Shown here: piece by piece, positions 1 to 64,000 of the stretch
Position numbering within the stretch: the stretch's first letter is position 1
Layout: the number at the start of each line of letters is the position of its first letter
Assembly (NCBI RefSeq): GCF_030499535.1
Contig: NZ_JASTLB010000001.1
Coordinates: 496,001-560,000 of the forward strand
Origin: Streptomyces sp. TG1A-8
GTDB taxonomy: Bacteria > Actinomycetota > Actinomycetes > Streptomycetales > Streptomycetaceae
Direction of reading: 5' to 3'
DNA: 64,000 bases
The notes under the pieces: model-generated
The model's input: only the letters and a program-made list of their open reading frames with translations
What the model was told of the DNA's origin: nothing
Database searches by the model: none
Program-made: the position numbers and the translations under genes

Positions 1-1
1 C

Positions 2-195
2 GTTGCCGTGTCCACGATGGAGCCCAGGAACGGACGGCGCGAGGACCTCCTCGAGGTGCTGGCCGAACTCGCTCCGCAGATCCGCGCCGAACCGGGGTGC
101 CTGTGCACCACTCGGTACACCGACCACACGGCGATGCCGACGGACCACTGCTGATCATCCAGAGGTTCGCTTCGATCGAGGCGTTCGAGGACGGT
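2..195 (+). pseudogene. Remnant of an ABM-domain (antibiotic biosynthesis monooxygenase-like) protein
   Basis: The gene enters from the left edge. One frame reads an amphipathic segment ending in RAEPGC (bases 2-105), and the next frame continues with DGPLLIIQRFASIEAFED (about 140-193). Together they resemble the small ferredoxin-like fold of ABM proteins, where a PGC-type turn precedes a strand ending in a 'SxEAFE' helix. One frameshift near 105-125 separates the two parts, and the coding stops where the insertion element begins near 191. The 3' half is not visible after the element. Both the frameshift and the insertion would inactivate the gene. The family call is from pattern recall on a short piece. 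Confidence 0.4.
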
Positions 196-1231
196 GACCT
201 CTGCGAAGTCTCAGGTTCGGGCGGTGTTGCGGGCCCGGATCGTGCTCGCGGCAGCGGACGGGCTCGCCAACGGCGCCATCGCCCGGGAGCTGGAGATCAG
301 TACGAACACGGTGCGCAAGTGGCGGGGACGGTTCGCCGCCTGTGGGCCGGCCGGCCTTCGAGATGCCGAACGGTCGGGACGGCCGAGGACCTACGGGCCA
401 GCGGTGCGCATGACGGTCGTGGCCACCGCGACGAGCGAGCCGCCGCACCCGGAGGCGACCTGGTCGCATCGGGCCATCGCGCAACGGGTGGCCAGCACGT
501 GCTTCGCGTCGGTGTCTGCCTCCCAGGTCGGCCGGATCCTGGCGGACCTGGAGCTGAAACCGCACAAGGTCCGAGGCCGGCTCACCCGCCGGGACACCCC
601 CGACTTCTGGCAGCGGGCCGCCGACGTGTGCGCTCTCCATCTGGAACCGCCTAAGGGGGGCAGTCGTGCCATCGATCGACGAGAAGACCGCGATCGCCGC
701 CCGCTCGCGCCGGTATCCCGGGCGCCCCGCGCGCCCGGGAGAACCCGTCCGGCAGGAGTTCGAGTACCGGCGTCACGGCACCGCCTCCCTCGTCGCGGCA
801 CTCGACGTTCGCAGCGGTGAAGTACTCACCGAGGTGATCACGCGCAACGACGCGGTGACCTCCACCGGCTTTCTGGACCAACTCGACGCCGTCATCGCCC
901 CGGGGCACGAGGTCCACATCGTGCTCGGCAACGGCCCCTCGCACACCGCCAAGCGCACCAAGGCTTGGCTGGCCTTGCACCCGCGCGGGCAGGTCCGCTG
1001 GACCCCACCGCACGCCTCTTGGCTCAATCAGGCAGAGCTGTTCTTCTCCGCCCTGACCCGCGGGGTCGTGCGGCACGGCGACCTCGCCGGCCGCAACGAC
1101 CTGATCGAGAAGCTGGAGGCATACACGATCGGGCACAACGAGACCGCCAAGCCCTACCGGTGGACCTACGAAGGCACCCCACTCAAGGCAGCCCGACCAC
1201 CACCCCTCCACGGACTTCCGCGGAGCAGCGC
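191..1231 (+). mobile_element. IS630-type insertion sequence, degenerate
   Basis: A roughly 1.04-kb element carries one transposase read in two frames. Its ends hold imperfect inverted repeats: CTCTGCGAAGTC at 199-210 against the reverse complement of GACTTCCGCGGAG at 1213-1225 (one gap, one mismatch). Length and gene content fit the IS630/Tc1 group, which inserts at TA. The exact ends are uncertain because no clean TA duplication is seen. The left end lies on an ABM-gene remnant, so the element probably broke that gene. Its transposase has lost a catalytic residue, so it should not move by itself. Confidence 0.7.
194..1194 (+). pseudogene. IS630-family transposase, frameshifted and missing a catalytic Asp
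   Basis: The first half (194 to about 655) encodes the paired HTH region, with IARELEISTNTVRKW as the recognition helix and EPPKGG leading to the catalytic core. The second half, one base out of frame from about 657, reads SIDEKT (first Asp), VLGNGPSH, then WLNQAELFF (Glu). The middle motif is normally VLDNGxSH; here the second catalytic Asp is Gly, so the DDE triad is broken. The frame change falls in a run of six G at 655-660: removing one G restores P-K-G-A-V-V-P-S-I-D. The usual end after TPLKAA has no stop (CGA in the TGA position) and reading continues into non-coding sequence. Programmed frameshifting is known in some IS elements but would not rescue the missing Asp. Confidence 0.8.
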
Positions 1232-1547
1232 TAGCGGACGGACCGGCCCGCGCGGGCACGCCCCCCGTCCCGGCCGGCCGGCAGGTCGACACCGTCCACG
1301 CCGGCCGGCGCCCGGCGGGCCCGGCGCGCTGCTCCCGGCGCGTGCGCGTCGGGGGTGTGCGGGGCGGGCTCGTGGAGCGGAGTGCAGTGGTTCGGGACCG
1401 GGCCTTCGGGGGTGCCTGCGCGCGCAGGGACCCGGCCGGTGGCCGCGGTTCCGCGAACGCCGGGCGGGCCGGCCGGGCGGCCGCCGGCGGACCGGCGCTC
1501 CGGGCCGGCCCTGCCGCCGAGCGGCCCGTGGTGGCCGGCCCGGGGCC
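1232..1547. other. Intergenic stretch between IS remnant and LysR gene
   Basis: About 315 bases with no convincing gene on either strand. It contains only GC-rich short inverted repeats, one of which overlaps the end of the LysR gene. Confidence 0.5.
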
Positions 1548-1580
1548 CTACGGTCTTCGCGGACCGGCCGCCACGGGCCG
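1521..1580. terminator. Stem-loop overlapping the 3' end of the LysR gene
   Basis: GCGGCCCGTGGTGGCCGG at 1521-1538 pairs with 1563-1580 except for one position, leaving a 24-base loop. It overlaps the last codons of the leftward LysR gene and could terminate it. No T-run follows, as is common in Streptomyces. Confidence 0.35.
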
Positions 1581-2591
1581 CTTCCACCGCGCCGGCTCCG
1601 CGCGCAGGTCGCGGCACGCGTCCGGTGTGCCGCACGTGTCCGGGACCTCCGGCTCGGCGCGCGGACGCGCCCGCTCCAGCCATTCCCGGTAGGCCGGCGC
1701 CTCACGGGCCGCCGCCCAGTAGGACTTCTCCAGCTCCGGGTACGCGTCCTCCAAATCGTCCTCCGTACGGGCCGCGAGCAGCAGGCGTACGCCGATCGGG
1801 TCGCCCTCCAGGGGGCGGATCGCCAGGTCGGGGCGGGGGTGGGCGATGGGCTGACTGACCGTGACCACCTCACCGGTGGCGGCCAGTGAGTAAGCCGTGA
1901 GGTAGTCGCCGTGCAGCATCTCCGACTCCAGGCCCACCGCGCGCAGCGCCCGGCACAGGGCGTCCCACTCGCCGTCGACCGTGGAGTCGACCATCCAGCG
2001 GTCGCCGGCCAGGTCGGCGAGCCGCACCTGCCGCCGCGACGCCGCCGGATGATCTGCGGCGAGCGTGACGAACTGCGGTTCGCGCTCGACGAGTACGCGC
2101 AGGCACAGGCCCGGCGGAATGCGCAGCGGACTGCCCTCGACCTCGTGCACGAAGGCCACGTCGAGCCGGCCCGCGGCGACCATGGTCAGCAGGGAGTTGG
2201 CGGACACGTCCATCTGGAGCGTCGGTTCGATGCGCGGCACCCGGGCCCGCAGCCGACGCAGCCAGCCCGGGATGGCCCGGCTCGCCGTGGCGCCGATGCG
2301 CAGGTGGAAGCCGCCGGCGGCCCGGGCGGCCGCCGCCCTGGTCTCGGTGACGACCGCCGCGAACTCCGCCACCAGCGGCCTGGCCCGGCTGAGCACCGCC
2401 AGCCCCAACGGGGTGGGACGGCAGCCGGTCCGGTTGCGCACGAACAGCTGAGCATCGAGCGCGTGCTCGATGCGCCGCAATTGGGTGCTCAACGACGGCT
2501 GTGCCATGCCGAGTTGCCGAGCGGCTTTGTGCAGGCTGCCGGTGTCGGCGATGACGCAGAGAACGCGCAGGTGCCTCACCTCGAGCTCCAT
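1548..2591 (-). CDS. snpR: LysR-family activator of the neutral protease gene (SnpR/MprR type)
   Basis: A 347-residue LysR-type regulator. The N-terminal winged HTH (residues about 4-62, with [16 protein letters not shown]) is followed by a ligand-binding domain of two alpha/beta halves. The start chosen is the ATG at 2591, which gives the usual short lead [11 protein letters not shown]; an in-frame codon upstream would add eleven poor residues. It is transcribed away from the snapalysin gene. In streptomycetes such a divergent LysR gene activates the protease gene by binding a T-N11-A type site between them, and such an inverted repeat is present at 2630-2653. The C-terminal tail is longer and more charged than usual and runs into a hairpin. 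The family call is firm; the symbol rests on context. Confidence 0.85.
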
Positions 2592-2629
2592 GGGGGGAGC
2601 GTAGGGCGGCGCGCGGCATGGCACCAGAT

Positions 2630-2653
2630 GTTCAAATCCGACTGGAAGTGAAC
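2630..2653. promoter_or_regulatory. Probable LysR operator between snpR-like and snpA-like genes
   Basis: GTTCA at 2630-2634 and TGAAC at 2649-2653 form a perfect 5-bp inverted repeat 14 bases apart in the divergent intergenic region. This is the size and symmetry of a LysR-type recognition site. It lies 39 bases upstream of the regulator start and about 120 bases upstream of the protease start. Confidence 0.55.
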
Positions 2654-2773
2654 GAGTCGGCCGCCGATAGTCCCGTGTTATCCCCGGTTGCCATCATCCG
2701 CGCTCCCGTCGGCCTGCCTGAGACTCACTGGCAACCGACCGTTCGACCCCACAGGACGAGTAGGAGTCCCCCC

Positions 2774-3463
2774 ATGGCATCCTTCCGCACGCGCAACGGT
2801 TCGAAGAACCCCAGGAGACTCCTGGCCCTCGCGCTCGGCCTCGGCCTGGCCTCCGCCGCACTCGGCACCGCCGGCCCGGCGAGCGCGCAGGGCACCGCCC
2901 CGGCCCCGGCCCGCTCGGTCACCGCCGGCTACGTGGGCTCGGCGCAGGGCACCGCCGACAAGGCGTTCTTCGACGCCGTGCTGAAGTCGGTCGCGAAGCG
3001 GCAGGCCGGCCAGCCGTCCCTGAAGGCGGTGACCGTCTACTACAACGCCTCCCAGGCGCCGAGCTTCCGTACCCAGATATCGAGCGCCGCCTCCATCTGG
3101 AACAGCTCCGTGACGAACGTCAAGCTCCAGGCGACGTCGGGCAGCGGCGACTTCAACTACTACGAGGGCAACGACTCGCGCGGGTCCTACGCCTCCACCA
3201 ACGGCCACGGCAGCGGCTACATCTTCCTGGACTACGCGCAGAACCAGCAGTACGACTCGATCCGCGTCACCGCCCACGAGACCGGCCACGTGCTGGGCCT
3301 GCCGGACCACTACAGCGGCCCGTGCAGCGAGCTGATGTCGGGCGGCGGCCCCGGCCCGTCCTGCACCAACCGGTACCCGAACGCCACCGAGCGCTCGCGG
3401 GTCAACCAGTTGTGGGCCAACGGCCTGGCCAAGGCCCTCGCCGAGGTGAAGAAGGCGGGCTGA
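2774..3463 (+). CDS. snpA: Snapalysin, secreted small neutral metalloprotease (M7)
   Basis: The product is 229 residues. It opens with a twin-basic, hydrophobic secretion signal ending near ASAQG (about residue 38), then a short propeptide, then the catalytic domain. The zinc site [16 protein letters not shown] (from about residue 169) is the HExxHxxGxxD pattern of the M7 and metzincin-like enzymes, followed by CSELMSGG, the Met-turn. AGGAG at 2762-2766 sits 7 bases before the ATG. Snapalysins are extracellular milk-clotting proteases of about 15-17 kDa after maturation, consistent with this length. A perfect hairpin follows the gene, so it is probably monocistronic and controlled by the divergent LysR gene. 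Confidence 0.93.
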
Positions 3464-3516
3464 CCCTGCCGAACCGGGCGGGTGCGGGCTCCCCCACGGC
3501 CTTGTCCGCCCTCCGG

Positions 3517-3551
3517 GGCCCGGACCGCGGTACCGAACCGCGGTCCGGGCC
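3517..3551. terminator. Rho-independent-like terminator after snapalysin gene
   Basis: A perfect 15-bp stem (3517-3531 with 3537-3551) and a 5-base loop lie 54 bases after the stop codon. A TTG-containing tail follows, but there is no long T-run. Confidence 0.75.
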
Positions 3552-3679
3552 GTTGTCGTGCCCGGCGGCGGCCGGCCCCGACCCCACCGCCGCCACGCCC
3601 CCCGCGACCGGCGTGGCGCACGGGGTGGCCGCCGGGTCGGCTCCTGTCCGCCCGCTCCGGCCCGTGACCGGCGCCGGGT

Positions 3680-4444
3680 TCAGTCCCTGCGCACGTCGAC
3701 GTCGCCGTTGACCGTGGTCAGTGTCATGGCGGGGCCGCGACCGGTGTTCCGTGCGGGGGCGGCCACGGTGGCGCGGCCGTTCTCGGTGCCCGCGGTGACC
3801 CGGTACGCGGGGCTGTCGTGCGGAACGGTGACGTCGACCGAGCCGTTGGTGGTGGTCGCGGTGACGCCGGACGGCGCGGTGACACACGCCAGGACGACGT
3901 CCCCGTTGGTGGTCGCGCCGGTCAGCCGGCCCGCGGCGAGGGCGGAGGTGCGCACCGAGCCGTTGTGGGTGGACAGCCGCACCGCGGCGGCGCCGCGGCC
4001 GGAACGCGTCACCGTCACGTCGCCGTTGACGGTCGTCAGGTCCAGGGCGGCGGCGATGCCCGCGACGTCGATGCCGGCGTTGCGGGCGGTCACGGTGACG
4101 CCGACTCCGCCGGGGACGCCGACCCGGGGCATACGGGGGCACGGACCCCCGTCCGGGCTGCGGTCGGCGCAGGACAGGTCGAGGGTCCAGGTGTGGTCGC
4201 GGTGGGACCAGCGGTGCTCGACGCGGTCGTCCACGGTGGCCCGGTCGCCGTCGGTGGGGCGCAGTCGCAGCCCGTCGTCGGTGGTGATGATGAGGTTGTT
4301 CCCCGGTGCCCCGAAGACCGGGGCTTCCGTCCCGGCCCCGCCGCCGGACCCCTCGTCCCCGTGGCCCGCGCACGACACGGCGGCGGGTAGCGCCGCCAGT
4401 ACGGCGGTCAAGCGCAGCAGGTGCCTTCTCGTCCTCGCCCTCAT
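3680..4444 (-). CDS. DUF4097-type beta-repeat lipoprotein
   Basis: With the ATG at 4444 the protein has 254 residues; the frame stays open 16 residues further upstream. A lipobox LPAAVSC follows an Arg-rich, hydrophobic leader, so it is probably an outer-face membrane lipoprotein. The body is a series of short beta-strand repeats built round an Asn-Gly turn: TTVNGDV, STHNGSV, ATTNGDV, TTTNGSV, TENGRA and TTVNGDV. This is the signature of the DUF4097/DUF2807-like beta-helix adhesin-type proteins. No catalytic residues are evident and the role is unknown. It converges with the snapalysin gene. Confidence 0.75.
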   Translation of the reverse strand: MRARTRRHLLRLTAVLAALPAAVSCAGHGDEGSGGGAGTEAPVFGAPGNNLIITTDDGLRLRPTDGDRATVDDRVEHRWSHRDHTWTLDLSCADRSPDGGPCPRMPRVGVPGGVGVTVTARNAGIDVAGIAAALDLTTVNGDVTVTRSGRGAAAVRLSTHNGSVRTSALAAGRLTGATTNGDVVLACVTAPSGVTATTTNGSVDVTVPHDSPAYRVTAGTENGRATVAAPARNTGRGPAMTLTTVNGDVDVRRD

Positions 4445-4625
4445 GCCTGTGCTGGTGCCCCGCCTCCACACCGGCATGACCGCGGCGGACACCTGCGGGC
4501 GGTGCCCGCGCGCTCAAGCCGCCCGGCGGGCGGCGCCGTTGACGGTGGACGACGCGGGCCTGCCGGTGTCGCCGGTGTGCGTGGCCCGGAAGCCGAAACA
4601 GCCCCCGCCGCGGGCGGCCGACCAG

Positions 4626-4671
4626 GAAGCCGTACCGGTCGGCCGGGAGAAGCCGTACCGGTCGGCCGGGG
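4626..4671. repeat. Tandem duplication of a 23-bp unit
   Basis: Two identical 23-bp units (4626-4648 and 4649-4671) that begin GAAGCCGTACCGG and end CCGGGA. They lie in the non-coding region between the lipoprotein and xylanase genes. No function is evident. Confidence 0.85.
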
Positions 4672-4856
4672 ACGCGAACCCGGTGCCCGGATGGAAGGCG
4701 GGTCCGGAGCCGGTGCAGTGGTCCGGGGTGGCAGCGGCGCGGGGTGGACCGACGCGCTGTCCGGCCGGTGGACGTACCTGCATGGGTTGCCGGGTTCCCG
4801 CCCGAACCGGTCACCTCGGTGAGCGGGCCGGCCTGGGCGGCGGGGGCGGCCGGTGA

Positions 4857-6554
<1,698 letters not shown>

Positions 6555-6571
6555 CCGGTCCGCCCCCGCGT

Positions 6572-6617
6572 GCTGCCCGGGTCACCGTCGAGGGGGGACG
6601 ACGGTGACCCGGGCAGC
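6572..6617. terminator. Strong hairpin terminator after the xylanase gene
   Basis: A perfect 18-bp stem (6572-6589 with 6600-6617) and a 10-base G-rich loop, starting 17 bases after the stop. Confidence 0.8.
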
Positions 6618-6663
6618 AGCCGGTACGGGCCGGACGCCGGACCACGGCTCCTGCGACGGCGTC

Positions 6664-6693
6664 GGCGCCCGGCCCCGCGCGGGGCCGGGCGCC
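6664..6693. repeat. Perfect 30-bp palindrome
   Basis: The left half GGCGCCCGGCCCCGC (6664-6678) is followed directly by its exact complement (6679-6693) with no spacer. It lies between the xylanase terminator and the next gene. It may be a second terminator or an extrudable element; no protein site is recognised. Confidence 0.6.
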
Positions 6694-6960
6694 GAGGTGT
6701 TTCTCGAAGGGCAGCAGGCCGACGGTCCCGGGGCCGGCCTCCGTGTCGGACGACAGCCGGTGGCCGGAGACGGGTTCCGGGCCTCCGGCTGGCCCGGCCC
6801 GGTGGTCGGGTGCACCCGCCGGCGTCCGCCGCTGCGCCCGTGCCCGCGTGCCGGACCACCCGGCCCCCCGTTCGGGCCGGAGGGGCGCGGGGCCCGCCAC
6901 CGCGTCCGCCGGCACCGGCACGTCGCGCGGGCGGCGCGATGCCGCCGGACGGGCCGGGAT

Positions 6961-7000
6961 CGCGAACCTTTTCCGCACTTACCGCGAACCTTTTCCGCAC
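6961..7000. promoter_or_regulatory. Two 18-bp direct repeats upstream of the DUF4232 gene
   Basis: CGCGAACCTTTTCCGCAC occurs exactly at 6961-6978 and 6983-7000, a 22-bp period of about two helical turns. The copies end 64 bases before the next start codon and are unusually T-rich for this genome, so they are probably a tandem regulator site or duplicated promoter. Confidence 0.6.
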
Positions 7001-7063
7001 GTGCGGCATCTCACCGGGGGAAGGCGAACTCAAGAGCCGAAAACGAAGGGGAGAACGCTCATC

Positions 7064-7660
7064 ATGACCCAGCACCAGAGCCGCACGCCTCGGACCGCCA
7101 CGGCCACCCGCACCGGCCGGCGCCGCCCGCACCTCGTACGCGCGACGCTCGCCGCGACCACCGTCGCCGCACTGGGCGTCGCGGGCGCGGGCGCCGCGCA
7201 GGCCGCCGGGGCGGCCACCGCGACCGCGACGCCCACCTGCTCCGTGTCCGGCCTGAGCGCCTCGTTCGGCGAGAGCCTGGCCGGTGGCATGAACCACCAG
7301 GGCGTGGTGGTCAAGCTCCGGAACACCAGCGCCCGCACCTGCCTGCTGCGGGGGTACCCGGGCCTCGGCCTGGAGGACTCCGCCCACCGGACGCTGCACT
7401 CGACCACCCACTGGGGCGACACCTGGTACACCAGGAGCCCCGCCAAGTCCACGCTGACCCTCCGGAAGGGGCAGAGCGCCGAGGCGGTCATATCCTGGAC
7501 GCACGCCAACACCGGCACGCCCGACGCCGTCCACGCCGCGTACCTCCAGATCACCCCGCCGGCCGCGACCGGCCACAAGACCCTCGGGTTCCCGCAGTGG
7601 GTCGACAGCGGCGACCTCCGGGTCACCGCCCTCGCCTACCGGGTGCACGTCGACGGCTGA
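7064..7660 (+). CDS. Secreted DUF4232 protein
   Basis: A 198-residue protein with an Arg-rich N-terminus and a hydrophobic export signal ending near AQAAGA (about residue 49). The remainder matches the DUF4232 pattern: a Cys near the start (TPTCSVSG), the Gly-rich strand LAGGMNHQGVVVKLRN, then the TCLLRGYPGLGL signature with its second Cys. A disulphide between the two is likely. Such proteins are common in Streptomyces secretomes and cell walls, and their function is not established. GAAGGGGAG precedes the ATG at 7064. It is alone, preceded by the direct repeats. Confidence 0.8.
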   Translation: MTQHQSRTPRTATATRTGRRRPHLVRATLAATTVAALGVAGAGAAQAAGAATATATPTCSVSGLSASFGESLAGGMNHQGVVVKLRNTSARTCLLRGYPGLGLEDSAHRTLHSTTHWGDTWYTRSPAKSTLTLRKGQSAEAVISWTHANTGTPDAVHAAYLQITPPAATGHKTLGFPQWVDSGDLRVTALAYRVHVDG

Positions 7661-7900
7661 GGGCGGTGCGGGCGGGCCCTGCCGGCCGGGCGTCCGTCGC
7701 CGAGCCGTCGCCGAGTCGTCGGGGACGGACGGGTCCCCGTGCCGGCGCCCTCCGGCGGCCGCGTCGGGCCGCCGGACGGCGGTGAGCGCAGCGGCTGCGG
7801 CAGGGCCGAAAGGCCGGTCACGTCCGCGCCCTGCGCGTCGCCGGCGGTACACCGGCTCGCGGTCCTTGCCCGACGGCCCCCGCACGGGTGGCGGGCGCCG

Positions 7901-8173
7901 TCAGGGGCAGTCGCCGGACCAGTCGAAGCGGCCGCGGTCGCCGGGGCGCGGGTCGTACAGTGCGCGCCCGCCGGCGCCGAACGCCCCCAGCTCGGTGGGG
8001 AGGGAGACCCCGGCCCCGATCTCCTCGGCCGTCCAGCCGGTGATGTCGAGCAGCAGGCCGTCCAGTGGACCGCCGACCAGTTCGGCGTACGTCTGGCCGG
8101 GGCGCGGGCCCGGGTGGTCGTGGTCGGTGCCGTAGACGCGGCCGCGCAGCAGCTGCTCATCGTCGCCATTCAT
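7901..8173 (-). CDS. Small conserved-type hypothetical protein
   Basis: A 90-residue acidic protein starting at MNGDDEQLLRG (ATG at 8173). A longer frame upstream is rejected because it adds Arg/Pro-rich, non-conserved sequence. The central ELVGGPLDGLLLDITGW looks like a repeated motif seen in small actinobacterial proteins of unknown role. The C-terminus is RFDWSGDCP. There is no signal peptide, membrane segment or known catalytic motif. It is separated from the P450 operon by about 180 bases without a gene. Confidence 0.55.
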   Translation of the reverse strand: MNGDDEQLLRGRVYGTDHDHPGPRPGQTYAELVGGPLDGLLLDITGWTAEEIGAGVSLPTELGAFGAGGRALYDPRPGDRGRFDWSGDCP

Positions 8174-8353
8174 GCCGTCCAGCTTTCCAGCCGCCACTGA
8201 CAGCGCGGCTGTCCGGGGGACGGGGCCCACCCTCCGCCCCGGGTTCACCGGCCCGGGCGCGGAGGCGCGGGAGCCGGGCGCCGGCTCCGCGGCACCTGCC
8301 GCCCAGGAGGGGCGGCAGCGGTCCGCGGGTCCGCCGGGCGCCGGGAGGGCGGC

Positions 8354-8581
8354 TCACTCCTCCCGGGGCCCGATCTCCTTCCCCGCCGCGTCCCGGACGG
8401 TGATCGCCAGCATCGGGCAGATGTCGGAGGCCTCCAGGGCCCGGTCGTCGCCCTCCGGGATGCGCTCGCTCACCGGGCGTGCGCGATCGTCGCCGTTCAG
8501 GGTGAACAGGTCCGGGGCGGCGCCGGCGCACATGCCGGAGCCGATGCAGCGGTCGGGGGCGACCTGCAGGTGCCAGCTCAT
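8354..8581 (-). CDS. 3Fe-4S type ferredoxin, partner of the P450
   Basis: A 75-residue ferredoxin starting MSWHLQVAPDRC (ATG at 8581) with GAGG a few bases upstream. The cluster ligands are DRCIGSGMC (Cys with the central ligand replaced) and DICPMLAI. This is the C-x5-C...CP pattern of small 3Fe-4S or mixed ferredoxins that pass electrons to actinobacterial P450s. It begins 8 bases after the P450 stop in the same direction, so the two are almost certainly cotranscribed and the ferredoxin is the redox partner. No ferredoxin reductase is nearby. Confidence 0.85.
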   Translation of the reverse strand: MSWHLQVAPDRCIGSGMCAGAAPDLFTLNGDDRARPVSERIPEGDDRALEASDICPMLAITVRDAAGKEIGPREE

Positions 8582-8589
8582 GCGCCGCC

Positions 8590-9780
8590 TCACCACCCCA
8601 CCGGCATGACGCGGGGGCCGCGCACCAGCATCTCGGTCTTCCAGGTGATGTCACCGGCCAGGTGCAGCCGGGGGAACCGGGCGACCAGCGCGCCGATGGC
8701 CTCCTGGAGTTCGAGGCGGGCCAGGGGCGCACCGAGGCAGTGGTGGACGCCGTGGCCGAAGCCCAGGTGGGGGTTGCCGGTGCGGGAGATGTCGAGCGTG
8801 CCGGCGGCGGTGAAGCGCAGCGCGTCGCGGTTGGCCGCGCCGATGGCGACCAGCACCGGCTCCCCGGCCCGCACCAGGGTGCCGCCGACCTCGACGTCCT
8901 GTGTGGCGTAGCGGGGCTGGCCGGCTCCGCTGCCCAGGGGGACGAACCGCAGCAGTTCCTCGACCGCGCCCGTGATGAGCGCGGGCTCGGCGCGCAGGCG
9001 GGACAGCTGCCCGGGGTGGTCGAGGAGGGTGAGCACGAAGTTGGGGATCTGGGTGGCGGTGGTCTCGTGGCCGGCGACGAGGATGCCGACGCACAGATCG
9101 ACGAGTTCCAGCTCGGACAGCCGGTCGCCGTGATCGCGTGCCTCGATCAGTGCCGTCATGAGGTCGTCCCGGGGCTGCTCGCGGTGCCCGGTGATCAGCC
9201 GGGCCATGTACGCGCGCAGCTCGTCGCGGTTGCGGTGGAACTCCTCGGCGGTGAGCGAGCTGGTGGACAGGGCGGCGTCGCTCCACTCGCGGAACCGCGG
9301 ACGGTCCTCCTCGGGCACGCCGAGGAGACGGCAGATCACCGCGACCGGAATGGGCAGGGCGTAGCGGTCGACCAGGTCGGCCGGCGGGCCCGCCGCCTCC
9401 ATCCCGTCCAGCAGGGTGGATGTCAGCTGCCTGACCTGGGGGCGGAGCTTCTCGACCTGGCGCACCGTGAACGCCTTGGCGACCAGCGAGCGCAGCCGGG
9501 TGTGGTCGGGCGGGTCCATGCTCAGGATCCCGCTGTCCCGCCTGCCGGCGGAGGCGCGCGGCTCGTCGTGTTCGCGGCCCAGCGCCCGGCTGAAGCGCTG
9601 GTCGCCGAGGACCAGCCGGGCGTCCGCGTAGCGGGTGGCGAGCCAGGCAGGCTCCCCGTAGGGCATCTGGACGCGTAAGAGGCCCGGGGTGTCGCGGGCT
9701 CGTCCGTACGCTTCGGACAGTGCCAGGCCCCGGCTGGAGTTGAAGGGGTAGGCGAGGGGTGCGTGGTCCGCCGTCGTCAT
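8590..9780 (-). CDS. Cytochrome P450 (CYP105/107-like class I)
   Basis: A 396-residue soluble P450. It has the oxygen-activating helix AGHETTA (about residue 236), EELLR as the ExxR motif, and the haem loop FGHGVHHCLGAPLAR with Cys348 as the iron ligand. MDPPDHTRLRSLV is the conserved substrate-recognition region of bacterial P450s. It is a monooxygenase receiving electrons from the ferredoxin just downstream. The substrate cannot be read from sequence. The perfect palindrome 12-29 bases upstream of the start suggests repression by the divergent TetR protein, a layout typical of inducible xenobiotic or secondary-metabolite oxidation. Confidence 0.93.
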   Translation of the reverse strand: MTTADHAPLAYPFNSSRGLALSEAYGRARDTPGLLRVQMPYGEPAWLATRYADARLVLGDQRFSRALGREHDEPRASAGRRDSGILSMDPPDHTRLRSLVAKAFTVRQVEKLRPQVRQLTSTLLDGMEAAGPPADLVDRYALPIPVAVICRLLGVPEEDRPRFREWSDAALSTSSLTAEEFHRNRDELRAYMARLITGHREQPRDDLMTALIEARDHGDRLSELELVDLCVGILVAGHETTATQIPNFVLTLLDHPGQLSRLRAEPALITGAVEELLRFVPLGSGAGQPRYATQDVEVGGTLVRAGEPVLVAIGAANRDALRFTAAGTLDISRTGNPHLGFGHGVHHCLGAPLARLELQEAIGALVARFPRLHLAGDITWKTEMLVRGPRVMPVGW

Positions 9781-9791
9781 CGCTGCCTCTC

Positions 9792-9809
9792 TGTAAGCAT
9801 GTGCTTACA
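9792..9809. promoter_or_regulatory. Perfect 18-bp palindromic operator
   Basis: TGTAAGCATGTGCTTACA is an exact palindrome apart from its central TG step and lies between the divergent P450 and TetR starts. TGTAAGCA half-sites are typical of TetR-family repressors. It lies directly against the P450 start and about 100 bases from the TetR start. Confidence 0.8.
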
Positions 9810-9909
9810 ACCTAGGTGGCGTCCGCCGGGCGGGCAACGACGCTAACCAGCCGTTACGCTGACGGGCCCTCGGCAGGCGCGAGCGGGCCACGGCGGGAAG
9901 GAGCACGGG

Positions 9910-10560
9910 GTGGACACCAGCGGGCACACGGGCGGTCACGAGCGGCCCGGAGGCGGTCTTGCGCACGAGGAGTCGTTCCACCGTCCCCGCGACGCCCGGG
10001 CGACCCGCACCCGCATCCTCGACGCGGCCGGAGCGCTCTTCGCCGAACGCGGGTACGAGGGGGCCACGGTCCGCGACATCGCCGGCCGCGCCGGGGTCAA
10101 CCAGGCGCTGATATTCCGTTACTTCGGTTCCAAGCAGGCGCTGCTCACCGAGGTCATGGCGCAGGGGGGCAAGGAGCAGCTGACCAGCACGCCCCCGGAC
10201 CGGCTGTTCGAGACCGCCCTGCGGGGCGTTCTGGCGGGGGGCGGCGCGGCCGGCCCGGACCGGCTGCTGGCCGTCTACCTGCGCTCCATCGGCAGCGCCG
10301 ACGCCGCCCCCGACACGGTCCGCGCACTGGGCGACGAGTACGCCGCCGTGCTCGCCGCCCTCTCCCCCGCCGACGACAGCGGCCTGCGCGCCCAGCTCGC
10401 CATGGCCTGGCTGCTCGGCATCGGCCTGATGCGGGTGGTGGTCCACCAGGAACCCCTGGCGAGCGCGGAACCCGACGAGGTCTGCGCCCACGTCCTCACG
10501 GCACTCGAACAGCTCCTGGGCGGCGGGGAGGGGTCCGGTCGCGTCCGCCGGGCCGGCTGA
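9910..10560 (+). CDS. TetR-family repressor
   Basis: A 216-residue regulator starting with GTG after GGAAGGAG. The N-terminal HTH occupies about residues 30-78 (RILDAAGALFAERGYEGATV, DIAGRAGVNQALIFRYFGSK). The C-terminal part is a helical ligand and dimer domain of the TetR_C type. It has an unusual 30-residue Gly/His-rich N-terminal extension before the HTH; an internal start is possible but no better ribosome-binding site is seen. It probably binds the palindrome at 9792-9809 and controls the P450-ferredoxin operon and itself. Confidence 0.88.
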   Translation: MDTSGHTGGHERPGGGLAHEESFHRPRDARATRTRILDAAGALFAERGYEGATVRDIAGRAGVNQALIFRYFGSKQALLTEVMAQGGKEQLTSTPPDRLFETALRGVLAGGGAAGPDRLLAVYLRSIGSADAAPDTVRALGDEYAAVLAALSPADDSGLRAQLAMAWLLGIGLMRVVVHQEPLASAEPDEVCAHVLTALEQLLGGGEGSGRVRRAG

Positions 10561-10585
10561 GGCGGAGCGCGGTGCGGGCGCCGGG

Positions 10586-11779
10586 TCAGACGAAGGCGCT
10601 CTGCCCGGTGATCGCCTTGCCGACGATCAGCGTGTTCATCTCCCGGGTGCCTTCGAACGAGTAGATGGCCTCGGCGTCCGCGAAGAAGCGTGCGACGTCG
10701 TACTCCAGGACGATGCCGTTGCCGCCGAAGATCTCCCGGGCCCAGGCCACGACCTCGCGCATGCGGGCGGTGACGTGGGCCTTGGCGAGTGAGGAGTGCT
10801 CGTCCCGGAACACCCCGGCGTCCTGCAACCGGGCCAGTTGCGACAGCATGCCCCAGCTCGAGGTGATGTTGCCCAGGCTCTTGACCAGGAGGTCCTGGAC
10901 GAGCTGGAAGCCCGCGAGCGGCCGGCCGAACTGCTGCCGCTCGGTGGCGTAGCGCAGGGCCAGTTCGTAGGCGCCGATCATGACGCCGAGGGCCTGCCAG
11001 GCGACCCCGCTGCGCGTGGCCCGCAGGATCTCGGCGACGTCGCGGAAGGAGGACGCGTTCTGCAGGCGGTCCTCCTCCGGGACCCGGACGTCGGTGAGGG
11101 TGATGTCCGCGTTCTCGACGATGCGCAGGGAGGTCTTGTGGGCGATCTTCTCGGCCTTGAACCCCGGTGTGCCCCTGCCGACGACGAATCCCTTGACCTG
11201 GTCGTCCTCGACGTCCCGGGCCCACACGACGACGTGGTCGGCGAAGGTGGCGTTGCCGATCCAGCGCTTGGCCCCGTTGAGCACCCACGTGTCGCCGTCG
11301 CGCCGGGCGGTGGTGCGCATGCCGGCCGCTATGTCGGAGCCGTCGAGCGGCTCCGTGAGCGCGAAGGCGCCGATGGTGTCCATCCTCGCCATGCCGGGCA
11401 GCCAGCGGTCGCGCTGGGCCTGGTCGCCGCCGGCGTGGATCGCGTACATGGCGAGGCCGTTGTGCACGCCGAAGAAGGTGGCGACCGAAGCGTCGACACG
11501 GCTCATCTCCATCGCCATCATCCCCGTCAGCAGGTGGCCGGCGGCGGGGCCGTGCTCGCCGTAGCCCTCGTAGGGCAGCCCGACCAGACCGCTCTCACGG
11601 AACCGGGTGATCAGCTCTTCGGGGAAGGTGCCCTCGGCCCAGTGCCGGGCCACCAGGGGCTGGACCTCGTCGCGCATGAACGCCCGCGTCCTGAGCAGGA
11701 CCTTGCGCTCCTCCTCCGTCAAGGAGGCCTCGAAGTCGTAGAAGTCGGCGGCGTTGCGCTGTTCCGTGGGAGAAGTCAT
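10586..11779 (-). CDS. Acyl-CoA dehydrogenase, glutaryl-CoA dehydrogenase-like
   Basis: A 397-residue FAD flavoenzyme starting MTSPTEQRNAADFYDFE (ATG at 11779). It shows the three acyl-CoA dehydrogenase regions: an N-terminal helical domain, a middle beta domain (FALTEPLDGSDIAAGM, WIGNATFADHVVVWAR) and the C-terminal helical domain ending SFEGTREMNTLIVGKAITG. EGTREMN carries the catalytic Glu position used by glutaryl-CoA dehydrogenases. The reaction is alpha,beta-oxidation of a short acyl-CoA, possibly with decarboxylation; the substrate is not certain. It converges with the TetR gene, leaving only 25 bases between stops, and has no obvious operon partner. Confidence 0.88.
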   Translation of the reverse strand: MTSPTEQRNAADFYDFEASLTEEERKVLLRTRAFMRDEVQPLVARHWAEGTFPEELITRFRESGLVGLPYEGYGEHGPAAGHLLTGMMAMEMSRVDASVATFFGVHNGLAMYAIHAGGDQAQRDRWLPGMARMDTIGAFALTEPLDGSDIAAGMRTTARRDGDTWVLNGAKRWIGNATFADHVVVWARDVEDDQVKGFVVGRGTPGFKAEKIAHKTSLRIVENADITLTDVRVPEEDRLQNASSFRDVAEILRATRSGVAWQALGVMIGAYELALRYATERQQFGRPLAGFQLVQDLLVKSLGNITSSWGMLSQLARLQDAGVFRDEHSSLAKAHVTARMREVVAWAREIFGGNGIVLEYDVARFFADAEAIYSFEGTREMNTLIVGKAITGQSAFV

Positions 11780-12151
11780 GGGGCCCTTCTTCCACGCCCG
11801 CGCCGTGCGATGCGTGGCCGCGGCGGTGCCCTGCCCGTCCCCGCGCACAGCCCCTGCGGACGCCGAGCGGCTCACCGGCCGCCCGCCGGCCCGCACCACC
11901 GGGGGACCGTGAAGGACACGGCGCGCACCGGGCGGGGAACGGCCTGGGCGGCGGGCGGGGCCCCGCGCCGGTGCCACCGACGGCATCGCCCGGTACGCGG
12001 TCGGGTGCTCCTCGGAGCCGACCACGGACGCGCCCCCGAACCGGTCGCCGGGGGCGCGGGGCTCACGGTCGACGGCGAGCTGTCGCGGGCGGACCGGGAG
12101 GGCCCGGCAACGGCCCCGGGCTCCGGCCCTTGCGGGCAGGGGTCCGGCCCG
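11780..12151. other. Intergenic, no gene seen
   Basis: About 370 bases of GC-rich sequence with open frames in several directions but no recognisable protein or ribosome-binding site. It should hold the promoter of the acyl-CoA dehydrogenase gene and the end of the membrane protein gene. Confidence 0.5.
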
Positions 12152-13681
12152 TCACGAACCGGACCGCGGTACGGCGTAGTAGAGGCGCAGCCCGTCCAGC
12201 GGCACGGACGGCCAGTGGCGGGCGTACCCCGGCGGCCGGGAGTCCGGCGTCACCAGCGTGGCCACCGGGGTGTGCCGGGCGGTGCGGGTGATGGCGCCGG
12301 CCGTGCTGTTGGCGTTGTGCCCGGCGGTGGCGGCCGAGGAGCAGCCGGCGTAGAAGGCCACCGGAATGGCCTCGTGCCCGGTGAGCAGGCAGGGCGGGCG
12401 GACACCGAGGCCGTGCAGGGTGGCGGCGGTGCGGGACCAGGTCCGGTGGGACGTGGTGGTGTGGTCCACGGTGTGCGCCAGGACGACCAGTTGCACCGCG
12501 AGGTGGGCCGCGAGCCCGAGCGCCACCAGCGTCACGGCCACCGGCCGCGGGCCGCGGCGCGGCGCGGTCGCCAGGTGGACGAGCGCGTCGGCGACGGGGA
12601 TCGCGCACAGGGCGTAGGCGGGCAGCAGGAAGCGGGGCGCCGCGTAGCCGAGCATGAACAGGTAGGGGAAGGCGGCCGTCGCGGCGCAGGCGAGCGTCAG
12701 CAGGGTGGCCGTCGTCCGCCGGGCGCGGACCGCGACCGCCAGGCCGAGCACGGCGAGCAGGGGCAGGACGAACCACCAGGCGGTCACCGCCGGGTGGGGC
12801 GGCGGGACCGTGCACGGCCGGCACAGGGTCCGCCCGCCCAGGCTGCGCAGCTGGTCGTCGACGGCGAGGTGCAGTCCGAGGCCGCCCTGGATCTCCGATC
12901 CCTCGGCCAGGCGGCGGCCGAGCCCGCCGAAGCCGACGTACGCCTCGACCACCCATTCGGCCGCCCCGGCCGCCAGTCCGGCCAGGAGGACGAGCAGCGT
13001 GCGCCGGTGGCGGCGCGGCAGGCCGAGGGCGAGCAGCGGCAGGGTGACCCAGACCGCGTCCATGGGCCGCATCCACGCCATCAGCGCGCCGCTCACGGCC
13101 AGCCCCCACCACGCGGCCCGGTCCCGGCCCGGACCCCTCGCCCCGCTCACGCCGGGCGGACGGCCGGAGTCGGCGCGGGCGCGCAGGAAGCAGGCGACGG
13201 CGGCCAGGGCGCCGACGGCCACCCAGTAGTTGGGCATGGCCTGCGGGCCGTAGAAGAGGGTCACCCACAAGGAGGCGAACAGGGCACCGGCGAGGGTGAG
13301 GACGCGGACGGGGAAGAGCCCCCGCCACGCCCGCAGGGCCAGGAACAGGGCGAGCCCGGACAGGACCGCCAGGTGGACGCGCAGCAGGACCGTGGAGGAC
13401 GACCAGGAGGCGACGGGCGCGACGAGCAGGGTGACGCCCCGCGCGCGGGGTGCGCTGAAGTAGGCCGCGGGCGCGTGCCCGCTGACCTGGCTGACGTACA
13501 CCGTCTCGTCCCAGCCCAGGCCCATGCCCGGGCGGACGAGGAGGAGCTGGGCCAGGGTGAAGGCGGCCGCCAGGGCCGCCAGCGGCCGGTCGGCGCGGGT
13601 CCACCGGGTGCCCGCGGCGGCGCGGCGCGAGCGCTCGCGCCGGGTCCCGGCGAGTGTGGCGTGTGCGCTGTCGGCCATCAT
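12152..13681 (-). CDS. Polytopic membrane protein, GT39/ArnT-like glycosyltransferase fold
   Basis: A 509-residue integral membrane protein starting at one of two adjacent ATGs (13681 or 13678) behind GGAGGGG. About ten hydrophobic helices are visible, with an early acidic loop MGLGWDETVYVSQVSGHAP. A DE pair in the first external loop is typical of GT-C enzymes such as PMT/ArnT-type mannosyl- or arabinosyltransferases. A C-terminal extracytoplasmic domain (YAGCSSAATAGHNANSTAG) contains a lone Cys. Such enzymes transfer sugars from polyprenyl-phosphate on the outer membrane face. No sugar-activating gene is adjacent, so the substrate is unknown. The fold is assigned from topology and the DE loop only. 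Confidence 0.6.
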   Translation of the reverse strand: MMADSAHATLAGTRRERSRRAAAGTRWTRADRPLAALAAAFTLAQLLLVRPGMGLGWDETVYVSQVSGHAPAAYFSAPRARGVTLLVAPVASWSSSTVLLRVHLAVLSGLALFLALRAWRGLFPVRVLTLAGALFASLWVTLFYGPQAMPNYWVAVGALAAVACFLRARADSGRPPGVSGARGPGRDRAAWWGLAVSGALMAWMRPMDAVWVTLPLLALGLPRRHRRTLLVLLAGLAAGAAEWVVEAYVGFGGLGRRLAEGSEIQGGLGLHLAVDDQLRSLGGRTLCRPCTVPPPHPAVTAWWFVLPLLAVLGLAVAVRARRTTATLLTLACAATAAFPYLFMLGYAAPRFLLPAYALCAIPVADALVHLATAPRRGPRPVAVTLVALGLAAHLAVQLVVLAHTVDHTTTSHRTWSRTAATLHGLGVRPPCLLTGHEAIPVAFYAGCSSAATAGHNANSTAGAITRTARHTPVATLVTPDSRPPGYARHWPSVPLDGLRLYYAVPRSGS

Positions 13682-13930
13682 CACCCCTCCGTCCCCACGG
13701 CGTGCGGGATCGCTGGCTCCCGCAGCCCGCAGGGCCGAGGGCGGAGGCGGGGAGAACACGGCCAAATTAACGCGGACCGCTCGCTCCCGCCTCGCGGGCG
13801 CGGCCGGCCGGGCCACGGCCCCGCCGGTGGGGCGCACGGACGGCGCTCCCCGCCCTCCGCGGGATGCGCGCAGCGGCCTTCCGCGGCCGTCGCCCGGCTC
13901 CCGGCACCGGTCCGTCCCCGGCTCCCGCCC

Positions 13931-14622
13931 TCACCGGCGGCCCGCTCGTTCGGCGAGCGCGGCGTACCACTGGTGGGTGTCCCGCCCCGCGGGGCGGTCG
14001 TGTCCGTGCCTGTCCGCCTGCTGCCGTGCGATGCGCCGCAGTTCGCCGAGCGGATCGCGGCCGGGCGGCAGACGCCGGCCGGCCGGTGCCAGGGCGCGGG
14101 CGACGGTCAGGTACTTGTGGGTTTCGAGGGTGTCGGGGTGGTCGGGTCCCAGTTCGCGTGTTCGCCGGGCGGCGACCGCGTCGTATTCGTGTCCGGCTTC
14201 CCGCCAGCGTTCCTGGCAGGCGACGGCCCGGGCGAGCATGCACCGGATGTGCAGGCGCAGCGACGGGTCGGCGTGCGGGTGCTGCGCGATGCGGGCGCCG
14301 AGGTCGCGCAGCCGGGCCTCGCCTTCGGCGAAGCGGGCCGTCTTGACCGGGCCCGGCCCAGCGGGCGGCGGGTGGGGAACGTGTCCGGATGGCCGGGCCG
14401 TAGGTCCGTGCCTCGCCCCGGCCCGGTTCCTCCAGCAGGGCGGCCTGCCGGAAGCGGCCGGGTTCCAGGGTGCGCGGGCCTGCGCGCGGCGAACGCCGAG
14501 GACGGCCGGGCGAAGGGGGCCCAGGGTCGCCGCCAGCGGACCGGCGGTGTCCGCGAGCCTCTGCGCCGCGCGTTCGTGTCCGAACCGGTCGGCGGCCCGG
14601 CCTCCCACAGCACCTCGGTCAT
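13931..14622 (-). pseudogene. Decayed tetratricopeptide-repeat protein
   Basis: The reading starts as MTEVLWEA at 14622, shifts frame near 14595, and continues as QRLADTAGPLAATLGPLRPA. It then breaks again before a clean kinesin-light-chain-like TPR: RFAEGEARLRDLG ... CQERWREAGHEYD ... RELGPDHPDTLETHKYL. Fragments of a further repeat (RPGHPDTFPTRR) appear in another frame near 14380-14420. TPR/NB-ARC-like proteins of this kind are common regulators in Streptomyces and also accompany some peptide-modification systems. At least two frameshifts indicate a dead gene. It lies directly downstream of the small Cys-containing peptide gene. Confidence 0.6.
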
Positions 14623-14713
14623 GGTGTCGGCGCCTCCCGCGCGCGGTGCCGCCCCGCGGATCACCGGAAGGCACCCGGGCGCCGCCCGGGGTCCGTACCG
14701 GCCGCGGGCCGTG

Positions 14714-14869
14714 TCAGACGCAGTACCAGCCGATACAGGTGCTGGCCGCCGCGCCCGCGCGGTCCGGGATCTCCTGCTCCAGTTCGCCGATGACGAGGTC
14801 GGGCTCCTCCTCGGCGGACGGCCGGGTCTCCGGGCGGGCCTGTGCTTCGTGCGTGGTGGCCTGAATCAC
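14714..14869 (-). CDS. Small peptide, candidate RiPP precursor
   Basis: A 51-residue gene starting with GTG (14869-14867), with a strong AGGAGG exactly 6 bases upstream. The first three-quarters is acidic and leader-like (RPSAEEEPDLVIGELEQEI). It is followed by an Ala/Gly junction and the short C-terminus AAASTCIGWYCV, with Ser, Thr and two Cys in the last ten residues. An acidic, helix-prone leader ending in a small-residue site and a Cys/Ser/Thr core is the plan of ribosomally made, modified peptides such as lanthipeptides. It does not end in the F-x-S-x-x pattern of FxSxx peptides. No intact modifying enzyme is adjacent; neighbours are an ABC ATPase upstream and a decayed TPR gene downstream. 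The gene itself is well supported; the class is inference. Confidence 0.5.
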   Translation of the reverse strand: MIQATTHEAQARPETRPSAEEEPDLVIGELEQEIPDRAGAAASTCIGWYCV

Positions 14870-15021
14870 GATGATCCTCCTGGGGGCAAGAGACGATCGG
14901 GAGGTGACGCGCGACCCGGCCGAGCTTTAGGCGCCCGCGGACCGGCAGCGCAGGGTCCGCGTGCGTCAGTTTGCGCCAAGTAGCGCGCATGGGGTGCGAC
15001 TTGTCCCGCGGGTGCCGTCAC

Positions 15022-15903
<882 letters not shown>

Positions 15904-16154
15904 GCTCCTCTCGCCTCGACGGGATCACGGGGATCCCGGGAGCATCCTGCCGTCCGGGCGGCGGGGCCGTGAGACCGGCCCGGCCGGTATGCGCTCCCGG
16001 GCGGTGCGTCCGCGCACGCCTCGGGAACGCGCCCCCGGCGCACGCCGTATGCCGACGCGCAGGGGCGTGCACCCGAGGGCCCGCATCATCCGCCGCCCGC
16101 TCGGACAGCCTTAGGACACCCCTGCGGGCCCCTGATGACTGCTGAGGAGTTCCG

Positions 16155-16955
16155 GTGACGGATCGTGCGGAGTCGGTCGAATCGATGGAACAGCTCGCCA
16201 CGGTCTGGCGGGCCATGGTGCTCGACCGGAATCCGGAGGCGGACGTGCGGGACCTCCCGGGCATCGCCGTGCGCTGGGCCGACTGCCGGTTCGCGTTCTG
16301 GAACTGCGTCACGCTGACCGACACGGGAGCGGACGCCGGCCTGCTGGAGCGGCGCCTGCGCGAGGCGGTGGACGTCATGCGCTCGAAGCGGCGTCCCGGC
16401 TTCCTGTGGCTCTTCGAGGACCTGCTGGCCCCGGAGGCACGCGCGAGGCTGGAGCGGACCGCGGAGGAGGCGGGCCTCCAGTACGCCTTCCCCGGCACCG
16501 GCATGGCCGGCGACCTGCTCCCCCTTCCCGAACCGGCCCACCCCGAGCTGACCTTCGCGCGCGTGAGCACCGACGAGCACCTGCGGGCCTACGCCGACCT
16601 CAACTCGCGCGCCTACGGCTTCCCCCTGGAGGACGGCCGCGACGGGCTCGAAGGCTCCCGGCTGTGGAAGAAGGACGTGCACGCCTACCTGGGGCTGCGG
16701 GACGGGGTCCCGGTGACGTGCGCGGGAACGGTGGAGGCCGGGGGCCGCCTGTTCGTGGTGCTCGTCGCCACGCGCCCGGACTGCGAGCGCCGGGGCTACG
16801 GCGAGGCGGTGACCCGCAAGGCGCTGTACGAGGGCGCCCGGGCCACCGGTCTCACCCGCGCCACCCTGCACGCGACCGCGGCCGGGGCGCCGGTGTACCC
16901 GCGTATCGGTTTCAGGCCGAACTCACCGATCCGCTTCTACGGCCTGAAGGGCTGA
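16155..16955 (+). CDS. GNAT-family N-acetyltransferase
   Basis: A 266-residue protein starting with GTG behind GAGGAG. The C-terminal half carries the acetyl-CoA site: VLVATRPDCERRGYGEAVTRKAL (motif A, R-x-x-G-x-G/A variant) and HATAAGAPVYPRIGFR (motif B). The N-terminal half is a degenerate second GNAT-like lobe, so it is probably a two-lobed enzyme of the type found widely in Streptomyces. The substrate is unknown. It is transcribed away from the ABC ATPase gene across about 250 bases. Confidence 0.82.
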   Translation: MTDRAESVESMEQLATVWRAMVLDRNPEADVRDLPGIAVRWADCRFAFWNCVTLTDTGADAGLLERRLREAVDVMRSKRRPGFLWLFEDLLAPEARARLERTAEEAGLQYAFPGTGMAGDLLPLPEPAHPELTFARVSTDEHLRAYADLNSRAYGFPLEDGRDGLEGSRLWKKDVHAYLGLRDGVPVTCAGTVEAGGRLFVVLVATRPDCERRGYGEAVTRKALYEGARATGLTRATLHATAAGAPVYPRIGFRPNSPIRFYGLKG

Positions 16956-17054
16956 GCTCCCCCGGCGCCCGCACCTGCCCGCCGCGTGTCCCGCGGCGCC
17001 GGTGCCCGCGCGGGGACCCGGGGCACGACGACGTGGAACCGCAGGAGGAGAGAC

Positions 17055-17981
17055 ATGACCGACACCGTCCGAGTGGACGCCGACGGCGTGGTGGACGTGG
17101 GGCTGACCGCCCTGATGGCCGCCGCGGCGCGGGCCATCGAGGCGTCCCGGCCCGATGCGCTGGCCCGGGACACGTTCGCCGAGCACTTCGTCCGGGCGGC
17201 GCCCGCCTGCGCCGGCTGGCCGCGACGCCCGGAGGACGTGCCCGACGCGGAGGCCGATCCGCTGTGGGGCCGTCTGGCCCGCTTCTTCGCGCTGCGCACC
17301 CGGGTCTTCGACGACTTCCTGCTGTCCGGGGCCGCCGCCGGCAGCCGTCAGGTGGTCCTGCTCGGTGCCGGTCTCGACACCCGCGCCCACCGGTTGCCGT
17401 GGCCGGACGACTGCGTGGTCTTCGAGATCGACCGGGAGCAGGTGCTCGCCTTCAAGCAGTCCGTCCTGGACTCCCTGGGCGCCGCACCGCGTGCCGAGCG
17501 CGTCGCCGTCGCCGCCGACCTGCGCGAGGACTGGATCGGCGCGCTGGTCGCGGCCGGCTTCGATCCGGCACGGCCGTCGGTCTGGCTCGCCGAGGGGCTC
17601 CTGCCCTACCTGCCGCCGGCCGCCGAGCGGGAGGTCCTGGCGACCGTCCACGCCCACAGCGGCCCGGGCAGCGCGCTCGGCTGCGAGGTCAAGCACGGGG
17701 TGGACCCGGCCGGGCAGCGCGACTACCCCATCTACGCGGCGGCCCGCGAGAGGGCCGGCATCGACCTGCTCGCCCTGTTCAGCGCGGAGCCCCGTCCCGA
17801 CTCCGCCGCGGAGCTGGCCGCCCGCGGCTGGGCCACGTCCGTCCACAGTCCGTTCGACTTCACGCGCCGCCACGGCCGCGGCCCGCAGCCGGCCGAACAC
17901 GACGCGCTGGCCGCCAACCGCTGGATCCTCGCCACCCGCCCACCGGTCCGCCCTCCCGCGCGTCACCGCCTCGACGGGTGA
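17055..17981 (+). CDS. Class I SAM methyltransferase (leucine carboxyl methyltransferase / TIGR00027 family)
   Basis: A 308-residue enzyme with AGGAGGAG just before the ATG. Diagnostic parts are ARDTFAEHFVRAA near the N-terminus, LGAGLDTRAHRLPWP (the SAM-binding loop of this family), FEIDREQVLAFKQ, and WLAEGLLPYLPP. These proteins use SAM to methylate O or N atoms of small molecules and are abundant in mycobacteria and streptomycetes. The true acceptor is not known. A damaged paralogue lies at 37.6-38.5 kb on the other strand. It follows the GNAT gene by about 100 bases in the same direction. Confidence 0.88.
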   Translation: MTDTVRVDADGVVDVGLTALMAAAARAIEASRPDALARDTFAEHFVRAAPACAGWPRRPEDVPDAEADPLWGRLARFFALRTRVFDDFLLSGAAAGSRQVVLLGAGLDTRAHRLPWPDDCVVFEIDREQVLAFKQSVLDSLGAAPRAERVAVAADLREDWIGALVAAGFDPARPSVWLAEGLLPYLPPAAEREVLATVHAHSGPGSALGCEVKHGVDPAGQRDYPIYAAARERAGIDLLALFSAEPRPDSAAELAARGWATSVHSPFDFTRRHGRGPQPAEHDALAANRWILATRPPVRPPARHRLDG

Positions 17982-18060
17982 CGGTTGCCGTGTGAGCGTG
18001 GGGGCACCGAGTCGGGCGAGGAGCAGTCGGCTCCGCTCCCGACCCAGTGGAGGCCGCCCC

Positions 18061-18240
18061 GTGAAGAACGACGACGCCCCCGGCCGCGCCGCGGTCCGCC
18101 GGACGAAGTTCGGCAAGCCGCCCGAGCGCGTCCCCTACGCCGACATGACCACGGAGAAGCCCGTCGGTCCGAGGAACCCCGCAGGGGACGGGTACAGCCT
18201 CGAGGGATCGTGGAAGCACTTCTCCCGGCGCGGACGAGGC
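18061..18240 (+). CDS. Small hypothetical protein, 3' end probably altered
   Basis: A GTG start at 18061 lies 7 bases after GGAGG and opens a basic reading frame (VKNDDAPGRAAVRRTKFGK) with KPVGPRNPAGDGY and GSWKHFSRRG. The sequence looks coding up to about 18240. It then continues without a stop into what is clearly another gene's remnant, so the original stop seems lost. The family is not recognised. The end given is where the protein-like character fades. Confidence 0.35.
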
Positions 18241-18766
18241 GTCGGTACGCGAGATCACCGAGAACACCACCGCGCCCGGTGTCCGGCTCAAGACCTTCGT
18301 CCCGCCGGAGGCCCTCGAACCCTGGCTCGCCCCGGCTGGAGCCTCGCGGGTGGTGACGGTTTCCTGATGTGCGCCGGGTCCGCCCCGATCGACGCCCCCG
18401 AGGGCTACCGGGTGCGCGCCTGGACCCGTGCCGACGTCACCCGCGCCCTTGGTGCGCACCACCGGCGGTGCCTTCGCCGCACGCGGTCAGATCGCCGTCA
18501 CCGGCCCCACCGCCGTCGTCGACCGGGTGGAGACCGACCCGGCCCATCAGCGCCGTGGCCCGGGGCGCCTGGTGAGGCGCGCGCTCACCGGTGCCGCCGC
18601 GGACCGGGGTGCCGTGGCGGCCGTGCTGGGCGCGGCACCGGAGGGCCGGGCGCTGTACGAGAGCGCGGGGTGGCGCGTGCCGGCCCCGCTGACCGGCGGC
18701 GTGTCCCCCTCGGGCGGCGGTCGTCGAACGAGCGCGCCCGGGAGGCCCGCGGGCGGCGGCCGGTGA
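18233..18766 (+). pseudogene. Broken GNAT-family acetyltransferase
   Basis: Three frames together reconstruct a GNAT protein: DEASVREITENTTAPGVRLK to a stop at 18365, then MCAGSAPIDAPEGYRVRAWT from 18367, then TGGAFAARGQ followed by VVDRVETDPAHQRRGPGRLV (motif A, QRRGxG) and GRALYESAGWRV (motif B). The first break is a TGATG stop/start overlap and the second is a one-base insertion near 18450. At least two lesions make function unlikely. Confidence 0.6.
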
Positions 18767-18875
18767 CGTGACCGGCCGGTGGCACAGCCCCGTCGGCGGC
18801 GCGTCAGTGCGGGGTCAGCGGGGCCTGCCACGGTGGTGACCGTGAACGGCACGGGAGACCGGGGGCCGGACACGG

Positions 18876-18971
<96 letters not shown>

Positions 18972-18995
18972 GCACGACCGTCCTCGGCACGCCGG

Positions 18996-20369
18996 TCATC
19001 CGCGCACGGCCAGGACCACGAGGAAGAGGTTCAGCCCGCTGACCGCGGCGCAGATCACCACTGCGGCCCCGGTGGTGACGCCCCGGTTGACGAGCGGGCC
19101 CATCAGCGCCCGCCGCGCGGTGAACCACAGCAGCGGCGCGAGGGCGAAGGGGATGCCGAAGGACAGCACGATCTGGCTCAGGACCAGTGCCCCGGTCGGA
19201 TCGGTGCCCAGCGCGAGCAGGACCAGCGGCGGTGCCATGGTCAGCAGCCGGCGGACCGTCAGGGGCACCCGCCTGCGCAGGAACCCGCGCATGATGACCT
19301 GTCCGGCGAACGTCCCCACGCCCGCCGAGGCCAGGCCCGACGCGAGCAGGGCCAGCGCGAAGGCCAGGGCCGCGCCGGGGCCCAGTGCGAGGCCGAGGCC
19401 TTCGTGGAAGCCGTCCAGGCTCTCACCGCCACGGCCGGAACGGTGCAGCGTCGCGGCGGCCAGGGTGAGCATCCCGGCGTTGACCAGGCCCGCCAGCCCG
19501 AGGGCCACGCCGATGGAGAGGCGGTGCGCGCGCAGCACCCGGCGCTTCTGCGTCAGCGGGGTGCCTGCGGGCAGTTTGCCGAGGGAGGAGTGCAGGTAGA
19601 TCACGTGCGGCATGACCGTGGCGCCGATGATGCCGGTGGCCAGCAGCAGGCTCTGCGATCCCGCGAGCCGGGGCTGCATGCCGGCCAGGGCTCCGTGCCA
19701 GGAGCCGGCCCGCAGGGACTGGTAGACGAAGCCCAGGACGAGCACCAGCAGCAGGAGCGCGGTCACGACCTCGAAGCGGCGCCGTCCTTCGGGTGCCACC
19801 GCCAGCAGCACGAGGGAGGAGGCGGCGACGATGACCGCCGCCGGCAGGGTCGGCAGTCCGAACAGCAGGTGCAGGGCCACCGCCCCACCGACGAACTCGG
19901 CCAGGTCGGTGGCCATGGCCACCAGTTCGGCCTGGACCCACAGGCCGTGGGTGAGCGCGCGCGGTGCGTGCTCCCGGCACAGTTCCGGCAGGTCCCGGCC
20001 GGTGGCGACGCCGACCTTGCAGGCGAGGTACTGCACGAAGACCGCCACCACGTTGGCCAGGACGATCACCCACAGCAGCCGCGGGCCGTACCGGCTGCCC
20101 GCGGTCATGTTGGTGGCGAAGTTCCCCGGGTCCATGTAGGCGACGGAGACGACCAGGGCCGGCCCGAGCATGGCCAGCCCCGCCCGGGCCCGCCCCGGTG
20201 CGCGTGCCGCCCGTTTCCCGGGCGGGGGGACCGGTCCGGCACGGGGGGACCGGGGCGGGGTCCGCGGGAGGGCGGCGGGCGGTGCCTCCCCCGGACGGGG
20301 TCCGTCCGCTGCGGCGGGCGGCCGCAGGGTGCCCGTGGGCGCTTTGCGGTAGGACCGCGGGTCGAGCAT
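18996..20369 (-). CDS. mntH: NRAMP-family Mn(II)/Fe(II) transporter
   Basis: A 457-residue integral membrane protein with about eleven helices. The metal-binding helix 1 motif DPGNFATN and the helix 6 motif GATVMPHVIYLHSSL are both intact, as is the QIVLSFGIPFALAP segment. These define proton-coupled divalent metal importers of the NRAMP/MntH family. The N-terminus has about 60 Pro/Arg-rich cytoplasmic residues that are not part of the fold. The ATG at 20369 overlaps the preceding gene's stop as TGATG. It is the last gene of an operon headed by manganese catalase, so it probably supplies that enzyme with Mn. Confidence 0.92.
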   Translation of the reverse strand: MLDPRSYRKAPTGTLRPPAAADGPRPGEAPPAALPRTPPRSPRAGPVPPPGKRAARAPGRARAGLAMLGPALVVSVAYMDPGNFATNMTAGSRYGPRLLWVIVLANVVAVFVQYLACKVGVATGRDLPELCREHAPRALTHGLWVQAELVAMATDLAEFVGGAVALHLLFGLPTLPAAVIVAASSLVLLAVAPEGRRRFEVVTALLLLVLVLGFVYQSLRAGSWHGALAGMQPRLAGSQSLLLATGIIGATVMPHVIYLHSSLGKLPAGTPLTQKRRVLRAHRLSIGVALGLAGLVNAGMLTLAAATLHRSGRGGESLDGFHEGLGLALGPGAALAFALALLASGLASAGVGTFAGQVIMRGFLRRRVPLTVRRLLTMAPPLVLLALGTDPTGALVLSQIVLSFGIPFALAPLLWFTARRALMGPLVNRGVTTGAAVVICAAVSGLNLFLVVLAVRG

Positions 20370-20746
20370 CACGGCCGGCTCCCCTCGCTCCCCGGCTCAC
20401 GGCCGGCTCCGCTCCCCCGGCCACGGCCGGCTCCGCTCCCCCGGCCACGGCCGGCTCCGCTCCCCCGGCCACGGCCGGCCCGCCTGCCCGGCCGGCGGCC
20501 GGCGCGTCCGGCCGGCGGGCCGTACTGCTCCGCTGTCCGGACGGTCCGCCTGCGCGCGGTGGCGCGGTGCGCGGCCACGTGGTGGACGGCGGCGGCCAGC
20601 AGCACGGGGGCGAGCAGCCGCTGCGGCCACCCGCCCAGGGCGAGGCCGGTCACGGCGGCGGTCAGGTAGAGGCAGACCAGGACGGGGCACGCCCGCACCG
20701 AGCGGGGCCGGTGCCGTGCGGCGGCGGTGGGGGACGGGACTGCCAT
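20369..20746 (-). CDS. Small membrane protein with a tandem Arg-Gly repeat tail
   Basis: A 125-residue protein from the ATG at 20746, preceded by GGGAG. It has two close hydrophobic segments (VLVCLYLTAAVTGLALGG and LLAPVLLAAAVHHVAAH), then a basic tail built of GRGRGSGA repeated three times. The repeat is encoded by a 24-bp tandem DNA repeat. It lies between manganese catalase and the NRAMP transporter, with TGATG coupling to the latter. The family is not recognised. The position suggests an accessory to metal uptake, but nothing in the sequence proves it. Confidence 0.6.
   Translation of the reverse strand: MAVPSPTAAARHRPRSVRACPVLVCLYLTAAVTGLALGGWPQRLLAPVLLAAAVHHVAAHRATARRRTVRTAEQYGPPAGRAGRRPGRRAGRGRGSGAGRGRGSGAGRGRGSGAGREPGSEGSRP
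20398..20479. repeat. 24-bp tandem repeat, 3.4 copies, inside a coding region
   Basis: Three identical 24-bp units (20398-20421, 20422-20445, 20446-20469) and a partial fourth. The period is a multiple of three, so copy number can change without breaking the frame of the small membrane protein. Confidence 0.9.
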
Positions 20747-20835
20747 GGTCGCTCCCGGGAAGGCGGGTGACGGGTGACGGGCCCGCTGCGGCGGGCCGGT
20801 GGGCCACGGGGCCCGGCGGGCCCCGTGGGCCTGGT

Positions 20836-21744
20836 TCATTCGTCCGGGGTCAGCACGTCCTTGATCTTTCCCTTGACCCCGGTCTCGGTGCCCAGGACCG
20901 GACCCCTCGGCTGCCCGAGGCTCCCGTCGTAGGTCGCGAACAGCTTGGGGTCGGGCGGGGGCGCCATGCCGATGTCACCGAGCGGTTGCGGGGTGTTCAG
21001 GATCGTCAGCTCGTGCTCGCCGTCCGGTGCCGGGCCGGTGGCCCACAGTCCGGCCCCGGCCTCGGTGCCGTCGGAGAGGTGCCACAGCGTCTGCGCGTGC
21101 TCCCGGTACTCCTCCTCCTCGAGACCGCCGGGTACGACCACGCCTTCCAAGCCGTCCTCGCGCAGTTGCTCGATGGCCGCCAGCCACTGGTTCTGGTGGA
21201 CCGTGTCCCGGGCCAGGTTGAACCGGAGCATGTCCTTGACCCCGGGATCGTCGGTCATGTTGTACAGCCGCGCGGTCTGCAGCCGGCTCTGCGCCTCGGC
21301 GGCGACGTTGGCGTAGAAGTCGGCCAGCAGGTTGCCGCTGGCGACGGCGTAACGGCCGTTCCAGGGGTAGCCGTTGCTGTCGGCGGGCAGCGCACCGCCG
21401 CCGGCGATGATGGCCTGCTGGGGGTCCATGCCGCCCAGGACCGCGCCGACGGCCGGGTCGCTGGTGGCCATCTTGGTGGTGGCGGTGGCCGGCGCGCCCT
21501 CCAGGAGCCTGGCCACCATGGTGGCCAGCATTTCCACGTGGCCGATCTCCTCGGTGGCGATGTCCATGATCAAATCCTTGTACTTGCCCTTGATGCGGGC
21601 GTTCCAGCCCTGGAACAGGTACTGCATCATCACCGACATCTCGCCGTAGGCGCCGCCCACCAGTTCCTGCAGCTTGTGCGCGTAGGGGGGATCGGGCTTC
21701 TCCGGCTTGGCTTCGAACTGAAGACGTTGGGTGTGGGTGAACAT
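20836..21744 (-). CDS. Manganese (non-haem) catalase
   Basis: A 302-residue enzyme that dismutates hydrogen peroxide at a di-manganese site. The four-helix core has MFTHTQRLQFEAKP at the start, ELVGGAYGEMSVMMQYLFQG (first Glu ligand region), DIATEEIGHVEMLATMVA (E-x-x-H ligand pair) and LARDTVHQNQWLAAIEQL (final Glu/His region). GAGGAG lies 5 bases before the ATG at 21744. It is the first gene of a three-gene unit with a small membrane protein and an NRAMP metal importer. Mn catalases of actinomycetes and bacilli are often stress- or sporulation-linked. Confidence 0.92.
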   Translation of the reverse strand: MFTHTQRLQFEAKPEKPDPPYAHKLQELVGGAYGEMSVMMQYLFQGWNARIKGKYKDLIMDIATEEIGHVEMLATMVARLLEGAPATATTKMATSDPAVGAVLGGMDPQQAIIAGGGALPADSNGYPWNGRYAVASGNLLADFYANVAAEAQSRLQTARLYNMTDDPGVKDMLRFNLARDTVHQNQWLAAIEQLREDGLEGVVVPGGLEEEEYREHAQTLWHLSDGTEAGAGLWATGPAPDGEHELTILNTPQPLGDIGMAPPPDPKLFATYDGSLGQPRGPVLGTETGVKGKIKDVLTPDE

Positions 21745-22261
21745 CGGCACTCCTCGTCCGGGACGTGGTCGGTGTCCGCCGGCCGGAAGGACGTGGGCGC
21801 CCCGGTCGCCGGAACAGGTGTCGTCGACGCTAGGAGGGGGGCGTCACCGGCCCGTCTCCAACGGTGTACGCATCCGGGGCCGACCGCGTCGCCGGCCTCC
21901 GTCCGCGGCGGGTGCGGCGTGTCCGGCGGCCGGCGGACGGGACGGCGGCCGGGCGGGGCTTCCCCGTGCCCGGCCGGGCGGGACACCCCGTCCGGCACCC
22001 GGGAACGGCACGGGTGACCGCGTGGAGACGGGCGCCGCCTCGATCCGCGCGGGCACGGGACCGCCCGTTGGAAACACCGTGGCCGGTTTAGGCCTGCCGG
22101 GGCCGGTTACCTGGCTGCGGACGGGTGGAAAAGGCAGCGACCCGTCTGCCACACCGCAGGAGCGGACGCCACGGGCACCGCCGCGCACCACTTTCCGCAG
22201 CGGAGCCGGCACGACCCGGCGACGGCACTCGGCGTGCGCCACTCGAGCCAGGTGCGGAGCG
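21745..22261. other. Intergenic region between Mn catalase and BTAD regulator genes
   Basis: About 515 bases without a supported gene. It carries the divergent promoters. A candidate sigma-B-type promoter (GTTT-N15-GGTTAC) lies at 22086-22110 facing the regulator. Confidence 0.45.
22086..22110 (+). promoter_or_regulatory. Possible stress-sigma (sigma-B type) promoter
   Basis: GTTT (22086-22089), 15 bases, then GGTTAC (22105-22110) departs by one base from the Streptomyces sigma-B pattern GNNT-N14-16-GGGTAC/T as I recall it. It is about 150 bases before the regulator start. Confidence 0.3.
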
Positions 22262-23014
22262 ATGAGGCCTCAGAACGACACTCCCCGCGCGGACCAGGCC
22301 CCGGCCGCCCTCCTCAGGCTGCTGGGGGACTTCCGCCTGGAGGTGAACCGGCGCAACGTCTACCTCCCGCCCTCGGCGCAGCGGCTCCTGGCCTGTCTCG
22401 CCCTGCACGCCGGAGGGGTCGCGCGCGAGCGGGCCTCGCAGCTGCTGTGGCCCGACCTGCCGCACGCCCGCGCGGGAGCGAGCCTGCGCTCGACGCTCTG
22501 GCGGATATCCCGGCGCAGCGATCAGCAGGGGCTGGTGGACCTGGGCGCCGCCCGGCTGTCCGTGTCCGGCCGCGTGGACGTCGACCTGCACACCGCCTCC
22601 CGCTACGCCGCCGAGCTGGCCAACGGCCCCACCCGCGACGCCCCCGGCGTGGAGATCCCGCCCGTCCTCCGCCAGGACCTCCTGCCCAGTTGGTGCGAGG
22701 ACTGGCTCACGGACGCCCGCGAGCACTTCCACCAGACCCGCCTGTACGCGCTGGAGGCCGTCAGCCGGCACCACCGCCGCCAGGGACACATGTGCACGGC
22801 GCTGAGGTACGCGATGACGGCGGTCGAGGCCGAACCCATGCGGGAGAGCGCCCACCGCGAGGTCACCGCCGTCCACCTCGCGGAGGGCAACACGGCGGAG
22901 GCGCTGCGGCACTTCGAGAACTACCGGCGCCGGTTGCGCGGCGAACTGGGCCTTCCCCCGTCCACGGGCTACCGCCGCCTGCTGGCTCCCTACCTGGGCC
23001 GCCCCCTCGACTGA
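22262..23014 (+). CDS. SARP/AfsR-like BTAD-domain regulator
   Basis: A 250-residue protein starting at the ATG at 22262 after GGAGCG. Residues about 15-95 form an OmpR-like winged helix (LGDFRLEVN, PSAQRLLACLALHAGG, SLRSTLWRISR). The remainder is a bacterial transcriptional activation domain with TPR-like helices (QTRLYALEAVSRHHRRQGH, EGNTAEALRHFENYRRRL). This is the short SARP layout. Such activators usually drive secondary-metabolite genes, but no cluster adjoins it; the NRPS-PKS lies 25 kb away. Its target is unknown. Confidence 0.82.
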   Translation: MRPQNDTPRADQAPAALLRLLGDFRLEVNRRNVYLPPSAQRLLACLALHAGGVARERASQLLWPDLPHARAGASLRSTLWRISRRSDQQGLVDLGAARLSVSGRVDVDLHTASRYAAELANGPTRDAPGVEIPPVLRQDLLPSWCEDWLTDAREHFHQTRLYALEAVSRHHRRQGHMCTALRYAMTAVEAEPMRESAHREVTAVHLAEGNTAEALRHFENYRRRLRGELGLPPSTGYRRLLAPYLGRPLD

Positions 23015-23172
23015 GCACGGCGGCGGGGCCGCTCCGCGGCGGGCGCCGGGGTCCGGTGGTTCGGAGGCGCAGGTCCCACTGCTTCACCGGGCCCCGGCTG
23101 TGGCCCCGGGTGCCCTGACGGGTGACCCCTACACCGGTTCGCCCGAAGAACGCGTCCGGCCGGGAACAGGCC

Positions 23173-23205
23173 CGTGGGCCCCGGGGACGTTCCCCGGGGC
23201 CCACG
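23173..23205. terminator. Hairpin terminator downstream of small membrane protein gene
   Basis: A perfect 15-bp stem (CGTGGGCCCCGGGGA and its complement) with a CGT loop, 19 bases beyond the gene's stop on the minus strand. Confidence 0.75.
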
Positions 23206-23223
23206 CAGCAGCGCTCCCGCGAT

Positions 23224-23394
23224 CTACCAGCGGTACCAGCGACCCTTGCGGCCACCGCCGTCCGCACTGCGCACGACGAAGCCCAGCAGCCAGACCACCA
23301 GCACGATCACCGCCACCCACCACAACGCCTTCAGCGCGAAACCCGCACCGAACAGGACCAGGGCCAACAGCAGAACAAGAAGCAGGGGAACCAT
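23224..23394 (-). CDS. Tiny hydrophobic membrane protein, copy 1
   Basis: A 56-residue peptide (ATG at 23394; another ATG two codons upstream at 23400). GGAGG lies 9 bases before the chosen start. It has two hydrophobic segments (MVPLLLVLLLALVLFGAG and WWVAVIVLVVWLLGFVV) and a basic tail ending GGGRKGRWYRW, so it is probably a two-helix membrane hairpin. Small proteins of this look are frequent in stress regulons of actinomycetes, without assigned function. An identical gene is at 45850-46020. Confidence 0.7.
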   Translation of the reverse strand: MVPLLLVLLLALVLFGAGFALKALWWVAVIVLVVWLLGFVVRSADGGGRKGRWYRW

Positions 23395-23592
23395 GTGCAT
23401 CAACCTCCGGCCCTCCTCGTGCCCGCCCCACGCACGAACACACGGCCGAACCACACGGTTTCTCCACCACTTCCCCGGGCACCGGAACGGGTTGCGGGCG
23501 CCGGGGACCGCCCGGTCGGCCCGGGTGCGGGCCGTGGCCTCCGCCGTCACAGTGGTAGTCGGGCACGCAATCGCCGGCAAGGAGGAACGACC

Positions 23593-23841
23593 ATGGCGAA
23601 GCCGAAGGACACCTCGGGGAAGCGGGAGCCGTCCAAGGGCGACAAGGTGGCCTGGAACAGTCACGGCAGCGAGACCTCGGGCACCGTGGAGAAGAAGATC
23701 ACCAAGCGGACGGAGGCGGCGGGACGCACCGTGGACGCCTCGCCGGACGAGCCCCAGTACGAGGTGCGCAGCGACAGGTCCGGCCGTTCGGCCGTGCACA
23801 AGGCCTCCGCCCTCAAGAAGAAGAAGCGGGGCTCCGAGTGA
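23593..23841 (+). CDS. DUF2945 (TUDOR-like) small basic protein
   Basis: An 82-residue protein after GGAGGAA. KGDKVAWNSHGSETSGTVEKK and PQYEVRSDRSGRSAVHKASALKKK match the DUF2945 'hypervirulence-associated' TUDOR-like fold. It is first in a tight operon; its TGA overlaps the next GTG. The role is unknown; a nucleic-acid-linked stress function is often suspected because of its neighbours. Confidence 0.85.
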   Translation: MAKPKDTSGKREPSKGDKVAWNSHGSETSGTVEKKITKRTEAAGRTVDASPDEPQYEVRSDRSGRSAVHKASALKKKKRGSE

Positions 23842-24179
23842 CGTCCGACGAGGACCGGGGCGAGGTGTGGGACACCTTCCGCGAGCTGGTCAACATGACA
23901 CCGTCCGCGCTGGAAAAGTGGCTGGACACCGAAGACTCCCGGACGGCCGGGCAGCACAAGGACGGGGGCGAGTCCACCGGTCACGCCTCCGGCCGCGCCA
24001 TCGTCGGGATCCTGCGCAAGAAGAAGGGCGACCTCACGGACGCGGATTACCAGCACATGCGCAAGGTGAACGGTTACATCCACCGTCACCTGGCGCAGCG
24101 CCCGGCGGGGGACGTCCGCGACACCCGGTGGCGCCACTCACTGATGAACTGGGGCCACGACCCCCTCACCGACAAGTAG
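23838..24179 (+). CDS. DUF3140 protein
   Basis: A 113-residue protein starting with the GTG of a GTGA overlap at 23838. VWDTFRELVNMTPSALEKWLDTEDS opens the DUF3140 pattern, followed by SGRAIVGILRKKKGDLTDAD, HMRKVNGYIHRHLAQRP and a C-terminal WRHSLMNWGHDP. The family is frequent beside DUF2945 genes and has Lys-rich linker segments. Translation is coupled to the upstream gene. The function is not known. Confidence 0.85.
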   Translation: MTSDEDRGEVWDTFRELVNMTPSALEKWLDTEDSRTAGQHKDGGESTGHASGRAIVGILRKKKGDLTDADYQHMRKVNGYIHRHLAQRPAGDVRDTRWRHSLMNWGHDPLTDK

Positions 24180-24184
24180 GGCAG

Positions 24185-24448
24185 ATGGACAAGGCACAGT
24201 TGATCGAGGCGACCGCGGACTGCACCACGGACACGGCCGACGGCCGCAAGCACGCCGCCGAGGACGTCGAGCGGGTGCTCGACGCGCTGTTCGGGACGGT
24301 GGAGCACCCCGGAACCATCGCCGAGGCCCTCAGGCGGGGCGAGACGGTGCTCGTGGGCAGTTTCGGCAGTTTCCAGAGCGACGGTCGAAGCGCCGTCTTC
24401 CGCCCCGGCAGGGCACTCACGGAGTACCTGCACGGCACGACCCGCTGA
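24185..24448 (+). CDS. HU-like DNA-binding protein, short and divergent
   Basis: An 87-residue protein starting six bases after the DUF3140 stop. MDKAQLIEATADCT, HAAEDVERVLDALFGTV and RRGETVLVGSFGSFQS follow the HU/IHF pattern. In place of the usual DNA-wrapping arm it has a short stretch (DGRSAVFRPGRALTEYL). It also has a Cys near residue 13. It is probably a nucleoid-associated protein working with the two preceding genes. Confidence 0.75.
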   Translation: MDKAQLIEATADCTTDTADGRKHAAEDVERVLDALFGTVEHPGTIAEALRRGETVLVGSFGSFQSDGRSAVFRPGRALTEYLHGTTR

Positions 24449-24488
24449 GCGGGGGAACGCGTACCGCGCGCGGGCCGTGCCGCCTGCG

Positions 24489-24971
24489 TCAGAGGGGCCG
24501 GTATCCGGTGACCGCACCGCCCGGGTCGTCCAGCAGGGCGAGGCGGGCGGTGATGCGCTTGCCGACCGGCTCCCGCCGCGCCTCGAAGCCCTGGCTGACC
24601 GCCATGACGATCTCCAGGCCGTGCTGGCCCACCCGTCCCGCGTCGGCCGCCCGGGCCACCGGCAGCACCGGGTCGGAGTCCCACACCGCCACCTCGATCA
24701 GGTCCCCCACGACCCGCAGGTCCAGCAGCACCGGACCCGGCGCGTACTTGCGGGCGTTGGTGACCAGCTCGCTCACCACCAGCTGCGTCAGGTCCAGGGC
24801 CCGGGCGGACACCGGCAGCCCGTACTCGCCCTGGACGCGCGTGAGGAAGCCGACGGCCAGATGACGGGCCCTGGCGATGTCCGAACCGTCCCCGTCCAGG
24901 GCCACGGTGGTCCGTATGGCCCACTCGTCCGGCACCGTGCCGTCCTCACCCACGGGCACCGGTTCCCTCAC
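24489..24971 (-). CDS. RsbW-like ATP-binding anti-sigma/kinase protein, copy 1
   Basis: A HATPase_c-domain protein of about 160 residues. VSELVTNARKYAPGP is the N box, VAVWDSDPVLPVAR the G1-like box, and GRVGQHGLEIVMAVSQGF the G2-like box. This is the Streptomyces RsbW/SpoIIAB-like serine kinase type that binds a sigma factor or phosphorylates a STAS antagonist. The GTG at 24971 is preferred because it matches the start of the 43.7-kb copy; GTG at 24995 is an alternative. It is divergent from a STAS gene, with a conserved promoter-like site between. Confidence 0.85.
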   Translation of the reverse strand: MREPVPVGEDGTVPDEWAIRTTVALDGDGSDIARARHLAVGFLTRVQGEYGLPVSARALDLTQLVVSELVTNARKYAPGPVLLDLRVVGDLIEVAVWDSDPVLPVARAADAGRVGQHGLEIVMAVSQGFEARREPVGKRITARLALLDDPGGAVTGYRPL

Positions 24972-25004
24972 GGCCGCCTTCACTACCCTGTTCACACCCC
25001 GCGC

Positions 25005-25029
25005 TTACCCGCGCGTTCGCGGGTGATGC
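25005..25029 (-). promoter_or_regulatory. Candidate sigma-B-type promoter of RsbW-like gene, copy 1
   Basis: On the minus strand GCAT, 15 bases, GGGTAA fits GNNT-N14-16-GGGTA. It overlaps the hairpin ACCCGCG-CGTT-CGCGGGT (25007-25024). The same arrangement is kept in the second copy although flanking bases differ. Confidence 0.4.
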
Positions 25030-25141
25030 CTCATTTTCGACTGTGGGCTGCGCCACACCGGCGCATCGGCCCTGACATGCGGGGCAGCGATTCCGGGTGA
25101 AGGTCAGGTGTGCGAGTATCACCGGCATGGCTGAGGGAAGA

Positions 25142-25501
25142 GTGGCAGGGACCGAACGAGCTGAGCACCCGAGCCGGCTGTCGGTCACGGCCACCGTCGC
25201 CGAGGGTGTCCGCGTGCTGAGCGTGGCGGGGGAGATCGACCACCACACCGGCGACGCGCTCCGCCGGGCCCTGGACGTCCCCGACGGCCCCCCGCGCGTC
25301 GTGGCCGACCTGCACCGGGTCACCTTCATGGACTCCAGCGGCATCAACATCCTCCTCGCCGCCCACCGCACCCTCACCGAGGCGGGCGGCTGGCTGCGCC
25401 TGGCCGCACCCACCCCCTCCGTCCTGCGCACCCTGCAGATCGTCGGCATCGACAGCGTCATCGACTGCCGGGACACCCTGCACCAGGCCCTCGACGGCTG
25501 A
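25142..25501 (+). CDS. STAS anti-sigma factor antagonist (RsbV/BldG-like), copy 1
   Basis: A 119-residue STAS protein starting with GTG at 25142, five bases after GAGG. An ATG at 25127 is in frame but has no ribosome-binding site, and the second copy likewise has its good site before the inner start. LHRVTFMDSSGINILLAAHR contains the phosphorylatable Ser of the DSSG motif. Unphosphorylated, such proteins bind RsbW-like partners and free the sigma factor. The obvious partner is the divergent ATPase. Confidence 0.87.
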   Translation: MAGTERAEHPSRLSVTATVAEGVRVLSVAGEIDHHTGDALRRALDVPDGPPRVVADLHRVTFMDSSGINILLAAHRTLTEAGGWLRLAAPTPSVLRTLQIVGIDSVIDCRDTLHQALDG

Positions 25502-25527
25502 CCCCGCCCGACCGGGACGGGGCCGTC

Positions 25528-25935
25528 CTAACCGGCCGTGCGGGCACCCTCCCCCGGCCGCGGGCCGGCCGGCTGGACGGCCAGGGGGGCGGCGCCCGGT
25601 GTGATGAGCAGGAAGGTGTCGAGGCCGAGGCGGCTGAAGACGCGCTGCAGATGGTCACCGACGCCCGTGAGGCTGAGGGATCCTCCGCTGCCGGCGAGCC
25701 GCTGGTACCAGCTGAGGAAGACGGTGATGCCGGTGGAGTCCCAGTTCTGGACCCGGGAGAGGTCCAGGACCAGATGACGGCAGCCGTCGTCGATGAGGCG
25801 CTCGCCGGCCGAGTGGAGCTCGGGCGAGGTGTACAGGTCGACGTCTTCGGGCAGGGCGGCGGTGACACGTTCGCCCGTACGCCGGATGTCCTCCAACACA
25901 GCCGTAGGCCTTTCCCTGCCGAGGCGGACAGACAT
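25528..25935 (-). CDS. STAS-domain anti-sigma factor antagonist
   Basis: A 135-residue protein from the ATG at 25935. LPEDVDLYTSPELH, LVLDLSRVQNWDSTGITVFL and SRLGLDTFLLI follow the STAS fold. The switch motif is DSTG, with Thr in place of the second Ser, but the phospho-acceptor Ser is present. It lies downstream of the phosphatase gene in the same direction, about 68 bases away, so the phosphatase may act on it. The C-terminal tail is a disordered Pro/Gly extension. Confidence 0.8.
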   Translation of the reverse strand: MSVRLGRERPTAVLEDIRRTGERVTAALPEDVDLYTSPELHSAGERLIDDGCRHLVLDLSRVQNWDSTGITVFLSWYQRLAGSGGSLSLTGVGDHLQRVFSRLGLDTFLLITPGAAPLAVQPAGPRPGEGARTAG

Positions 25936-26002
25936 GTGAGCTGCAGTGCTACGGCAGACCACCCTACAGAAGGCACCGCTCCCCGACCGACCGGAGGCCC
26001 GT

Positions 26003-27156
26003 TCAGCGGGGTCTGGGCCCGGGACCGTCCTCCTCGCCGGGGTGTTGGAGCGGCAGGCCGGTCAAGTCGGCCGCCCCGTCGGCCGGTTCCGGTTCCGGAC
26101 CGAGCCACTCGCACAGCAGGACGGTGGCGTCGTCCTGCAAGTGGCCGTCGTGGTACTCCAGGACGGCGTGGATGAGGCGGCGCAGGGTCTCGGCCACCGG
26201 CAGGCCGTCGGCGTGGTGGCGGATGAGGAATTCGGTGAAGTGCTCCAGTCCGAATTCGGGACCGCCGGGGCGCCGGGTCTCGGTGGTGCCGTCCGTGTAG
26301 AGCACGATGCGGTCACCGGGCCGGAGTTGCTCCTGGCACACCTTGGCGGGCAGGCGGGGTGGGAGCTCCAGCGGCCGTCCCGGATGATGATCGGCGGGTG
26401 GTGGCCCCGGTTGACCCACTTCAGGACGCCGGTGCGGGTGTCGAGGGTGGCGAGGATGCCGGTGACGTAGCGCCGCCGGCCGTACTGCTCGATGAGGGCG
26501 GCCTCCACCGCCTCGCTCCTGCCGACGAGGCCGGCTCCCCGGCGGCGAGCGTTGCGGCAGGCTCCCGGTGCGAGGGTTCCGGACAGGCCGGCGGCGGTGT
26601 CGTGGCCCATGGCGTCGAAGACCGACAGGTGGACGAGCGGTCCGTCGATGGCGTACTCGAAGACGTCGCCGCTGATCTGGTAGGCCGGTTCCAGCGACGC
26701 GGAGATCGCGACGCGTCCGTCCGCGTAGGAGCGCGGGGGCAGCAGGTTCCACTGCATCTCCGCGGCCAGGCTCATCGGCTGCGCCCGCACCAGTTTGGCG
26801 AGCGCGTCGCTCGTCCCCCGCTTGCTGACGATGATCAGTGCGATGAGGGCGGCCAGCGCCTCCATGTCCTGGCGGGCGCGGGCGTCGTCGCGGTCGGCGG
26901 TCATCCGCAGCAGCCCGATGCGTTCGGTGCCGTCCAGCAGCGGGACCCACCACACGGACACGCCGGCGTCCGCCGGCGCGGCGGGCAGGACGTCGCCGTA
27001 CTGGAAGGCCCGCCCGGCGACCGTCCCCTCGATCTGCAGTTCCCTCCCGTACCGCTCGCCGGACGCCTTGGCCGGCAGCAGTTCGACCGGCATGAGGTGG
27101 CTGGCCTCCAGCGGACTCGCGAGCATCACCCGCCCGTCCTGACCACTGCCCTGCAT
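26003..27156 (-). pseudogene. SpoIIE/RsbU-type PP2C phosphatase with a frameshift
   Basis: Starting at the ATG at 27156 (GGAGG 9 bases before), the frame runs through a GAF-like sensor region and the phosphatase core (AEMQWNLLPPRSYADG, ISGDVFEYAID, SVFDAMGHDTAAGLSG). It shifts near 26371-26380 just after IIIRDG. The true C-terminus, in the next frame, reads LPAKVCQEQLRPGDR, IVLYTDGTTETR and LQDDATVLLCEWLG, including the DG and DD metal ligands. As written, translation ends at 26062 without them. A single-base loss explains it, either a real lesion or a sequencing error. The intact form would dephosphorylate STAS antagonists. Confidence 0.8.
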
Positions 27157-27561
27157 CCGCGCGCGCCTCCGGTCCCACCGGGCGTGTCGGAACGACGCCC
27201 TTCAGCAGTTCTGTCCCACCTGGGCGGCCCCCGCGGCCCCGCCCCGGACGACTACCCCCTGATGCCGACGAAAAGGCGGCCACATCCCGCTCCCCCGGCG
27301 GGAGGGCCGGCCGCGGGGCGGTGAAGCGGTCCGCGGGGCGGTGAAGCGGTCCGCGGGGCGGTGAAGCGGTCCGCGGGTCCGCGGTCCGGTGCGCGCCGCG
27401 GGGCCGGCGGGCGGGGGTGCGGGCTCCGGACGGTGACCATTCGGGAAGGCCCGTCATTTTCACCACGAACGGCAGTAAGGTTGTCACTCCTGGCAGCGAG
27501 GCCTCGCTACCACGTTCTAGCTCGGTGGGGACATGCGCGCCGGTGATGCGGAGGTTCGACT
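27157..27561. other. Intergenic region with tandem repeat
   Basis: About 400 bases without a supported gene. It contains the 20-bp tandem repeat and a less GC-rich stretch (27440-27530) that probably holds the promoter of the following STAS gene. Confidence 0.5.
27311..27377. repeat. 20-bp tandem repeat, 3.4 copies
   Basis: CCGCGGGGCGGTGAAGCGGT is repeated at 27311, 27331 and 27351, plus a 7-base partial copy. It lies in the 400-base gap between the phosphatase gene and the next STAS gene. Confidence 0.9.
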
Positions 27562-27903
27562 GTGCTGGTCGTCACCGAACGCGCGGGGGACCGCGTCACC
27601 GCGGCCCTGCCCGAGGACGTGAGCCTCTTCACGGTGCCCGGCCTGCGGGCGGTGGGCGACCGCATCATCGACGAAGGCTGCCGGCACCTGACCCTGGACG
27701 CCTCCCACACCCAGGACCTGGACTCCACCGGCATCACCGCCCTCGTCACCTGGTACCGGCGCCTGGAGGACCTCGGCGGCACCCTGGCCGTGATCGAGGT
27801 CAGCGACCACCACCACCGCCTCCTCACCCGGCTGGGCCTGCACACCGCCCTGGCCGTCTCCCCCCGCACCGGTCCCGCCGGTCCGTCCCGGCCCGCGAAC
27901 TGA
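27562..27903 (+). CDS. STAS-domain anti-sigma factor antagonist
   Basis: A 113-residue protein starting with GTG at 27562, seven bases after GGAGG. Its core (ERAGDRVTAALPEDVSLF, HTQDLDSTGITALVTWY, LLTRLGLHTALAV) closely resembles the antagonist at 25528-25935, so the two are paralogues. The switch motif is DSTG. It is divergent from the phosphatase gene. Confidence 0.83.
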   Translation: MLVVTERAGDRVTAALPEDVSLFTVPGLRAVGDRIIDEGCRHLTLDASHTQDLDSTGITALVTWYRRLEDLGGTLAVIEVSDHHHRLLTRLGLHTALAVSPRTGPAGPSRPAN

Positions 27904-27969
27904 CGCCACGCCGGTCCGCGCGGGACGGGCGGCGCGGCACCCCCGCGCCGGCCGGGTCCCGGGGACGGA

Positions 27970-28326
27970 TCAGGCGGCACCCAGGCCGGCCCGGGCGGCG
28001 TCCAGGTCCGGATAGTGGGGCAGCACCCCGCCGGTGCCGGTGATCTCCAGCAGCCGCTTCACGGAAGTCCGGGGGGCCACCAGCCCGACGGGACGCGTCC
28101 GCACCGTGCCCAGGAGATGGTTGAGCAGGGCGGAGTCGCAGAAGGTGACCTCTCCCAGGTCGTAGACGAGGGGTCCGGCGAAGGAGCGCAGGGCGCGGTC
28201 GGCGGCGCGCTCGACACCCTCGATGGACTCCAGGTCGAAGGAGCCGGACAGAGTGATCACCCATACGTCGCCGTCGGGCGCTGATGCGGCCACCCCCTCC
28301 GGTGCGGGACCGAGATCAGATGTCAT
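27970..28326 (-). CDS. STAS-domain protein
   Basis: A 118-residue protein from the ATG at 28326. DVWVITLSGSFDLESIEGVE, LVYDLGEVTFCDSALLNHLL and VAPRTSVKRLLEITGTGG give the STAS fold. The switch loop is CDSALL rather than DSSG, so the phospho-Ser is kept but the following Gly is lost. It may therefore be a sensor-like or atypical antagonist. It converges with the STAS gene at 27562. Confidence 0.78.
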   Translation of the reverse strand: MTSDLGPAPEGVAASAPDGDVWVITLSGSFDLESIEGVERAADRALRSFAGPLVYDLGEVTFCDSALLNHLLGTVRTRPVGLVAPRTSVKRLLEITGTGGVLPHYPDLDAARAGLGAA

Positions 28327-28633
28327 GCGACAATGGTCTCCGCAGGTGCGTGCAATGTACAGCCAGCCGACAAAACCGGACACGCTCCCGGAGTTCCGGC
28401 CAGGATGCGCCGCCCCTTCGCCGCCGTGCGATCCCCCGCGAACCGATGACGACCGGCCCCGGTCGCCCTTCGAGCCGTTCTCCCCCGCGCGGACGGGACA
28501 CGCCAAGCCGCCGCGGCGGCGGCCGCGTGCGGCGGGAGCCCGGAGACCACGAGCGACGCGCCGGGGCGCGCGGGACCGCGTCCGTGGACGAGTCGGCACG
28601 TCAGGCGGAGCCCGCGGCTGCGGACGGGTGCCC
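28327..28633. other. Intergenic, no gene seen
   Basis: About 305 bases. The first 60 are less GC-rich and should carry the promoter of the leftward STAS gene. Nothing else is recognised. Confidence 0.5.
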
Positions 28634-29098
28634 TCAGGCCCGGACGCGGTCCTGCGCGGCACCGGTGCCGTCCGTGCCCGCGACCGGCTGGAGTTCGCTG
28701 GTGCAGTGCCCGCACCGCCGGGCCCGGACCGGGACCGGATTGAGGCAGGCCGGGCAGTCGCGTTTGTCGGCCTGGACGTCCTGGTGGGGCGCGAACCGCT
28801 CGTGCAGCTTGTTCACGGGCAGCACCACGAGGAAGTACAGGGCGCAGGAGACCAGCAGGAAGCTGACCACCGCGTCGACGAAGGCGCCGTAGGGGAAGAC
28901 CGTCCGGCCGACCGTGAACGTCTTGCGGTTGAACTCCCCCGTCATCCCCGCGGCCAGCCCCACGACCGGGGTCAGGAACGCCCGTACGAATCCGTTGACG
29001 ACGGCGGTGAAGGCCGCGCCGATCACGATGCCGACGGCCAGGTCGACGACGTTCCCGCGCAGCACGAAGCTCCGGAACCCCTTCAGTAGGTCCTTCAC
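28634..29098 (-). CDS. mscL: Large-conductance mechanosensitive channel MscL with C-terminal zinc ribbon
   Basis: A 154-residue channel starting with GTG at 29098 (VKDLLKGFRSFVLRGNVVDL). TM1 is VVDLAVGIVIGAAFTAVVNG and TM2 is FVDAVVSFLLVSCALYFLVV, both at the usual positions. It releases solutes when the membrane is stretched. In place of the usual cytoplasmic helix bundle, the tail carries DCPACLNPVPVRARRCGHCT, a CxxC...CxxC zinc-ribbon-like module that is frequent in actinobacterial MscL. Longer upstream frames are rejected. Confidence 0.92.
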   Translation of the reverse strand: MKDLLKGFRSFVLRGNVVDLAVGIVIGAAFTAVVNGFVRAFLTPVVGLAAGMTGEFNRKTFTVGRTVFPYGAFVDAVVSFLLVSCALYFLVVLPVNKLHERFAPHQDVQADKRDCPACLNPVPVRARRCGHCTSELQPVAGTDGTGAAQDRVRA

Positions 29099-29324
29099 CG
29101 GCCACTTCCCCTTCCTGTCGGCTCCCCCTCGACGCGCACGGACCGGCGGACCGTCCGGTGCCGGACACCGGCGGCCACACGGCCGCTCCTCCCCCGTTTC
29201 CCGTCCGGCGGCGGGCATGCTTGGCACCACCCGGCCCGAAGGCTTGTGGGGTCCGCCTTGCGGGCAAGCGGAAGCGCAGGGGAACCCCGGTAGTTCGAGA
29301 GCACGGTCACGAAGGAGGTCGGCA

Positions 29325-29471
29325 ATGGTGTGGTGGGGCTGGATGGTCCTGCTCGTCGCGGTGATCGGACTGGCAGCCGCGGCGACGCTGGTGGTTCAGG
29401 CCAAGCGCCGTGCCGGTACGGTCATCGCGGTGCGCGGAGGTCGCAGGTCGGGCCGGGGAGGTGTGCGGTGA
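29325..29471 (+). CDS. Short membrane-anchored peptide
   Basis: A 48-residue peptide after GAAGGAGG with one strong helix (WGWMVLLVAVIGLAAAATLV) and a basic Arg/Gly tail. The stop overlaps the next start as GTGA, so it is translationally coupled to the PRC-barrel gene. The family is not known. Confidence 0.6.
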   Translation: MVWWGWMVLLVAVIGLAAAATLVVQAKRRAGTVIAVRGGRRSGRGGVR

Positions 29472-30073
29472 CGTCACTGGTGCTCGCCTCCGAGCTGACC
29501 AAGCGGGTGGTCGTGACCCTGGGCGGCGAGGCGGTGGCGCAGATCAAGGACACCGTCTTCGACGCCGGGGCGGGCCGCGTCACCGGGTTCACCCTCAGCG
29601 GGCGGGGCCTGCTGTCGGGTCCGCTGAAGCAGGCCCTGCCGTTCTCCGGGGTGCACGCCGTGGGCCCCTCGGCGGTGATGATCCCGAGCGAGGCCGTCCT
29701 GGAGGACCGGGACGCCGTCGTGCGGTCCGGTGACGCCGGACACGGCCAGGTGATCGGCGCGCCGGTGGTCACCGACGAGGGCACCGAAGTGGGCACCGTG
29801 CGGGACGTGGTGATCGAGGCCGGCACCGGTGGACGGGTGATCGGCTTCGAGATCGCCGCCAACGAGAACCTGGACCGCCGCCAGCGCAAGGTGTTCATCC
29901 CCCGCGGACAGACACTGTCCGTCTCCGGTCAGGCCCTGGTCGTCCCCGCGCGGGCCAGCCACTTCGTCGCCGAGGACCTTCCCAGCTTCGGCGCCCAGGT
30001 CGAGGCCTTCCACGCGCAGACCGGCCGGCCGTACGCGGACACCCGCTCCCCCGTCGAAGGAGGCCTCGCATGA
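29468..30073 (+). CDS. PRC-barrel domain protein, two domains
   Basis: A 201-residue protein starting at GTG within GTGA. Two PRC-barrel units are seen: LASELTKRVVVTLGGEAVAQ to about residue 80, and VIGAPVVTDEGTEVGTVRDV from about 95. This fold is found in photosynthetic reaction-centre H subunits, RimM and small stress proteins. There is no signal or membrane segment. ATGA overlap with the next gene. Confidence 0.8.
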   Translation: MTSLVLASELTKRVVVTLGGEAVAQIKDTVFDAGAGRVTGFTLSGRGLLSGPLKQALPFSGVHAVGPSAVMIPSEAVLEDRDAVVRSGDAGHGQVIGAPVVTDEGTEVGTVRDVVIEAGTGGRVIGFEIAANENLDRRQRKVFIPRGQTLSVSGQALVVPARASHFVAEDLPSFGAQVEAFHAQTGRPYADTRSPVEGGLA

Positions 30074-30501
30074 TGCTCTTCACACAGGCCCGGGGTCTTC
30101 CGGTGATCACCGCCGAGGAGGCGGTGACCCTGGGCACGGTGAAGGACCTGACCATCGACCCCCACACGCGCGGCATCGCCCGGCTGCGCCTGTCCGGGGC
30201 GGCGAAGGACGCCGCGGTCGTCGACTGGCAGTCGGTGGAGGCGGTGGGGCAGGACGCCGTGATCGTGCGCTCCGGTTCCGCCGCCGGGCTCGGCGCGAAG
30301 GACGCGCCGGAGCACCACGAGGCCGTCGGGAGCCGGGTCCTGACCGAGTACGGCGCCGAGCACGGCACCGTCAAGGACGTCGCCTTCGACCCCGTGTCGG
30401 GGCGGGTCCTGACCCTGTACACGGCGCTCGGTGACATCCCGGGGGAGCGCCTCATCGGCCTCGGCTCGTACGCCGTCGTCGTCCACGCCGAGCGCCCCTG
30501 A
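30070..30501 (+). CDS. PRC-barrel domain protein
   Basis: A 143-residue paralogue of the upstream protein, starting at ATG in an ATGA overlap. It also has two barrel halves (LPVITAEEAVTLGTVKDLTI and GSRVLTEYGAEHGTVKDVAF). The three genes 29325-30501 form a compact operon ending in a strong hairpin. The role is unknown. Confidence 0.8.
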   Translation: MMLFTQARGLPVITAEEAVTLGTVKDLTIDPHTRGIARLRLSGAAKDAAVVDWQSVEAVGQDAVIVRSGSAAGLGAKDAPEHHEAVGSRVLTEYGAEHGTVKDVAFDPVSGRVLTLYTALGDIPGERLIGLGSYAVVVHAERP

Positions 30502-30530
30502 GACCCCGAGCCCCGGCGGCCCACGGAAAA

Positions 30531-30575
30531 CGGCCGGCCGGGCCGGCGCCCTCGCGGCGCCGGCCCGGCCGGCCG
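30531..30575. terminator. Strong hairpin terminator after PRC-barrel operon
   Basis: A perfect 20-bp stem (30531-30550 with 30556-30575) and a CTCGC loop, with an AAAA on one side and a TT on the other. Confidence 0.85.
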
Positions 30576-31089
30576 TTCCGCGGTCCCCCCTCCCGGTCCG
30601 CCGCCCGGTCCGCCGGGTGACCGGCGACCGGTGTCCGGGCGGCCCGGTGCGCGTGCGCCGCGCCCGGGCCGGTGCCGGGACGCCCGGTTCCGTGAGCGGG
30701 CCGCGCACGCGGCCTGCGGCCCCGTTCCGCAGCGACCGCACGGCGCCGCAACCCGCGGTGACGGCCGCCGCCGAGGTCCGCGCGGTCTCGGTGCCGAGGG
30801 GCCTCGGCCCCGGGCGGAGACGCCGGCGTCGGCCTCCTCCGTGGTTCCGGCGCCCGTGCCGGACCGGAGCGCGAGCGGCCCGGCTCCGCCGGGACGGGAT
30901 GCGGCAACTGTTGACATGGGCATGCGCTACCTCCATGCTCCTGCTCATTGTTTCCGTTCCTCTGGACGCGCCACCCCACTCGCGCTCCCCTTCGCACCGT
31001 TGCCCGAGTGCTCCCGTTCTGCGCCCAGTGAAGCGGGACTTTCCCCCACACCGCTCCGGCCTCCCCGTCGGAGCACAGGAAGGACAACG
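30576..31089. other. Upstream region of the serine protease gene
   Basis: About 515 bases without a supported gene. The first 330 bases are very GC-rich and featureless. The last 180 are less GC-rich and contain a TTGACA promoter element. Confidence 0.5.
30911..30939 (+). promoter_or_regulatory. Likely housekeeping promoter of the serine protease
   Basis: A perfect TTGACA (30911-30916), 17 bases, then CATGCT (30934-30939), a weak -10. It lies about 150 bases before the start codon, so a 5' leader of some 145 bases is implied. Confidence 0.5.
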
Positions 31090-32115
31090 TTGTCAGCTCT
31101 CCCTGCCAAGCGTCTGGTCGCCCTGGGCGCCGCGCTCGGTTCCCTCGTCCTCGCCAGTGCCACGGCCCAGGCCGCCGGGCGGCCCGCCCCCATTCCGTCG
31201 GCCCGGACGGTCAGTGCCGCCCAGCAGTCGGCGGCGCTGGCGTTCTGGACTCCGGAGCGCCTGGCCCACGCCGTCGACCTGGACGCCGCGGTGCACGCCG
31301 GCCCGGCGCCGCGGGGGTCCGGCGCCGCCGGTGCCGCTCCCCGGCGGGCGCTCGAGCCCACCTCGGTCCCCGCGGCGATGCCCAAGGACGAGGCGGCCCG
31401 CAAGGCGGTCGCCGCCTCCCCGCGCGTCGCCGAATCCTCGCCCCAGCGCTACACGGGCGGCGGCCTGATCAGGACCACCGCGGGGAAGGTGTTCTTCTAC
31501 AACCCCAAGACCGGCGGCTCCTACGCCTGCAGCGGCGACGCGGTCAACAGCGGCAACAAGTCCGTCGTCGCCACGGCGGGCCACTGCGTGGTCGACACCG
31601 ACGGCACGGCCTACCAGAACTGGGTGTTCATCCCCGCCTACGACCACGGCAACCGGCCCTTCGGCACCTTCGCCGCGACCTCGCTGCACTGGGAACCGCA
31701 GCGCATCGGCGACGCCGACGCGGCCTGGGACGCGGCGTTCGCCACGGTCGGCACGGTCGGCGGACGCACGCTGGTCGACACCGTCGGCGGCCAGGGCATC
31801 GGCTTCGACCAGGCTCCGGGGCAGTACGTGTACTCCTTCGGCTACGGCGGCTCCGCGGCCGAAGGCGGCGGGGAACAGATGAACTGGTGCGCCGGCACCG
31901 AGGTGTTCCAGACCGGGCACGCAGGCGGCGGCGTCTGGGGCATCGACTGCGTCCAGACCGGCGGGTCGAGCGGCGGCCCCTTCCTGGCCCGCTTCGACAC
32001 CGGGAACGGGACCGGCATGCAGATCGGCAACATCAGCATCAGCGTCGGCTCGTACGAGTACCACCCGTACTACGGGCGCGAGGCCGCCGGCGCCTACAAC
32101 GAGGCGGCGCGCTGA
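31090..32115 (+). CDS. Secreted trypsin-like serine protease (S1, V8-like)
   Basis: A 341-residue protein starting with TTG at 31090 behind AGGAAGGA; no better start is in frame. The signal peptide ends near AQAAGR, followed by a pro-region of about 100 residues. The catalytic triad is seen as TAGHCV (His), DAAWDAAF (Asp) and GGSSGGPF (Ser), the pattern of bacterial S1B/glutamyl-endopeptidase-like enzymes. GGSYACSGDA and MNWCAGT give likely disulphide cysteines. It should act outside the cell on proteins; the cleavage preference cannot be read. A lectin-like remnant follows. Confidence 0.88.
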   Translation: MSALPAKRLVALGAALGSLVLASATAQAAGRPAPIPSARTVSAAQQSAALAFWTPERLAHAVDLDAAVHAGPAPRGSGAAGAAPRRALEPTSVPAAMPKDEAARKAVAASPRVAESSPQRYTGGGLIRTTAGKVFFYNPKTGGSYACSGDAVNSGNKSVVATAGHCVVDTDGTAYQNWVFIPAYDHGNRPFGTFAATSLHWEPQRIGDADAAWDAAFATVGTVGGRTLVDTVGGQGIGFDQAPGQYVYSFGYGGSAAEGGGEQMNWCAGTEVFQTGHAGGGVWGIDCVQTGGSSGGPFLARFDTGNGTGMQIGNISISVGSYEYHPYYGREAAGAYNEAAR

Positions 32116-32217
32116 CGCGGGACCCCCCGCCCGCACCGCCCGGCCCCGCCCCCCGCACCGCATCCAGGCGCCCGCGCACCCCGGCGGGCGCCCCCTTCCC
32201 CCTCCGCGGAGAGCCGC

Positions 32218-32549
32218 ATGCCGCTCGACCGGCGCCAGTTCCTCGGCCTGACCAGCACGTGGTCGAACCGCTGCAGACGAGTCCGGCACCGAACACCCAG
32301 CCGGTGGAGACGGTCACGCCGATCCCGCTGGGTGCGGCGCGGTTGCGCATCTCGGCCTTCCCGCTCGCCTCCGCGTCCGGCACCCGGTGGCACGCGGCCG
32401 GGGCGTTCTTCCGGCTGGCCAGCCGCCGCAGCGGCAAGGTCCTCGGCGTCCACCTGATGTCCCACGACGACAGCGCCCCGGTCGTGCAGTCCGCCGACAA
32501 CGGCACCGCCGACACCTCTGGCGCCTGCTATAGGCCCGCGCCGCGGTGA
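32218..32549 (+). pseudogene. Remnant of a Tat-exported protein with a ricin-type lectin domain
   Basis: MPLDRRQFLGLTSTW (32218) is a Tat-like start (RRQFLG). The frame then changes, and from about 32310 reads IPLGAARLRISAFPLAS and FFRLASRRSGKVLGVHLMSH, DDSAPVVQSADNGTADTSG. 'SGKVLGV...D.APVVQ...NGTAD' is the ricin B/CBM13 carbohydrate-binding pattern. The catalytic part is absent and the frame is broken, so only the two ends of a larger secreted protein remain. Confidence 0.55.
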
Positions 32550-32763
32550 GGCGCCGCGGTGCCTCCGGCGCCGTCCCGGCGGGCCGGGCGCCCGCGGGCC
32601 CGCAGCGGTGTGCCGTGCGTACGCGCACGGGTGCCCCGGCCGGCGGAGGGTTCCGCCGGCCGGGGCACCCGGTCCGCTCGTTGCCGGCACGAGGCGTGCC
32701 CCGGGGGCCGGCCGGGCGGGGAAGGGCCGGGGGGACACGGCCACCGCCCCGCGGGTGGAGCGG

Positions 32764-33213
32764 TCAGATGCGGGAGCGGTCGGTGCGGCGGCTCAGCAGG
32801 AAGGCCAGGGCGATCATGCCGATGCCGAGGACGAAGTGCAGCCAGTTGTCGGCGGTGTTCAGCGGGATGAAGTTGGCGTCACTGCCGTGGCTGATGATCA
32901 GGCCGTAGATCCACAGCACCAGGTAGATGGCGCCGCCTCCCATCAGGTAGGCGTAGGCGCCCGAGGCGGTGCGGGCCATGGCCAGACCGGCGACGCCGAA
33001 GGCGAGGTGGACCAGGTTGTGCAGGATGGAGATCTGGAAGATGCCCAGCAGCTTGGCGCCGGAGGTGTGGGTGGCGAACTCCATCGAGCCGTAGTGCGTG
33101 GTGATACCGGGAATGAACCCCAGCACACCGACCAGCAGGAAAACCGCGCCGACCAGCAGAGCGGCTTGCTGGATCCGGGTTCGGTCGGTCGCGGGACGTG
33201 TATGCGTGGCCAT
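32764..33213 (-). CDS. DUF4383 membrane protein
   Basis: A 149-residue protein starting MATHTRPATDRTR (ATG at 33213, GAAGGA upstream) with four membrane helices. LLVGAVFLLVGVLGFIPGIT, then LLGIFQISILHNLVHLAFG with its conserved His, and NWLHFVLGIGMIAL are the DUF4383 hallmarks. It is widespread in actinomycetes and often stress-induced; its function is not assigned. A possible stress-sigma site lies upstream at 33277-33301. Confidence 0.85.
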   Translation of the reverse strand: MATHTRPATDRTRIQQAALLVGAVFLLVGVLGFIPGITTHYGSMEFATHTSGAKLLGIFQISILHNLVHLAFGVAGLAMARTASGAYAYLMGGGAIYLVLWIYGLIISHGSDANFIPLNTADNWLHFVLGIGMIALAFLLSRRTDRSRI

Positions 33214-33276
33214 GGCGGCATCCTTCACTCGTGCGCTCTACGAACGAGCCCGTGCGGGCGTGCTCTTGGGCGTCGT

Positions 33277-33301
33277 GTACCACACTGGTCCGAGGTCATA
33301 C
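33277..33301 (-). promoter_or_regulatory. Possible sigma-B-type promoter of the DUF4383 gene
   Basis: On the minus strand GTAT, 15 bases, TGGTAC differs by one base from GNNT-N15-GGGTAC and ends 64 bases before the start codon. Confidence 0.3.
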
Positions 33302-33382
33302 TCCGGCGCGCGGAGCCTTTTCGGCCCGCCGGCCGCGGTGGTGCCGCAGCGGGCGTGCCGGTGGTCACCTCGGCAGCGGGGG

Positions 33383-33952
33383 TCACCGGAACAGCGGGGT
33401 GGCGGAGCGGGCGTGCTCCCAGAAGCCGTGCATCTGCTCGAAGGGACGCTGCTGCTCGCCGTGCAGTGCGTTCAGCACGACCAGGCATCCGGTGAGGGCG
33501 GGCACCGCCCACTGGAAGCAGACGAGCTGGCGCGCGGCCTTGGCCGTGTCGATGGGGTGCTGGGCGGCCTTCTCCAGGTCCTGGGGGTCGGAGGAGGAGG
33601 CCAGCTCGATCTTCTTGCCCAGGACGCGGGCGTAGGCGGTGGCGGCCAGGGCCGCCGCGGTGACGGCGGTCTTGGCCGTGGTGGAGGCGGCCACGCCCTT
33701 CTGCCCGGTGATCCGGTGGGCGTTCACCGCGAGCAGTCCGCCGCCGCCGAACAGGTGTGCGCCGATGGCGGCGGCGTTGACCGGGGTCCACTTCGCCCAG
33801 CCCGACGAGGAGATCCGCGCCACGGCGGTTTCCGAGCCGCCCTGGTCCTTCGCCGCCCCGTTGAGGCCGACCGCGCCCATCAGGGAGCCGCCGAACCACG
33901 TTGCGAGGCCCACGTCGTGCAGGCTGCGGATGACGGTGTTGCGTCCGGACAT
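33383..33952 (-). CDS. Conserved-type membrane-associated protein
   Basis: A 189-residue protein starting MSGRNTVIRSLHDVGLATWF (ATG at 33952, AAAGGAG upstream). It has three to four hydrophobic helices with LATWFGGSLMGAVGLNGAA near the start and QLVCFQWAVPALTGCLVVLN late. The early His-Asp-Gly pattern is conserved-looking, but no domain with a known function is recognised. It is leftward and separate from the DUF4383 gene by about 170 bases. Confidence 0.65.
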   Translation of the reverse strand: MSGRNTVIRSLHDVGLATWFGGSLMGAVGLNGAAKDQGGSETAVARISSSGWAKWTPVNAAAIGAHLFGGGGLLAVNAHRITGQKGVAASTTAKTAVTAAALAATAYARVLGKKIELASSSDPQDLEKAAQHPIDTAKAARQLVCFQWAVPALTGCLVVLNALHGEQQRPFEQMHGFWEHARSATPLFR

Positions 33953-34113
33953 GGCTGTGCTCCTTTGCCAGGGGTGAGGTGAGCCGACAGGGGTGTCGAG
34001 CACTCCTCCACCCTCGCCGGACCGCGCCCCCACCGCTATCGCTGCTGGTCCAGACGGGCTCCGGCGGGTGAGCGGCGACCGGCCCGCCCAGCGGCGCGCA
34101 CGCCCTCGACCTG

Positions 34114-34141
34114 TCGGTACGAAAAATCTCGGTACGAAAAA
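34114..34141. repeat. Two 13-bp direct repeats, 15-bp period
   Basis: TCGGTACGAAAAA occurs at 34114-34126 and 34129-34141, about 90 bases before the envelope operon start. The A-runs are exceptional in this genome and are probably a regulator site or an UP-like element. Confidence 0.65.
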
Positions 34142-34228
34142 CCGATGGGGCGGATTTATGTGTCAATTTCGGCCAGCTCGTTACTCGTCAGTGAGACGAC
34201 AGCACTTCGGTGCCGAGGAGGATCACTG

Positions 34229-34960
34229 ATGAGTGAGACCACGCAAGAAGGGGCCGGGAGGCTGAAGCAGACCGGTGAGACCGCCAGGACAGAGGCGTCC
34301 ACCACGGCCGGCCAGGCCAAGCAGGCCGCGAACCAGGTCGCCGGAACGGCTGCGGAGCAGGCCAGGACCGTGGTCGGGGAGGCACGGCAGCAGGCCGGCA
34401 CGGTCATCGACGAACTGCGCGGCCGGGTGATGGACGAGGCCGAGGGGCAGGCCCGGCGTGCGTCGGGCGCCCTGCGCCAGTGGTCGCAGGACATGACCGA
34501 CCTGGCCGACAACGCCCCGGGCGACTCGTCCGCCCGCAACCTCGCGGCCCAGGCGGCCGACAGGGGACACCGCGCCGCCGACTACCTGGAGAGGCAGGGG
34601 GTGGACGGGGTGGTGTCCGACATACGCGACTTCGCCCGCCGACGCCCCGGGGCCTTCCTCGGGGGCGCACTGCTCGCCGGGGTGGCGGTCGGCCGGCTGG
34701 CCAAGGCGGCGGGCCGGGCCAAGCAGTCGTCGGAGCCGGAGCGGCGGACGGCCGGCGGCGGGCGGTTCGAAACGCAGGACGAGCCGCTCACCACGCCGGC
34801 TCCGCCGGCGGGAGCGGTGCCGCAGGCCCCGCCGATGCCGCCGGTCCCGCCGGGCCCGGTCCCGCCGGCGGAGCCCTCGGTGTCGCCGCAGGCCCCGCCG
34901 CTGCCCGTCGATCCGCCACCGCCGACCGGCACGCCCGTCCGGCCCTATCCGGAGGTGTGA
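34229..34960 (+). CDS. Helical envelope-stress protein with proline-rich tail
   Basis: A 243-residue protein starting MSETTQEGAGRLKQ (ATG at 34229, GAGGAGG upstream). The N-terminal 120 residues are an Ala/Gln/Lys-rich amphipathic helix with LEA/YtxH-like spacing. A short hydrophobic segment follows (PGAFLGGALLAGVAVGRLA), then a Pro-rich tail (PPMPPVPPGPVPP). It is probably membrane-attached with a disordered end. It leads a three-gene operon with a holin-like protein and a DUF3618 protein. The exact function is unknown. Confidence 0.7.
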   Translation: MSETTQEGAGRLKQTGETARTEASTTAGQAKQAANQVAGTAAEQARTVVGEARQQAGTVIDELRGRVMDEAEGQARRASGALRQWSQDMTDLADNAPGDSSARNLAAQAADRGHRAADYLERQGVDGVVSDIRDFARRRPGAFLGGALLAGVAVGRLAKAAGRAKQSSEPERRTAGGGRFETQDEPLTTPAPPAGAVPQAPPMPPVPPGPVPPAEPSVSPQAPPLPVDPPPPTGTPVRPYPEV

Positions 34961-34961
34961 G

Positions 34962-35375
34962 GTGTCGTCGATCCCCCCCGGCCCCGCGGAGCGCGGGCAG
35001 GACCCGTCGGTGGGTGAACTGCTGTCGGTGGTGACCTCCGACGTGCAGACCCTGTTCCGCCAGGAGGTGGAACTGGCCAAGGCCGAGGTCCGGCAGGAGG
35101 CCGCCAAGGCGGGCAAGGCGGCCGGCATGTACGGCGGTGCCGGGTTCGGCGGCTACATGGTGCTCCTGTTCCTGTCGCTGGCGGCCGTGCTCGGGCTGGC
35201 GAACGTGATGGACGGGGGCTGGGCCGCCCTGATCGTCGCCGCCGTGTGGGCCGTCGTCGCGGCCGTGCTCTACCAGCGGGGCCGCACGCGGATGCGCACC
35301 GTGTCACCCAAGCCCGAGCAGACCGTCGAATCGTTGAAGGAGGATGCGGAATGGGCACGTCACCCGACCAAATAA
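34962..35375 (+). CDS. Actinobacterial holin-superfamily III membrane protein
   Basis: A 137-residue protein starting with GTG directly after GGAGGTG. The front is a charged helix (LFRQEVELAKAEVRQEAAKA), followed by two membrane helices (YMVLLFLSLAAVLGLANVM and AALIVAAVWAVVAAVLY) and a basic tail. This is the Phage_holin_3_6 pattern, found in chromosomal envelope operons and not necessarily phage-related. Its end overlaps the next gene by 25 bases. Confidence 0.82.
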   Translation: MSSIPPGPAERGQDPSVGELLSVVTSDVQTLFRQEVELAKAEVRQEAAKAGKAAGMYGGAGFGGYMVLLFLSLAAVLGLANVMDGGWAALIVAAVWAVVAAVLYQRGRTRMRTVSPKPEQTVESLKEDAEWARHPTK

Positions 35376-36025
35376 GGGCTGAGATCGACGCCACCCGCGA
35401 CCAGTTGTCCGTGGACGTGAACCAGCTCGCCGACCGGACCAGTCCCCGGCGCATGGCGCAGCGCCAGACCCAGCGTGCGCGGGGCAGGCTCACCGGTCTG
35501 CGGGACCGGGTCATGGGATCCGCCTCGCAGACCGCTCACGGGGTCACCGGTGGTGCCCGCTCGGCGGCCGGCTCGTTGCAGGAGGGCGCCGGACAGGCGA
35601 CCGACTCCGTCCGTGAAACGGCCGGTCAGGTGGGCGATGCGGTGAAGGAGGCGCCCGGACAGGTGAAACGCCAGACGCAGGGCAGCCCGCTGGCCGCCGG
35701 ACTGATCGCCTTCGGCGCCGGTGTGCTGGTGTCGTCGCTGCTGCCTGCCTCGCGGGCCGAGGAGCAGGCGGCCTCGGGCCTGATGGAGCGCGGCGGCGAG
35801 GCGCTGGAGCCGGTGAAGCAGGCGGCCCTGGAGTCCGTGCAGCAGGTGAAGGAAGACGCCAAGGAGGTCGCGCAGCAGGCCACCGAGGAGGTCAGGAGCA
35901 CCGCCGCGGACGCCGCTCGCACGACGCAGGAGGAGGCGCGGGGGCAGGGCGAACACCTCACGTCCCAGGCGCGTGAATCGGGCCGGCAGGTCGCCGACGA
36001 GGCACGTCGGCAGCCGGGGGGCTGA
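35351..36025 (+). CDS. DUF3618 long-helix protein
   Basis: A 224-residue protein starting MGTSPDQIRAEIDATRDQLS, the DUF3618 signature (I-x-x-x-I-x-x-T-R-x-x-L). One hydrophobic segment (LAAGLIAFGAGVLVSSLLP) anchors it. The rest is a long Gln/Glu/Lys/Ala-rich helix with heptad-like repeats (EEVRSTAADAARTTQEEARG). The start overlaps the holin-like gene, so the two are translationally coupled. It is probably an envelope scaffold. Confidence 0.82.
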   Translation: MGTSPDQIRAEIDATRDQLSVDVNQLADRTSPRRMAQRQTQRARGRLTGLRDRVMGSASQTAHGVTGGARSAAGSLQEGAGQATDSVRETAGQVGDAVKEAPGQVKRQTQGSPLAAGLIAFGAGVLVSSLLPASRAEEQAASGLMERGGEALEPVKQAALESVQQVKEDAKEVAQQATEEVRSTAADAARTTQEEARGQGEHLTSQARESGRQVADEARRQPGG

Positions 36026-36376
36026 CGGCCCGGCCGACGGCCCGCTCAAGTGGGACGCCGCGTGCGCGGCACCGGCACGGTCGCACCGCGTGCGGCCACA
36101 GGGGGCGCGCGAGCGCGTCCGTCCTCGTCCGCCCGGGCGCCGGATCGATTCCCGATCCGGCGCCCGGGCGGACCGCGTGCGGCGCCGGTGCGTGCCGGCG
36201 CATGAGGAGCGCGCGGTGCATCCGTTCCGCCCGGCGATCCGGAAGTGCTGGTGGGGCCGTGCCCTCCGGAACCGGGGACGCGCTCCGGCGCCCTCCCGCC
36301 GGGCCGGCCGCCGCGACGGCACGTGCGACGGTGTGGTGCCGTCCACCCGCTCCCCGCCACCCGTCCCGGAGGCGCC
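36026..36376. other. Intergenic with one strong hairpin
   Basis: About 350 bases with no supported gene. It holds the operon terminator and the promoter region of the SsgA-like gene. Confidence 0.5.
36128..36172. terminator. Strong hairpin terminator of envelope operon
   Basis: A perfect 20-bp stem (36128-36147 with 36153-36172) and an ATTCC loop, about 100 bases after the operon's last stop. Confidence 0.8.
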
Positions 36377-36853
36377 ATGTCCGCGACCGACCCGCCCGGC
36401 GAGCGCCCGTCCCCCCGCCCGGGGCGGCTCCGGCTCAGCCTGACCGTCCACCTGGTCGTCAGCGCCACCGAGGGCCTGGACGTGGAGACGCGCTTCAGCT
36501 ACGACTCCACGGACCCGCTCGCCGTGCGCATGGACTTCCCGGACGCCGGCGGCGCGGCACCCTGGGTGCTCTCCCGCGACCTGCTGCACGAAGGCCTGCG
36601 GTCGCCCTGCGGCGACGGCGACGTACGGGTCTGGCCGCCGTGCCGCTGCCACGGCACGACGACGGCGCGCATCGCTTTGCGGAGCGCGGAGGCCGCCGCC
36701 GTCCTGTACGTCCCGGCCGAGGCCCTCCGGCGGTGGCTCACGGCGACCTACCGGGAAGTGCCCGCCGGCGACGAAGGCCGTCACGTGCGGTGGGACGACC
36801 TGGTGGCACGGCTGCTGCGTCGCGACCGGCCGGAGCCGGGTACCACCGAGTAA
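36377..36853 (+). CDS. SsgA-like sporulation/cell-division protein (SALP)
   Basis: A 158-residue protein with GGAGG before the ATG. LTVHLVVSATEGLDVETRFSYD, DPLAVRMDF, WVLSRDLLHEGL and VRVWPP follow the SsgA/SsgB family. These proteins are found only in morphologically complex actinomycetes and guide septum placement and peptidoglycan remodelling in sporulating hyphae. Which SALP subtype is not clear. Its stop codon lies inside the inverted repeat at 36852-36892. Confidence 0.87.
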   Translation: MSATDPPGERPSPRPGRLRLSLTVHLVVSATEGLDVETRFSYDSTDPLAVRMDFPDAGGAAPWVLSRDLLHEGLRSPCGDGDVRVWPPCRCHGTTTARIALRSAEAAAVLYVPAEALRRWLTATYREVPAGDEGRHVRWDDLVARLLRRDRPEPGTTE

Positions 36854-36892
36854 ACGATGCAGAATCGATGCGAGTTGTTCGATGCATCGTTT
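36852..36892. promoter_or_regulatory. Long-spaced inverted repeat AAACGATGCA...TGCATCGTTT
   Basis: A perfect 10-bp inverted repeat (36852-36861 with 36883-36892), with GATGC occurring three times inside it. It starts on the stop codon of the SsgA-like gene and could be its terminator or an operator for the sigma-factor gene. Confidence 0.5.
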
Positions 36893-36987
36893 TACCGGAC
36901 GGTGGTCCGGACGGCGGTGCACGACACGGCCGTCACTCGTCCGCGGGTGGCGCGGAACGCACCTCCGTCCGAGCAGGAGTGGTCGCC

Positions 36988-37584
36988 GTGACAGCAACGC
37001 AGGCGGTTCACGCCGAAGGCCGCGACGCGCCCGCCCCCTCCCCCGCCGTCGCGTCGGACCTGACCGACCGCTTCACCGCCGGCGACGAAACGGCGCTGGC
37101 CGAGATCTACCACGCCTGGGGCGCGCTGGTGCACACCGTGGTGCGCCGCACGCTGGGCGATCACTGCGAGGCCGAGGACGTCACCCAGAACGTGTTCCTG
37201 GCCGCCTGGCGCGGCCGGGCGGGGTTCCGCCCGGAGCGCGGCAACCTGTCCGCCTGGCTGATGGGCATCACCCGGCGCAAGATCGCGGACGCGCTGGCGG
37301 CCACGCTGCGGCGGATGGGGTTCGCCGCCGTGGTCCTGTGGTCCCAGGCCCGCTCCACCGCGAACCTGGCGCTGGCACGGCACATCGCGGCCACGCGGTG
37401 GGGGGTGCGCGGCGCCCGTACGCACAGTCCCGTACTGCTCTGCGGTCCGGGCTGGGGCCTTCCCGGCAGGTCCGAACCCGGGCTGTCGCGCCCCGGGAGC
37501 CTGCGGGAGGCGGTCGGGATCCTGGCCGGCCCGGACCACGTCCGCGGGGACGGCGAGGGAGCCGGGGCCGGCGCGGACGCGTGA
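36988..37584 (+). pseudogene. Truncated ECF sigma factor lacking region 4
   Basis: It starts with GTG after GCAGGAG. Residues about 25-115 are a good sigma region 2: DLTDRFTAGDETALAEIYHA, CEAEDVTQNVFLAAWRGR and GNLSAWLMGITRRKIADALA. Where region 3-4 should follow, the frame continues into an unrelated tail (SQARSTANLALARHIAATRW onward) with no -35-binding HTH. The gene has therefore probably been cut by recombination at about 37310. Without region 4 it cannot act as a normal ECF sigma, although a region-2-only fragment could still bind core polymerase. Confidence 0.7.
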
Positions 37585-37599
37585 GACCGGCGGCGGTTC

Positions 37600-38458
37600 A
37601 GCGGGCGTCCGGAAGGGCGGCGGAGTGGGCGCGGGCCCGGGGCGGCCCGCCGCGGCGAAGACCCAGCGGTCGGCCGCCAGGGCGTCGTCCGCTCCGGGAG
37701 CGGACCGCGGCCGTGCAGGCGGGCGAAGTCGTACGGACTGCGGACCGCCACCGTCCAGCCGCGGCCGGCGAGTTCGCCGGCCGAGTCGGGACGGGGCCCG
37801 GCGGCGAAGAGGGACGGCAGGTCGACGCCGAGCCCCTGCCGCGCCGCGACGTACACCGCGCCGGCGCGCACCCGCGGCGACTCGCCTGCCTCCTTGATCT
37901 CGTACGCCAGGGTGCTGCCGGCCGCGCTCAGCCGGTCCACCGTGGCGATCAGGAGCCGCTCGGCCTCCGCCGGGAGCTAGAGCAGCAGTCCCTCGGCGAG
38001 CCAGGCGGCCGGCGCCCGGCCACGGGCACGGCCCCGGCCCGGCCGAGCACCGCCTGCCTGAAGGCCAGCACCTCCGCGGTGTCGACCTCGTGGACGGTGC
38101 AGCCGGTCGGCCAGCGGAGCCGGAACGCCCGGGTGTCCAGGCCCGCGCCCAGCAGGACCACCTGGCGCACGCCCGCCCGCGCGGAGCGGAGCAGGCGGTC
38201 GTCCAGGACGCGGGTGCGCAGGCCGAAGTACCGGCCGAGGCGGCCCCAGAGCGGGTCGGCGGTCCCCCCGGGCACCTGGTCGGGGTGGACCGGCCAGCCG
38301 GCCGAGACCGGTGCCGCGCGGACGGAGTGCTCCGCGAGCGGGTCCCGGGCCAGGGGGTCGGGGCGGTGGGTCCCGATGGCGCGGGCGGCGGCCACCAGCA
38401 GGGCGGTGCGGCCCACGCCCGCCGCGATCCCCGCGCTCAGCCCGGGGACGGTGCACAT
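37600..38458 (-). pseudogene. Decayed SAM methyltransferase, paralogue of the 17-kb gene
   Basis: Starting at ATG 38458 the frame reads ARDPLAEHSVRAAP, LLGAGLDTRAFRLRWP and HEVDTAEVLAFRQAVLG. About 20 residues are then missing. In another frame APAAWLAEGLLL runs into a TAG (37979-37977) where the family has Tyr, and continues LPAEAERLLIATVDRLSAAG to RSPYDFARLHGRGPLPE before a last shift into LAADRWVFAA. One deletion, one nonsense codon and two frame changes make it clearly dead. It is the same TIGR00027-type family as 17055-17981. Confidence 0.8.
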
Positions 38459-38730
38459 GGTTCCCCCCTCGGGCCGGGCTCCTGGCCCGGGACGGGCGCG
38501 GCCCACGCCCCGGGGTCGTCCGCGGTGGTGGTCCGGGCGCCGTAGACGACGCGCATGAACCGCAGGACGGCGTCGTACGGCAGGTGCAGGGCGGCGGTGA
38601 GCGCGCCCAGGACCCGCTCGAAGACGGCCGCGAGCTCGGGGCCCGTGCCCCGGCCGACCGCCAGGCCGATGACGGGCCCGGTGGCCGGCGGTTCCTCGCC
38701 GGTCCCGCCCCGCGGGCCGGGCCGGGTCAC
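38437..38730 (-). pseudogene. Possible N-terminal fragment of an isopropylmalate/isocitrate dehydrogenase-like protein
   Basis: From GTG at 38730 the frame reads GPVIGLAVGRGTGPELAAVF, which resembles the GDGIGPE start of the decarboxylating dehydrogenase family. It continues VLGALTAALHLPYDAVLRF and stops at 38437, overlapping the methyltransferase remnant. At under 100 residues it is only a fragment. The family call is tentative. Confidence 0.3.
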
Positions 38731-38786
38731 AGGACCGCGCCCGCGGTCAGGTGGTCGCCGGGGATCCCGGTCTTCTCGGGGTGGTG

Positions 38787-39263
38787 CTAGCCCCTGATGC
38801 CGCCCGCCCAGGTGGACACCGGGACGCGGTCGCCGTCGACCGGGCCGAAGGCGTCGAAGAGCGCCTCGGTGCCGGACGGGCCGAAGCCGATGGCGGCCAT
38901 CAGGGCGAGGAAGTCGGCGCGGGTGACGAAGCCGTCGCCGTCCGGGTCGCCCAGGGCGGCCAGGGACTCGGCGAACTCGTCCACGACGGCGACGATCCGC
39001 TGCGGGTCGAGCGTGACGGCGGTGAACTCCCCGGGGCTGATCCGTCCGTCGCGGTCGGCGTCCAGCTCGGTCGCGAGCGTGTCCCCGTACCGGCGGAGGG
39101 CGCCGAGGAACCCGTTCTTCGCGGCGTCGGTGGCCGCCGGCACCGCCGCGACGACCCGCTCGCCCATCAGCTCGAAGTCGGCGGGTTCCAGGTAGCCGTT
39201 CCCGTCGGCGTCGAAGAGGGAGAAGACGAGCTGGACGCGGTCGCTCGCCTCGCTGGTGGGCAT
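38787..39263 (-). CDS. Calmodulin-like EF-hand calcium-binding protein
   Basis: A 158-residue protein starting MPTSEASDRVQLVFSLF (ATG at 39263). Three complete EF-hand loops are present: DADGNGYLEPADF, DADRDGRISPGEF and DPDGDGFVTRADF, each with Asp/Asn at 1, 3, 5 and Glu or Asp at 12. A fourth (GPVDGDRVPVSTW) is degenerate. Streptomyces has several such small calcium sensors or buffers, linked to aerial growth and spore germination. It is soluble, without a signal. Confidence 0.9.
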   Translation of the reverse strand: MPTSEASDRVQLVFSLFDADGNGYLEPADFELMGERVVAAVPAATDAAKNGFLGALRRYGDTLATELDADRDGRISPGEFTAVTLDPQRIVAVVDEFAESLAALGDPDGDGFVTRADFLALMAAIGFGPSGTEALFDAFGPVDGDRVPVSTWAGGIRG

Positions 39264-39449
39264 GCTGGTGCACCTCTGCTTCCGGACGGAGCGCGCCGGT
39301 GCCCGTGCCCCGGCGGCTGATCCACTATCCGGCCGCCCGGCGGCTTGGGCGGAGGGAAGCGGGGCCATGCATACGATCGAGGGAATTCGCCGGCCGGTGC
39401 ATGAAACACCGCGCTCCCGGGAAGCGTCCGGCGGCGCACCGGCCCGGTG

Positions 39450-39497
39450 CCGGGCGGGCGCCCCGGCGCGGGGCCGGGCGGGCGCCCCGGCGCGGGG
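39450..39497. repeat. 24-bp tandem duplication
   Basis: Two exact 24-bp units (39450-39473 and 39474-39497) of very GC-rich sequence end 15 bases before the stop codon of the phosphatase gene, in the 250-base gap after the EF-hand gene. Confidence 0.85.
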
Positions 39498-39511
39498 CCG
39501 GACCCGGCGGG

Positions 39512-40702
39512 TCAGGCGCCCGCCGCGGGGGCGGCGGTGTTCCAGTCCAGGCGCAGGATGGCGAGGTCGTCGGTGTGGCGGTCGGCGTTGAGGGTGCGGG
39601 TACTGGCGATGAGCTGGTCGAGGTGTGCTCCGGGGTCCGGCGTGCGGATCGTGTCGATGATCCGCAGCAGGCCGTTCACGCCGAGCCGGGCGTCGGTGGT
39701 GTCGGCGAAGCCCTCGATGAGGCCGTCGGTGTAGGCGATGAGGGCGCCGCGGGCCGGCAGGGCGAGGGTGGTGGGGGGCCATTTGCCCAGCCCGGGGACG
39801 ATCCCGAGGGCGACCCCGTGGGCCGCGTTCACCTCCCGGGCGCCGTCGGCGGTGACGAGCAGGGGTTCGTGGTGGCCGGCCAGGTGCAGGGTGAGGGTGG
39901 CCGCGTCGGGGTCCAGGGTGATCAGGGTGCAGGTCGCGAACAGGTCGTTGCCGGCGCGTTCGGCGATGTGGATCTGTTCCAGCAGGTGCAGCAGGTGCTG
40001 GTCGCGGTGGCCGCCCAGGGTCAGCGCGCGCCAGGCGATGCGGAGGCAGACGCCGAGCGCGGCGGCGTCCGGGCCGTGGCCGCTGACGTCGCCGATGACG
40101 GCGTGCACCTGTCCGTCGTCGGTCTGGACGACGTCGAGGAAGTCGCCTCCCAGCAGCGCCTGCGCCCGGCCCGGGTAGTAGCGGCTGGAGACGGTGACGG
40201 CGGAGGAGGTCAGCAGGGGCTGGGGCAGCAGTCCGCGCTCCAGCCGCGCGTTCTCCTCGGCCCGCAGCCGGCCGATCTGGAGGGCGGCGTTGGCGCGCTC
40301 GGCCTGCTTCCGCTGGACGGCGTAGCGGACGGCGCGCTGCATCAGGTCCGGTTCGACCTTGCCCTTGACGAGGTAGTCCTGTGCGCCGGCGGCGAGGGCC
40401 TCGACTCCCGCGCGGGGTTCGGCCAGCCCGGTCAGGACGATGATGGCGGCCTGGGTCTCCGTCTGGACGGCCTGGACCGTCTCCACTCCGGAGGCGTCGG
40501 GCAGGTGCAGGTCGAGCAGGACGCAGTCGACGGGGCCCGCCGCGAGGGCGGTGCGCGCGTCGGCGGCCGTGCGGCAGCGCGCCAGGGTGTACGGGAGGTC
40601 GGTGTCGAGGAGCAGTTCCTCGACCAGGAGGGCGTCCCCGTCGTCGTCCTCCACCAGCAGGATGCGGTACTGCTCGGCGCGGTCCGGGGCCTGGTCGGTC
40701 AC
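39512..40702 (-). CDS. Response regulator fused to SpoIIE/RsbU-type phosphatase
   Basis: A 396-residue protein starting with the GTG of a GTGA overlap with the kinase gene. The receiver domain comes first (YRILLVEDDDGDALLVEELL; phospho-Asp in CVLLDLHLPD; Lys in DYLVKGKV). A helical linker follows, then a PP2C phosphatase (LLGGDFLDVVQTDDGQVHAV, VIGDVSGHGPDAAA, IAYTDGLIEGF, TDDLAILRL) with all metal Asp residues. Phosphorylation by the partner kinase should control dephosphorylation of STAS antagonists, several of which are encoded in this window. Confidence 0.92.
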   Translation of the reverse strand: MTDQAPDRAEQYRILLVEDDDGDALLVEELLLDTDLPYTLARCRTAADARTALAAGPVDCVLLDLHLPDASGVETVQAVQTETQAAIIVLTGLAEPRAGVEALAAGAQDYLVKGKVEPDLMQRAVRYAVQRKQAERANAALQIGRLRAEENARLERGLLPQPLLTSSAVTVSSRYYPGRAQALLGGDFLDVVQTDDGQVHAVIGDVSGHGPDAAALGVCLRIAWRALTLGGHRDQHLLHLLEQIHIAERAGNDLFATCTLITLDPDAATLTLHLAGHHEPLLVTADGAREVNAAHGVALGIVPGLGKWPPTTLALPARGALIAYTDGLIEGFADTTDARLGVNGLLRIIDTIRTPDPGAHLDQLIASTRTLNADRHTDDLAILRLDWNTAAPAAGA

Positions 40703-42276
40703 GACTGCGTCTTTCTCTCCGGGGCCGCGGGCGCGGTGTCGGAGACGGGGAGGGTGAAGACCACGCGGGTGCCGGTCCGGTGGCCGGGGTCGATCCCGAT
40801 CGTGCCGCCGTGGAACTCCACGACCTTCTTGCACATCGCCAGGCCGATGCCGGTGCCCGGGTAGGCGTCCTTGGTGTGCAGCCGCTGGAAGAGGATGAAC
40901 ACCTTCTCCTGGAACTCCGGCGCGATGCCGATGCCGTTGTCGCTGACCGCGAACTCCCAGTGGTCGCCGACGGCCGTGACGCCGAAGTGGATGCGCGGGG
41001 CCCGGTCGGGGCTGCGGAACTTGATGGCGTTCGACAGCAGGTTCTGCCAGAGCATGCTCAGCTGGGTGGTGTCCCCGACGACGGTGGGCAGCGGGTCGTG
41101 GGTGATCTCGGCCCCGCTCTCCTCGACGGCCACGCTGAGGTTGTCCGCGGCCCGCTCCATCACCTCTTCCAGGTCCACGGTCCGGTGGTCGTTGTGCACG
41201 CGGCCGACCCGCGAGAAGGCGAGGAGGTCGTTGATGAGGACCTGCATGCGGTTGGCGCCGTCGACGGCGAAGGCGATGTACTGGTCGGCCCGCTCGTCCA
41301 GCTGGCCCCCGTACCGCCGCTGCAGGAGCTGGGTGAAGCTGGACACCTTGCGCAGCGGCTCCTGCAGGTCGTGGGAGGCGACGTAGGCGAACTGCTCCAG
41401 TTCCGCGTTCGACCGCCTCAGGTCGGCGGCCTGCTCGTCCAGCAGCGTCCGGGATGCCTCGCTGAACTTCAGTTCCTCCACCAGGCGCCGGCGCATCGAG
41501 TCCATGTCCGAGGCCAGCCGGCGCAGGTCGGCCGGGCCGCTGCTGTCGAGGGCGCGGTCGAAGTGGCCCTGCGCGACGTCGCGGGCGGACGAGCCGAGGC
41601 GGTTGAGCGGAGTGGTGATGCCGCGGCGCAGCCCCTCGAAGACGAGACCCGCCACCAGGAGGATGAGGCCGGCGATGATCGCGAACGTCCAGTTCCGCAG
41701 GGTCACGGCCTGCCGCAGGTCACGGGTGGCCGCGGCCCGCTCGCCCTGCAGGTGGGCCTGCTGGCGGCTCATCGCGCGGCGCAGCGAGTCGAAGGTGGTC
41801 TTGCCCTCCGTGGCCCGTTCGGTGGCGAGTTCCACGGTGTCCTCGGCCGACGCGGTCGAGATGGGCCGGGCGATGCGCTCCTGCCAGGTACCGGCCAGTT
41901 TCTCCACGTCGGCGAGGTCGGCGCGGGCCCAGGTGTCCCGCGCGACCAGGGGCCGCAGCCTCCTGAGGGCGGTCTGCTCGTCGGTGACGCCCTGCGCGTA
42001 GGGTTCCAGGAAGTCGGCGCGGCCGGACAGCCCGTAGCCCCGGATCCCGGTCTCCTGGTTGACCAGGGCCTCCTCCAGCCGCATCGAGTCGATCAGGGCG
42101 GGCGACCGCCGGTCCACCAGCTCGGACGTGATCTGCGAGGTGCGCCACATGGCCCAGCCTCCCAGCGTTCCCAGCACCGCCAGGACGACCAAAGTGGTGG
42201 CGACCCCGACCCGCAGCCAGCGTCGGGTGGTCCAGCCGGAGAAGGCACCCCTGGTGCCGGACGGCTCGCTGGTCAT
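40699..42276 (-). CDS. CHASE3-HAMP sensor histidine kinase
   Basis: A 525-residue membrane kinase starting MTSEPSGTRGAFSGWTTR (ATG at 42276). TM1 (VGVATTLVVLAVLGTLGGW) is followed by a CHASE3-like helical sensor (RLEEALVNQETGIRGYGLSG), TM2 (WTFAIIAGLILLVAGLVFEG) and HAMP. The H box is LEQFAYVASHDLQEPLRKVS. The ATPase domain has NLLSNAIKFRS (N), SDNGIGIAPEFQEKVF (G1/F) and TGIGLAMCKKVVEFHGG (G2). It is a phytochrome-like HisKA family kinase and is coupled to the receiver-phosphatase gene by a 4-base overlap. Confidence 0.93.
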   Translation of the reverse strand: MTSEPSGTRGAFSGWTTRRWLRVGVATTLVVLAVLGTLGGWAMWRTSQITSELVDRRSPALIDSMRLEEALVNQETGIRGYGLSGRADFLEPYAQGVTDEQTALRRLRPLVARDTWARADLADVEKLAGTWQERIARPISTASAEDTVELATERATEGKTTFDSLRRAMSRQQAHLQGERAAATRDLRQAVTLRNWTFAIIAGLILLVAGLVFEGLRRGITTPLNRLGSSARDVAQGHFDRALDSSGPADLRRLASDMDSMRRRLVEELKFSEASRTLLDEQAADLRRSNAELEQFAYVASHDLQEPLRKVSSFTQLLQRRYGGQLDERADQYIAFAVDGANRMQVLINDLLAFSRVGRVHNDHRTVDLEEVMERAADNLSVAVEESGAEITHDPLPTVVGDTTQLSMLWQNLLSNAIKFRSPDRAPRIHFGVTAVGDHWEFAVSDNGIGIAPEFQEKVFILFQRLHTKDAYPGTGIGLAMCKKVVEFHGGTIGIDPGHRTGTRVVFTLPVSDTAPAAPERKTQS

Positions 42277-42349
42277 CGCGGTTCGACTCTTTCCCTCGGC
42301 GCTCTGCGCCACGCCTGGGCGCGCGGCAAGCCAACCATACCGGTGGCCC

Positions 42350-42365
42350 GACAACGCATGTTGTC
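42350..42365. promoter_or_regulatory. Palindromic site between kinase and HTH-like gene
   Basis: GACAACGCATGTTGTC has perfect 6-bp arms (GACAAC and GTTGTC) round GCAT. It lies 31 bases before the rightward gene and 73 before the leftward kinase gene. Confidence 0.5.
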
Positions 42366-42396
42366 CCTGGTGAGATCAACGCCGTAGGGTGATGCC

Positions 42397-42765
42397 ATGC
42401 CTGGTTCGCCGTCCACTCCGCGTGCGTCCGGCGGGGAAGCCGCCGCGCTGGTGACCCAGGCGGTGGACGAACTCGCCCGCCGTCTGGCGCGCAGCACCGT
42501 CCCCCCGCCGGCCGGGTCCAGCGACGAGACCGGTGACGCCCGTCGGCGCGCGCTCGTGCGGCTGCGCGTCCTCGCGGGCGTCAAACAGGCCGTCCGGCAC
42601 CTGGAGGACCAGGCGGCCCTCGCCGCGGCCGCGAGCGGCGCGGGTTATCCCGAGATCGGCCAGGCCATGAGCATGAGCCGGCAAGGAGCCCGTCGCCGCT
42701 GGCCCGGGCTGATCACTTCCAGCACACCCCGTCCCACCCCCCATCGCACCCCCCGGAGCTCGTGA
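42397..42765 (+). CDS. Small HTH-like protein
   Basis: A 122-residue protein from the ATG at 42397. The centre is a charged helix (ALVRLRVLAGVKQAVRHLED). It is followed by SGAGYPEIGQAMSMSRQGARRRW, which has the shape of a sigma-region-4 or HTH recognition unit ('..EIG..M.MSRQGA..RW'). A Pro/Thr-rich tail follows. It could bind the adjacent palindrome. It is followed four bases later by the response-regulator gene, so they form an operon. Confidence 0.65.
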   Translation: MPGSPSTPRASGGEAAALVTQAVDELARRLARSTVPPPAGSSDETGDARRRALVRLRVLAGVKQAVRHLEDQAALAAAASGAGYPEIGQAMSMSRQGARRRWPGLITSSTPRPTPHRTPRSS

Positions 42766-42769
42766 AATC

Positions 42770-43201
42770 ATGGCTGCCGCCGCAATCCGCCCCTACGACG
42801 TGCTGCTGGTCGAAGACGACGTAGCCGACGCCATGCTCATCCAGGACGCCCTCGCCGAGCGCGGCACCCGCAACCTCACGCAGGTCCCCGACGGCATCGC
42901 GGCCCTGGACTACCTGCGTGACCCGGACAAGGAGCGGCCCGACCTCATCGTGCTCGACCTCAACATGCCGCGCATGAACGGCCGGGAGTTCCTCGCCGTG
43001 GTGAAGGAGGACCCCGAGCTGCGCACCATCCCGGTCGTGGTGCTGACCACCTCCGCCGCCCCCGACGACGTCAGCGGCGCCTACCGCCACCACGCCAACG
43101 CCTACGTCACCAAGCCGGTGAACCTCGAGGAGTTCGAGGCGGCGGTCCGCAGCATCGACGCCTTCTACCTCGACATCGCCGTGAAGCCCCCGAAGGAGTA
43201 G
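42770..43201 (+). CDS. Stand-alone response regulator, Rcp1-like
   Basis: A 143-residue single-domain receiver. Acidic pocket VLLVEDDVADAML, phospho-Asp in DLIVLDLNMPRMNG, Thr in VVLTTSAAP and Lys in AYVTKPVNLEEF are all present. There is no output domain. Rcp1-type regulators pair with phytochrome-like kinases, matching the kinase divergently encoded 500 bases away. It probably joins the same phosphorelay. Confidence 0.9.
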   Translation: MAAAAIRPYDVLLVEDDVADAMLIQDALAERGTRNLTQVPDGIAALDYLRDPDKERPDLIVLDLNMPRMNGREFLAVVKEDPELRTIPVVVLTTSAAPDDVSGAYRHHANAYVTKPVNLEEFEAAVRSIDAFYLDIAVKPPKE

Positions 43202-43250
43202 GGCGCGGCGTTGCGCGGAAGGACCCGAACCGTCCGGCACCGCCGGCCCG

Positions 43251-43736
43251 CTACCGGGGGCGGCGCCGGCCGGCGGCGGTCCCGCCCGGGTCGTCCAGCA
43301 GGGCGAGGCGGGCGGTGATGCGCTTGCCGACCGGCTCCCGCCGCGCCTCGAAGCCCTGGCTGACCGCCATGACGATCTCCAGGCCGTGCTGGCCCACCCG
43401 TCCCGCGTCGGCCGCCCGGGCCACCGGCAGCACCGGGTCGGAGTCCCACACCGCCACCTCGATCAGGTCCCCCACGACCCGCAGGTCCAGCAGCACCGGA
43501 CCCGGCGCGTACTTACGGGCGTTGGTGACCAGCTCGCTCACCACCAGCTGCGTCAGGTCCAGGGCCCGGGCGGACACCGGCAGCCCGTACTCGCCCTGGA
43601 CGCGCGTGAGGAAGCCGACGGCCAGATGACGGGCCCTGGCGATGTCCGAACCGTCCCCGTCCAGGGCCACGGTGGTCCGTACGGCCCACTCGTCCGGCAC
43701 CGTGCCGTCCTCACCCACGGGCACCGGTTCCCTCAC
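43251..43736 (-). CDS. RsbW-like ATP-binding anti-sigma/kinase protein, copy 2
   Basis: A 161-residue near-duplicate of the 24.5-kb protein, from GTG at 43736 with GAAGG upstream. The N, G1 and G2 boxes are unchanged (VSELVTNARKYAPGP, VAVWDSDPVLPVAR, GRVGQHGLEIVMAVSQGF). Differences lie only at the extreme termini and at one residue in EWAVRTT. Because the divergent STAS partner is duplicated too, the two modules may be redundant or cross-talk. Confidence 0.86.
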   Translation of the reverse strand: MREPVPVGEDGTVPDEWAVRTTVALDGDGSDIARARHLAVGFLTRVQGEYGLPVSARALDLTQLVVSELVTNARKYAPGPVLLDLRVVGDLIEVAVWDSDPVLPVARAADAGRVGQHGLEIVMAVSQGFEARREPVGKRITARLALLDDPGGTAAGRRRPR

Positions 43737-43770
43737 GGCCGCCTTCTGCCACCCCGTTCACACCCCGCGC

Positions 43771-43795
43771 TTACCCGCGCGTTCGCGGGCGACGC
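43771..43795 (-). promoter_or_regulatory. Candidate sigma-B-type promoter of RsbW-like gene, copy 2
   Basis: On the minus strand GCGT, 15 bases, GGGTAA. It keeps both half-sites of the GNNT-N15-GGGTA pattern although bases between the copies differ. Confidence 0.4.
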
Positions 43796-43908
43796 CCCAT
43801 GCCCCTCTGCCTGCTTTCCCGCATCGGCGCATCACCCGTTTCAAGCTGGGCAGTGATTCCGGGCAAGGGTTCTGCTGTGCCAGTATCACCGGCATGGCCG
43901 AAGGACGA

Positions 43909-44277
43909 ATGACGGACTCCGTACGAGCCGAACCGAACCGGCAGCCCGACGCGCTGTCGGCCGACTCGACCGTCGCCGAGGGTGTCCGCGTGGTGACGCT
44001 CGCGGGGGAGATCGACCACCACACCGGCGACGCGCTCCGCCGGGCCCTGGACGTCCCCGACGGCCCTCCGCGCGTCGTGGCCGACCTGCACCGGGTCACC
44101 TTCATGGACTCCAGCGGCATCAACATCCTCCTCGCCGCCCACCGCACCCTCACCGAGGCGGGCGGCTGGCTGCGCCTGGCCGCACCCACCCCCTCCGTCC
44201 TGCGCACCCTGCAGATCGTCGGCATCGACAGCGTCATCGACTGCCGGGACACCCTGCACCAGGCCCTCGACGGCTGA
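43909..44277 (+). CDS. STAS anti-sigma factor antagonist (RsbV/BldG-like), copy 2
   Basis: A 122-residue protein starting at the inner ATG (43909) with GAAGGA three bases before. From TVAEGVRV onward it matches the copy at 25142 except VVTLAGEI for VLSVAGEI. The first 20 residues (MTDSVRAEPNRQPDALSAD) differ, so the N-terminal arm has diverged while the partner-binding core is held. The DSSG switch is intact. Confidence 0.87.
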   Translation: MTDSVRAEPNRQPDALSADSTVAEGVRVVTLAGEIDHHTGDALRRALDVPDGPPRVVADLHRVTFMDSSGINILLAAHRTLTEAGGWLRLAAPTPSVLRTLQIVGIDSVIDCRDTLHQALDG

Positions 44278-44393
44278 CCCCGCCCGACCGGGACGGGACG
44301 GGGGCCCAGTGGTCACCAGGCCTTCACGTACGGGGCCGACTGGCCGCCGCCGGGGCGGGGATCCGGTGTGGTGTCGTCGGCTGTGAGGGGCTC

Positions 44394-44586
44394 GTGGTGA
44401 TCGTCGTCGCTGTTCTGGTGCTGCCGGTGGTGGGAGCACTGATGTACGGGATGGACCGCCTGCTGCCGGGCCCCGGGAGCGCGCCACGCGCGGGGCCGGC
44501 ACCTGCGGCTGGTGCGCAGCGCCGGCGCCTCCCCTTCCGCCCGCCGGCGGGCCGGACGCGGGGAGCGGGACGCCGACGCCGCCTGA
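44394..44586 (+). pseudogene. Small one-helix membrane protein with a 1-base frameshift
   Basis: From GTGGTG at 44394 (GAGGGG upstream) the frame gives a hydrophobic helix (VIVVAVLVLPVVGALMYG). Then, one base out of frame, ARHARGRHLRLVRSAGASP leads to a proper stop at 44584-44586. The basic HARxRHLRLVR tail is typical of small Streptomyces membrane proteins. The 193-base length shows a single-base change. Confidence 0.5.
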
Positions 44587-44772
44587 GGCGTCGCACCGGG
44601 CCCTCACGGGACCCGCGGCCCGTGCCGCCGCACCGCGTGCGCCGGCGGGCCGGTCACCTCGCGGTGCCCGTCCGGCTCCACGGCGGTCCGGCCGGACATG
44701 GAACCGCCCGGCCGGGCAACCCGTCGACCGGTCCGTGCCACAGGGGCCGCGGACGTGGACGAGGGGGTTGTC

Positions 44773-45021
44773 ATGCCGTTCGACTCACGCGACGCGCTCG
44801 CCATCGCGACCGCGGCGCTCGCGGGCAGCGGGGCCGCCGTCGGCGCTCTCCTGTGGTGGTCGCGCCGCCGGCCGCCCGTCCGCCGGCACACGGCCGGCCG
44901 TGACGGGGCGAAAGCCCTGCACCTGACCCGCCGGGATCCCGCCGTCCCGCTCCCGGAGGAGCCCGAGGACGAGCTGCGCCACCAGTGGAGCAAGCTGCAG
45001 CCGCTGCGCCTGGCCCGGTGA
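44773..45021 (+). CDS. Small membrane-anchored protein
   Basis: An 82-residue protein starting MPFDSRDALAIATAALAG (ATG at 44773, GAGGGGG upstream). It has one helix (AALAGSGAAVGALLWW), a basic stretch (RRRPPVRRHTAGR) and an acidic/Trp tail (EEPEDELRHQWSKLQPL). The family is not recognised. Confidence 0.6.
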   Translation: MPFDSRDALAIATAALAGSGAAVGALLWWSRRRPPVRRHTAGRDGAKALHLTRRDPAVPLPEEPEDELRHQWSKLQPLRLAR

Positions 45022-45200
45022 ACCCGCGCGGCACGAGCGCGTTCCGGCGGCACCGCGGGCGGCACCACCGCGCGCCCGGCCCCCGGCCGTGCCGGGGCGG
45101 TGGCGCCGGTTCCGGGCACTCCCGGCCCCCGTGACCGGGCGGGCCCCGGTGCGGTGGTCACGGCCCGTGCCGGGGGCCTTCGCCCGCGGGTGCGCCGCGG

Positions 45201-45710
45201 TCACGGCCGCTGGGCGGATTCCAGTTCCCGCTTGAGGTTGCGCAGCGTCCTGTCGATGTTGTCCACCTGGAACTCGGCGAAGGTCCTCCCGGCGGTGACC
45301 ACCCGGTCGAAGGCGACGGCCACCGCGTCGGGCCACGCGCGCCGGTCGTCCGTCCAGGTCTCCGTCACCCGGGTACCGGCTCCCTCGGGCTCGAAGCGGT
45401 ACTCCCACGTGGCGATCGGGCCCCGCAGCCGCGGACGCCCCACCCCGATCGCGTGCACGCGGAAGGCGAAGCGGCGGCCCGGATCGGCCGCCGTCACCGT
45501 GCACCGCGTCACCCACCGGAACGCGCCCCGCCTGTTGCGCCCCACGAAGGTCGTTCCCGGCACGGCCGGGCCGTCCGGCGTCCCCGCCACCGTGCCCAGG
45601 TTCTCCGGGCTCCAGCGGCCCATGTCACCGGGGCGCGACACCGCCTCGTAGACGGTGCCGGGCGGGACGTCGACGAAGATGCCGCGGGTCACGGTGAGGA
45701 CGCGGGCCAC
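45201..45710 (-). CDS. SRPBCC (polyketide cyclase/START-like) protein
   Basis: A 169-residue protein starting with GTG at 45710 (GAAGG upstream). GIFVDVPPGTVYEAVSRPGD, MGRWSPENLG, WVTRCTVTAADPGRRFAFRV and TRVTETWTDDR follow the SRPBCC fold with its hydrophobic cavity. Such proteins bind or cyclise small hydrophobic ligands, or merely carry them. The longer upstream frame runs into the duplicated block and is rejected. Confidence 0.8.
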   Translation of the reverse strand: MARVLTVTRGIFVDVPPGTVYEAVSRPGDMGRWSPENLGTVAGTPDGPAVPGTTFVGRNRRGAFRWVTRCTVTAADPGRRFAFRVHAIGVGRPRLRGPIATWEYRFEPEGAGTRVTETWTDDRRAWPDAVAVAFDRVVTAGRTFAEFQVDNIDRTLRNLKRELESAQRP

Positions 45711-45798
45711 GGTGGCACCTTCCGTGGGAACAATGAGGCTGCTGACAAGCAGCAGCATGGCACGGGGAGGTCCGCCCGCCGCGTGCCGGGAACAGGCC

Positions 45799-45831
45799 CG
45801 TGGGCCCCGGGGACGTTCCCCGGGGCCCACG
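45799..45831. terminator. Hairpin terminator, copy 2
   Basis: Same 15-bp stem as at 23173-23205, downstream of the minus-strand small membrane protein gene. Confidence 0.75.
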
Positions 45832-45849
45832 CAGCAGCGCTCCCGCGAT

Positions 45850-46020
45850 CTACCAGCGGTACCAGCGACCCTTGCGGCCACCGCCGTCCGCACTGCGCAC
45901 GACGAAGCCCAGCAGCCAGACCACCAGCACGATCACCGCCACCCACCACAACGCCTTCAGCGCGAAACCCGCACCGAACAGGACCAGGGCCAACAGCAGA
46001 ACAAGAAGCAGGGGAACCAT
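45850..46020 (-). CDS. Tiny hydrophobic membrane protein, copy 2
   Basis: A 56-residue protein identical to that at 23224-23394, with the same leader and ribosome-binding site. Two complete copies with no synonymous change show very recent duplication or continuing gene conversion. Confidence 0.7.
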   Translation of the reverse strand: MVPLLLVLLLALVLFGAGFALKALWWVAVIVLVVWLLGFVVRSADGGGRKGRWYRW

Positions 46021-46159
46021 GTGCATCAACCTCCGGCCCTCCTCGTGCCCGCCCCACGCACGAACACACGGCCGAACCACACGGTTTCTCCACCACTTCC
46101 CCGGGCACCGGAACGGGTTGCGGGCGGGACGGCGGGCGGGGCCGCGGCCGGCCGCCCGG

Positions 46160-46189
46160 CCGCACGAGCCCGCCGGCGGGCTCGTGCGG
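46160..46189. terminator. Perfect palindrome terminator after ECF sigma gene
   Basis: CCGCACGAGCCCGCC (46160-46174) and its complement follow each other without a loop, 38 bases beyond the sigma gene's stop. Confidence 0.7.
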
Positions 46190-46227
46190 TCCCCGGCCGG
46201 TGCCCGGCGCCGCGCGTACGGCGCTCC

Positions 46228-46749
46228 TCAGGCCGCCGACGGCTGCCAGGCCTCCTGGAAGCGGCGCCGGGCGCGGTGGAGGCGGGAGCGGACCGTGCCG
46301 ACGGGCAGGGACAGCGCCTCGGCCATCTCCTCCTCGTTGAGGCCGTAGACCCGCAGGGCCAGCACCTGGCGGTGCGCCTCGGACAGCCGGTCCAGCACGT
46401 CGTTGATGTGGACCGCGTCCAGCGGGTTGGCCTCGTGTCGGGACTCGACCTGCGATATCGCCGGCTCGTCGCCGAGCCGCTTGACGGTGCGCAGGGCCGC
46501 GCGGGCGGCGACCGAGCGGACCCAGCCGTAGAGGGCGGCGGGCTCGCGCAGGGTGGCGAGCCCGCGGTAGATCGCCAGCAGCGCCTCCTGCGTGGCGTCG
46601 GAGCCGTTGTCGCGGGCGATCGAGGCGCAGACCCGCGCGACGTACGGGGTGATGTGGGTGAGCAGGTCGTTCATGGCCTGCTCGTCGCCCGCCTGGGCGC
46701 GCGGCAGCAGGAGCACGGCGGACGGGGTGAGTTCGTGCACGGTGTTCAT
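46228..46749 (-). CDS. ECF-type RNA polymerase sigma factor
   Basis: A 173-residue sigma factor from the ATG at 46749. Region 2 includes AMNDLLTHITPYVARVCASI, SDATQEALLAIYRGLATLRE and LYGWVRSVAARAALR. Region 4 includes LDRLSEAHRQVLALRVYGLN, EEEMAEALSLPVGTVRSRLH and RARRRFQEAW, a complete HTH. It lies 53 bases downstream of the acyltransferase gene in the same direction, next to the NRPS-PKS genes, and is a candidate cluster regulator. No anti-sigma gene is adjacent. Confidence 0.9.
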   Translation of the reverse strand: MNTVHELTPSAVLLLPRAQAGDEQAMNDLLTHITPYVARVCASIARDNGSDATQEALLAIYRGLATLREPAALYGWVRSVAARAALRTVKRLGDEPAISQVESRHEANPLDAVHINDVLDRLSEAHRQVLALRVYGLNEEEMAEALSLPVGTVRSRLHRARRRFQEAWQPSAA

Positions 46750-46802
46750 GTCGGGGTGGTGCTCCTCGGGGGCGGCCGGTGGGGGTGCGGCGGGGGCCGC
46801 CC

Positions 46803-48125
46803 TCAGGACGCGGCCGCGGCGGGTTCGGTGCCGGCGGAGCCGGTGAAGGCCAGCAGGGCGGCGCGGACGTCGTCGCGGAAGGCGCGCATGAAGGCGGGGG
46901 TGAAGCAGGCCGTGTGGTGCGGGAACTCGATGGTGAGACGGCCCTCGAAGGACACGACGCAGGCCATGACGGGGCTGCGGCCGGCCTGCGGGAAGTAGTT
47001 CTCGCGGCCCGGTACCAGGCGGACGTCCTCCAGGGTGAGTCCCTCGGGCAGGCGCGGGCCGGGGACGACACCCATGTTGGTGACGATGACGGTGCCGCGC
47101 TGCAGGACCGGGTGCCGGGCGGCCTCCGGCATGATCCGCGTCTCGCGGAAGAGGTCGCCGCTCCCGACGAACTGCCGCACCCGGCCGGCGACCTCGCGTG
47201 CGAGGACGAGCGGGTCGGTGTCCTCGGCCACCTCGACGGTCTGGTTGTGGATGGTGACGGCGGCCACCATCTCCGAGGCCGGCACCGGCGGCGTCAGCCG
47301 GGAGCGGAGGTCGACCGGTGACATGCAGCCGAGGGTGCGCGCCCCGGTGCCCCCGATGCGCCGCCGGGCCGCGGTCAGGACGGCCGCGGCGACCAGGCCG
47401 TGCACGGAGACGCCGGCCGCGCGGGCCGCGCGGCGCAGCCCGGCGGTGCGCTCCGCGTCCAGCGTGAGGCGCCGCACCTCGATGTGGCCGGGGTAGGAGG
47501 GGGCGCCGGCGGACGTGCCGGACGGCTCCCTCGGGGTGTCGTAGGCGACGAGTTCCAGGTCGTGCCGGGACGCCTCCTCGACGCGCTGCCGCAGGTACTT
47601 GGCGATCTCCCCCCGGTCGCTGGGCGGCAGGAGCGTGCTGACGGGCACCGGCCAGCGGACCTCGTCGTCCTGCGGGGCGTGCGCGGTGGCCGCCTGGCCG
47701 GACACCAGTTCCCGGTAGCGGTCCCAGACCGCGTTCTGCAGGGTGACGGCGCTGTGTCCGTCCGTCACGGTGTGGTCGACGCACAGCACGAGGAGGTGGC
47801 GGTCGCCGTCGGGCGTGCTCGCCAGGACGGCGCGGGACAGCGGGCCGCCGACCGGGAGCGGGGTGTTCAGCTCCTCCTCGTACGCCTCGTCCCCGCCGAT
47901 CCTCGTGATGAGCCGGGGGCGCTCGTGGTCGGGGAGGAGTTCGAGCGCGTAGCCCTCGCCGTCGGGCACGATCCGGGTGCGCAGCGTCGGCTGCGCGGCC
48001 GTGACGGCGTCGAACGCCGCCGACAGCGCCGCGGTGTCGAGCCGTCCGCGCACGACGGTGGAGAGCACCGCCCTGCTCCTCTGGGCGACATAAAGCGATT
48101 CCACCGGACACAGCGCACGTCGCAT
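46803..48125 (-). CDS. Condensation-like acyltransferase (PapA5/WES type)
   Basis: A 440-residue stand-alone condensation-superfamily protein starting MRRALCPVESLYVAQRSRAV. The catalytic motif is CVDHTVTDGHSAV (xHxxxDG; the second His and Asp-Gly are kept). LGCMSPVDLRSRLTPPV and VIVTNMGVVPG match PapA-type transferases, which esterify hydroxyls with acyl groups carried on ACP or CoA. It is divergent from the NRPS gene across 600 bases and probably performs a late O-acylation or release step of the cluster product. Confidence 0.82.
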   Translation of the reverse strand: MRRALCPVESLYVAQRSRAVLSTVVRGRLDTAALSAAFDAVTAAQPTLRTRIVPDGEGYALELLPDHERPRLITRIGGDEAYEEELNTPLPVGGPLSRAVLASTPDGDRHLLVLCVDHTVTDGHSAVTLQNAVWDRYRELVSGQAATAHAPQDDEVRWPVPVSTLLPPSDRGEIAKYLRQRVEEASRHDLELVAYDTPREPSGTSAGAPSYPGHIEVRRLTLDAERTAGLRRAARAAGVSVHGLVAAAVLTAARRRIGGTGARTLGCMSPVDLRSRLTPPVPASEMVAAVTIHNQTVEVAEDTDPLVLAREVAGRVRQFVGSGDLFRETRIMPEAARHPVLQRGTVIVTNMGVVPGPRLPEGLTLEDVRLVPGRENYFPQAGRSPVMACVVSFEGRLTIEFPHHTACFTPAFMRAFRDDVRAALLAFTGSAGTEPAAAAS

Positions 48126-48737
48126 GCGGCCAGCCCCTCTTCTCGTCGTGATCCGTCGACCGCGGTCGTCCGGGCTGCGCCCGCCGCGGTCCGTGAGCCC
48201 CGATCCCGGCAGAGAACCGGCCTTCCCCCGACGGCCCCTGGTCGGCGGGCCGTCGCCCCGGCCCCGGGCGGGCGGTGCGCGTCGGCGTGCGCCCGCCCGA
48301 GCGCGGCAGTGCGGAACAACCGGATCGGTACCCGGTCATTGTGGGCACCTCAAATCTCGGGATTTCCCTAGACAGATGACGGATCGGTCCCGAGCGGTGC
48401 CCATGCGGACATAGGGATGGAGGGGCCGTCCCCGTACCGGAATCCGGGCATCCGCCCGCTTCTAAGGATTCACCTGAATTGCGCCCGCGCCCAGCGGGAT
48501 CCGCTTGACCTGCGTGTTCGACGTCGCCGAACGTGGTGCGACGTGGACATCGCGGTGGGCCGCGCGGTGTCCGGAGCCTGGAAGCGTGCGGCGGTCGTCC
48601 GCACCCGCGTTCCGCGTCCCGGCGGCGCCCCTGGCGGCACCGGCGCGGGCCGGCAGCGACGGACGGCGCACCGAACCGGCCCGGCCGGGCACTTCCCTGC
48701 CCGGGTGAAAAACCGCTCGCCACTGAGGGTTGGTGCT
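48126..48737. other. Divergent promoter region of the biosynthetic cluster
   Basis: About 610 bases without a supported gene. It is less GC-rich between 48340 and 48490, where two small palindromes lie. Confidence 0.5.
48352..48479. promoter_or_regulatory. Two short palindromes upstream of the NRPS gene
   Basis: AAATCTCGGGATTT (48352-48365; 5-bp arms) and ATTCACCTGAAT (48468-48479; 5-bp arms round CC) lie in the A/T-richer part of the divergent region. They are candidate operators for a cluster regulator; no known family site is matched. Confidence 0.35.
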
Positions 48738-57435
<8,698 letters not shown>

Positions 57436-57443
<8 letters not shown>

Positions 57444-60400
57444 GACGGCCCCGCAGGACGAGGAGGTGCCCGCCGTCGCCGTGATCGGCATGGCGGCCCG
57501 CTTCCCGGGCGCGGACGACGTGGACGCGTTCTGGGAGAACCTGGCGGCCGGGCGGGAGTCCGTACGGCCGGTGACCGACGAGGAGTTCGTCGCGGCGGGC
57601 GGTGACCCGCGCGACCTCGACGACCCGTCGCTGGTGCGCATGGTCTCGGCCGTCGACGGCATCGACCGCTTCGACTCGGGCTTCTTCGGCTACAGCCCGG
57701 CCGAGGCGGCCGACGTGGACCCCCAGCAGCGGCTGCTGCTGGAGACGGCGTACCACGCGCTGGAGGACGCCGGGTGCGTGGACGCGGAGGCGGCCGGCAC
57801 GATGGGCGTGTACGCGGGCAGCGCGGACAGCCGGTACTACCCGGCCCACCTGTACCCGCGGTTCGCCGGGCAGCCGGGGTCGGTGGCGCTGGTGCACGCG
57901 GCGACCGCCAACTCCCTGGGCACGCTCGCCACCCGGCTCTCGTACGAGCTGGGGCTGACCGGTCCGAGCCTGTCGCTGCAGACGGCGTGTTCGACGGCGC
58001 TGGTGGCGGTGCACACCGCCTGCCAGGACCTGCTGGACTACCGCTGCGACACGGCGCTCGCGGCGGCGGTGTCGCTGAACCCGTCGGCGTTCCTGGGCTA
58101 CCGGCACGTGCCCGACGGGCCGTTCTCCCCGGACGGTCACTGCCGGGCGTTCGCGGCCGACGCGGCCGGCACCTCCTCCGGCGACGGCCTGGGCGCGCTG
58201 GTGCTCAAGCGGCTGGAGGACGCCCTCGCCGACGGCGACCGGATCCGCGCGGTGATCAGGGGCAGCGCCGTGAACAACGACGGGCGCCGCAAGGTCGGTT
58301 TCACCGCGCCCAGCACCGCCGGGCAGACGGAGGTGATCCTCGCCGCGCAGGCCCAGGCCATGGTCGACGCGGACACGATCGGCCTGGTCGAGGCGCACGG
58401 CACCGCGACGAAGCTGGGCGACCCGATCGAGGTGGCCGCGCTCACCGAGGCGTTCCGGCAGAGCACCGACCGGCGCGGCTTCTGCGCGCTGGGCTCGGTG
58501 AAGACGAACATCGGGCACCTGGGCGCGGCGGCCGGCATCGCCGGGATCGTCAAGGCGATCCTCGCGCTGGAGCACGGCCAGATCCCGCCGAACCTGCACT
58601 TCGACCGGCCCAACCCGCTGATCGACTTCGAATCCGGGCCGTTCCGGGTGCCGACGGCCCTGGAGGAGTGGCCGCGGGGCGCCCACCCGCGGCGGGCCGC
58701 CGTCAGCGCGTTCGGCATCGGCGGCACCAACGCGCACGTCGTCCTGGAGGAGGCGCCGCCCGTCACCCCCGCCCCGCCCCGCCCGCCGGAGGACGGCCGC
58801 CGCCTGGTGCTGCCGCTGTCGGCGCGCACGCACGGCGCCCTGCGCGGCCAGGCCGACGCCCTCGCCCGCCACCTGGAACGCCGCCCGGACCTGCGGCTGG
58901 ACGACGTGGCGCACTCGCTGCGCGTGGACCGGCCGGCGCTGCGCCACCGGCTGGCGGTCTCCGCCGCCTCCCGCGCCGAGGCGCTGTCCGCGCTGCGCTC
59001 GGCCGTGCCGGACGTGCCGCCGGTGCCCGACGAGCCGCCGGCGGTGGCGTTCCTGCTGCCGGGCGGCGGCGCCCAGTACCCCGGTATGGGCGCGGAGCTG
59101 TACCGCGACAACGACGTCTACCGCGACACCGTCGACCGGTGCGCGCGCATCCTGCGCCCCGCGCTCGGCAGCGACGTGCGCACCGCGCTGTTCGAGGAGG
59201 CGGAGCCGGACAGCACGTCGTCGTTCCTGACGCTGGTGGTGACCGAGTACGCGCTCGCGCGCACCCTCATGGAGTCGGGGGTGCGCCCGGACGCGCTCAT
59301 CGGGCACTCGCTCGGCGAGTACACCGCGGCGTGCCTGGCCGGTGTCATCGACCTCGACGACATGCTGCCGCTGGTCACCGAGCGGATGCGGCTCATCTCC
59401 TCGGCGGGCGGCGCCACCGTCGGCGTGGCCGCTCCGGCCGAGGACGTCCTGCCGCTGCTGGACGAGCGGTTGTCGCTGACCGCCGTCAACGGGCCGGCCG
59501 CGTGCACCGTCGCCGGGCACACCGGGGCGGTGGAGCGGCTGGAGGCCGAACTGGCGCGCCGGGGCGTGCCGTTCCGCCGGCTGCGCATCCCGCTGGCCGC
59601 GCACTCCCACCTCCTGGACCCGGTGCTGGAGACGTACGCGGGCCACCTGCGCGGCGTCACCCTGCGCCCGCCGCGGATCCCGTACGTCACGAACGTGACC
59701 GGCACCTGGGCGACCGACGCGCAGGCGACGTCGGTGCGGCACTGGATCGACCACACGCGGGAGACGGTCCGCTTCGCCGACGGCATCACGGCGCTGTGGG
59801 AGCGCGGGCGTCCGGTGCTGGTGGAGATCGGACCGGGCGACACCCTCACCAAACTGGCCACCGCCCAGCTGGAGGAGCACGCGCCGGTGACGGTCACCAC
59901 CATGCGGCACGCCAAGGCCGACGCCTCCGACGGCTTCGTCCTGGCCGAGGCCCTGGGCCGGCTGTGGAGCGCCGGCGTCGACACCGCCCTGCCGGACGTG
60001 CCGGGCACCGGTGACGGGCCGCTGCGGGTCCCGCTGCCGGGCTACGCCTTCGAACGCCACCGGCACTGGATCGACGCCCCGGGCGCCCGCGCCGGCGCGC
60101 AGGACGACCGGGAGGCGGCGCGCGCGGTCCCGGAGCTCGCCCCGCGCCCCCGGCTGGCGACCGAGCCGGTCGCCCCGGCGACGGACCGCGAGCGGGCCGT
60201 GGCGCGGCTGTGGGAGGAGACCCTCGGCATCGCCGGTATCGGTGTGCACGACAACTTCTTCGACCTCGGCGGCGACTCGATGCGGGCCGTGCTGCTGGCG
60301 GGCCGGCTGCGCCAGGCCGGTGTGCTGGACGTGCCGGCCGCCACGCTGCTGGCGGCGCCCACGGTGGCGGGCGTGCTGAAGGCGGCCGAGGAGGACGGTA

Positions 60401-61245
60401 CAAAGGCCGCGGGTACGGGTGCGCAGGCCTTCGGACCGCTGCTGCCGCTGCGCACGGAGGGTGGCGCCACACCGCTGTTCTGCGTCCACCCCGGTGCCGG
60501 TGTGGCCTGGCGCTACACCGGTCTGCTGCCCCACCTCGGCGGTGACCAGCCGGTGTTCGGCATCCAGGCGGCCGGCCTCGACGGCTCCCGGCCGCCCGCG
60601 CCCGACGCCGCGGCCATGGTCGCCGGGTACCTGGAACTGGTCCGGCAGGTGCAGCCGCACGGCCCGTACCGGCTGCTGGGCTGGTCGTACGGCGGTTTCG
60701 TGGCGCACGCGATGGCCTGTGCGCTGCAGGAGGCCGGCGAGCGCGTGGAACTGCTCGCCATGCTCGACGCTCCCCTCCCCCACAGCATGCCCTTCGACCC
60801 GGTCACGGCGGAACGGCAGGTGGCGTCCCTGCTGATGCGGGTGGCGGGACTGCCCGTCGATCCGCAGGACGTGCCGGGGGTCGACACCGTCCTGGACCTC
60901 GTCGACGCGAGCGTCCGGGCGGACCCGGGCAGTTCGCCGGTCACGCGGGCGCAGGCGGCGGCCATCGCCGCGGTGATGCGCAACAACCTGCGGATCGCGC
61001 CCCGGTTCGTCCCCGGGATCTACCACGGCGACGTGCTGTTCTTCAGCGCCCGGGAGGACGCCCGGTCGTCCTTCGAGGGTGACGTGTCCGTGATGACGGG
61101 GAAGGCCGACAGCTGGCGCGCCCACGTCAACGGGACGCTCGAGGACCACACCGTGCCCTGCGGACACTACGAGATGACCGAACCGGACCCGATCGCCCGC
61201 ATCGGTGCGGTGGTCGCCAAGGCGCTGCGCGGAACGACCGCCTGA
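57436..61245 (+). CDS. Type I polyketide synthase module KS-AT-ACP-TE
   Basis: A 1269-residue terminal module. The KS has TACSTALVAVH (Cys about 185), EAHGTATKLGD (His about 320) and NIGHLGAAAGIAG. The AT has GHSLGEYTAA (Ser about 624) and AAHSHLL in the specificity loop, closer to malonyl- than methylmalonyl-type motifs. The ACP has FDLGGDSMRA (Ser about 948). The TE has GWSYGGFVAH (Ser about 1083), MLDAP (Asp) and GHYEM (His). No KR, DH or ER is present, so the last keto group stays unless altered later. KS of this sequence type usually follow NRPS modules. The TE releases the product by hydrolysis or cyclisation. Confidence 0.94.
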
Positions 61246-61287
61246 CCGACGCCTGGGCAATGCCGGGTCGTATCCGCGTGCCCCGGC

Positions 61288-61330
61288 GGGCCGGGGCCGC
61301 CGGGGCACGGGTCCTCGGCGGCCCCGGCCC
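61288..61330. terminator. Hairpin terminator after the PKS gene
   Basis: A perfect 15-bp stem (61288-61302 with 61316-61330) and a 13-base loop, 42 bases after the stop, between the converging PKS and phosphopantetheinyl transferase genes. Confidence 0.75.
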
Positions 61331-61530
61331 GCCGGATGTCGTGGGGGCGGCCGGTGGGGAGGTGTGCGCCGGCCGCGCCCTGGCCCGCGGCACCTGCGTG
61401 CGCCGTGCCGGGGCGGGCCGGCTGTCAGGGGTGGGGAGCTTTCGTCGCACGGCGACGGCCGACCGGGGGCGGCGGGCGGCCCCGGCCGCGGCGGTGTGGG
61501 AAACACGGCGGAACACGCCTTGAACCGGGA

Positions 61531-61578
61531 CGTCGGGGCGTCGGGACGTCGGGGCGTCGGGGCGTCGGGGCGTCGAAG
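61531..61578. repeat. 8-bp tandem repeat, six units
   Basis: CGTCGGGG-type units start at 61531, 61539, 61547, 61555, 61563 and 61571, the second with A for G and the last degenerate. They lie between the converging cluster genes and end just before the transferase stop codon. Confidence 0.85.
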
Positions 61579-61583
61579 AACGG

Positions 61584-62621
61584 TTACGGCCGCTCGTCGG
61601 CGGGGCCGGCCGCCCGGCCCAGTACCCAGCTGAACACGCCGTCGACGAGGGGCACCACCCGCACGTCCACCGCGCGTTCCGGGGCGGTGCGGGACCACAC
61701 GCGCACGCGGTCGCCGAGGGGCTCGGCCCGCAGGTCGCGCAGGGTGCCGCTGGAGTGGGCGGGAACCGCCGGGACGGGTCGGGCGCAGTGGGGCGCGAAG
61801 CCGTCGAGGCCGTGCGGCTCCGGCACGGCCGGGCCGGGACCGCCCCGGCCGGCGCCACCGCGCACGGCGGACGCCTCCCGTGCCGCCGCACACGCGGCGC
61901 ACGCGGCGGGCACGGTGCTGACCGCGCACGCGGTGGGCCCGGTGCGGGCCGCGGGGACGGCGTGGTTCACGGGCGCGGCCGGCCCGGCGTGTGCCGTGGG
62001 CGCGTGCAGCGCCTTCCACGCCGCCTCCTTCGCCGAGAACAGCGCTGTGAGCCGGTCGCCCAGGTGCTCGGCGGGGCCGGCCTCGCGCAGCCACCGTTCC
62101 TCGTCCTCGCGCAGCACCAGACGGGCCGCGGCGCCGGGCAGCGGGCGCAGTTCCAGGTCGCAGCCGGCGGGCCCCAGGCGGCCGGGCACGCGGGCCACGG
62201 CGACCGCGAGACCGTCGCTGTGGGTGATGGACGCCGTCCGGCCCGGCGGGAACACCGGCGCGCGCCCGGCGCGTGGGATGTCGCCGCAGTCCAGCCCCAC
62301 CGCGCACAGCGCACGCCGGGCGGCGAGGCGGCCGGCGAGGAACTCCCGGCGCCGCCCGTCCGGCATCGCGGACGCGGCGGCCTCCTCGGCGGGGCCGGCC
62401 GGGCGCGCAGCCGGGTCGGCCGTGCCGGCGAGGCCCAGGCCGAGGCCGCAGGCCGTCAGCACCGGCCGGAGCGCGAGGAGTTCGCGCACCGCGCCGTGCG
62501 CGACGGCCGACGGCACCGACAGGGCGTCGAGCGGCGAGGCACCCCCGCCCCCCGGCGGCAGCCGCCCGGCGTCGAACCGTACGGCATCCGCCGGGACAGG
62601 CGTCACCCGTCGCTCGTCCAC
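61584..62621 (-). CDS. Sfp/EntD-type 4'-phosphopantetheinyl transferase with a large Ala-rich insertion
   Basis: A 345-residue enzyme from GTG at 62621. It loads the phosphopantetheine arm onto carrier domains, here the two T domains and the ACP of the cluster. Motifs are FLAGRLAARRALCAVG, PVFPPGRTASITHSDGLAVA, AGCDLEL (Mg-binding acidic pair) and ALFSAKEAAWKAL. After this last motif come about 50 Ala/Pro/Cys-rich residues (TACAVSTVPAACAACAAARE) that are not part of the fold, so the protein is about 100 residues longer than usual. It lies four bases after the ligase stop, in one operon. Confidence 0.87.
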   Translation of the reverse strand: MDERRVTPVPADAVRFDAGRLPPGGGGASPLDALSVPSAVAHGAVRELLALRPVLTACGLGLGLAGTADPAARPAGPAEEAAASAMPDGRRREFLAGRLAARRALCAVGLDCGDIPRAGRAPVFPPGRTASITHSDGLAVAVARVPGRLGPAGCDLELRPLPGAAARLVLREDEERWLREAGPAEHLGDRLTALFSAKEAAWKALHAPTAHAGPAAPVNHAVPAARTGPTACAVSTVPAACAACAAAREASAVRGGAGRGGPGPAVPEPHGLDGFAPHCARPVPAVPAHSSGTLRDLRAEPLGDRVRVWSRTAPERAVDVRVVPLVDGVFSWVLGRAAGPADERP

Positions 62622-62625
62622 GGCC

Positions 62626-64000
62626 TCAGACCCGCAGCAGCTTCTTGATGATCTTGCCGGCGGGGTTGCGCGGCACCTGCTCGATGAACTCGACGTGCCG
62701 GGGCCGCTTGTAGGGCGCGAGGAGACCGGCGACGTGGGCGATCAGCTCCGCCCTGCCGGTGCCCTCCTCGGCGACGACGTAGGCGAGCGGGACCTCGCCG
62801 TAGTCCTCGTCGGGGGTGCCGACGACCGCGGCGTCCCGGACCGCAGGGTGGCTCATCAGGGCCCGCTCGATCTCCGAGGGGTAGACGTTCTGGCCCGCCC
62901 GGATGATGACGTCCTTGCTGCGGTCGACCAGGTGGATGCGGCCGTCCGCGTCCACGAAGCCGAGGTCGCCGGTCCTGACCCAGCCGTCGAGGGTGATCTC
63001 CCGGGTGGCCTCGGGGTCGTTCCAGTAACCCTGCATCAGACCGGGGCCCCGGACGATGATCTCGCCGATCTCGCCGCGCGGCAGCTCCTCGCCGGCCTCG
63101 TCCACGGCACGGGCCGACATGCCGGGCACGACCCGTCCGCAGGGGATGCGGGCGGTGACGTCGCCGGGCTGGGGGTGTTCGTCCGGGCCGAGCGTGACGA
63201 ACGGGCCGCCGACCTCGGTCATGCCGTAGACCTGGCGGAAGCCGCAGCCGAAGCGCTGCACGGCGTCGGCGTACACGTCGAGCGGCATGGGGGCGGCGCC
63301 GTAGAGGATCTCGCGCAGGGACGACAGGTCCGTGCTCCGCGAGGCCTTCGCCTGGAGCATGAAGCGCAGCATCTGCGGAACCAGCCAGACGTGCGTGGCC
63401 CGGTGCTTCTCGACGGCGGCGAGCGCCCGCTGCGGCGTGAAGCCGGGCAGCAGCACGATCGTGGCGCCGGCGGCCATGTAGGTCAGGGAGACGACCATGC
63501 TGCCGTGGTACAGCGGGCAGCAGTTGACCATGACGATGTCGTCGGTGGGCCGGGCCATGACCAGCCAGCCCAGCGCGATGGCGCGGAACGAGCCGGCGTC
63601 GACGGTGACGCCCTTGGCCTGTCCCGTGGTCGCCGAGGTGTGCAGCACGGCGGCCGGGTCGGTGTCGGTGACGTCCGGCAGGTCCAGCGGCGGCGCCAGG
63701 GTGCCCAGCGACTCGAACCCGGGCTTGTCGAAGGCGATGCGGAGGCGGACCGACTCCGGCAGCGTGGCGTGCCGGTCGAGCAGTTCGGACTCGCCGAGGA
63801 CGGCCACGGCGCCGACCCGCTCGACGATGCCGGCGACCTCGGGCACGGCCAGGCTGTGGTTCAGCGGGACGAACAGCGCGCCGAGCCGGGCGAGCGCGAA
63901 GTAGCTCTCCAGCACCTCGATGCGGTCCTGCGACAGGACCGCGACCCGGTCACCGCGCCGGATGCCCGACTCGGCCAGACCGCGCGCGAGCTCGATCGTC
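62626..64000 (-). CDS. Acyl-CoA/fatty-acid ligase (ANL), 5' end outside the window
   Basis: At least 457 residues of an ATP-dependent acyl ligase; the frame continues to the right edge as LARGLAESGIRRGDRVAVLS. P-loop HTSATTGQAKGV, YGMTEVGGP, GWVRTGDLGFVDADGRIHLV, DRSKDVIIRAGQNVYPSEIE and the catalytic Lys in NPAGKIIKK are intact. It is a FadD-like CoA ligase rather than an NRPS A domain. With the starter C domain of the NRPS, it probably activates the fatty acid that begins the product. Confidence 0.9.
   Translation of the reverse strand, partial: TIELARGLAESGIRRGDRVAVLSQDRIEVLESYFALARLGALFVPLNHSLAVPEVAGIVERVGAVAVLGESELLDRHATLPESVRLRIAFDKPGFESLGTLAPPLDLPDVTDTDPAAVLHTSATTGQAKGVTVDAGSFRAIALGWLVMARPTDDIVMVNCCPLYHGSMVVSLTYMAAGATIVLLPGFTPQRALAAVEKHRATHVWLVPQMLRFMLQAKASRSTDLSSLREILYGAAPMPLDVYADAVQRFGCGFRQVYGMTEVGGPFVTLGPDEHPQPGDVTARIPCGRVVPGMSARAVDEAGEELPRGEIGEIIVRGPGLMQGYWNDPEATREITLDGWVRTGDLGFVDADGRIHLVDRSKDVIIRAGQNVYPSEIERALMSHPAVRDAAVVGTPDEDYGEVPLAYVVAEEGTGRAELIAHVAGLLAPYKRPRHVEFIEQVPRNPAGKIIKKLLRV

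Follow-up and report, generated by a model that had tools for sequence, protein, structure and literature searches.

The window analyzed here, a 64,000-nucleotide stretch of the genome of Streptomyces sp. TG1A-8, contains a 51-codon open reading frame that raises two questions, namely whether it encodes the precursor of a modified peptide (RiPP) and, if so, what became of the enzymes that would act on it. The frame lies on the minus strand, with its GTG codon at 14869-14867 and its stop codon at 14716-14714, and encodes the peptide VIQATTHEAQARPETRPSAEEEPDLVIGELEQEIPDRAGAAASTCIGWYCV, with the tail AAASTCIGWYCV (Table 1). The original prediction, made without database searches, had singled it out as an overlooked gene with a GTG start and an AGGAGG ribosome-binding site. 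Its coordinates proved correct, AGGAGG lying six bases from the GTG, as did the presence of one Ser, one Thr and two Cys among the final ten residues (ASTCIGWYCV).

Table 1. Features of the precursor locus and its surroundings, in window coordinates
Feature	Positions	Strand	Basis
Precursor peptide gene (51 codons, GTG start)	14714..14869	-	Open reading frame and homologues
Ribosome-binding site AGGAGG, 6 bases 5' of GTG	14876..14881	-	GGAGGA retained in five aligned relatives
Conserved leader block DLVIGELEQEIP, residues 24-35	14765..14800	-	Family comparison
Core motif T-C-I-G-W-Y-C, residues 44-50	14720..14740	-	Fits family motif [ST]-C-x3/4-Y-C
Decayed intergenic hairpin between precursor and synthetase; arms GGTGCC...GGCACC remain	14645..14675	-	Folding
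Remnant of the DUF4135-DUF6624 gene start, MTEVLWEAGPPTG	14584..14622	-	Colinear similarity
TPR-like fragment in the degraded stretch where the synthetase would continue; outside the system	14108..14248	-	Pfam
ABC transporter ATP-binding protein; outside the system	15022..15903	-	Pfam and context comparison

Conservation of the precursor peptide

The tBLASTn search proposed along with the original prediction recovered homologues in eight other genomes of the genus, such that the precursor is encoded in 9 of 295 same-genus genomes when that of the window is counted. Three of the relatives are clear (G223, 76% identity, E 1.8e-22; G189, 67%, 1.3e-16; G248, 58%, 2.4e-13), and the five further matches, which are weak (E 0.003-0.008), were accepted because each heads the same operon. 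A search of 5.8 billion proteins yielded, besides the peptide itself, two more 51-residue relatives, each 75% identical, and genome searches were therefore used. The homologues share a leader block centered on DLVIGELE, which is the probable enzyme-recognition segment, and a Thr/Ser-Cys-x3/4-Tyr-Cys tail. Thus, the expectation of a conserved tail and a variable middle held for the tail, whereas the variable part turned out to be the N-terminal ~20 residues, the leader block being conserved.

The family set comprises 43 loci, including L013-L020, with some genomes present twice, and contains 24 distinct 40-residue tails. Each of the 35 loci fetched by means of the dehydratase described below encodes a precursor with the motif [ST]-C-x3/4-Y-C close to the C-terminus; L013-L020 were fetched via the precursor and are excluded from this count, the motif being present there by construction. 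Given that the search pattern demanded the tail motif and a leader G-E/D-L, the exact form of the motif is not independent evidence; the informative observation is the presence of a precursor at every dehydratase-fetched locus. The spacing between Cys and Tyr is three residues in 23 of the 24 tails and four in the remaining one. The leader Asp is preceded by Phe in 12 tails, by Leu in 8 and by Pro in Lysobacter L046 (the three tails of L049 were not parsed). In the window, Pro23 stands just before the leader block, where Leu is found in 7/7 short-core relatives, but taken alone this Pro does not point to decay, because Lysobacter L046 has it too. At L049, from Candidatus Stackebrandtia faecavium, three tandem precursors (7071-7196, 7267-7401 and 7674-7802, plus strand), all with T-C-x3-Y-C, precede a single dehydratase gene.

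Comparison of the window precursor with the two relatives of lowest dN gives dN/dS values of 0.28 and 0.27. These values suggest purifying selection but do not prove it, because the values against five other relatives range from 0.55 to 1.59 and the gene is so short.

A recurrent operon with a DUF4135-DUF6624 protein and a JmjC pair

In 8/8 of the other genomes that encode it, the precursor heads the same operon, in which it is followed by a ~800-residue DUF4135-DUF6624 protein, a ~400-residue degenerate JmjC-like protein and a ~400-residue JmjC oxygenase; where the precursor ends in YCC, the operon adds a separate LanC. A scan of genomes sampled at one per species yielded 30 such loci, mostly from Streptomyces, along with two from Nonomuraea and one each from Lysobacter antibioticus and Candidatus Stackebrandtia faecavium; as it relied on two peptide patterns, the scan is not a full census. 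Gene calls and profiles give the same gene order across the 30 loci wherever the sequence extends, with the middle gene uncalled and the dehydratase called only in part at L049. Of 392 same-genus genomes, 13 encode the dehydratase at nearly its full length, and a class-wide sample of 394 genomes includes 2 that do so at E <= 1e-60. The operon, although uncommon, is thus within reach of study.

With respect to the partner enzymes that had been envisaged for the homologues, the operon does encode a LanM dehydratase domain, together with LanC in one clade, but none of the ten operon-region proteins scanned with Pfam matched a radical SAM or YcaO domain. A graspetide synthetase and a class III cyclase domain were likewise not matched by any of the ten. 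Visual inspection of the gene calls brought up no conserved protease or LanT-like exporter, part of the neighbors being covered by Pfam.

DUF4135, the LanM dehydratase domain, was detected in all four intact proteins of relatives that were scanned with Pfam. In each of them the C-terminus is DUF6624 rather than a fused LanC domain, DUF6624 thus taking the place that LanC has in LanM. Precomputed Pfam annotation assigns both domains to 85 of the 98 protein clusters retrieved, scoring having covered the 7997 candidates with most words in common. At the sequence level the relationship to LanM is distant: the NCBIfam LanM model matches two of these proteins at 41 and 17 bits, compared to a cut-off of 304, a PDB sequence search with the dehydratase gave nothing at E 0.01, and databases variously list the synthetase as a DUF4135 protein, a DUF6624 protein or a type 2 lanthipeptide synthetase LanM. 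The structural model, of middling confidence (pLDDT 67), nevertheless folds like CylM and LicM2, with a PI3K-like architecture, over VIA structural matches that span mostly model residues 80-588 and hardly cover DUF6624. Eight of the nine LanM catalytic positions are kept or conservatively changed relative to CylM. The elimination residues corresponding to CylM H254, R506 and T512 are retained, with D252 changed to Glu, and the His of the DxH motif (CylM H349) is replaced by Ile, Gly or Ala in 27/27 dehydratases. Given that the H349A mutant of CylM formed little dehydrated product, dehydration by these proteins may proceed slowly or have given way to different chemistry.

The alignment of the DUF4135-DUF6624 protein matched in 154 of 392 same-genus genomes at E <= 1e-10, over most of its length in 13 of them and, among the remaining matches listed, over the C-terminal part only. 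DUF6624 is also common as a small separate protein in many genomes of the genus (e.g., L076, L078 and L084). Twelve aligned stand-alone DUF6624 proteins have GWP, QHA(D) and GTQ motifs in common; in the fused sequences inspected, QHA is followed by other residues and GTK is found.

The second of the two JmjC proteins (Pfam PF08007) has the JmjC fold and an intact HxD...H iron triad. The first lacks the triad, with no conserved HxD in 22 sequences, and gave no Pfam match over the cut-off in the two proteins scanned, but is homologous to the active JmjC protein (hhalign 99.9%, E 2.9e-31). Against PDB sequences, the profile of the active protein retrieved only YcfD (E 0.002-0.003) and that of the degenerate paralogue a single chance-level match. 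As these searches were unhelpful, fold comparison was needed, and it gave YcfD as the best structural match of the active protein. The C-terminal part of the modeled oxygenase consists of four strands followed by three helices; speculatively, this part might bind the leader.

Distribution of LanC

A LANC_like match is present at the operon in 5/5 same-genus genomes whose precursor ends in YCC, and the LanC proteins of this clade carry the CHG, WCYG and GLAHG motifs in 5/5 examined. A dedicated LanC profile detects LanC at 19 of the 30 collection loci, all of them YCC loci, with only a 105-residue piece at L042. LanC is thus found at 19/19 YCC loci with enough sequence, two other YCC loci (L039 and L050) being cut by a contig end. 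In the S. anulatus/S. griseus-like loci, the LanC gene is followed by a 5'-nucleotidase gene (L016:16424-17377 and similarly elsewhere), which is probably plain synteny.

No LanC was found at any of the six short-core loci with more than 5 kb of sequence past the JmjC gene (L021, L023, L038, L041, L044 and L049), nor at L014 and L093. Three other short-core loci (L022, L046 and L048) are cut by a contig end, and at L022 and L046 LanC could lie just beyond it. When eight short-core genomes were searched for the LanC domain at E <= 1e-5, six had one to five matches. The domain was absent at this threshold from S. griseoaurantiacus (G223, for which a second search agrees) and S. tricolor, in draft assemblies that could hide a gene. 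In view of these two genomes, a ring in the short-core peptides may close without LanC or may not form.

Loss of the enzyme genes in the window

In the window, DNA similarity to the relatives runs colinearly from the ribosome-binding site through the precursor and the intergenic region into the start of the dehydratase gene, 13-20 codons of which survive, and reaches background near position 14575. The match of the remnant MTEVLWEAGPPTG by itself has an E-value of 0.028 and comes from a very permissive search that gave hundreds of chance matches. Its colinearity with the precursor makes it credible, and apart from it we relied on nothing from that search but the colinear similarity at the DNA level. 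The hairpin between the precursor and synthetase genes has decayed as well: its arms are unpaired in the best fold of the window (z = -0.04), whereas eight relatives form it with z-scores from -0.90 to -3.86 obtained from shuffles, including some relatives in which the support is weak (15 relatives were folded without shuffles).

Elsewhere in the genome of TG1A-8, the searches that detected intact genomes gave no match to the dehydratase, the JmjC oxygenase or its paralogue, and a plasmid search with the precursor region also gave no match. The only DUF4135 match in the strain at E <= 1e-5 is a canonical LanM of 977 residues (DUF4135, E 1e-113; LANC, E 3e-14) encoded 5.5 Mb away, at about 6048750-6051683 of G000:C1 (L098:8750-11683, minus strand). 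A 73-residue open reading frame just downstream of it (L098:8432-8653, minus strand) is, as judged by eye, its likely precursor. This canonical LanM is unrelated to the system of the window precursor.

Homologues with the conserved leader block and tail directly precede RiPP-type enzymes, which bears out the original suggestion that a RiPP system was once complete here and supports the 51-residue gene being a genuine RiPP precursor left behind after the loss of its enzyme genes. We consider it likely, jointly with the mechanism proposed below for the operon, that the enzyme genes were deleted in this strain and that the precursor is a relic; the peptide, if made at all, is probably unmodified. 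The low dN/dS with two relatives indicates that it could still be under selection.

The genes flanking the precursor had been taken as possible remains of the same system. The ABC ATPase is indeed a real gene and the TPR piece fits a remnant (frame 13931-14674, minus strand; TPR_12, E 2e-4, and TPR_10, E 4e-4, both below the cut-offs), but neither looks like part of the RiPP system. According to the gene calls, no precursor adjoins the relatives of the ATPase in G024 and G036 (protein identity 76.6% and 72.1%), and the intact loci L013 and L044 gave no blastp match to the ABC or TPR frame of the window; the ATPase was accordingly rejected as the RiPP exporter. FxSxx-COOH peptides combine a C-terminal FxSxx with the radical SAM protein FxsB; an assignment of the TPR fragment to such a system was rejected, the tail TCIGWYCV and the enzymes being unsuitable, with no radical SAM among the scanned proteins. 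A cytochrome P450 (8590-9780) was set aside as a tailoring enzyme, being 5 kb off; by eye, the small ferredoxin-like and P450-like frames of the region 8354-9780 (minus strand) adjoin a divergent TetR-like regulator and are unrelated to the precursor. At 48738-57443 (plus strand), the window also contains an 8.7-kb frame, possibly an NRPS, with weak blastp similarity to a 530-residue protein of L044.

Proposed biochemistry and alternatives

Precursor conservation, operon make-up, the mostly retained LanM catalytic residues, the iron triad and the enzyme loss in this strain are all visible in sequences or models, and from them we infer the reactions of the intact operon and their order. The leader block D-L-V-I-G-E-L-E would recruit the enzymes, and the LanM-type kinase/lyase domain would phosphorylate the invariant Thr/Ser beside the first Cys and eliminate the phosphate to yield a dehydro residue. 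In the YCC operons, LanC would then close (methyl)lanthionine rings. No LanC gene follows in the short-core operons, whose peptides would either form the ring in a different way or stay open. The JmjC oxygenase is predicted to hydroxylate a core residue, for which the invariant Tyr is a guess, with the degenerate paralogue acting as a partner or leader-binding subunit. For the short-core operons, we tentatively put forward, as a possible but not the expected outcome, a more specific scheme in which the LanM-DUF6624 protein dehydrates the Thr of Thr-Cys-x3-Tyr-Cys, DUF6624 controls or catalyzes ring closure, and the JmjC pair, one member active and the other leader-binding, hydroxylates the ring, possibly at Tyr. 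Such a pathway would represent a new RiPP class.

The loss of the DxH His in 27/27 proteins and the lack of LanC, both at 6/6 short-core loci with enough sequence and in the genomes of S. griseoaurantiacus and S. tricolor (E <= 1e-5), would also fit a DUF4135-DUF6624 protein that no longer dehydrates and only phosphorylates Thr/Ser or binds the peptide, the product being a phosphorylated or hydroxylated peptide closed by a disulfide that the two conserved Cys could form. We regard this as doubtful, given that H254, R506 and T512 are kept, with D252 as Glu, and that the YCC-clade LanC, with its motifs in 5/5, would need a dehydro residue as substrate. As for TG1A-8 itself, the orphan precursor might still be modified in trans by the distant canonical LanM or by another enzyme: the strain does encode that 977-residue protein, the frame, start codon and ribosome-binding site of the precursor are intact, and dN/dS is 0.27-0.28 with two relatives. 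The distant LanM, however, seems by eye to have a 73-residue precursor of its own, and the hairpin between the precursor and synthetase genes has decayed, which makes use in trans quite improbable. Finally, spurious open reading frames abound in GC-rich DNA and the N-terminal residues of the peptide are variable, as they might be in a chance frame or an ordinary small protein outside RiPP biosynthesis, but the conserved leader, the conserved tail and the adjacent enzyme operon refute this explanation, to which we attach a negligible probability.

Relationship to known systems and implications

The closest parallel to the intact operon is offered by the class II lanthipeptides (LanA and LanM), with which it shares a leader, a core with Thr/Ser and Cys, a DUF4135 domain retaining most CylM catalytic residues and, in the YCC clade, LanC. 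It differs from them in that LanC is unfused and replaced by DUF6624 in the dehydratase, the DxH His is lost, the core is very short, a JmjC pair is present, and no LanC lies beside the short-core operons. Dehydrazoles offer another case of DUF4135 fused to something besides a normal LanC: CcaM (LanMbC) has a class III cyclase domain and acts with YcaO (PMC10676384). In comparison to that system, the fused C-terminal domain here is DUF6624, and neither a YcaO partner nor a class III cyclase domain was detected in the ten proteins scanned. DUF6624 itself recurs in RiPP clusters, being reported in graspetide groups 18, 20, 23 and 42, with oxygenases also highly co-occurring in group 18 (PMC13097080); those clusters center on a graspetide synthetase, whereas in the present operon the fusion partner of DUF6624 is a LanM dehydratase.

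The JmjC fold and iron triad are shared with the ribosomal oxygenases YcfD, NO66 and MINA53 and with JmjC hydroxylases of RiPP pathways, as described in two reports: BipG of biphenomycin is a RiPP gamma-ornithine hydroxylase (PMC12707348), and RRE-like domains are fused to JmjC (PF08007), the nearest homologues from bacteria being located in RiPP-like contexts (PMC12710340). The latter work anticipates part of the JmjC-RiPP connection. Unlike the substrates of the BipG-type and ribosomal oxygenases, the core here has no invariant Orn, Arg or His, and unlike in those systems there are two paralogues, one of them devoid of the triad, coupled to a lanthipeptide-type dehydratase. Our literature search, with most subscription journals outside its coverage, found no work joining lanthipeptides, JmjC and LanM; lanthipeptides and JmjC were combined in the two reports on biphenomycin and on recognition elements, and DUF6624 appeared in a single paper. 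The DUF4135-DUF6624 and JmjC operon is apparently an undescribed variant of class II lanthipeptide-like biosynthesis.

Thus, an orphan 51-codon gene from a single genome led to a recurrent biosynthetic operon. With one precursor and three proteins, this operon provides a compact, testable case both for the role of DUF6624 in RiPP clusters and for the ability of a LanM dehydratase to work in a pathway without LanC.
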